Both the position numbers and the translations under genes were made by a program. This document shows, piece by piece, positions 1 through 29,139 of a stretch of 29,139 bases of DNA. The first letter of the stretch is position 1; each line of letters opens with the position of its first letter. The stretch covers positions 1 through 29,139 of IMG/VR virus record IMGVR_UViG_3300021425_000125. One strand, given 5' to 3'. The stretch comes from a virus. A model generated the notes under the pieces. It was not told where the DNA came from. It saw only the letters and a program-made list of their open reading frames with translations, and did no database searches.

Positions 1-33
1 AAGCTTGCCCTCAACTTGCGTAAAGAGAAATGA
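1..33 (+). CDS. C-terminal end of an upstream phage gene (partial)
   Basis: An open frame enters from the left edge and encodes the last ten residues KLALNLRKEK before a TGA at 31-33. That stop overlaps the ATG of the next gene in an ATGA arrangement, the usual translational coupling in this genome. Too little remains to say what the protein is. The right end of the window breaks inside a tail fibre, so a late virion gene would be a natural neighbour, but that is a guess. Confidence 0.45.
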   Translation, partial: KLALNLRKEK

Positions 34-194
34 CAGACGAAATGAAATCCACCGTTGACCTTGCAAGCGGCGGCGTAACGCTCGGCGCATTCTTTGATGC
101 CCTGCCCGAAGTTGCCGCTTTGTTTGCACTGGTCTGGTGGGTTATTCGTATCTGGGAAACCGAGACGGTTCAGAAGCTTTTTAAGGGTGACTAG
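30..194 (+). CDS. small single-TM protein, probable class II-type holin or lysis accessory
   Basis: This is a 54-residue protein starting at ATG 30, which overlaps the upstream stop. A purine-rich AAAGAGAA lies just before the start. The N-terminus is polar. One hydrophobic segment runs from about residue 17 to 42 and contains a WW pair, followed by a short charged tail (residues 43-54). Small proteins of this layout sit in lysis cassettes of T7-like marine phages and are often annotated as holins. A clear multi-TM holin and an endolysin follow within 1.3 kb, so a lysis role is plausible. It could instead be an antiholin or a virion membrane protein. Confidence 0.7.
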   Translation: MTDEMKSTVDLASGGVTLGAFFDALPEVAALFALVWWVIRIWETETVQKLFKGD

Positions 195-196
195 CC

Positions 197-430
197 GTGA
201 ACTTTGGCGAGACACTTCTTGCTTACTGGCCCATCCTCACCGCAGCAATGGCTATGCTCTGGTGGTTTAGCCGGGCTATATCTTCTCTCGAAAACAAAAC
301 CGATAGAATGGATGAACGCTTAAAAGATAGCGAATCCAAAATCACTCAACTTTTTACTTTCTTTAACCAGTCAACGCAGCGTAGGCTCGACAAATTAGAC
401 AGGCTAGAGGAAAAGGATAAGGATAAGTAA
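197..430 (+). CDS. small membrane protein with cytoplasmic-type coiled coil
   Basis: The 77-residue product begins at GTG 197, two bases after the previous stop, with AAGGG at 183-187 as its ribosome site. Residues 5-27 form one hydrophobic segment rich in Ala, Met and Trp. Residues 30-77 are highly charged, predicted helical and probably coiled coil. This layout, an N-terminal anchor plus a charged helix, resembles i-spanins and small antiholin-like proteins. No second nested spanin gene with a lipobox is visible, so spanin is only one option. The position between a small TM protein and the holin supports a lysis-cassette role. It abuts the next gene directly. Confidence 0.65.
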   Translation: MNFGETLLAYWPILTAAMAMLWWFSRAISSLENKTDRMDERLKDSESKITQLFTFFNQSTQRRLDKLDRLEEKDKDK

Positions 431-853
431 GTGAGTTACCCAACTGTTCGCAATTCGGTACAAATCGGCAGGAAAGGTGAGCTTATAGCGCAAGCTGTGC
501 TTGAGGAGAATGGGTACAAGACGGCGCGCGTCAACCACGAAGGCTTTGATTTGTTGATGTTTGACGACGACGGCCTTCCTGTAAAAGTGGAGGTAAAAAG
601 CTCATCCCGCGCCTACGAAAAGTCTTACAAGTTTGCAACAGCCTCTGGCTCTAAGAACAAGAAATTGCTGTCCCCAAATGATTGCGATATAGTAATTATG
701 GTGGCGCTTGATTTGCGCCGTATTGTTGTGCGTGACGTAATGGACTTAAAGCACAAACGCACCAGTCTCGGCACCTGTCACTTTCTTGACAGCGGTAGCG
801 AGGCGACGCAAATTCGTAAGGCCGTACAAAAATACAGGAGCAGGAAATGCTAA
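431..853 (+). CDS. PD-(D/E)XK nuclease-fold protein
   Basis: The 140-residue protein starts at GTG 431, immediately after the preceding stop. The N-terminal helix contains GRKGELIAQAVLEENGY with E17. It is followed by D40 in GFDLL and by the strand VKVEVKSSS with E54 and K56. This E...D...ExK order is the core of the PD-(D/E)XK fold used by Holliday junction resolvases, restriction enzymes and repair nucleases. A DNA-cleaving role, perhaps processing branched DNA before packaging or degrading host DNA, is inferred. It is unusual to find such a gene inside a lysis cassette. Its last seven bases overlap the holin gene. The N-terminal half supports the fold well; the substrate is unknown. Confidence 0.75.
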   Translation: MSYPTVRNSVQIGRKGELIAQAVLEENGYKTARVNHEGFDLLMFDDDGLPVKVEVKSSSRAYEKSYKFATASGSKNKKLLSPNDCDIVIMVALDLRRIVVRDVMDLKHKRTSLGTCHFLDSGSEATQIRKAVQKYRSRKC

Positions 854-1236
854 ATATATTTAACGCCGTCGCGGGCATTGCAGGGAGCTGGGTGAGTGGC
901 AAGGTCGAAGAAACAAAAGCTAAAGCTGTTGTTCGCGTTGAAAAAGCAAAGGCTGATGCGGAAGTGCAAAAAAAAATTGCGACAGGCGAGGTCGACTGGG
1001 AAGCTAATATGGCAGACGCTACAAAGGGTAGCTGGAAAGATGAGCTGGCACTGGTTGTTCTCCTTCTCCCTGCCGTCCTTGTTTTTATTCCTGCTCTTTC
1101 TGACGATGTTAAAAATGGCTTTGAAATCTTAGCCACGCTTCCGAGCTGGTACCAAAACCTCTTGTATATAGCAATTTGTGCGAGCTTCGGCATCAAAGCC
1201 AGCGATATGTTCAAAGGTCGTGGCGGAAAAAAGTAA
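847..1236 (+). CDS. holin, 3TM/gene-transfer-agent type
   Basis: This 129-residue protein begins at ATG 847 behind the ribosome site AGGAG, overlapping the nuclease stop. Residues 15-45 are an Ala/Lys/Glu-rich amphipathic helix. Residues 50-65 contain a polar stretch with WEANMADATKGSWKDE. Two strongly hydrophobic segments follow at about 67-84 and 103-117, then a basic tail. This pattern fits the holin family of gene transfer agents and many alphaproteobacterial phages (PF11351), whose members permeabilise the inner membrane to release or activate the endolysin. The M15 peptidase starts 17 bases downstream. The gene carries an A9 run at 968-976 and a nested hydrophobic frame, treated under findings. 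Confidence 0.85.
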   Translation: MLNIFNAVAGIAGSWVSGKVEETKAKAVVRVEKAKADAEVQKKIATGEVDWEANMADATKGSWKDELALVVLLLPAVLVFIPALSDDVKNGFEILATLPSWYQNLLYIAICASFGIKASDMFKGRGGKK

Positions 1237-1253
1237 CAGCTCCCGTTGGTAAT

Positions 1254-1703
1254 ATGAAACTGTCTAACAACTTTAGCCTGCGGGAGATGACCAAGAGCCA
1301 GACAGCTCTGAGGCGCGGTATCGACAACACCCCCTCAGAGGCTCATATCGAAGCGCTGAGAGCGTTGTGCGAAAATGTGCTGCAACCTGTACGCGACCAC
1401 TACGGGCGCGGCTTTACGCCCAGCTCTGGCTACCGTAGCCCTGCTTTGTGCAGGGCCATAGGTAGCCGGGGTACAAGTCAACACGCAAAGGGTGAGGCGG
1501 CTGACTTTGAGGTGCCCGGCGTAGCAAACATCGAGCTGGCTAGGTGGATACGCGATACGCTGGACTTCGACCAGCTCATCCTAGAATTTTACGACCCCGA
1601 TGACCCGACTGCTGGGTGGGTGCATTGCAGTTACAAAGCTACTGGCAACCGCAAGCAGGTGCTGATATATGATGGCAAGACTTACAAGGTATGGAGTGAG
1701 TGA
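1254..1703 (+). CDS. endolysin, peptidase M15-type (L-alanyl-D-glutamate or D-Ala-D-Ala peptidase)
   Basis: A 149-residue single-domain enzyme. The zinc-site motifs are complete: SQHAKGEAADFE gives H77 and D84 (the SxHxxGxAxD signature), and GWVHCSY gives H124. The segment SSGYRSPALCRAIG before them matches the SGYRxxxLNxAVGG-like region of M15A peptidases (PF08291). Such enzymes cut peptide cross-links in peptidoglycan and act as phage endolysins. There is no signal peptide, so release through the holin encoded immediately upstream is expected. I chose ATG 1254 because homology begins here; the longer frame from 1176 would run back through the holin gene. The ribosome site is weak, suggesting coupling to holin translation. 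Confidence 0.9.
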   Translation: MKLSNNFSLREMTKSQTALRRGIDNTPSEAHIEALRALCENVLQPVRDHYGRGFTPSSGYRSPALCRAIGSRGTSQHAKGEAADFEVPGVANIELARWIRDTLDFDQLILEFYDPDDPTAGWVHCSYKATGNRKQVLIYDGKTYKVWSE

Positions 1704-1837
1704 TGGCAAAGCAGAAAGAACAAGTCAAAGTTGAGCCGGTCAAGAAGCGCACAAGCATTGGCAGCTCGACACGCAGCAGGCCAGCAAACAAGTCAAAGCG
1801 CGCGAGCTGGAAAAGATATAGAGGGCAGGGCAGGTAG
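1703..1837 (+). CDS. small highly basic phage protein
   Basis: The 44-residue product starts at ATG 1703, overlapping the endolysin stop (TGATG). It is rich in Lys and Arg and ends in KRASWKRYRGQGR, with a central TSIGSSTRSRP segment. I recognise this RTSIG...SWKRYRGQGR pattern from short uncharacterised genes of marine tailed phages, so it looks like a genuine conserved gene. The strongly positive charge suggests nucleic-acid or membrane binding, but no function is known to me. It overlaps the next tiny gene by one base. Confidence 0.7.
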   Translation: MAKQKEQVKVEPVKKRTSIGSSTRSRPANKSKRASWKRYRGQGR

Positions 1838-1902
1838 TGGCCTACTTTATAGCAGGGGGCATCGCTGGTGTGCTGTTTGTTATTGTGTTCTACAAACTAT
1901 AA
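1837..1902 (+). CDS. 21-residue single-TM peptide
   Basis: A GTG at 1837 shares its first base with the previous stop codon (TAGTG) and opens MAYFIAGGIAGVLFVIVFYKL. This is nearly all hydrophobic, with a closing Lys-Leu. The stop at 1900-1902 runs directly into the terminator stem. A peptide of this size could be a pinholin-like or lysis-modulating membrane peptide. Coupling and position argue that it is translated, but its shortness leaves room for chance. Confidence 0.5.
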   Translation: MAYFIAGGIAGVLFVIVFYKL

Positions 1903-1930
1903 GGGGCGGTAAAAACCGCCCCTTATTTTT
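1901..1930 (+). terminator. intrinsic terminator of the lysis operon
   Basis: A perfect 10-bp stem (1901-1910 with 1915-1924) closes a four-A loop and is followed by ATTTTT at 1925-1930. It starts within the stop codon of the 21-residue peptide and ends at the stop of the convergent minus-strand gene. It would end plus-strand transcripts. In the other direction there is no T-rich tract, so it probably blocks minus transcription only weakly. Confidence 0.9.
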
Positions 1931-2138
1931 AGAGTAACTCTAAACTTCGCGCCATACCCGGCGTTCGTTTTATGTAGCCGCGCCGCTCAAGCTGCACCAG
2001 CATCGAATGCGTCGGCGTTCGGGTGCGGCCAGTCAGGCCAGCCAGCTCACCGATTGATGGCGTGTAATCATTTAGCTCTTGGAACTCTTTGATTACTTGC
2101 AGCAGCTCGGCCTGCTTGGGTGTAAGACCGGCCTGCAT
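1929..2138 (-). CDS. LexA-type winged-helix DNA-binding protein without protease domain
   Basis: All 69 residues match the layout of the LexA N-terminal domain (PF01726). LTPKQAELLQVIKEF is followed by YTPSIGELAGLTG as first helix and turn, then THSMLVQLERRGYIKR as recognition helix and wing, and MARSLELL at the end, like the SRGIRLL end of the LexA domain. The self-cleaving S24 protease half (about 130 residues) is absent, so RecA could not inactivate it by autolysis. It is the last gene of the minus operon and its ATG overlaps the nuclease stop (TAATG). GGGAGC at 2146-2151 is the ribosome site. Likely roles are phage repressor or competitor of host LexA at SOS boxes; both are inference. Confidence 0.8.
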   Translation of the reverse strand: MQAGLTPKQAELLQVIKEFQELNDYTPSIGELAGLTGRTRTPTHSMLVQLERRGYIKRTPGMARSLELL

Positions 2139-3094
2139 TACGATAGCTCCCTCAAGGTAAGCGTCTTCTGGCGATACGTCTCAGCAGGCTTAGCCGGGCT
2201 AACCTTTTCAGGTGATGCCTTGCGGGTGCGCATCGGCCACTTCACGCGATACAGTGTGTTGCCAACAGTGCCCAGCGCGCTTTCGTGGCTGCCCAGAAAC
2301 TCCTTCAGCCCAGCTTCTGCCTCGTCAATGCGTTGCTCTGCAATCCGCTTGTCCCTTTTGGCGTCAACCAAATCAGATAGGTAATCCAGCGCCTCGCTCT
2401 CGTCCAACTCCAGCTCAGGCACACCATCGTCGACCGACCCGTATGCAGTGTTGCCGTCGTCACTAGAGAAGATGGGGTACCAGTCGTAATTTTTTTTACG
2501 ATTCTCAAAATCAAGAATGGCACCAGAAATCATTTCCTGCGTGTCGTGCTGCACCTCATAAACAAAGATGCGCAGCTCGTTACCACCATACAGCACGCAC
2601 ACGGCACCCCATTGCGCGTTCGTACACATCATCTGAGCTTGGAGCTGTAGTGGCCCACGATACAGAGCTGGCGTTGTCTCAGGCTTGCTGCCCGTGTTCT
2701 TCGCCTCCAGCACGCCGCGTCCGGTGATGTCAATCTCATCGGACGTGACGCAGTAGATGCCCTTACTGGTATCAGTTTTGATGGTGCCACTGCCCGTGCC
2801 TGCGCCGTCCAGCGAGCAGGCCAGTGGCAGCTTCTCGTGAAAGAATGCCTCATCGTAATCGAATTTTGTGTCTGACAAGCCAAGCCGTTCTGCCGCCATA
2901 GCCAAGATGGCAGGTTCCAATGCGTCGCCCCACGTCATCGCCTCGTTCTGCTTGAAGTCAGCGCGGGGCTTTCCCTCCTCCGCGTCGATGCACTTCTTCA
3001 GAACATCGTTCGGGGTTTCATACGGGCTGGCGTTCAGCAGTGCGGGCACGCGTGATGCCGTAATAATATTATCAGGTGTTACTTTACCGACCAT
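2138..3094 (-). CDS. YqaJ-like viral recombinase / exonuclease
   Basis: This is a 318-residue protein. The start ATG at 3094 is fixed by AAAGGA at 3102-3107; an earlier in-frame ATG at 3142 would overlap the upstream small gene almost fully. SASRVPALL-like residues 11-20 (ITASRVPALL) and WGDALEPAIL with E60 open the fold. D96 in CSLDG, E130 and K132 in LEAK, and Q150/Q152/Q154 in LQLQAQM complete the PD-(D/E)XK core of YqaJ/lambda-exonuclease proteins (PF09588). Members resect duplex ends to 3' single strands for annealing recombination. The C-terminal 90 residues are charged and partly coiled coil. A single-strand-binding protein is encoded at 5468, a usual partner. A dedicated annealase is not seen. 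Confidence 0.88.
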   Translation of the reverse strand: MVGKVTPDNIITASRVPALLNASPYETPNDVLKKCIDAEEGKPRADFKQNEAMTWGDALEPAILAMAAERLGLSDTKFDYDEAFFHEKLPLACSLDGAGTGSGTIKTDTSKGIYCVTSDEIDITGRGVLEAKNTGSKPETTPALYRGPLQLQAQMMCTNAQWGAVCVLYGGNELRIFVYEVQHDTQEMISGAILDFENRKKNYDWYPIFSSDDGNTAYGSVDDGVPELELDESEALDYLSDLVDAKRDKRIAEQRIDEAEAGLKEFLGSHESALGTVGNTLYRVKWPMRTRKASPEKVSPAKPAETYRQKTLTLRELS

Positions 3095-3095
3095 T

Positions 3096-3230
3096 TTAAT
3101 TTCCTTTCGCGTCGATGATGGCAAGTTCAATGCCAGGGGCAAACAGCAAGGCGATGTAGCCTATGCCAAAAATACAAAGCAGTGCAATTAACTCTACAAT
3201 CCACTCTTTCCAATCGTCGTCGTCACGCAT
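3096..3230 (-). CDS. 44-residue single-TM protein
   Basis: ATG 3230 follows the strong ribosome site GGAGGT at 3236-3241 with good spacing and overlaps the last eight bases of the recombinase gene. The product begins with the acidic MRDDDDWKEW, has one hydrophobic stretch at about residues 11-32, and ends in DAKGN. It stops one base before the nuclease start, so it sits in the operon as a real gene. Function is unknown; an inner-membrane anchor with the acidic end in the cytoplasm is possible. Confidence 0.7.
   Translation of the reverse strand: MRDDDDWKEWIVELIALLCIFGIGYIALLFAPGIELAIIDAKGN
3102..3107 (-). promoter_or_regulatory. ribosome binding site fixing the YqaJ start
   Basis: AAAGGA on the minus strand lies seven bases before the ATG at 3094 and within the end of the 44-residue gene. 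It is the reason for preferring this start over the upstream in-frame ATG. Confidence 0.7.
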
Positions 3231-3864
3231 GAGATACCTCCATAATGTTTTTGACAGACTGAGCGTACCAGCTCTTGCCGGTAGCCGTTTGGATGCCGAG
3301 CTTATTCAGCTCGTCAGCGATGGCGCGGAGCGACGCACCAGCGTCGCGCAGCGCATTGATTACGGGCAGTGCCTTGCCAGCAATGGCTTTAGTCTTTGCC
3401 CGGCGAACCGCACCGGCGGCAAGACCGCCAGCGCGTGGGTTAGGAGAGCCTAGCTTTATTCCGCGCTGTTTGGCAGCAGCCAGTGCTGCCTTTGTGCGCT
3501 GCGAGATTTGCTCACGCTCGTGCTGTGCCACCACAGCTCGCACGCCAAACTCCAGCGTGCCAGCGTTCGGCATATCAGCAGCGATGATGTCGACCCCGGC
3601 CTTGCGCAACGTCAGCAGGAATGCAGCGTCACGTGACAGCCGGTCAATCTTAGCAATCAAGATGGACGCGCCCAGCTCACGGCACAGCTCCAACGCTGCG
3701 GCGAGCTGAGGGCGGTCATCGTTCTTGCCGCTCTCGACTTCAGTGAATGCGTGCAGGATGTCATCAGCGTATGGCGCGACCAGCGCCTGTTGTGCCTCCA
3801 GCCCAAGACCTGATTGGCCTTGAGCCTTCGTCGACACGCGATAGTATGCGATGTACTTAGTCAT
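3223..3864 (-). CDS. small serine recombinase (resolvase/invertase family)
   Basis: The 213-residue protein starts at ATG 3864, eight bases after GGAGGG (3873-3878). The N-terminal resolvase domain (PF00239) begins YIAYYRVST with catalytic S11. DRLSRD supplies R75 and R78, and QHEREQISQRTKAAL is the start of helix E. The C-terminal 50 residues (PVINALRDAGASLRAIADELNKLGIQTATGKSWYAQSVKNIM) form the DNA-binding helix-turn-helix. The length is typical of small resolvases and invertases, not of the roughly 500-residue large serine integrases. It could resolve genome multimers, invert a segment or integrate. No paired crossover sites were recognised. A longer frame back to 4017 is excluded because it lies inside the preceding gene. 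Confidence 0.9.
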   Translation of the reverse strand: MTKYIAYYRVSTKAQGQSGLGLEAQQALVAPYADDILHAFTEVESGKNDDRPQLAAALELCRELGASILIAKIDRLSRDAAFLLTLRKAGVDIIAADMPNAGTLEFGVRAVVAQHEREQISQRTKAALAAAKQRGIKLGSPNPRAGGLAAGAVRRAKTKAIAGKALPVINALRDAGASLRAIADELNKLGIQTATGKSWYAQSVKNIMEVSHA

Positions 3865-4180
3865 TGTTGCCGCCCTCCAAGATCGTGATTTTTTTATCAA
3901 GCTGCTCAATCTCAACATAAAGACCGTCGATAAACTCTTCATTGCCAAAACCATTAATGCGTGTTTCGCCAATTTCGCTGTCGTAATATGTGCCGCACTG
4001 CTCACGCGCGTCTTCAATCATACCTTCCAAGCGCGCCTTCTCGTCAGCAGCCTTGTCAATAATTTGAGACGCTGCGTCTGTGATAGCGTCGTGCCACACC
4101 ATCAATTCCTCTTCAGAAATGTCTAAGCCTTCGCGCTCGTGCTCTTCTTTAATTATCTTTATAAGGTGTTGGTCAGTCAT
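3857..4180 (-). CDS. 107-residue acidic helical protein of unknown function
   Basis: This is the first gene of the minus operon, with AGGAGG at 4189-4194 eight bases before ATG 4180. The product is acidic and mostly helical: an N-terminal part with EEHEREGLDISEEELMVWHDAI, a middle helix AASQIIDKAADEKARLEGMIEDA, and a C-terminal coiled-coil-like segment (FIDGLYVEIEQLDKKITILEGG). A single Cys lies near residue 62. I do not recognise the family. Being first after the promoter and eight bases coupled to the recombinase, it could be a regulator, an anti-host protein or a recombinase accessory factor. Confidence 0.65.
   Translation of the reverse strand: MTDQHLIKIIKEEHEREGLDISEEELMVWHDAITDAASQIIDKAADEKARLEGMIEDAREQCGTYYDSEIGETRINGFGNEEFIDGLYVEIEQLDKKITILEGGNND
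3873..3878 (-). promoter_or_regulatory. ribosome binding site fixing the recombinase start
   Basis: GGAGGG on the minus strand, spaced eight bases from the ATG at 3864. It selects the start that coincides with the beginning of the conserved YRVST region. Confidence 0.8.
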
Positions 4181-4188
4181 CGAATAAA

Positions 4189-4194
4189 CCTCCT
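4189..4194 (-). promoter_or_regulatory. ribosome binding site of the first minus-operon gene
   Basis: AGGAGG, a full match to the anti-16S core, eight bases before ATG 4180. Confidence 0.8.
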
Positions 4195-4214
4195 GTTGTT
4201 CTATCGATTTCCTA

Positions 4215-4243
4215 TATATAATCTCGTTTCAATCAGATTGCAA
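4215..4243 (-). promoter_or_regulatory. sigma-70-type promoter of the minus operon
   Basis: Read on the minus strand, TTGCAA (4243-4238) is separated by exactly 17 bases from TATATA (4220-4215). This is close to the TTGACA-17-TATAAT consensus. Transcription would begin near 4208, some 28 bases before the start codon at 4180. It is the only good candidate for driving the five minus-strand genes. Confidence 0.7.
4227..4243. promoter_or_regulatory. 17-bp near-perfect palindrome, probable operator
   Basis: TTTCAATCAGATTGCAA is symmetric about the central A at 4235 with only one mismatched pair (T4229 with C4241). It overlaps the -35 of the minus promoter and the -35 of the plus candidate. Dyad symmetry of this length across both promoters is what a dimeric repressor would bind. 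The adjacent ribbon-helix-helix gene and the LexA-type gene are the obvious candidates; which one binds cannot be told from sequence. Confidence 0.6.
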
Positions 4244-4255
4244 TACCCCTAAGAT
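4227..4255 (+). promoter_or_regulatory. weaker divergent promoter candidate for the plus operon
   Basis: TTTCAA (4227-4232), a 17-base spacer and TAAGAT (4250-4255) are placed correctly for the ribbon-helix-helix gene at 4281, but each box matches only half to two thirds of consensus. A promoter is needed somewhere here because the two operons diverge. A weak one that depends on activation or is repressed would suit a switch. Confidence 0.4.
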
Positions 4256-4280
4256 ATAAAAATGATAGCGAGGAGAAAGC

Positions 4281-4478
4281 ATGTCTGAATTGAAACCAAC
4301 ACTGCTTCGGCTGCGCACTAGCACCGTCGACGCGCTCAAGCTGGAATTGAAGCAAAGCAGTCATCGTTCGATGGCATCACTGGCTGATGAGATTTTGTCC
4401 AAAGAACTGGAGCGCCGGTTGGAAAACCAGAGCGCGCAGTTGGACAAGCTAGTCAATGCCGCGCGCAATGTTGTTTAG
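4281..4478 (+). CDS. Arc-like ribbon-helix-helix DNA-binding protein
   Basis: A 65-residue protein with GAGGAG about six bases before ATG 4281. The segment PTLLRLRTSTVDALKLELKQSSHRSMASLADEILSKELERRL has the layout of a ribbon-helix-helix fold: a short beta-strand with alternating hydrophobic and basic residues (LLRLR), helix A, a turn at SHRS, and helix B with the MASLADEIL pattern seen in Arc-type repressors. Residues 45-65 may extend a dimer helix. Such proteins bind operators as pairs of dimers. Its gene lies 38 bases from the palindrome at 4227-4243, so autoregulation of the divergent region is a strong inference. It would be the first gene of the early plus operon. Confidence 0.8.
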   Translation: MSELKPTLLRLRTSTVDALKLELKQSSHRSMASLADEILSKELERRLENQSAQLDKLVNAARNVV

Positions 4479-4484
4479 CCTGGT

Positions 4485-4595
4485 ATGGGTTTTGACGTGG
4501 GGCGATATGGAAGAGCGCTGGATAAGGTACACGGCGTTTCCCACGTACAGCAATTGTTGGGATGCTGCGCTGGTAACAAGGCAGCAGGGTTTTAA
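4485..4595 (+). CDS. possible 36-residue peptide
   Basis: ATG 4485 begins six bases after the regulator stop and encodes MGFDVGRYGRALDKVHGVSH and 16 more residues, ending NKAAGF. It fills the 134-base gap before the next gene. No good ribosome site precedes it and I recognise no family. An alternative frame (ATG 4507 to 4638) overlaps the next gene and looks less likely. This may be non-coding leader. Confidence 0.3.
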   Translation: MGFDVGRYGRALDKVHGVSHVQQLLGCCAGNKAAGF

Positions 4596-4612
4596 GGTTT
4601 ACGGGTGTAGAG

Positions 4613-5029
4613 ATGTCGGGACGCAAAAGCAGAAATAAAGGCGCAGCATTTGAGCGCTGGGTAGCTAACCAGCTCACAGAGGATTTGGGTTTGGAAGAAC
4701 CGCTGCGCCGCAACCTGTCGCAGTATCAGGCAGACAGCCTGCCGGACTTGGTGTGCCCACCATTTAAGATTGAATGCAAAGCCTACGCCGTCAATGGTGC
4801 AGGCACGTGGTTCCAAGATGATTGGTGGCAGCAAGTCGTCGACGCTACAGGCGATGACCTGATGCCGTGCCTTATTTTTAAGTATGACCGGCACCGGCCA
4901 CGTGTTGTGCTGCCCCTCGTGGCTATCAATGAAGAGTGGGGCGAGACGAGCAGCGCGCTGTATCCGTTCGCATCTGACTGGGACTACGCAGTCGCGGTGA
5001 TCAGGGAGTGGGTCGATGCCCAAGTATGA
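4613..5029 (+). CDS. PD-(D/E)XK nuclease, Holliday junction resolvase-like
   Basis: The 138-residue protein opens with SRNKGAAFERWVANQL (E14), continues LPDLVCPP (D45), and then KIECKAY with E54 and K56. This spacing is that of the Hjc/RecU-like resolvase branch, including the basic N-terminus and the RNKGAAFER start typical of archaeal and phage resolvases. Trp-rich FQDDWWQQVVDATG in the middle corresponds to the helix that follows the catalytic strand. Resolving branched replication or recombination intermediates is the likely job. The gene overlaps the next nuclease by 14 bases, so the two are probably made together. The GGGTGTAGAG ribosome site is modest. Confidence 0.82.
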   Translation: MSGRKSRNKGAAFERWVANQLTEDLGLEEPLRRNLSQYQADSLPDLVCPPFKIECKAYAVNGAGTWFQDDWWQQVVDATGDDLMPCLIFKYDRHRPRVVLPLVAINEEWGETSSALYPFASDWDYAVAVIREWVDAQV

Positions 5030-5432
5030 GACGGAACAAAGTCTGCGCGGCGAGAGCGCCGTCGCGAAGCTCATTGAAGAGCGCCGCGACGTGTCGCTCG
5101 AAAAGCTAAACCCGGTCTACCGTCTCGACTATGCTGCATTCCGCAAAGGTGAGGTAACCAGCTTCATAGAAATAAAGTGCCGCACGTTTGAGCGCGACAA
5201 GTACGAGACGACGCTCATTAATGCGCACAAGATTATGTCTGCCAATGATATTGCGCAGGCGTTCGGACGGCCAGCTTTCCTCGTGGTGAGCTGGACGGAC
5301 TGGACTGGCTTCATCCCGTTTGCTGGGTTGGGTCAGTTTAGGATTGGTATGGGTGGCAGAACCGATAGAGGTGACCCAAAGGATTGGGACATCTGCTGCT
5401 TTATACCAGTGAGCGAGTTCAAAGAACTCTAG
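5016..5432 (+). CDS. second adjacent PD-(D/E)XK-type nuclease
   Basis: A 138-residue protein overlapping the resolvase-like gene. E13 in RGESAVAKLIEE, D38 in VYRLDYAAF, and E52/K54 in SFIEIKCRTF give the helix, then D, then ExK pattern of the fold. Following residues TTLINAHKIMSANDIAQAFGRPAFLVVSW match the helix-strand that usually follows, as seen in phage nucleases with restriction-like folds. No clear subfamily is recognised. Its coupling to the previous gene suggests either complementary nucleases or a heteromeric pair. Catalytic residues look intact, so it is not obviously a dead paralogue. Confidence 0.65.
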   Translation: MPKYETEQSLRGESAVAKLIEERRDVSLEKLNPVYRLDYAAFRKGEVTSFIEIKCRTFERDKYETTLINAHKIMSANDIAQAFGRPAFLVVSWTDWTGFIPFAGLGQFRIGMGGRTDRGDPKDWDICCFIPVSEFKEL

Positions 5433-5467
5433 GTTACATGAATAGCGTTTATGAAAGGATATGAATT

Positions 5468-6079
5468 ATGGCGTTAGGAATGAATTTTGAAGGCAAATCG
5501 GCAGGGGACATCCTGCCAATCGTCAAGTATGACGCAAAGGGCGGCGACCTCATCGCAGTCAATCGCGTGCAGGGCGAAGACGGTCAATGGACTAAGAGCG
5601 AAGTCGAGGTTGAAATGCCGACCAACTTCGTGATGGATATGGAAAACATCGAAGTCGGTTGGTTGTCGTTCGCAAGCGGTGCGCCTGACTTTGTGATGGC
5701 GAAGGTTGGTGAACCGATGCCGGGTAAGCCAAGTGACGACCACAAGCAGGCATTCCGTCTGCGTATTGCGTCGACTGACTTGGGCCTGCGTGAGTTTAGC
5801 CACAGTGCTAAGACTGTGCTGCGTTGTATGGATGACCTGCACAGCAAGTATCTGGCAGAGAAAGGTCAGCACGCTGGCCTCATGCCGGTAGTTTCAATCG
5901 AGGGCACTGAAACAATTAAGATACAGTCGCCAAATGGCGAGCTTCGGTTTAAGGCACCGAAGTGGAGCATTGTAAGTTGGGTTGATAAACCTGACTTCTT
6001 TGACGCTGCAAGCGCGCCGGACACTACTCCTGAACCGGTTGCCGCACAAGATAGTGGTGATGAAGCACCGCTGTTTTAG
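5468..6079 (+). CDS. single-stranded-DNA-binding-like protein
   Basis: The 203-residue product starts at ATG 5468 behind AAAGGA. The core has alternating beta-strand character: GDILPIVKYDAKGGDLIAVNRV, EVEVEMPTNFVMDMENIEVGWLSF, and later LMPVVSIEGTETIKI. It ends in a Pro/Ala-rich linker and the acidic tail DSGDEAPLF. Tails with acidic residues and a terminal Phe are the protein-docking element of SSB and T7 gp2.5. A conserved region with GLREFSHSAKTVLRCMDDLHSKY lies in the middle. Location directly before the primase-helicase and in the same direction as two nucleases supports a replication/recombination SSB. The OB fold itself is inferred, not proven. Confidence 0.65.
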   Translation: MALGMNFEGKSAGDILPIVKYDAKGGDLIAVNRVQGEDGQWTKSEVEVEMPTNFVMDMENIEVGWLSFASGAPDFVMAKVGEPMPGKPSDDHKQAFRLRIASTDLGLREFSHSAKTVLRCMDDLHSKYLAEKGQHAGLMPVVSIEGTETIKIQSPNGELRFKAPKWSIVSWVDKPDFFDAASAPDTTPEPVAAQDSGDEAPLF

Positions 6080-6088
6080 GTAGCGTCC

Positions 6089-6143
6089 GTTGGGGCGTGT
6101 CACGCTTCCCTCCCCCGCAGAGGCACGCCCCAACATCATTTTT
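6089..6143 (+). terminator. long-stem hairpin, possible attenuator or terminator
   Basis: A perfect 11-bp G+C-rich stem pairs 6089-6099 with 6124-6134 around a 24-base loop. The sequence ATCATTTTT follows. The loop is large for an efficient intrinsic terminator, so partial termination or mRNA end protection of the abundant SSB-like transcript is as likely. The primase-helicase ribosome site starts at about 6145. Confidence 0.45.
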
Positions 6144-6157
6144 CAGGAGTAAACGAA

Positions 6158-7972
6158 ATGACAAACAATATCGGCGCTCACATTGAGACAGTCGCAAAGC
6201 ATTATTGGGGCGAGCCAAAGGAACGGCGCGGCCATACGCTGCGCTGGGGCAATCGTGGGTCGAAGGAAGTCGATTTGCGCAAAGGCACGTGGTTCGATTT
6301 TGAAAACAACATAGGCGGCGGCGTAGTCGACCTCGTTCGTCAGAATGAGGGCGCGCAGCTCGCCGGTATCCCCGACGTGCTAGAACGCAAGTTCGGTATA
6401 CCAAAGCAAACGCAGAAGGCCATCCAGCCTGCGCAGTATCTCAGCAAGGTGTATAACTACGTCGACGCGCAAGGTGAGCTGCGCTATCAGGTCATGCGCT
6501 TTGAACCAAAGACGTTCAGGCAGCGCAGACCAGACGGCGATGGCGGTTGGATTTACAATATGCAGGATGTTGAGGCGCTGCCCTACAATCTGCAAGGCAT
6601 CCTGTCGCGCCCGGACAAAACGATTTTCGTTGTCGAGGGCGAGAAGTGCGCAGACAAACTCATCGAGCTGGGTGCCGTCGCCACGACATCACACGGCGGG
6701 GCGGGTAAATGGAAAGCCGAGCTAAACAAATTCTTTGAAGGTCGACGCGTGGTTATTCTACCCGACGAAGATGATGCGGGGCAAAAGCACGCGCAGGTGG
6801 TCAGCAGTCATCTCATTGACGTGGCAAAGGACATCAAGGTTGTTGACCTTCCGGGCCTCAGCGAGAAGCAGGACGTGTATGACTGGTTGCAGAACGGGCA
6901 CACGCCAGAGGAGCTGCGTGATATTGTCAGTAACGCCGATGTTATAACGGATGTTATAACGTCCGACGGCGAGGTGTTGGAGCCAGTCGACGAGCCTGAC
7001 GTGTATCCGACCTATAGCCTGACGTACCTACGCAATATGCCGCCGGTCAAATGGCTGGTGGAGGGCTTGCTTACAGAACACGGCTTCGGCGTCATCTATG
7101 GCGAACCCGGCGCGGGTAAATCGTTTTTAGGTATCGATATAGCTTTATCTGTTGCGTATGGGCGTGCTTGGCACGGCAACGCAGTTAAGCAGGGTGCGGT
7201 GCTGTATATTGCAGGCGAGGGCGTAGGCGGTCTTGGCAAGCGTGTTAAGGCGTGGCAGCAGCACGTCGGTATCGAAGCCGACGCGCCTATGTATGTGCTA
7301 CCTATGGCGGTGCATATGACCGAGCAAGGGGACGTAGAGAAGCTCCTACGCACCATCGACAGCCTGGGGCAGGAGTTTACCCTGTGTATTGTCGACACAG
7401 TCGCTAGAAGCCTTCTGGGCGACGAGAACAGCAGCTCTGATATGGGCATGTTTGTAAGCGCCTGTAATGCCGTACAGCGGCACATAAACGGTGCTGTGGT
7501 CGGCGTACACCACGCAGGCAAGGACGCGTCACGTGGTATGCGTGGCTCAACTGCGCTACTTGGCGCTGTCGACGCGGCATTGCGTGTCAAAAAGGACGAG
7601 GATAGCTTCACCCTGCAATGCGAGAAGCAGAAAGATGCAGAGCCATTCGAGGATATGGTCTTTGATATGGTGCCGATTGCGATGCTGGGCGACAGCTCTA
7701 TTGTTATTCAGCGCAGCGAGCCAGAGCAGCGTAGCGATGCGCGGCGGGCAAAATTAACCAACGATCAGCAAATTGCACTGGATGCACTACACAATGCGCT
7801 TGCTCAGCTCAAATCAAATAAGTGTGACATAGATAGATGGAAACTAGAACATCGTGTGAAAACTCCCGACCTCACAGCAGGCAAGCGAAGGGATGCCAGA
7901 GCGGCCCTACAGAGCAAACGTGTGATTTTCATCGACGACGGTATTGTCATGTTAAACAAGGACTTAGGATGA
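6158..7972 (+). CDS. TOPRIM primase - RecA-like helicase fusion
   Basis: The 604-residue protein has CAGGAG upstream of ATG 6158. Residues 1-80 resemble the degenerate N-terminal part of phage primases (GTWFDFENNIGGGVVDLV) but lack the Cys zinc ligands. Residues 155-245 form a TOPRIM domain with VVEGEKCAD (E160) and LPDEDDAG (D203-D206). Residues 285-510 are a RecA/RepA-like AAA_25 ATPase: Walker A GEPGAGKS (315-322), Walker B LCIVDTV (D413), and VGVHHAGKD with sensor-like H451/H452. A basic C-terminal region follows. This fits priming and unwinding at the phage fork, as T7 gp4 does in another arrangement. Catalytic primase residues beyond TOPRIM are not identified. Confidence 0.85.
   Translation: MTNNIGAHIETVAKHYWGEPKERRGHTLRWGNRGSKEVDLRKGTWFDFENNIGGGVVDLVRQNEGAQLAGIPDVLERKFGIPKQTQKAIQPAQYLSKVYNYVDAQGELRYQVMRFEPKTFRQRRPDGDGGWIYNMQDVEALPYNLQGILSRPDKTIFVVEGEKCADKLIELGAVATTSHGGAGKWKAELNKFFEGRRVVILPDEDDAGQKHAQVVSSHLIDVAKDIKVVDLPGLSEKQDVYDWLQNGHTPEELRDIVSNADVITDVITSDGEVLEPVDEPDVYPTYSLTYLRNMPPVKWLVEGLLTEHGFGVIYGEPGAGKSFLGIDIALSVAYGRAWHGNAVKQGAVLYIAGEGVGGLGKRVKAWQQHVGIEADAPMYVLPMAVHMTEQGDVEKLLRTIDSLGQEFTLCIVDTVARSLLGDENSSSDMGMFVSACNAVQRHINGAVVGVHHAGKDASRGMRGSTALLGAVDAALRVKKDEDSFTLQCEKQKDAEPFEDMVFDMVPIAMLGDSSIVIQRSEPEQRSDARRAKLTNDQQIALDALHNALAQLKSNKCDIDRWKLEHRVKTPDLTAGKRRDARAALQSKRVIFIDDGIVMLNKDLG
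6938..6961 (+). repeat. tandem 12-bp repeat with GTTATAAC palindromes
   Basis: GATGTTATAACG occurs twice back to back (6938-6949 and 6950-6961). Each unit holds the 8-bp palindrome GTTATAAC. It lies inside the primase-helicase gene, in the linker between TOPRIM and ATPase, where it encodes the repeated DVIT. Confidence 0.75.
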
Positions 7973-7986
7973 ATGTGAAAAATAAA

Positions 7987-8072
7987 ATCACATCGGATGT
8001 GATAATCACATCGTGTGTGTGTGATGTGAAACCCCCTATAAGGGGTTCACAATCACATATCACATATCACAC
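7987..8072. repeat. iteron-like cluster of ATCACAT repeats; candidate origin or operator array
   Basis: ATCACAT occurs at 7987-7993, 8005-8011, 8052-8058 and 8059-8065, with a variant ATCACAC at 8066-8072. The last three are exact 7-bp tandem units. Inverted copies are ATGTGAT at 7997-8003 and the variant ATGTGAA at 8024-8030. TCACATC-G-GATGTGA (7988-8002) is a perfect dyad, and TCACATC/GATGTGA repeats with a 10-base GT spacer at 8006-8029. A short hairpin (AACCCC 8030-8035 with GGGGTT 8042-8047) lies between the groups. Position right after the primase-helicase and 0.7 kb before a winged-helix initiator-like gene fits a replication origin; a regulatory array is the alternative. Confidence 0.65.
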
Positions 8073-8076
8073 GTGT

Positions 8077-8081
8077 GGAGG
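8077..8081 (+). promoter_or_regulatory. ribosome binding site fixing the start at 8087
   Basis: GGAGG lies five bases before ATG 8087. It immediately follows the repeat cluster and shows that the longer frame from GTG 8075 is not the natural start. Confidence 0.75.
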
Positions 8082-8086
8082 TAGTG

Positions 8087-8665
8087 ATGGTTAAACGTGT
8101 CCCAAAGCCAGCTCGTGGCGTTCAGAAGATGATGCAACGGGATGGTAATAGTGTGAATGCTAAGAAGGTCAGGTCGGCGTTAGTCGAGCTTGATAAGATC
8201 GTGTCTGACTACGAACAGCGGTGGGGCATTGATAGATTGCCAGAGCTGGTCGATACGAAACTACGTGAGAAGTATGAGGCACAGCTAGACCGGCTCAACA
8301 AAGCTATCGATGCCGACGTTGGCAGTGAGGTCAGGGTTGAGGCTGAAGCTATGGCGCGTGCATATGCAGCGCTGGAAAAGGTGGCGAAGGCTAACGGGCA
8401 CAGCGAGCTAACAGGTGAGTTCTGGGAAGCGGCTATGCCAGATGGCAAGGTGCTGGCAATCACGCGTACGTTTGATGAGCAGCACAAGGTAGCACGCGAG
8501 CATAGGGATATGGTCGTGTATTGCGTGGAGGAAGTGGCGAACATCCTAGCTAACTGGCAGGGGCATGTCGCCGTGACGATGACCAAGCACGAGTTTCCGG
8601 GTGCGGAAGTTGTGAGTGTGGAAGAGAAACAACAGGAGATATTTAATGACGAACTCCCCTTCTAA
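8087..8665 (+). CDS. replication-region protein with SSB-like acidic tail
   Basis: The 192-residue product is mostly helical and charged. A basic N-terminus (VKRVPKPARGVQKMM) is followed by coiled-coil-like helices (AKKVRSALVELDKIVSDYEQRW; LREKYEAQLDRLNKAID; VRVEAEAMARAYAALEKVAKAN). A more compact part with GEFWEAAMPDGKVLAITRTFDEQHKVARE comes before a C-terminus ending EIFNDELPF. The acidic tail with terminal Phe is like those of SSB and gp2.5 and may dock onto a replication protein. I do not recognise the family. It begins at the edge of the repeat cluster and overlaps the next gene, so a role in replication or origin handling is plausible. Confidence 0.7.
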   Translation: MVKRVPKPARGVQKMMQRDGNSVNAKKVRSALVELDKIVSDYEQRWGIDRLPELVDTKLREKYEAQLDRLNKAIDADVGSEVRVEAEAMARAYAALEKVAKANGHSELTGEFWEAAMPDGKVLAITRTFDEQHKVAREHRDMVVYCVEEVANILANWQGHVAVTMTKHEFPGAEVVSVEEKQQEIFNDELPF

Positions 8666-8831
8666 AGCGCAGAGGCAGTTCTCACGAGGCGGCATTGTGT
8701 GTGCTGAGTGCGATACGAAGTCCCACGGTTTCGTCACTGTAGTGACGGGTAGGAATCCAAACACGTTCAAGCAGTGGTGCCACGAGTGCTACGACAAAGA
8801 CAAGGAGCGAGAAGATGTCTCATTTATCTGA
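8646..8831 (+). CDS. small zinc-ribbon protein
   Basis: Starting at ATG 8646 behind AGGAG, the 61-residue protein overlaps the previous gene by 20 bases. Two knuckles, C19-x2-C22 (CAEC) and C45-x2-C48 (CHEC), are set to bind one zinc ion. Residues between them are small and polar, with a hydrophobic strand FVTVVTG. The C-terminus is charged. Small zinc ribbons of this kind in phage replication regions may bind nucleic acid or host RNA polymerase; nothing more specific can be said. It overlaps the winged-helix gene by 17 bases. Confidence 0.7.
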   Translation: MTNSPSKAQRQFSRGGIVCAECDTKSHGFVTVVTGRNPNTFKQWCHECYDKDKEREDVSFI

Positions 8832-9465
8832 GTTCAAGCGGCCCTACAGCGTGTGCCCAATGCGTGCCGCAGGTGATAGGACGCTGAAGGATACAGACCT
8901 GCGGGTGCTGATGGCGCTGTGTGCGTTCACCAACCGAGCTGGTGTGTGCTGGCCGTCAATGGCTACGCTGATGGAGCTGACCAATCTGAAGTCACGCAGC
9001 AGCATTCACGAAAGCATCAAGAAGCTCAAGCGCTTGAAGTACGTGCGGCAGCTACAGCCGAAGGACTACCAGAAGACCAAGACCGGTTGGAAGAACAACC
9101 GATACCAAGTGCTGTGGGAGAAGGATATGGCGTTGCCTAGCTTGGAAGAGATACATATCGCCAAGCCATTGCAGCTCGTGCAAGACCAAGATGACATACC
9201 TGAAAGTAAAGGGGGTCTGGGGGATGCACAATCGTGCTCTCACACGCACGCTGAGGCGCTCGCCCACGCTTTCGTGAGGGCCATCCAGCAAGCGACCGGG
9301 CAGGTGGTGCTGTTCGATAACGTCATCAATCACACGCGTCGGCTGCCCGAAGAGGTGTCGGTTGAGCAACTGACGGAGGCTACGCTGGCTGTAAGCAGGG
9401 CAAGGCTAGCAAGGCGTCAGGGCGTGCCTTCCTTGCAGGACGTAGAAGAAGAGCTAGGTGTATAA
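8815..9465 (+). CDS. winged-helix replication-initiator-like protein
   Basis: A 216-residue protein from ATG 8815. Residues 20-105 match the HTH_36-type winged helix of phage RepO/DnaD-like proteins: LKDTDLRVLMALCAFTNRAGVCWPSMATLMELTNLKSRSSIHESIKKLKRLKYVRQL, then a wing NRYQVLWEKD. A flexible, Gly/Ser-rich linker follows at about 120-145. The C-terminal helical domain (AHAFVRAIQQATGQ to LGV) could contact the helicase. Such proteins bind origin DNA and recruit the replicative helicase. The repeat cluster at 7987-8072 is the natural candidate target. The family match rests on the HTH; the initiator role is inferred from context. Confidence 0.7.
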   Translation: MSHLSEFKRPYSVCPMRAAGDRTLKDTDLRVLMALCAFTNRAGVCWPSMATLMELTNLKSRSSIHESIKKLKRLKYVRQLQPKDYQKTKTGWKNNRYQVLWEKDMALPSLEEIHIAKPLQLVQDQDDIPESKGGLGDAQSCSHTHAEALAHAFVRAIQQATGQVVLFDNVINHTRRLPEEVSVEQLTEATLAVSRARLARRQGVPSLQDVEEELGV

Positions 9466-9466
9466 A

Positions 9467-9601
9467 ATGCAAACCAACGTATGCTTCTTTACACCGCTGC
9501 CAGCGCCAGCACCGCTTCCTGTAAAACCCACCCCTTGCCCCCCGCCCCCCTTCCCTGTACGTATGGGGGTGTCGCACAAAATTTTTGGAGGTAACGCATG
9601 A
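9467..9601 (+). CDS. possible 44-residue proline-rich peptide
   Basis: ATG 9467 lies one base after the winged-helix stop, and the stop at 9599-9601 overlaps the next gene's ATG (ATGA). It fills the gap exactly, which is how genuine small genes sit in this genome. The product, MQTNVCFFTPLPAPAPLPVK and then PTPCPPPPFPV, is about one third proline with two Cys. DNA here is strikingly C-rich on the plus strand (9528-9560). No family is recognised and no strong ribosome site is seen, so it could be a C-rich non-coding spacer. Confidence 0.45.
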   Translation: MQTNVCFFTPLPAPAPLPVKPTPCPPPPFPVRMGVSHKIFGGNA

Positions 9602-9876
9602 AAGCGAACACATTACTGAGAACCGCAGCCGAAACGCTAAAGAAGCGCGGTAAGGACTATGGAACGATGCGCGAGAACCACCAGCGCATTGCGGACATAT
9701 GGGCGGTGATCATGCAAACTGAGGTAACACCTGAGCAGGTTGCGCTTTGTATGGCTGGCGTTAAGATGGCACGGCTGGTACAATCACCCGACCACGAAGA
9801 TAGCTGGCTTGATTTGGCTGGCTACGCAGCAGTAGGCGCGGAGATATTGGATGACGGACAAACCATTGACGACTAG
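9598..9876 (+). CDS. DUF6378-like phage protein
   Basis: The 92-residue protein starts at ATG 9598 after GGAGG. The sequence LLRTAAETLKKRGKDYGTMRENHQRIADIWAVIM...TPEQVALCMAGVKMARLVQSPDHEDSWLDLAGYAAVGAEIL is the pattern I associate with DUF6378 (uncharacterised phage proteins with a helical, MazG/phosphohydrolase-like look: acidic D/E and K residues in the RGKDYG and HEDSWLDLAGY segments). A nucleotide-handling role is possible but unproven. It closes the replication group and overlaps the small terminase gene by 26 bases. Confidence 0.65.
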   Translation: MKANTLLRTAAETLKKRGKDYGTMRENHQRIADIWAVIMQTEVTPEQVALCMAGVKMARLVQSPDHEDSWLDLAGYAAVGAEILDDGQTIDD

Positions 9877-10252
9877 GGAGCAGCGAGCAGCGCTTGCGTC
9901 GGATGATGCTGACAAGCGCGAGGCGGTTGTGCAGGAGCTGGAGGCGATAGCTTCTGGTGAGGTGACGGATGTGCTGAGTTGGGACGAGTTGGGCAATGTT
10001 GGTGTGTGTGCGTCGGATAGACTGCCCGCGCGTGCGCGCCGCGCGATTAAGAAGGTTAAAGTTACGCCTAACCAGCACGGCAACCAGATTGAGGTTGAGA
10101 TGCACGACAAGCTGTCGGCACTGCGCCTGCTGGCTAAGCACCGTGGCTTGTTGGAACCGAACTCTGACGAGCGTAAGCCAAGTATGATTGGCATTAATGT
10201 GACTGGCCCGAAGGCCACGACCTATGAAGTGAAGGAGGAGGACGATGAGTGA
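9851..10252 (+). CDS. terS: terminase small subunit
   Basis: A 133-residue protein starting at ATG 9851 behind GGAGAT. The N-terminal half is helical (TREQRAALASDDADKREAVVQELEAIASGE). The central part with SWDELGNVGVCASDRLPARARRAIKKVKVTPN leads to VEMHDKLSALRLLAKHRGLLEP, the C-terminal segment typical of phage small terminases of the Terminase_2/DUF5681-like groups. It would recognise the packaging site and assist the large subunit, encoded 200 bases downstream. The acidic tail EVKEEDDE is a common end. Assignment rests on the KLSALRLLAKHRGLL motif and position. Confidence 0.78.
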   Translation: MTDKPLTTREQRAALASDDADKREAVVQELEAIASGEVTDVLSWDELGNVGVCASDRLPARARRAIKKVKVTPNQHGNQIEVEMHDKLSALRLLAKHRGLLEPNSDERKPSMIGINVTGPKATTYEVKEEDDE

Positions 10253-10478
10253 TAAATGGTCTAACAACGTCATCAAGCTGCCGAAGAAGGACTATGTGCG
10301 GTTTTATGAAGATTTTGTGGAGTGTGATTTTTGCGGCCAGCAAACCCGTGGCCGCGTGTATGAGGGCAGTCAGCAGATTGAGTGCGGTGCCTGCGGCACG
10401 CCGTTTTTTGAATTTTACACTGAGCCGGGTGGTATTACGTTGGAGCTAGAGAATGGCGAGACAGACGAAGGCGCGTGA
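10245..10478 (+). CDS. zinc-ribbon protein between terminase genes
   Basis: The 77-residue protein has GGAGGAGGA before ATG 10245 and overlaps both terminase genes. Four cysteines in two CxxC knuckles (C27/C30 CDFC and C47/C50 CGAC) form a zinc ribbon with beta-strands between them (TRGRVYEGSQQIE). The C-terminus is acidic. Location between TerS and TerL suggests a packaging accessory, though a conserved passenger gene is equally possible. Confidence 0.7.
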   Translation: MSDKWSNNVIKLPKKDYVRFYEDFVECDFCGQQTRGRVYEGSQQIECGACGTPFFEFYTEPGGITLELENGETDEGA

Positions 10479-12009
10479 CCGCAGCCCACGCCGTAAGCGT
10501 GGGCGTGACGCGAATGAAGCGTTATCTGGTCTTAATCTTGATTTTTCTGAAAGCCCGACGACGTGGAAGTTTCTGAACGACGATAGTTTTGTGCGTGGGT
10601 TGATGGGGCCGGTTGGTTCTGGCAAGACGTTTGCGTCGCTGGCTGAGGTGATGTTGCGAGCTGTGAAGCAGACGCCATCGCCTGTTGATAATGTTCGTTA
10701 TACGCGCTTTGCCGTTATTCGTAACTCGTATCCTGAGCTGCGCACGACGACGATTAAGACGTGGCAGGAGTTGTTTCCTGAGAATGTGTGGGGGCCGATG
10801 CGTTGGTCGCCGCCCATCACGCACCATATTAGGTTACCTGAGCGCGATGGCGTGCCGGGCTTGGATTGCGAAGTTATATTTTTGGCGCTCGACCAGCCGC
10901 GCGATGTGCGCAAGCTGCTGTCGTTGGAATTGACTGGTGGTTTTATTGATGAGGCGCGTGAGCTGCCAAAGGCTGTGGTAGATGGTTTGACATCGCGTGT
11001 CGGACGTTACCCGACCAAGAAGCACGGCGGTTGCCCGTGGCGCGGTGTTTGGATGTCGACCAACCCGATGGACAGCGACCATTGGTGGCATGAGCTGGCG
11101 GAGAAGAACCCAGTGCGTGGTAAATACCCGTGGAAGTTTTACAAACAGCCCGGCGGCGTGATGGAGGGCACGAAGGAGCACGAGGACGCGATATACTCTG
11201 CAAATAAATATTGGATTAACAATCCTGACGCGGAGAACGTGAACAACCTGCCGCCCGGTTATTACGAGCAGCAGTTGGCCGGTAAGTCGCTGGACTGGAT
11301 TGAGTGCTATGCTGGTGCCAAATATGTTTACGTGCAGGACGGCAAGCCCGTGTGGCACGAGTTCTCCGATAGCTTGATGTCGTATGAAGTTGAGATTGAG
11401 CCGGACTTGCCCGTGCATATTGGATTGGACTTTGGTTTGACCCCCGCTGCGGTGTTTGGTCAGAAGATGCGCAATGGTCGCTGGCATGTCGTGCATGAGC
11501 TGGTTGCGTTCTCTATGGGGCTGGAGCGTTTTGCGCATCACCTGATGGCGGACATACAGCAGAAGTTTTCCAAGTCCGATGTGTTTATCTGGGGCGACCC
11601 GGCGGGTATGAAGCGCGATGAGATTTTTGAAGTGACTGCGTTTGACCATCTGCGGACGCTAGGGCTGCGAGCGCAGCCCACCGCGTCCAACGATTTTATG
11701 GTGCGGCGTGAGGCAGGTGCAATGCCGATGAATAGATTGATTGACGGTAAGCCCGGTCTGCTTGTGTCGCGTGAGTGCGTGCGCACCCGCAAGGCATTGG
11801 CCGGTGGTTATCATTTTAAGCGTGTGGCAGTTGGCGCAGGGCAGGAGCGGTTCCGCGATGCGCCGAACAAGAACGAGCATTCGCACGTTGGTGACGCATA
11901 TGGGTATCTGATGTTGGGTGGTGGCGAGCATCGTATGCTTACGCGCAACCCTAACGGACGGCCACAGTTCAAGCAGTTGCAGGCCAATATGGATTTCAGT
12001 GTATGGTAA
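10453..12009 (+). CDS. terL: terminase large subunit
   Basis: The 518-residue packaging motor begins at ATG 10453, within the zinc-ribbon gene. The ATPase part has Walker A GPVGSGKT (52-59) and Walker B LTGGFIDEARE (D166, E167), with an STNP coupling motif at about 202-205. The nuclease part has HIGLDFGLTPA (D326), FIWGDPAGM (D382) and HSHVGDAYGY (D481), the three acidic positions of the RNase H-like headful/cos nuclease. The Arg/Lys-rich N-terminus (MARQTKARDRSPRRKRGR) is unusual and may contact DNA. The length is normal for the T7-like/Terminase_6 groups. It translocates DNA into the prohead through the portal encoded at 13610. Confidence 0.95.
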   Translation: MARQTKARDRSPRRKRGRDANEALSGLNLDFSESPTTWKFLNDDSFVRGLMGPVGSGKTFASLAEVMLRAVKQTPSPVDNVRYTRFAVIRNSYPELRTTTIKTWQELFPENVWGPMRWSPPITHHIRLPERDGVPGLDCEVIFLALDQPRDVRKLLSLELTGGFIDEARELPKAVVDGLTSRVGRYPTKKHGGCPWRGVWMSTNPMDSDHWWHELAEKNPVRGKYPWKFYKQPGGVMEGTKEHEDAIYSANKYWINNPDAENVNNLPPGYYEQQLAGKSLDWIECYAGAKYVYVQDGKPVWHEFSDSLMSYEVEIEPDLPVHIGLDFGLTPAAVFGQKMRNGRWHVVHELVAFSMGLERFAHHLMADIQQKFSKSDVFIWGDPAGMKRDEIFEVTAFDHLRTLGLRAQPTASNDFMVRREAGAMPMNRLIDGKPGLLVSRECVRTRKALAGGYHFKRVAVGAGQERFRDAPNKNEHSHVGDAYGYLMLGGGEHRMLTRNPNGRPQFKQLQANMDFSVW

Positions 12010-12503
12010 CCGATACGTTACTTAATGAGATTGTAAGAAGCGACAATCTCAAGATTGTGCCGTTTCGCTGGTACCACCCTCGTTCAATGGATTTGCGTGA
12101 TTTTGATTTGGTCGCCTACCAAGAAATGAACGACTATGAGGGTATGCTGCGTTACTACGAGCTGGAGCCGTTTAGTTTTACAGCTATATTAGGCGGTAAG
12201 ATGGTTGCCTGTTTCGGCTCCCACATACTTTGGGACGGTGTTTCCGAGAGCTGGCTGATAGGAAGTAAGCAACTTAATAGCGTTCCGATAACGCTTACGC
12301 GAATGTGCCGCCGATATTTAGATGTAGTAGCGCGCGAACTGCAATTACACCGCATGCAAATTACGTGTAATACTAAAGATGAGCTTGCAGTTCGATGGGC
12401 AATCGCGTTAAAATTCGAACAAGAAGGATTGCTGCGCCACTACGGCCCGTGCGGTTCAGATTATATTATGTTTTCGAGGATATACGATGAGCGGTTTATT
12501 TAA
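12003..12503 (+). CDS. GNAT-like virion protein (T7 gp13-like)
   Basis: A 166-residue protein overlapping the terminase stop. The features are those of the phage GNAT-like family that T7 gene 13 belongs to: an N-terminal RWYHPRSMDLRDFD, a strand-loop FTAILGGKMVACFGSHILWDGVSESWLIGS, and the C-terminal HRMQITCNTKDELAVRWAIALKFEQEGLLRHYGPCGSDYIMFSRI, which matches the acetyltransferase helix-strand (EQEGLLRHYG...YIMFSRI). In T7 such a protein is needed for virion assembly. Whether this one still binds acetyl-CoA is unknown; the canonical R/QxxGxG/A motif is not clear. Confidence 0.7.
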   Translation: MVTDTLLNEIVRSDNLKIVPFRWYHPRSMDLRDFDLVAYQEMNDYEGMLRYYELEPFSFTAILGGKMVACFGSHILWDGVSESWLIGSKQLNSVPITLTRMCRRYLDVVARELQLHRMQITCNTKDELAVRWAIALKFEQEGLLRHYGPCGSDYIMFSRIYDERFI

Positions 12504-12708
12504 AGTCAAAATGCCCAAGCCCGATCCCGAGATTGCGGCAGTGCAAAAAAAACAAGAAGCTCGGATTGAACAAGAGGAAATAAGCAAACGCCGTCAACTT
12601 AGTGCTCGTCAGCGCGCTCGTCGTACCGGCGGATCACGTATGCTTTTGTCTACAGAACGCGGAGCTGAAACGCGTATGGGTTTAGATCCGCTAGGAACGG
12701 AGCAGTAG
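12487..12708 (+). CDS. small basic phage protein with RARRxGGSRMLLS motif
   Basis: The 73-residue protein starts at ATG 12487 behind GAGGA and overlaps the GNAT-like gene by 17 bases. The N-terminus is KMPKPDPEIAAVQKK. A charged helix (QEARIEQEEISKRRQLSARQRARR) is followed by TGGSRMLLSTERGAET and MGLDPLG. Such short proteins sit between GNAT-like and portal genes in related phages and are uncharacterised. Its C-terminal motif resembles one in the next gene, suggesting a shared partner or common origin. Confidence 0.65.
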   Translation: MSGLFKVKMPKPDPEIAAVQKKQEARIEQEEISKRRQLSARQRARRTGGSRMLLSTERGAETRMGLDPLGTEQ

Positions 12709-12709
12709 A

Positions 12710-13024
12710 ATGAGCAAGCTTGTTAGAGAAGTTAGGCGGGTAGGCCGACAAGCAAAACGCGTTTACGAAGACGTTGAGGATGTTGTAACCGGCAAACAAA
12801 TAAATAAAATTACTGAGGCTCAGCGTGAGCAACAAGCTGCTCAGGAATCGGAACAAGCTACTATGGAGGCTGAGGCCGCACGCGAAGAAAGTGTTTTGAC
12901 AGGTAGGGCTGCTAAGGGTGTTGCATCTCGTCGTCGGGCTCGTCGGCTAGGGAGGCGCTCGCTATTATCCCCTAGCCGTTTGGGGGTTGCACAACCGCAG
13001 GAAACAAAGAGGACTTTAGGATAA
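12710..13024 (+). CDS. small coiled-coil protein related to its upstream neighbour
   Basis: The 104-residue product, one base after the previous stop, begins MSKLVREVRRVGRQAKRVYEDVEDVV. It has a Glu/Gln/Ala-rich helix (ITEAQREQQAAQESEQATMEAEAAREE) and ends with ASRRRARRLGRRSLLSPSRLG. RxRARRxG...LLS occurs in both this and the preceding gene. It probably belongs to the head or portal assembly set by position, but has no known function. It overlaps the next ATG by one base. Confidence 0.6.
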   Translation: MSKLVREVRRVGRQAKRVYEDVEDVVTGKQINKITEAQREQQAAQESEQATMEAEAAREESVLTGRAAKGVASRRRARRLGRRSLLSPSRLGVAQPQETKRTLG

Positions 13025-13179
13025 TGCCAAAAGTAATTTTGAAAGACGGAAAAACCCGTCACTTCGCATATACAAAGCCTGGCATGAAGGCTGCAAAAGA
13101 ATACGCCAAGCAATATGGTGGCCGTGTTGTTGATGGTGGCATGAAATATTCAATGGCTAAGAAGAAGGACAAAGCGTAA
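13024..13179 (+). CDS. 51-residue conserved-looking small protein
   Basis: ATG 13024 shares its first base with the previous stop and AGGA lies just upstream. The product is basic: MPKVILKDGKTRHFAYTKPG, then KAAKEYAKQYGGRVV and a Lys-rich tail KKKDKA. It looks like a compact alpha/beta minidomain (strand, helix AAKEYAKQYG, strand VVDGG). Very similar layouts occur in marine phages near portal genes. No role is known. It overlaps the next start (TAATG). Confidence 0.65.
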   Translation: MPKVILKDGKTRHFAYTKPGMKAAKEYAKQYGGRVVDGGMKYSMAKKKDKA

Positions 13180-13352
13180 TGGCTTACGAAAAGAAGAAAA
13201 AAGAAGTTTGGGACAAGAAGCGTCCCAAAGGTTTAGGTAAACCTAAGTCCCTCTCATCCAAGCAAAAGCGCAACGCGATGCGCGCAGCCAAAAAAGCTGG
13301 GCGGCCTTACCCTAATTTGATTGATAATATGCGGGCGGCACGTGACAGCTAA
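13179..13352 (+). CDS. 57-residue Lys-rich small phage protein
   Basis: Coupled by TAATG to the previous gene. The product, MAYEKKKKEVWDKKRPKGLG onward, has a KPKSLSSKQKRNAMRAAKKAGRPYPNLIDNMRAAR C-terminal half. The AGRPYPNLxDNMxAA ending is one I know from short genes in many tailed marine phages. Strong positive charge suggests DNA or capsid association. It ends inside the next gene's start region, overlapping it by 11 bases. Confidence 0.7.
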   Translation: MAYEKKKKEVWDKKRPKGLGKPKSLSSKQKRNAMRAAKKAGRPYPNLIDNMRAARDS

Positions 13353-13617
13353 GAAATACCAGAACCCTAAGGGTGGTCTAAATGATGCAGGGCGCGAGCG
13401 CTATGGTGTAAAGCGCCCGGTCAAGTCAGGTGACAACCCTCGCCGCGCTTCTTTCCTAGCGCGAATGGCTGGTGTATCTGGCCCAGAGCGTGATGCAAAA
13501 GGCAAACCCACGCGCCTGCTTTTGTCTCTCCGCGCTTGGGGCGCGTCGAGCAAAGCAGACGCAAAACGTAAAGCTGCTGCGATAAGCAAACGAAATAAGG
13601 CGAAGAAAAATGCATAG
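13342..13617 (+). CDS. DUF6321-like small phage protein
   Basis: The start is GTG 13342, giving 91 residues from MTAKKYQNPKGGLNDAGRERYG; the ttg further upstream is not convincing. NPKGGLNDAGR...VKSGDNPRRASFLARMAGVSGPERDAKGKPTRLLLSLRAWGASSKADA is the pattern of a small basic phage family I associate with DUF6321. The PKGGLN, RRASFLxRM and GKPTRLxLxLRAWG boxes are all there. Function is unknown. It is encoded directly before the portal, overlapping it by eight bases. Confidence 0.7.
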   Translation: MTAKKYQNPKGGLNDAGRERYGVKRPVKSGDNPRRASFLARMAGVSGPERDAKGKPTRLLLSLRAWGASSKADAKRKAAAISKRNKAKKNA

Positions 13618-15148
13618 TGTAGAACATATCATTAAACGCCACGAGTCCGCGCAGCGCCGTAAGGACAACTGGCGACAAGTCTACGAGGACTGCTACGAGT
13701 TTGCTCTGCCGCAGCGCAACCTTTATGACGGTTACTATGAGGGCGGCGGTGCACCGGGCCAGAATAAAATGGCGCGTGTGTTTGACAGTACTGCCATTAA
13801 TGCAACGCAACGATTTGCCAACCGCATTCAGGCTGGCCTGTTTCCACCCTACGGAGAGTGGTGCCGCTTAGAGCCGGGGCCAGATATTCCCGAAGAGCGC
13901 CGCATTGAAGCGCAAGCTGCGCTTGACGTATATCGTGACAAGATGTTTGCGCTGCTGCGCCAAACAAACTTCGACCTAGCTATGGGTGAGTTCCTGATGG
14001 ACTTAGCTGTCGGCACCGCTGTTATGCTTGTGCAGCCGGGTGACGACATAACACCTATCCGCTTCACAGCAGTGCCGCAGTATTTGGTTGCGATTGAGGA
14101 GGGCGCGCACGGTAAGGTCGATAATGTCTACCGCCGCATGCGCCTGAAGGCTGAGGCCGTTTCGCAGCACTGGACTGATGTTGAAATTCCTGACCGCCTT
14201 GCGCGCATGATTGAGGAAAAGCCAACCGAAGAAATTGAATTGCTTGAAGCCACATTGTACGACGCTGAGCGTGGCGACTATTGCTACTACGTCATTTGGC
14301 CGGAAGGCAAGGCGCAACTTCTGATGCGCCGCATGAAATCTAGCCCGTGGATTGTAGCTCGCTACATGAAGGTGGCTGGTGAAGTATATGGCCGTGGCCC
14401 CCTAGTCACAGCCATCCCCGACATCAAGACGCTGAACAAGACAAAAGAGCTGCTATTGAAAAATGCGTCCCTGTCTATTGCAGGTGTTTATACAGCCGCT
14501 GATGACGGGGTACTAAATCCGCAGACTGTGCGCATCGCGCCGGGTGCGATTATTCCAGTAGCACGCAACGGCGGGCCGCAAGGTGAAAGCCTGCGTATGC
14601 TGCCCCGCTCTGGTGACTTTAACGTCAGCCAGCTCGTCATCAATGACTTGGTTATGAACATCAAGAAAATTATGCTCGACGATACGCTGCCGCCCGATAA
14701 CATGTCAGCTCGCAGCGCAACTGAGATTGCTGAGCGAATGAAAGAGCTGGCACAAAATCTTGGCTCAGCCTTTGGCCGCCTGATTACTGAGACGATGGTA
14801 CCGATGGTCGCGCGCATTTTATCTGTAATGGATGATCGCGGCATTATTGAAATGCCACTGCGCGTCAACGGGCTTGAGGTTAAGGTTACACCAGTATCGC
14901 CCATTGCACAGGCCCAAAGTATGGGTGACATCGAAAAAATTATGCAGTGGGTACAGCTCTCAACATCGCTTGGGCCGATGGGCCAAATGTCTGTCAAAGT
15001 GGACGGCATATCAGACCACATTGCTGACAAACTTGGTATCCCAGCCAACCTTAGAACCACGCCTCAAGAACGTGAGCAAATGATGCAGCAGGCGATGGAA
15101 GCCATACAAGAAGCGCCGGAGGAAGAGATACCGGCTGAAGAGAGTTGA
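13610..15148 (+). CDS. portal protein, T7-like head-tail connector
   Basis: The 512-residue protein matches the T7-type head-tail connector family (PF12236). It has an N-terminal KDNWRQVYEDCYEFALPQRNLY, then VFDSTAINATQRFANRIQAGLFPPYGEWCRLEPGP, FLMDLAVGTAVMLVQPG, GRGPLVTAIPDIKTLNKTKELLLKNASLSIAGVY, and the C-terminal DDTLPPDNMSARSATEIAERMKELAQNLGSAFGRLITE. These are the conserved blocks of the clip, wing and stem regions. The dodecamer forms the DNA channel at one capsid vertex. The size fits T7 gp8 (536 residues). The last 30 residues are Glu- and Gln-rich and probably flexible. Confidence 0.95.
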   Translation: MHSVEHIIKRHESAQRRKDNWRQVYEDCYEFALPQRNLYDGYYEGGGAPGQNKMARVFDSTAINATQRFANRIQAGLFPPYGEWCRLEPGPDIPEERRIEAQAALDVYRDKMFALLRQTNFDLAMGEFLMDLAVGTAVMLVQPGDDITPIRFTAVPQYLVAIEEGAHGKVDNVYRRMRLKAEAVSQHWTDVEIPDRLARMIEEKPTEEIELLEATLYDAERGDYCYYVIWPEGKAQLLMRRMKSSPWIVARYMKVAGEVYGRGPLVTAIPDIKTLNKTKELLLKNASLSIAGVYTAADDGVLNPQTVRIAPGAIIPVARNGGPQGESLRMLPRSGDFNVSQLVINDLVMNIKKIMLDDTLPPDNMSARSATEIAERMKELAQNLGSAFGRLITETMVPMVARILSVMDDRGIIEMPLRVNGLEVKVTPVSPIAQAQSMGDIEKIMQWVQLSTSLGPMGQMSVKVDGISDHIADKLGIPANLRTTPQEREQMMQQAMEAIQEAPEEEIPAEES

Positions 15149-15156
15149 GGTGGCTG

Positions 15157-15336
15157 ATGCGTTTCGTCATACCAATCATAAGGGAGGGTGACGGGACAAC
15201 GTTCAATCGTGGTGCGCCGGGCGTATCACGTTGGGCGGGTAGGTGGGGCGAGCACTTTTTGCGCCAACGCTACCCACAAACTTGGATGGTTAGGAAGGTT
15301 TTGAACAATGTCAGAGACTATCTTACAACCCACTGA
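15157..15336 (+). CDS. 59-residue basic protein
   Basis: ATG 15157 follows GAGGT at 15147-15151; a TTG at 15145 would extend it but overlaps the portal stop. The product has MRFVIPIIREGDGTTFNRG and WAGRWGEHFLRQRYPQTWMVRKVLNNVRDYLTTH. It is basic and aromatic-rich, possibly a small structural protein. It overlaps the next gene by 29 bases. The family is not recognised. Confidence 0.5.
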   Translation: MRFVIPIIREGDGTTFNRGAPGVSRWAGRWGEHFLRQRYPQTWMVRKVLNNVRDYLTTH

Positions 15337-15595
15337 AGGGTGGGACGGACTGCGCTCAGTTGAGCCGCAGCTCCGCGCAACACAGCAGGACAATCAGGAC
15401 GACATAGACCGATTGTATTTGCGTGTGTTCGGCAGCGATGACGGGCAGGAGCTATTGCAGCACCTGCGTTCGCTGACGATTGAACAGCCCACGTGGTATC
15501 CAGGCGAAGAGGCTTCGCACGGTTACGCACGCGAAGGGCAAAACTCAATGGTTCGAGAAATCGAACGTAGAATTAGGAGAGCATCAGAATTATGA
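15308..15595 (+). CDS. Bbp19-like phage protein
   Basis: A 95-residue protein. QDDIDRLYLRVFGSDDGQELLQHLRSLTIEQPTWYPGEEASHGYAREGQNSMVREIERRIRRA fits the short Bbp19-like phage domain, where a VFG...GQ..L..L helix is followed by H/R...G...R-x(3)-RI. Such genes sit between portal and scaffold in podoviruses; the biochemical role is unknown. The N-terminal 30 residues are variable. The stop overlaps the scaffold ATG. Confidence 0.7.
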   Translation: MSETILQPTEGWDGLRSVEPQLRATQQDNQDDIDRLYLRVFGSDDGQELLQHLRSLTIEQPTWYPGEEASHGYAREGQNSMVREIERRIRRASEL

Positions 15596-16392
15596 GTGAA
15601 GACGAAGGCCTGATGGCCCAAGCCTCTGTAGAGAGCGAGGATAACCAGCAGCCGGAGCAAGAAGCGATTTCCCATCTTGAGCCGGATAACCAACCTAGCG
15701 TAGACGACGTTACGGTAGCGGCAGAAGGTGAGGACATTGAGTTCACCCGCGAAGACTGGTTCCCTGAAAAATTTTGGAACGACGAAAGCGGCCCAGACAT
15801 TGAAAATTTAGCCAAGAGCTATTCTGAGCTGCAAAAAAAATTCTCACAAGGAAAGCATAAGGCGCCGGAAAATTACGACACAAAGTTTTTTAACGACGCT
15901 AACATCGAGGAAGATGACCCGCTTCTTTCGACTTATTCTGACTGGGCCAAAGAGAACGGCATAAGCCAAGCTGCCTTTGAAGAGCTTGGTGCAAAGTTTG
16001 TCGAGATGGCTGGTCAGGCCGAGGCTGAAGAGCAGCTTTCTTATGATGAAGAATATAAGGCTCTTGGCCCAAATGCCGACCTAACCCTCAAGTCTATGAC
16101 AGAGTGGGCACAGGGTCTAGTGCGTAAGGGCATATGGGGCAGTGACGATTTTGAAGAGTTTAAGATTATGGGCGGTACAGCCCAGGGTATTAAGGCTCTA
16201 CAGAAAGTTCGCAACTACTATGGAGATCAAACCGTTCCTGTAAATGTCGGTGAGCCAGAAGGTGCGCCGTCAAAAGAGGAACTGCAATCTATGGTTGCCG
16301 ACCCGCGTTATGTCAGTGATCCGTCGTTCCGTATTAAAGTTGAAAAGCTCTTTGAGCAGACTTATGGAAATAACGACTACAATCCTGTATAA
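15592..16392 (+). CDS. capsid assembly scaffolding protein
   Basis: The 266-residue acidic protein starts at ATG 15592 behind AGGAGA. The N-terminal 60 residues are disordered and Glu/Gln-rich. DWFPEKFWNDESGPDIENLAKSYSELQKKFSQGKHKAPENYD is the hallmark block of T7 gp9-like scaffolds. A helical middle (DPLLSTYSDWAKENGISQAAFEELGAKFVEMAG) and a C-terminal capsid-binding part (DPRYVSDPSFRIKVEKLFEQTYG) complete it. It directs prohead assembly and leaves before packaging. It ends just before the strong terminator at 16418 and has no decoy coat-protein domain. Confidence 0.92.
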   Translation: MSEDEGLMAQASVESEDNQQPEQEAISHLEPDNQPSVDDVTVAAEGEDIEFTREDWFPEKFWNDESGPDIENLAKSYSELQKKFSQGKHKAPENYDTKFFNDANIEEDDPLLSTYSDWAKENGISQAAFEELGAKFVEMAGQAEAEEQLSYDEEYKALGPNADLTLKSMTEWAQGLVRKGIWGSDDFEEFKIMGGTAQGIKALQKVRNYYGDQTVPVNVGEPEGAPSKEELQSMVADPRYVSDPSFRIKVEKLFEQTYGNNDYNPV

Positions 16393-16417
16393 TACGATTG
16401 TTCATGAAAACCTCCGG

Positions 16418-16452
16418 GGGCGACGCTGTTTACAGTGTCGCCCTTTTTCTTT
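16418..16452 (+). terminator. intrinsic terminator after the scaffold gene
   Basis: A 12-bp stem (16418-16429 with 16432-16443, one G-T pair; about 11 bp when a six-base loop forms) is followed by TTTTTCTTT at 16444-16452. It would end transcripts arriving from the portal-scaffold operon. Confidence 0.88.
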
Positions 16453-16457
16453 ATAAT
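16429..16457 (+). promoter_or_regulatory. strong sigma-70-type promoter for the capsid gene, inside the terminator
   Basis: TTTACA at 16429-16434 (5 of 6 to TTGACA), exactly 17 bases, then TATAAT at 16452-16457 (perfect). The -35 box lies in the loop and right arm of the terminator hairpin and the -10 box just follows the T tract. Start of transcription would be near 16464, giving a leader of about 120 bases before the capsid gene. Confidence 0.85.
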
Positions 16458-16587
16458 CTGATTTGTTGGATAACCTTTTGGCCTGACAAGAACCGCTCCG
16501 GGGCGCAGCGCGAACGCCCAAGTCACAGCCCGGCAACGGATACCTGTAACGAAACTTTGTATTAACCACTTCTGAAAGGAACCCGTA
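16458..16587 (+). other. capsid mRNA leader, G+C-rich and possibly structured
   Basis: No gene is seen in these 130 bases. GGGCG (16501-16505) can pair with CGCCC (16515-16519), while the overlapping CCGGG (16498-16502) can pair instead with CCCGG (16529-16533), so two mutually exclusive folds are possible. The ribosome site AAAGGAA lies near 16575. It does not match a riboswitch class I recognise. Confidence 0.5.
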
Positions 16588-17424
16588 ATGGCACAAGGCA
16601 TTACTTCAGCTTTCGTTCAGTTGTTCGATGCAGAGGTCAAACAGGCATATCAAGGCGCACGCGCCCTTGCCGGTGTGACCCGTGAGCGTAACAACGTCGA
16701 AGGCAACCAGGTGAAGTTCCCGAAAATCGGGAAGGGCACCGCTACTGTTCGCGTTCCGCAGACTGATGTAACTCCGTTGAACGTGACTTATTCGCAAGTC
16801 ACCGCAACTATGTCGGACTACATCGCTGCTGAATATTCCGATATTTTCCATCAGCAAAAAGTCAACTTTGACGAGCGCCGTGAGCTTGTTCAAGTTGTCG
16901 GTAACGCTATTGGTCGTCGTATGGACCAGCTCGTCATTGATGCTATCAATGCAGCTTCTAGCCCGTCGACTGTTAGCACCGATATTGGTGGCTCAGGCAC
17001 GAACCTGAATCTCGCCAAATTGCTGGCTGCTAAAAAGGCATTGGATGCCAAAAACGTACCGGCCGAAGGCCGCTGCGCAGTCATCCACGCTAATGGCTTG
17101 TCATCTCTGTTGGACGAAACCGAACTGACCAGCTCAGACTTTGCAACTGTCAAGGCTCTGTCGACTGGTGAAATTGACACCTTCTTGGGCTTCAAGTTCA
17201 TCACTGTTGGTGACCGTGATGAAGGTGGCTTGCCGCTTTCTGGTGGCGTTCGTACCAATCTGTTCTTCCACCGCGATGCGGCTGGCCTGGGCATTGGTAT
17301 GGGTCAACGTTCGGAAATCAACTATGTTGCTGAAAAAACGTCGTTCCTCGTTTCTTCAATGTTCTCGGCTGGTGCCGTCTCCATTGATGACGAAGGTATC
17401 GTCAAAGTCAGCGCAACCGAGTAG
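16588..17424 (+). CDS. major capsid protein
   Basis: The 278-residue protein follows GAAAGGAA and begins MAQGITSAFVQLFDAEVKQAYQG. The remaining blocks are RERNNVEGNQVKFPKIGKGTATVR, SDYIAAEYSDIFHQQKVNFDERRELVQVVGNAIGRRMDQLVIDAI, RCAVIHANGLSSLLDETELTSSDF, FLGFKFITVGDRDEGGLP, and the closing beta-rich stretch. These are typical of HK97-fold major capsid proteins of T7-like marine podoviruses. It is shorter than T7 gp10A (345 residues). No decoration Ig domain and no programmed-frameshift signal are seen at its end. It is probably the most strongly expressed gene here, with its own promoter. Confidence 0.92.
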   Translation: MAQGITSAFVQLFDAEVKQAYQGARALAGVTRERNNVEGNQVKFPKIGKGTATVRVPQTDVTPLNVTYSQVTATMSDYIAAEYSDIFHQQKVNFDERRELVQVVGNAIGRRMDQLVIDAINAASSPSTVSTDIGGSGTNLNLAKLLAAKKALDAKNVPAEGRCAVIHANGLSSLLDETELTSSDFATVKALSTGEIDTFLGFKFITVGDRDEGGLPLSGGVRTNLFFHRDAAGLGIGMGQRSEINYVAEKTSFLVSSMFSAGAVSIDDEGIVKVSATE

Positions 17425-17435
17425 GAGACTGAACT

Positions 17436-17708
17436 ATGGCATACTCAAACACTGGTTTGAACACCGTAGCTGCCTCCAAGCGTGGTAACGCTCCGAGCAT
17501 CTACACCTACACGTCAGCCGACGCTATCGCCACTGTGAACACTTCAGGTTATTTCAATGACCTGTCTGACACTTTGGCTGTTGGTGACATCATCTTCGTT
17601 CATGACAGCGCAACCCCAACGATGTCTATCGTTGTTGTTCTGTCGAACGCATCTGGTGTTGTTGACGTTTCTGACGGCACAGCCGTTAGCGTCGCAGACG
17701 CAGACTAA
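17436..17708 (+). CDS. small beta-rich probable capsid decoration protein
   Basis: A 90-residue protein from ATG 17436 behind GGAG. It is almost all beta-strand and small residues: APSIYTYTSADAIATVNTSGYFNDLSDTLAVGDIIFVHDSATPTMSIVVVLSNASGVVDVSDG. The ADAIATVNTSGYFND...VGDIIFV pattern is a small domain often encoded next to phage capsid genes. Sharing a promoter and terminator with the capsid gene implies near-stoichiometric amounts, which fits a cement or decoration role. It could alternatively be a head fibre. Confidence 0.65.
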   Translation: MAYSNTGLNTVAASKRGNAPSIYTYTSADAIATVNTSGYFNDLSDTLAVGDIIFVHDSATPTMSIVVVLSNASGVVDVSDGTAVSVADAD

Positions 17709-17714
17709 TCCGGC

Positions 17715-17748
17715 TGGGGGTGGCTACGGTCACCCCCATCCTTTTTTT
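17715..17748 (+). terminator. intrinsic terminator of the capsid unit
   Basis: A stem of 8 perfect base pairs (17715-17722 with 17731-17738), extendable by a G-T pair, closes a small loop, and seven T residues follow at 17742-17748. The T run leads directly into GGAGG, the ribosome site of the tail gene at 17759, so read-through transcripts still translate it. Confidence 0.9.
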
Positions 17749-17758
17749 GGAGGCATAA

Positions 17759-18370
17759 ATGGCTGCTGGCGATACTAAACTTTCTATATGTTCTGATGCA
17801 CTTGTTATGCTCGGCGCGTCTCCGCTGTCGAGTTTTTCTGACAGTACGGATGAAGCAACTATTGCTGACCGGCTATATGACGATGTGCGTGATACGCTGA
17901 TTATGCAGTATCCCTATAGCTGGACTATTAAAAAAGTTAAATTGTCCCGCCTTGCCTCTGCCCCGATAAACGAGTGGAAATATAAATACGCTCTGCCAGG
18001 TGACATACTTGGCAACCCTAAGGCTGTATTTATAACGTCATCTGTTGGTGGACGTTCTGTTCGTGATTTTGAGATTTATTCTGGCGGCTTGTACACGGAT
18101 TTTGAAGAAGTATGGATTGATTACCAATTCCTACCAGAGCCCGCCATTTTCCCGCCATACTTTGTTCACCTGTTAAGAACAGCTTTGGCGGCTGAGTTTG
18201 CTGAGCCCATCACAGACCAAATAACTAAAGCTGATTATTTCTACAACCGAGCCTACGGTTCTCCGTCTGAAAACATGCGTGGCGGGTTGGTGCGCGTAGC
18301 AATTAACATTGATGGGGCTGACCGGCCACCTCAAACTATTCAAGAGTTCCCGCTTACGGACGTTAGATAA
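17759..18370 (+). CDS. tail tubular protein A (T7 gp11-like adaptor)
   Basis: The 203-residue protein starts MAAGDTKLSICSDALVMLGASPLSSFSDSTDEATIADRLYDDVRDTLIMQYPYSWTIKKVKLSRL. That is the standard N-terminus of the gp11/P22 gp4-like adaptor family, including the Y-x2-W-T(I/F) block. W/Y-rich EWKYKYALPGDILGNPKAVF and DFEEVWIDYQF follow. It forms the ring below the portal and joins it to the nozzle. Size matches T7 gp11 (196 residues). The stop overlaps the ATG of the nozzle gene. Confidence 0.9.
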   Translation: MAAGDTKLSICSDALVMLGASPLSSFSDSTDEATIADRLYDDVRDTLIMQYPYSWTIKKVKLSRLASAPINEWKYKYALPGDILGNPKAVFITSSVGGRSVRDFEIYSGGLYTDFEEVWIDYQFLPEPAIFPPYFVHLLRTALAAEFAEPITDQITKADYFYNRAYGSPSENMRGGLVRVAINIDGADRPPQTIQEFPLTDVR

Positions 18371-20394
18371 TGTCGCGCATAATCCAAGTGCAGAACAATT
18401 TTACTGCGGGTGAGCTCGACCCAAAGCTTCGTGCGCGTACAGATATTGAGCAATATTCATCTGGGTTGGCCGAGGCTGATAATGTTATTATCCACCCTCA
18501 GGGCGGCGTGACCCGTCGAGACGGAACAAGATTTCTTTTCGATATACCTGCACCAGATTTTCGCTCAAGATTAGTGTCGTTTGAGTTTAGCATCGACGAC
18601 AGCTATATGCTTGTTTTTAACAATAAAAGAATGTTTGTGTTTAAGGATCAACAGTTGGTAACAAACATAAACGGGTCTGGCTTTGATTATTTAGGATTAA
18701 CATCATTTATTTCTGTTAATTCAATAATAGAAGAAATGAACTGGGTGCAATCTGCTGATACGCTTATACTTGTTCATAAAGACATTCAGCCGCTAAAAAT
18801 TGTGCGTGGTGCAACAGACGCGGATTGGACGGCATCCAGCATTTCATTTGATTACATACCCAGGTTTGCCTTTACTTTAACAGCGACAACCGGGACAAAT
18901 TACAACACAGGCGTCCCGCATGACCATATTGAACCATCTGCCACAAGCGGTAACCTTACAATAATCGCAAAACACAGCGGCTCTGATGCCGATATATTTA
19001 CAGCCAGCGCGGCTAGCTATATTGGGCAGTATATAAACGTCACCCCGTTTGGTCGTTTAAGAATTATTAGAAAGGTCAGCGACGCAAAGCTAGAGTGCTT
19101 TGCTGAGGTTCCGCTATTTAGCACAGATAATATTGATGACGCGGATTGGGAGTACGAAGAGGGGTATGAAGATACTTGGTCAAGCACACGCGGCTGGCCT
19201 CGGTCTGCTACGTTTCATGAGGGTAGGTTATTCTTTGGTGGGACAGAGACTAGGCCATCAACAGTTTGGGGCTCTAGGGTCGGGGACTTTTTTAACTTCG
19301 ACCCCGGCGAGGCATTAGACGACGCATCCGTCGAAGCCACTATGGACACCGGCACGTTTAATGCAATTATTGATATGTACTCTGGGCGTCACTTGCAAAT
19401 TTTTACATCTGGTGGCGAGTTCTATGTCCCACAAACTCTTGACGAGCCGATTACCCCAAGCAATTTAATTATTAAAAACCAGACTGCTTTCGGAACTAAA
19501 GAAGGCGTAAGAGTTGTAAACATAGATGGCTCGACCCTGTTTGTTCAGCGTCAAGGAAAGGCCATACAAGAATTTATTTATAGTGATAGCGTAGCTGCAT
19601 ACACATCTGCTAAAATATCCTTGTTGTCATCTCATCTATTGCTTAACCCAAATGAGATGGCCGTAAGGCGTTCGACCGGTACAGACGAAGGCGACCGCCT
19701 AATGATAGTAAACGGGATTGATGGGTCTATAGCTTGCTACACTATTTTAAGATCTCAGAATGTGGTTGCTCCGTCGAAGTGGCAAACTGATGGCAGGTTC
19801 GTTAGCATCGGCGTTGATATTTCTGATATATATTGTGTGGTACGCCGCGATATTAACGGTGTTATTAATCACTATGTCGAGTTATTTGATCCTAGCGTTC
19901 TTTTGGATAGCTCTAAAACAGGTGGAGCAGCAAGTTCTGTTAATGTACCACATCTTGAGGCTGAAACAGTTAAAGTCATTCGTGATGGGATTATTGAGGC
20001 AGACCAGACTGTAGGCGCGTCTCCGTCGACCGTTACATTTGCAACAGCCGCCACAACTAGCTACGAGGTCGGCTTAAACTTTACAACACAAGTTAAAACA
20101 TTACCAACTGAGCCCAATCTCAGCAGCGGCTCAATCAGGTCATTTAAGAAGCGCGTCTTTGAGGTTAGTGCTGAATTGTTTGAGACGCAGTCTTTAAACA
20201 TTAATGGTAAAGAAATTTCTTTCCGTAATTTTGGTGACGCCGCTTTGGATGACCCGATTGTAGAGTTTACTGGCCTAAAGACATTGAATGGCATTTTGGG
20301 TTATACTTACGACGGGCAAATCACCATAACCCAAACAACACCGTTAAAGATGACGGTGCTTGGAATAGACTATAAAGTTAGCGCAGGACAGTAG
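18370..20394 (+). CDS. tail tubular protein B / nozzle (T7 gp12-like)
   Basis: A 674-residue protein beginning MSRIIQVQNNFTAGELDPKLRARTDIEQYSSGLAEADNVIIHPQGGVTRRDGTRFLF, the signature start of the nozzle family. Later blocks DDADWEYEEGYEDTWSSTRGWPRSATFHEGRLFFGGTETRPSTVWGSRVGDFFNFDPG and HLQIFTSGGEFYVPQ.. are its beta-propeller repeats. In T7 the hexamer closes the tail. Length is less than T7 gp12 (794). Codon use is somewhat more A/T-rich at third positions than in the head genes. Confidence 0.92.
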   Translation: MSRIIQVQNNFTAGELDPKLRARTDIEQYSSGLAEADNVIIHPQGGVTRRDGTRFLFDIPAPDFRSRLVSFEFSIDDSYMLVFNNKRMFVFKDQQLVTNINGSGFDYLGLTSFISVNSIIEEMNWVQSADTLILVHKDIQPLKIVRGATDADWTASSISFDYIPRFAFTLTATTGTNYNTGVPHDHIEPSATSGNLTIIAKHSGSDADIFTASAASYIGQYINVTPFGRLRIIRKVSDAKLECFAEVPLFSTDNIDDADWEYEEGYEDTWSSTRGWPRSATFHEGRLFFGGTETRPSTVWGSRVGDFFNFDPGEALDDASVEATMDTGTFNAIIDMYSGRHLQIFTSGGEFYVPQTLDEPITPSNLIIKNQTAFGTKEGVRVVNIDGSTLFVQRQGKAIQEFIYSDSVAAYTSAKISLLSSHLLLNPNEMAVRRSTGTDEGDRLMIVNGIDGSIACYTILRSQNVVAPSKWQTDGRFVSIGVDISDIYCVVRRDINGVINHYVELFDPSVLLDSSKTGGAASSVNVPHLEAETVKVIRDGIIEADQTVGASPSTVTFATAATTSYEVGLNFTTQVKTLPTEPNLSSGSIRSFKKRVFEVSAELFETQSLNINGKEISFRNFGDAALDDPIVEFTGLKTLNGILGYTYDGQITITQTTPLKMTVLGIDYKVSAGQ

Positions 20395-20395
20395 T

Positions 20396-20839
20396 ATGGC
20401 AGAGGTAGCATATTTTGTAGCAGCAGTGGCGACCTATTCAGCGGGTCGAAAGGCAGCACAGGCGCAAGCCAAGCAGGCTGCGTTTGAGCTGCAACGTTCT
20501 CGTCAAGCGTATTTGCAATCTAGGCAAGAGGGTATTTCTGTTCTTGATGAGATGCTACAGAACGCAGCTTCTGTGAACGCGTATGCTGGCGCTGGCGGCA
20601 TTGACGCATCTAGTGGTAGCGTTGACCGCATTGCCACCTTTAATTTATCTAGGGGCGTAGCTGATTTAATTACATCCGAAGAGACGGGGCAGTTTGCTTT
20701 GCGAGCTGGCACCCTACAGTCGAAACAGCTTATGCAACAGGCTAAGGCCACACGTATTAATGCGTTTGCTCAATCTGCTGCTATGATTGCTGCTGGCGCT
20801 GACGCGGCTAAGGCGACTGGCACCGGGGGAGGTACATAA
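20396..20839 (+). CDS. internal virion protein, T7 gp14-like
   Basis: The 147-residue protein is Ala/Gln-rich and helical. It opens with the hydrophobic AEVAYFVAAVATYSAG, then a helix AAQAQAKQAAFELQRSRQAYLQSRQEG, a Gly-rich NAYAGAGGIDASSGSVDRIATFN segment, and an Ala-rich tail. GIDASSGSV is a recurring motif of gp14-like internal core proteins, which insert in the outer membrane at infection. It is coupled to the next gene (TAATG). Confidence 0.75.
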   Translation: MAEVAYFVAAVATYSAGRKAAQAQAKQAAFELQRSRQAYLQSRQEGISVLDEMLQNAASVNAYAGAGGIDASSGSVDRIATFNLSRGVADLITSEETGQFALRAGTLQSKQLMQQAKATRINAFAQSAAMIAAGADAAKATGTGGGT

Positions 20840-22458
20840 TGGCTGAGAGGTTTCAAAGATACCGCCGCCGTCCACTGCAATTACCTGACGTTCCTAGTGT
20901 CGACTTCGTGTCAGCAGGTCGCGCGCAAATGCAGGCGGCCCAATCTATTGCCGGCGCTTTAGACAAAATGGCTACCTTTGCGTTTGAGGGGCAAAAGCAA
21001 AAGGCGATTGAGTATGGCGTCGAAAACGCGCCAACAGCAGAGCAGGCAAAAAAAGCGGCTGCCACAGGCGTTGAGCTTGGCTTGCCAAAAGGTGACATTG
21101 CACGTTCGGCTGCTATATCTGTTTTAAACAGCCGTATGGAAATAGAAGTGCAAAAGCAAGTGAGCCTGCTTGACACAAAACCGGAGACTCAGGATTTATC
21201 CATCGAAGCTTATGCGGGACAAATAAACTCTATCATTGACGGTTTTGGCTCTGTTTTGGATACCAGCGCCACTAAACAGGCTGGCTCGAAGTTTCGCGCC
21301 AAAATGGCAACGGTTTACAATAACAAGCTGAACGCGTTTGCTAAAAGAAAAGTTGACCAACAGATTGAAAGAAACCGCGCAATCGATTTTGCAGCAGCTC
21401 GTAACATTATGGGGACTTTCTCAGATATTATTGTTGGTGGTGCGGTTCAGGGTGAAGATGGTCTTGTCACCTCTCCAGTCGACATTATCGACAAAGAAAT
21501 TGAGAGCATATACGAGCTTCCTAATTTAACAGCTACTGAAATAACGGGTTTGGTTGCAGATGCACAAAAAAGGAAGAAAGAGGTTATCGAGCAGCGCGTT
21601 GGCGAGTGGATTTTAGAGCAGCCAACCAATCATGTTGCTCAGGTTTTAACCAATAAGATTGAAGACCCCAACATTTCTATACTCTTAAATAACCTAGATC
21701 CTGACAGCCGACGCGACGTTGTTTTGGGTGCGTCAGCGCAACTTGAAGAAAACGAGGCCATCGAAAGAAAGATGGCCGACGCTACTGAGCGCAAGCAAAA
21801 GATTGCGGCAGACAAGCATTCAGCTTTAGCCACACAAGCATACCTCGCTAACAACATAGAAGAAAGAGACGCACAGATTGCAGCCCTTAGAGACATCGAC
21901 ATTAGCGCAGCAAACAAACTCGAAGCCGGTCTGATGAAAGAGGGTGGTCAGGACAACCCTGATGTCATTAACGGCCTGCTTATTAAGTCAGCACAGGGAA
22001 CCATAACGCTGGACGATGTTGTCAACGCGCGTGGCGATATGAGTACTGCGACGTTCAAGGACTTTATTGGCCGGGTCGATGCGCGCCGCAATGAAGACCA
22101 CAACATTGCTTTGGATATGGCGCGCGCTACGTTGGGTATAAACAAAAGTGCTTTGACCACTGACCCAGAGAAAGGCGCTCGTATGGCAAAAGCTGAGAAC
22201 GAGCTAAACCTTTCGGCTAAAGCTGACCCGACAATCAACCGCATCGACTGGATGCAGAACTACATTGATAACGTGCTTAGCGGCGAAGCAGAGAGAGCTA
22301 AGCAGGCTGCGCGCGTAAGCCTAGACGCTGCTAAGAAAGTGCAAGGCATTGAGACGGACGAGGAGTTCATCCAATACGTTCAAAGCAAAGCCAACAATAA
22401 ACAATACTATAATAGGCAGATGGGTTATCTGCGTACGCTTGAATTGGTGCAAGACTAA
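20839..22458 (+). CDS. internal virion protein, T7 gp15-like
   Basis: A 539-residue almost wholly helical protein. The N-terminus has RRRPLQLPDVPSVDFVSAGRAQMQAAQSIAGALDKMATFAF; the rest is long charged helices with few Cys or Trp. It ends YYNRQMGYLRTLELVQD. Placement between gp14-like and the two giant internal proteins fits gp15, part of the ejected periplasmic tunnel. Sequence evidence beyond composition and order is limited. T7 gp15 is 747 residues, so this is shorter. Confidence 0.7.
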   Translation: MAERFQRYRRRPLQLPDVPSVDFVSAGRAQMQAAQSIAGALDKMATFAFEGQKQKAIEYGVENAPTAEQAKKAAATGVELGLPKGDIARSAAISVLNSRMEIEVQKQVSLLDTKPETQDLSIEAYAGQINSIIDGFGSVLDTSATKQAGSKFRAKMATVYNNKLNAFAKRKVDQQIERNRAIDFAAARNIMGTFSDIIVGGAVQGEDGLVTSPVDIIDKEIESIYELPNLTATEITGLVADAQKRKKEVIEQRVGEWILEQPTNHVAQVLTNKIEDPNISILLNNLDPDSRRDVVLGASAQLEENEAIERKMADATERKQKIAADKHSALATQAYLANNIEERDAQIAALRDIDISAANKLEAGLMKEGGQDNPDVINGLLIKSAQGTITLDDVVNARGDMSTATFKDFIGRVDARRNEDHNIALDMARATLGINKSALTTDPEKGARMAKAENELNLSAKADPTINRIDWMQNYIDNVLSGEAERAKQAARVSLDAAKKVQGIETDEEFIQYVQSKANNKQYYNRQMGYLRTLELVQD

Positions 22459-25082
22459 TGAGTAGCTTGAAGAACGAGTTTATGAATACCCACGACCTGT
22501 ACTCCACCGGGCAGGAGATGCAGATGGTGCGTGACGAGACTGGTGCGCTGCGCGCTCAGCTTGTGCCGCCTCCCCCACCTCCCGTAGCCACGGCCACGCC
22601 AGAAGGCGAAATGCAGTTTGGTACTGTTGGGGAGGCTGTTAAAGATTTGCCGCGCGCTATGGCTGGTGCTGCGCCCGGCTTGGTTACTGGTGGCGTGCGT
22701 GGTATTGCTGAAGCCGCTGCTCTTGTCGTCAGTGCAATCCCCGGCGCTTACGCAGCCTACAAAGCCGGTGACGGCGAAGGCTTGCAATCGTATCTAAATG
22801 TATTAGAGGAACACAGCAATATGTATGGCGGCGGCAGGGTCAAAGCCCTTGCAGACAGCGCGCTGGACATGATGGGTGTAAGCGAAGAAGACAAAGAGCA
22901 ATTTAATCTGGCCGCTGATGTGGGTGAGATATATGGTGTAGGCGAGGGTCTTGTTAAGGCACCAGTTATTGCAACACGCGTAGCGCGCGATGTCATGCGC
23001 GGACAGCGTGGTGCGGCTAGTGAGCTGGGCGCTATTGGCCCAGAGATACAGGCACAAATCGACCCGCGCAAAACCATAGCTATGCAGCCGCGTGAGGTAA
23101 TCGAAGGGCTTGATGACGAGACGCGTGGCATCATTAGGGATTTGGCTACGGAAAAGCGCGCGTCTGAAACTGTAGCGCCGGGTCTTGATGATACTCAGAT
23201 TGTAACGGGCGATGAGTTGCTTCGTACGCTTCAGAAGGCTCAAAAAAAAATTCCGTCTCGCAAACAAGATGAGCTGGGCTTCTACAGCCGCGCGCAAGAG
23301 TTTATCGACAATCTACAGCAAGAGAAGCTGACCGGGCCGCAGCTCAAGGGGCAGATGCTTAATGCTGGTGTCAAGGCCGACGAGCTGAAGTGGACGGGCC
23401 TCGATGAGTTCCTAGAGGCCAACCCGAAGCTGACCAAGCAAGAGGCTATGGACTTTATTGACCAGAACAAGGTCAAGCTGGAAGAGATTACGTATGAGGG
23501 TGGTACGCTAAATCCTGATACATACGAAAATTTTAGCAATGCAGGGGTCATAGATGATTATGACGAAATAAATTTTCAGCGTGAACGAATAGACGATGAA
23601 ATCAACTCTGGCGATGACGATTACTTAGAGTTAGCTCTTGAGAACAGGGGATACGATGTAACGTCTGGTGTTGCCGCGTACAAAGAGTTGATGCAGGCTA
23701 CAGGTGGTCGCTTCTTAAACGTAGAACCAGAGGTGCTGGCACCTATACAAGCCAAGCACCCTGACGTAGATGTTAAGAATGTCGGCTGGGAAGTTGATGC
23801 TGAGCTTACTGAAATTGCCAGAGAGAATTATTTTAGTAACCCGTATTACGAGGTAGATGGCGAGGGTGTTCTTGAGGATTATCGCATCGTCGGCAATGAC
23901 GACACGGGCTACTATGTCACCTATCAGAACCAAGCCGTCGATGACATAACCGATGTTTACTCACTTAACGAGGCACAGGTGCAGGTGCAGCAAGACGCTA
24001 TGGAGCGCGGCCTCACTACTGGCGCAGGTGACACACAATATTCCGAATACACCCAAGAGGGCGCGGAGAACTACCGCGAGGTACTGCTGACTAACCCCGG
24101 CTATAAGGGTGACCCGTCGTTCGAGTTAAACGAGACGCAGCGTGAGCGCTTGAAGGAGCTGAAGGAAAAAGTAAACGCTGAGATGAAGCGCCGTACCCAA
24201 TCTGGAGAGGCTCCAATTTACGGGCCTCAAGATGCTCTTAGTTCTAAGGAGATGACGGACTACGAAGCCCTTAACTGGCAAGACCGGCAAGTCGGTATGC
24301 CGCCTCGCTCACCACACTGGCAAGAGAATGATGTCGTCGCGCACGCTCGCCTGAGTGACCGCACGGTTATGGGTGGCGAACGAATTGATGTTGAGGGCGG
24401 CAAGCAACGCATACCTAAAGCACTTTACATCGAAGAGCTGCAAAGCGACTGGGCGCAGATTGGCCGTCGTCGCGGCTTTGGCGCGCAAGAGGTTGAATTT
24501 TCAGAGCCAATTCACAAAGGAAAAGACGATAAAGGCCGAGACACTTGGGTTGTAAATTCTAAAGATGCAGACGGCCTTGAGCGGCCACACAAATTTTTGG
24601 GCGGTGCGTTTGACTTCCCCACCAAAGAGGCGGCCCTTGAGGCGATTGAACGAGAGAAAAAAATACGTCCTAAAAGTCTTGGCAAAGTGCAAGAAGGCCC
24701 ACTGGTCGGCAAGACCGACAAGTGGACTGAGATGTCTATGCGTCGTCTAATCCGCAAAGCCGCTGATGAGGGCTACGACTATATTGCGTGGACACCGGGC
24801 GACGTGCAGTTTGACCGTTGGAACGAAGAAGGTCTTGAGACGTATTACAACAACGTGCTGCCAAAGGCTACGGGCAACGTCGCCAAGAAGCTGGACAAAG
24901 AAGCTAAGGTCAAACCTATTGAAGTCAGCATTGACGGTGAGCCGCAGAAGACACTAGCCTTGCCTATTACTGATAAATTGAAGACAATGGCAAAAGAAGG
25001 CCAACCGCTGTTTGCAGTACCTGCTGCCGTCGGTGTTGGCGCTGCACTAAAACCGAAAGAGGAAACAGATGGCAATCTCTAA
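22458..25082 (+). CDS. large internal virion protein with polyvalent-protein-type domain
   Basis: The 874-residue protein has a Pro-rich patch (residues 36-42), a hydrophobic Ala/Gly segment (about 63-110), helical middle regions, and an acidic stretch (about 350-530). The final 260 residues carry blocks PHWQENDVVAHARLSDRT, ALYIEELQSDWAQIGRRRGFG, KWTEMSMRRLIRKAADEGYDYIAWTPGDVQFDRW and YYNNVLPKATGNVAKKL. These recur in phage polyvalent proteins and virion proteins (large polyvalent-protein-associated domains). It overlaps its neighbour by 14 bases. Co-ejection into the host is likely; the enzymatic role of the domain is unknown. An A9 run lies at 23242-23250. Confidence 0.72.
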   Translation: MSSLKNEFMNTHDLYSTGQEMQMVRDETGALRAQLVPPPPPPVATATPEGEMQFGTVGEAVKDLPRAMAGAAPGLVTGGVRGIAEAAALVVSAIPGAYAAYKAGDGEGLQSYLNVLEEHSNMYGGGRVKALADSALDMMGVSEEDKEQFNLAADVGEIYGVGEGLVKAPVIATRVARDVMRGQRGAASELGAIGPEIQAQIDPRKTIAMQPREVIEGLDDETRGIIRDLATEKRASETVAPGLDDTQIVTGDELLRTLQKAQKKIPSRKQDELGFYSRAQEFIDNLQQEKLTGPQLKGQMLNAGVKADELKWTGLDEFLEANPKLTKQEAMDFIDQNKVKLEEITYEGGTLNPDTYENFSNAGVIDDYDEINFQRERIDDEINSGDDDYLELALENRGYDVTSGVAAYKELMQATGGRFLNVEPEVLAPIQAKHPDVDVKNVGWEVDAELTEIARENYFSNPYYEVDGEGVLEDYRIVGNDDTGYYVTYQNQAVDDITDVYSLNEAQVQVQQDAMERGLTTGAGDTQYSEYTQEGAENYREVLLTNPGYKGDPSFELNETQRERLKELKEKVNAEMKRRTQSGEAPIYGPQDALSSKEMTDYEALNWQDRQVGMPPRSPHWQENDVVAHARLSDRTVMGGERIDVEGGKQRIPKALYIEELQSDWAQIGRRRGFGAQEVEFSEPIHKGKDDKGRDTWVVNSKDADGLERPHKFLGGAFDFPTKEAALEAIEREKKIRPKSLGKVQEGPLVGKTDKWTEMSMRRLIRKAADEGYDYIAWTPGDVQFDRWNEEGLETYYNNVLPKATGNVAKKLDKEAKVKPIEVSIDGEPQKTLALPITDKLKTMAKEGQPLFAVPAAVGVGAALKPKEETDGNL

Positions 25083-27954
25083 GGATAGCATAGAGCAACG
25101 CATCGATCAGCTTGGCACGCAAGAGGAGCTGAACGATACGCAGTTTGAGCAGCCGGTAGACTTAGACCCGGCTGAGCCAAATCCGTATGAGGGTTTGCTT
25201 GGCGAGCCTGAGATTGTCGAGACGCAAGAGCCTGAGCCTATCGAGGTGGCAGGCCTAAAAGATGTCGTCGTCGGCGTAGCTAAGCGCATGAGCGAAGCTG
25301 AGAAGAAGGTCGTGCCGCCTATCCCCGACAAGCCCGTACAGCAGATTGGCGCAAGTATGGTTGTGCGTGAGGCGACACCAGAAGAGGTTGCTGAGCTGGC
25401 AGGGGCTATTGGTGGTGAATATACCAAAGGCATAAACGTCGTGCGTATCGGTGACAATATCGACGCATATGATGTGGGTGAGCATTTAGCTAAGGTCAAA
25501 GACGCAAACTCTGGCTTGTTTGAAGCGCAGCGTCGTGGCGTTCTCAATATGGAGAAGCTCGAAGAGATGGCTATGCAGCAGGGTATGGACAATATCGTTG
25601 CTGAATGGTTGGGTCGCGCGCCGGGCACTGGCGAAACTGCTGAGAAGGTTTTGGCTGGTCTGATTGGCGCGCGTCAAGTAACGAACGAAACTATCGAGGC
25701 GTTGGAAGCAGCCCGTAGGTTGCCCGAAGGCACAGAGCGCCAAGCAGCGTTTGAGAAGTTTTTTAAGCTGATGACGGTTGAGGCGAACCTATACGCCAAT
25801 CTGTCAGGCTCAGTTAGTGAGGCAGGCCGCACGCTGTATATGGCAAGCAAACTTAGCGACGGCGTGCTGGGTCGCCGCGCTGGTGAGCTTAATGCTTTGT
25901 TTGGGGCAGAGGACGTGCAAGACGTTGAGTTCTTGGGCGAGCTGTATATGGCAATCCCAACCCGCGCTGGCAAAGCTAAGTTTGTGCAGCAGGGCATACT
26001 CGCCAAAACTATGGATGTAATCACAGAGGTTTGGATTAACTCAATCCTTACGCACCCAGCAACACACGCCGTCAACATCGCAGGCAATGCCATCTTTATG
26101 ATGACACGTATTGCAGAGACTGCTGTTGCCAGTGGCATTGGTAAGGTTCGCTCTGCTGTGACGGGCACGTCAGACCGCGTGCGCGTGCGTGAGGCGCTTA
26201 TTCGCCTTGACGCTATACGAGAAAGCTACAAGGACGCATTGCTCGTTGCTGGTCGTACGGCCCTGACCGAAGAGCCTAGTAAGAAGTTTGACTTTGCACA
26301 ATCTTCTAAGATTGACGTTCGCAACCGCCGTGCGATTGGCACGACGGGCGACCCGCGCGTTGTCACACAGATGATAAGAGAGGGTAACGTCGGTGCTGGC
26401 CTTATAAACATTCTTGGCATTCAGGCGCGTATGGGTGGCCGCGCGCTTTTGGCTGAAGACGAGTTCTTTAAGGGTATAGCTTACCGCAGCGAGCTGCGCG
26501 TTATGGCCTCACTACGTGGCGCTGAGATGTACGACGCTGCTATCGACGCAGGCAAAACGGTTGACGAGGCCAAAGCTGCTGCTGTGGCTGAAGAGGTGCG
26601 CATACTTAATAACCCACCCTCTGGTATTGTAGAAGACGCGGAGGCTGCGGCAAAAGCAATGACGTTTCAGGGCGACCTAGACGGCCTCTTGGGCGATATG
26701 CAGGGCGTTACCAGCCACCCTGTTGCCAAGCTGTTTGTGCCGTTCTACAAAACGCCAGTCAACGTAATGAAAGAGACGCTGGCTAGAAGCCCGGCTATGT
26801 TGGCTAACCCTAACTTCTACAGAACCCTGATGGCCGGTGGTCGTGAAGCCGACTTTGCTTTGGCTCAGGTGGCAACTGGCTCTGCCCTTATGTCGACATT
26901 TGCGTATCAGGCGATGGGTATAGACGACCCTGACCGCAACGTAATCATTATGGGTTCAGGGCCGGTGGAGCGCACAGCTCGTCAGGCTATGATGCGCCAG
27001 GGCATACAGCCCTACTCCATTAACTTCAAGCAAGATGACGGCACATATAAGTCGGTGACATATTCGCGTCTCGACCCGATTTCTGGGATGCTGGCTATGT
27101 CTGCTGACTTTGCTTATTACGCTCAATACGAAGAAGACCAAGCTGTGCTGGATACGCTTGCCACCGCTGCCGTGGTCGGCATTGCTGGCTATATGCAAGA
27201 GCTGCCTATGCTTGATGCCGTAAAGGACTTGGGCCGTGTGCTGAACCAGCCTGATGGTGTTGGTCAGTTTGAGGCTTTCACTGAGCTGCTTGCGCAGAAA
27301 GGCACAGAGGCCACTCTGTCTCTTGTGCCGTTGCAGTCGGCATTCAGCGCTGGCATTGCACGTATGCAAGACCCAACAGCTCGCAGCACTATGCTGCCAG
27401 AAGAGGGCTTCTTCGGTGAAGACCCGACGACGACACCTGCCGCAGTGCGTGGTTTCTACACTGCGCTGCAACGTGCTAAGTCACGCAACCCAATGTTCAA
27501 CGGCGACCTGCCGCCACGCTTGAACCTATGGGGTGAAGAGATGATGACCGGCACTGGCGCTGGCTGGGAGATGGTGTCGCCTATCCGCATAAAGAATACC
27601 AAATACGCACCAGTGGATGAGGAGCTGGTATCGCTGGGTCAAGGCATACCGATGCCGACCAAAAAGGTGGATGGCGTGTTACTGAATGCAGAGCAGTACA
27701 ACACGATTATTACCTATATGAACGAGGCTGATAATAGTGGCAATCTTCCAGGTAACGTTGGGTACACGCTCGGTCAAACAATGCTGGACAGTATGATGAA
27801 CTTAATAGACAGCGACGGCTACCAAATGCTGGAAACAAAAGAAGACAAGCTGCGTTTCTTGAGAAACATTGCTAGCAGCAAGAGGTCTATAGCTTTGCAG
27901 TTGCTGCGCCAAGAAGACGCTCTACTTAACGAAAAAATTCTAATGGCTCAGTAA
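25069..27954 (+). CDS. very large internal virion protein (T7 gp16-position) with LPD38-like region
   Basis: A 961-residue protein, coupled to the previous gene. The acidic, Pro-rich N-terminus is followed by helical regions, a hydrophobic stretch near residues 325-355 (HAVNIAGNAIFMMTRIAETAVASGIG), then FVPFYKTPVNVMKETLARSPAML (about 555-580), and a block GSALMSTFAYQAMGIDDPDR...RQAMMRQGIQPYSINFKQDDGTYKSVTYSRLDPISGMLAMSADF (about 610-690). That PFY(K/R)TP...GxQPYSIxx...YxRLDPI pattern is one I link to LPD38-type regions of phage virion proteins. No lysozyme/transglycosylase domain is seen, unlike T7 gp16. It probably forms part of the ejected core. Confidence 0.75.
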   Translation: MAISKDSIEQRIDQLGTQEELNDTQFEQPVDLDPAEPNPYEGLLGEPEIVETQEPEPIEVAGLKDVVVGVAKRMSEAEKKVVPPIPDKPVQQIGASMVVREATPEEVAELAGAIGGEYTKGINVVRIGDNIDAYDVGEHLAKVKDANSGLFEAQRRGVLNMEKLEEMAMQQGMDNIVAEWLGRAPGTGETAEKVLAGLIGARQVTNETIEALEAARRLPEGTERQAAFEKFFKLMTVEANLYANLSGSVSEAGRTLYMASKLSDGVLGRRAGELNALFGAEDVQDVEFLGELYMAIPTRAGKAKFVQQGILAKTMDVITEVWINSILTHPATHAVNIAGNAIFMMTRIAETAVASGIGKVRSAVTGTSDRVRVREALIRLDAIRESYKDALLVAGRTALTEEPSKKFDFAQSSKIDVRNRRAIGTTGDPRVVTQMIREGNVGAGLINILGIQARMGGRALLAEDEFFKGIAYRSELRVMASLRGAEMYDAAIDAGKTVDEAKAAAVAEEVRILNNPPSGIVEDAEAAAKAMTFQGDLDGLLGDMQGVTSHPVAKLFVPFYKTPVNVMKETLARSPAMLANPNFYRTLMAGGREADFALAQVATGSALMSTFAYQAMGIDDPDRNVIIMGSGPVERTARQAMMRQGIQPYSINFKQDDGTYKSVTYSRLDPISGMLAMSADFAYYAQYEEDQAVLDTLATAAVVGIAGYMQELPMLDAVKDLGRVLNQPDGVGQFEAFTELLAQKGTEATLSLVPLQSAFSAGIARMQDPTARSTMLPEEGFFGEDPTTTPAAVRGFYTALQRAKSRNPMFNGDLPPRLNLWGEEMMTGTGAGWEMVSPIRIKNTKYAPVDEELVSLGQGIPMPTKKVDGVLLNAEQYNTIITYMNEADNSGNLPGNVGYTLGQTMLDSMMNLIDSDGYQMLETKEDKLRFLRNIASSKRSIALQLLRQEDALLNEKILMAQ

Positions 27955-27966
27955 ATCAGCTATAAT
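27938..27966 (+). promoter_or_regulatory. possible promoter of the tail-fibre gene
   Basis: A perfect TATAAT at 27961-27966 lies 17 bases after TTCTAA (27938-27943; half match). There is no extended -10. It would place the start about 12 bases before the ATG at 27985, leaving little leader but including AGAGGT at 27973-27978 only partly. Possible but not strong. Confidence 0.35.
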
Positions 27967-27984
27967 CCCAAAAGAGGTAAATAG

Positions 27985-29139
27985 ATGTCAAACTATAGTA
28001 TCAATGCAGTAAACCGACGGGTCGTCTATGACGGCTCCTCTGGCACGGGCCCATACTCGTTTTCTTTTGAGCTTTTAGCTGAGACGGATATTGTTGTGTA
28101 CTTTAACACAGCGGTCCTAACTCTTGCATCTGATTACTCTGTTGATATTAGTGACATAACAGGCACTGGCTCAATAACCATTATTGTGGACGAGAACGGC
28201 AACGTGCCGACAACGCCTACGGCATCAGACCAGATTGTAATTATTGGTGCGCGCGATCTTGAGCGCACCACAGATTTCACAACGTCTGGTGAGCTACGCG
28301 CGTCAGCTCTTAACGACCAGCTCGATAGTTTGGTTATATTTGACCAGCAGTTAGCCGAGGAAAACAAGCGCACGTTGCGCGCTCCAGAATACGACCCGGC
28401 TCTTACTGAGGATGGCGGTACGCTAAATATGACGCTTCCGGCTAAGGCTGACCGAGCTGGTAAGTATCTGCAATTCAACTCGACAACAGGTAACCCTGAG
28501 GCTGGGCCGGACAGCTCTGACGTAACTGCCGTTGCCGACATTGCGTCTGATATTGCTACTGTCGCTGATAATATTACCGATGTGCAGAACGCTGCAACAA
28601 ACGCCGCAACTGCTACAACTAAAGCCGCCGAAGCTGCTGCGTCTGCTAGCGCTGCTGCCACATCAGAAACTAACGCCGCCACGTCCGAGACAAACGCAGC
28701 GACCTCTGAGACTAACGCGTCTACCTCAGCCGGAGCAGCCTCTACAAGTGCAACCGCTGCCGCGTCTTCCGCGACCGCTGCTGCTGCGAGTGAAACGGCT
28801 GCTGGCACGAGTGAAACCAACGCTGCCTCTAGCGCTACTGCCGCTGCTTCTTCAGCTACAACGGCTAACACTTGGGCTAATGCTGCTGCTATATCCTCTC
28901 TTAACGCCGCATCGTCTGAAAGCAATGCAGCCTCTTCTGCCACTTCTGCTGCTTCATCCGCTACTTCTGCTGCATCTGCACAGACCGCCGCTGAAAGTGC
29001 AAGAGATAGCGCGTTAGCTGCATACGATAACTTTGATGACCGCTACCTCGGTGTAAAAAGTTCTGACCCTACTGTTGATAATGATGGCGATGCGCTGGTA
29101 GCCGGGGCATTGTATTTTAACAGCACTAGCGAGAAGTTT
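27985..29139 (+). CDS. tail fibre protein, T7 gp17-like N-terminus (3' end cut by the window)
   Basis: From ATG 27985 behind AGAGGT the frame runs 385 codons to the edge without a stop. Residues 1-150 (SINAVNRRVVYDGSSGTGPYSFSFELLAETDIVVYFN..., QIVIIGARDLERTTDFTTSGELRASALNDQLDSLVIFDQQLAEENKRTL) match the T7 fibre N-terminal domain (PF03906), which binds the tail. An Ala/Ser/Thr-rich stalk with ATSETNA heptads follows (about 195-340). YDNFDDRYLGVKSSDPTVDNDGDALVAGALYFNS is the known start of an insert often before the receptor-binding part. The tip lies beyond the edge. Any reading on the opposite strand is a shadow of the Ala-rich stalk. Confidence 0.92.
   Translation, partial: MSNYSINAVNRRVVYDGSSGTGPYSFSFELLAETDIVVYFNTAVLTLASDYSVDISDITGTGSITIIVDENGNVPTTPTASDQIVIIGARDLERTTDFTTSGELRASALNDQLDSLVIFDQQLAEENKRTLRAPEYDPALTEDGGTLNMTLPAKADRAGKYLQFNSTTGNPEAGPDSSDVTAVADIASDIATVADNITDVQNAATNAATATTKAAEAAASASAAATSETNAATSETNAATSETNASTSAGAASTSATAAASSATAAAASETAAGTSETNAASSATAAASSATTANTWANAAAISSLNAASSESNAASSATSAASSATSAASAQTAAESARDSALAAYDNFDDRYLGVKSSDPTVDNDGDALVAGALYFNSTSEKF
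28657..28719 (+). repeat. three tandem ATSETNA heptad repeats in the fibre stalk
   Basis: Three exact protein-level heptads (28657-28677, 28678-28698, 28699-28719) encode ATSETNA using different synonymous codons each time. They lie within a longer Ala/Ser/Thr-rich coiled-coil-like stalk. Synonymous differences mean the repeat is not a recent DNA duplication. Confidence 0.8.

Follow-up and report, generated by a model that had tools for sequence, protein, structure and literature searches.

Positions 4181 to 4280 of the window (the whole stretch of viral DNA analyzed here, 29,139 nucleotides of IMG/VR record IMGVR_UViG_3300021425_000125) form a compact early divergent control region, which lies between a recombination operon and a replication operon in a family of uncultured aquatic podovirus-like phages. 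Within this region, 11-bp direct repeats at 4198 to 4219, 4220 to 4241, and 4253 to 4269, which the original prediction had missed, are on sequence grounds better operator candidates than the 17-bp palindrome on which that prediction centered. Divergent repressor switches are well known; the present one appears to combine a family-specific ribbon-helix-helix (RHH) protein with a LexA domain that lacks the damage sensor and to rely on 11-bp direct repeats in place of a palindrome. The control region has been conserved in a large number of uncultured aquatic phages and offers precise, inexpensive targets for binding tests; how a minimal LexA domain reads DNA could be learned from the variation in repeats and recognition helix that exists in nature.

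The primase, RHH, recombinase, and endonuclease proteins served as queries to gather relatives of the region. The viral loci retrieved number well over 100, and many represent overlapping fetches of the same contigs; the divergent gene arrangement is kept in dozens of related viral contigs. The syntenic order on one strand is an accessory open reading frame (ORF), the recombinase (in most loci), a YqaJ exonuclease, and a LexA-like protein; on the other strand, it is the RHH protein, one or more PDDEXK proteins, a 203-amino-acid (aa) protein, and a primase-helicase. The presence of both regulator genes, RHH and LexA-like, is conserved. The window DNA gave no match among 50,697 named phage records. 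A primase search of 84,980 genomes retrieved many distant relatives and a single close one, locus L171, on a contig in an Opitutae MAG. This locus is an independent ortholog whose primase is 89% identical to that of the window; its presence in an Opitutae MAG may be either a hint at the host or a binning error.

The minus-strand operon contains the three genes that the original prediction had named, each with a Pfam match: a serine recombinase of 214 aa (3223 to 3867; PF00239 [Resolvase], 6e-26), a YqaJ-type recombination exonuclease (2138 to 3142; PF09588, 1e-10; PHROG 434, 1.4e-32), and, as the last gene, a 69-aa protein comprising only a LexA DNA-binding domain (1929 to 2138; PF01726, 8.4e-12). 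The last of these scores 45.1 bits against PF01726 (cut-off, 23.7), which identifies it as an N-terminal LexA winged helix, and its structural model (pLDDT 89.9) matches the LexA DNA-binding domain, with a TM score of 0.90 to the LexA-DNA complex 3jso. The C-terminal self-cleaving peptidase/dimerization domain is absent, the protein ending at 69 aa. In nearly every relative locus with room for it, a LexA-like gene is found 3′ of YqaJ; the exception, L049/L166, has the room but not the gene. The first ORF of the minus operon (3857 to 4180, minus strand, 107 aa) occupies a variable accessory slot, where almost every relative carries a different small ORF; the preceding promoter and the genes that follow are conserved.

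The replication operon begins on the plus strand with a 65-aa protein of putative Arc-like RHH type (4281 to 4478), followed by two PDDEXK nucleases, the 203-aa protein, and an AAA_25 primase-helicase (4613 to 7972). The earlier description of the first protein as an Arc-like regulator stands in part: it is favored by weak fold matches dominated by RHH proteins and by weak PHROG matches in the family, but the protein has no Pfam match (RHH families included) or PHROG match of its own. Its monomer model, of middling confidence (mean pLDDT 74.9), contains two helices, with the strand absent, and matches that are individually weak (Foldseek E values of at least 1; VIA Z scores up to 5.8) fall mostly on RHH proteins, including Arc, CopG, and ParD. 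PHROG 3431 (Arc-like repressor) was weakly matched by 5 of 18 family members (best E value, 0.018). An RHH profile gave no real match to PDB sequences, and searches with the protein returned no match in the 50,697 named phage records and none in the 84,980 genomes. The KPTLLRLR strand and the HRSMASLADEIL segment are conserved among 18 aligned relatives, and this strand and the first helices are nearly invariant across the family.

Upon reading of the sequence, both of the predicted promoters were found where the original prediction had placed them. The recombination-operon promoter (4215 to 4243, minus strand) consists of a −35 box TTGCAA (4243 to 4238), a 17-bp spacer, and a −10 box TATATA (4220 to 4215), with transcription expected to start near 4208. 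Nearly all of ~50 distinct relatives keep this promoter (TATATA, a 17-bp spacer, and a −35 box of the TTGCAA/TTGTAA type), and such family-wide conservation supports it; its geometry is the better established of the two. The probable promoter of the RHH gene and replication operon (4227 to 4255, plus strand) combines a −35 box TTTCAA (4227 to 4232), a 17-bp spacer, and a −10 box TAAGAT (4250 to 4255), and it crosses the −35 box of the minus promoter. Its position matches that of TTGATA-17-TAATAT in the sister group L108; support for it comes from close relatives and is less clear in others. A generic promoter scan listed neither promoter. As the crossing point of the two promoters is at the −35 boxes, simultaneous use of both by RNA polymerase is probably impossible.

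The direct repeats are distributed over both promoters. The left array consists of two 11-bp units, GTTCTATCGAT and TTCCTATATAT (4198 to 4219), which cover the minus −10 box and start site. The middle pair, AATCTCGTTTC and AATCAGATTGC (4220 to 4241), lies within the −10/−35 spacer and has the family form ATATCA-N5-GATATC. The right pair (4253 to 4269), GATATA (4253) and GATAGC (4264), is likewise spaced by 11 bp and covers the plus −10 box and start site. In the window itself, the repeats are degenerate; the window alone gives a z score of 4.0 at lag 11 (P = 0.0003). Among all 77-bp stretches in the 29 kb, the intergenic region shares first place for lag-11 signal. Periodicity was further measured in a sample of 16 sequence clusters with <75% identity in the left segment. 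The whole region upstream of the RHH gene gave z scores of 10.5 at lag 11 and 4.0 at lag 22; lags 22, 33, 44, and 55 carried a weak in-phase signal, and the lag-11 value was 10.2 when promoter anchoring was dropped. The controls carried no lag-11 signal (z scores of −2.0 to 0.6 upstream of five other genes; mean of −0.6 for random 95-mers). Taken part by part in the 16 clusters, the lag-11 z score was 7.0 to 7.9 on the left, 4.7 in the middle, and 3.4 on the right. Lag-11 identity in the left segment was 0.45, compared to 0.28 in shuffles, with a second peak at lag 22 (z score of 3.3).

These repeats fall into two sequence compartments. In the middle and right parts, GATA/TATC is found 51 times versus 15.9 (standard deviation, 3.5) and GATATC, GATAGC, and similar hexamers 18 times versus 0.97, with no enrichment of either on the left; these counts are descriptive rather than an independent test, the motif classes having been picked by eye and then counted in the same sequences. 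The period-11 result is independent of the chosen classes. The left part contains GTnC-N7-GTnC in some clades (e.g., GTTC-N7-GTCC in L105; L107 has the similar TTTC-N7-GTTC) and TCAA-N6-TCAA in others, both patterns being confined to that part. Elsewhere in the window, GTnC-N7-GTnC occurs 12 times versus 13.1 expected, so that this pattern by itself is uninformative. In the L142/L148 clade, an inverted repeat (in L148, perfect over 11 bp: ATGTACTATAG ... CTATAGTACAT) flanks both crossed promoters, which indicates that a left-array unit is also present, in inverted form, on the right. The right segment of L114, the commonest clade, contains ATAGCA, ATATCA, and ATATCA at 11-bp spacing, running into the RHH ATG, an arrangement that suggests tight self-control.

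We propose a two-repressor early switch, with the LexA-like protein on the left array and the RHH protein on the GATA-type sites, and regard the case for this reading as evenly balanced. Repeats spaced by 11 bp, or one helix turn, would align several small DNA-binding proteins on one face of the DNA. The LexA-like protein would most likely occupy the left array, over the −10 box and start of the recombination operon, and so repress its own operon. The RHH protein would most likely bind GATA-type sites both in the middle part and over the start of its own transcript; it would thereby repress the promoter from which it is expressed and compete at the opposing one. The two repressors together would time or balance the expression of recombination and replication genes. 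The decision or timing switch of the original prediction is thereby retained in its conserved divergent operons and its plausible two regulators, but not in its use of the palindrome.

The LexA-like protein is favored for the left array because its recognition-helix residue tracks the array type and because the LexA box shares the 11-bp period. At the helix position that we aligned by eye to Asn41 of Escherichia coli LexA, a DNA-contacting residue (PMC3091678), Thr is present in all 11 loci of the GTnC/TTCTA type, and Gln, Pro, or Ser is present in the 8 others (TCAAC-type and further loci), while the KPTLLRLR strand of the RHH protein changes hardly at all. The alphaproteobacterial LexA box, GTTC-N7-GTTC, has an 11-bp period (PMC3091678). 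A LexA DNA-binding domain devoid of its C-terminal dimerization domain may, however, bind only weakly. The left-array type also tracks residue 4 of the RHH protein (Thr versus Ile or Leu) almost equally well, with one exception, L111, and clade history confounds both protein-array associations. Mantel (distance-matrix) tests were applied to assign the arrays and were set aside, as both proteins correlate with them and are not separable. RHH proteins, moreover, are able to bind tandem direct repeats, as ParR of plasmid R1 does on its 11-bp repeats (PMC9426499). In view of the residue 4 link, the inseparable Mantel results, and this use of direct repeats by RHH proteins, the assignment of each protein to an array is inferred from the sequences, and binding would presumably amount to repression.

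It is possible, though we consider it doubtful, that the RHH protein alone binds every 11-bp repeat, coating the intergenic region and silencing both promoters, with the LexA-like protein acting elsewhere. The 11-bp periodicity of the entire region, with its weak in-phase signal at the longer lags, would fit such a coat, and RHH centromere-binding proteins provide the precedent, as with ParR of plasmid R1, which binds 11-bp direct repeats on either side of a promoter; a literature search found no paper that describes operators of 11-bp direct repeats for a phage RHH protein. The left sequences nevertheless differ from those of the middle and right, despite the near invariance of the RHH strand, and the link between RHH residue 4 and left-array type, which would also favor this explanation, is broken by L111.

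For the two-repressor switch, a bolder form can be envisaged, which we put forward tentatively and judge unlikely as a whole. The two miniature proteins, RHH and a sensorless LexA domain, which are unrelated, would assemble on the same face of the DNA at an 11-bp pitch, forming a helically phased platform of ~100 bp that acts as an SOS-blind switch, with half-site and recognition helix covarying between clades. Were this the case, the DNA-binding part of LexA would have been reused without its cleavage domain.

Binding of the left array by the LexA protein of the host, which would render the recombination operon SOS-inducible, is improbable. Some clades do carry GTTC-N7-GTCC or GTTC-N7-GTAC, close to the alphaproteobacterial GTTC-N7-GTTC (which may not be the box of the host), but the TCAAC repeats of other clades are not LexA boxes, and these phages encode a LexA DNA-binding domain of their own.

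There is very little to recommend the proposal, made in the original prediction, that the 17-bp palindrome is itself the operator of the RHH protein. The imperfect dyad TTTCAATCAGATTGCAA (4227 to 4243; arms TTTCAATC-A-GATTGCAA) is indeed present, with 7 of 8 arm pairs matched. It overlaps the −35 boxes of both promoters, which themselves supply its outer hexamers (TTTCAA and TTGCAA); since diverging, crossed −35 boxes automatically form an inverted repeat, much of the symmetry requires no operator. Dyads with a 1-bp spacer and at least 7/8 pairs number 13 in the whole window, compared to 12.1 in shuffles; for the AT-rich 100-bp region, such a dyad appears in 6.6% of shuffles, or in 32% if spacers of 0 to 8 bp are allowed. 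The exact dyad is found only in the window and in near-identical contigs and is missing beside orthologous RHH genes in other contigs, an outcome that the original prediction had itself named as evidence against the idea. With the position fixed by reference to the minus promoter, a score of 7/8 is reached only within the window's own clade. The L108 group scores 6/8; L017/L106, whose RHH protein is 97% identical, and L171 (17-mer TTTTAATCAGTTTGCAA, by our count), whose RHH protein is 84.6% identical, both score 5/8; L107 scores 4/8, and in the other relatives the score is that of chance or close to it. The search for further copies in the window yielded one match with 3 mismatches, at 22782, which is within chance. 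On the basis of its chance-level score and its loss in relatives, including close ones, the palindrome was rejected as a shared operator.

Tn3 has its res site between divergent genes, and a recombinase gene is likewise part of the divergent operons here, but it is highly unlikely that the repeats serve the neighboring serine recombinase as a res-like recombination site, since they persist in L142, L145, L150, and L159, where the fetched stretch contains no recombinase match, and are direct 11-bp repeats rather than paired inverted 12-bp subsites.

The proposed two-repressor switch shares individual features with several known systems. As with Arc of phage P22 (Arc/Mnt), a small RHH-like protein is encoded beside early phage promoters, and the model matches include Arc. 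In contrast to P22, the candidate sites are direct 11-bp repeats instead of one palindrome, the protein sequence is too distant for a Pfam match, and the partner is a LexA-type winged helix. Opposing operons that encode two small regulators around a shared promoter region are also a feature of lambda CI/Cro. In the Thermus Lalka phages, a LexA-like gene faces another regulator, so that two small regulators are opposed as they are here (PMC11437467). Unlike in the lambda and Lalka switches, the LexA-like gene here ends the recombination operon, and a role in lysogeny would be hypothetical. ParR/parC of plasmid R1 combines an RHH protein with 11-bp direct repeats that lie on either side of a promoter (PMC9426499, PMC5016525); here, the gene of the putative RHH protein lies beside repeats of the same period, to which binding is presumed, but which are degenerate and of two sequence types. 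No motor protein (ParM/ParA) was detected when ten early proteins of this record, which may be an incomplete genome, were compared with Pfam and PHROGs. With LexA and the alphaproteobacterial SOS box, the system has in common the fold of the DNA-binding domain, the 11-bp direct-repeat spacing of the left array, and, in some clades, similar half-sites (PMC3091678); it differs in its lack of the C-terminal peptidase/dimerization domain and in the TCAAC repeats of other clades. Methylophilales phage MEP301 also has a recombinase gene next to a YqaJ gene, and its RusA, SSB, and terminase genes lie on the opposite strand; two stretches of this phage were searched, and neither contained a match to the RHH protein or the LexA-like protein.

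Distant clades carry the dyads ACCA-N3-TGGT and GATATCAC-N-GTGATATC. In one such clade (L057, L061, L063, and L088), ACCA-N3-TGGT or AACCACT-N10-AGTGGTT surrounds the minus −35 box, in place of the GATATC sites. A different, distant RHH-like protein (PIFVRIRPETL...) is encoded in L065 to L083, near a strong palindrome (CGATATCAC-T-GTGATATCG) and beside a recombinase-YqaJ operon.
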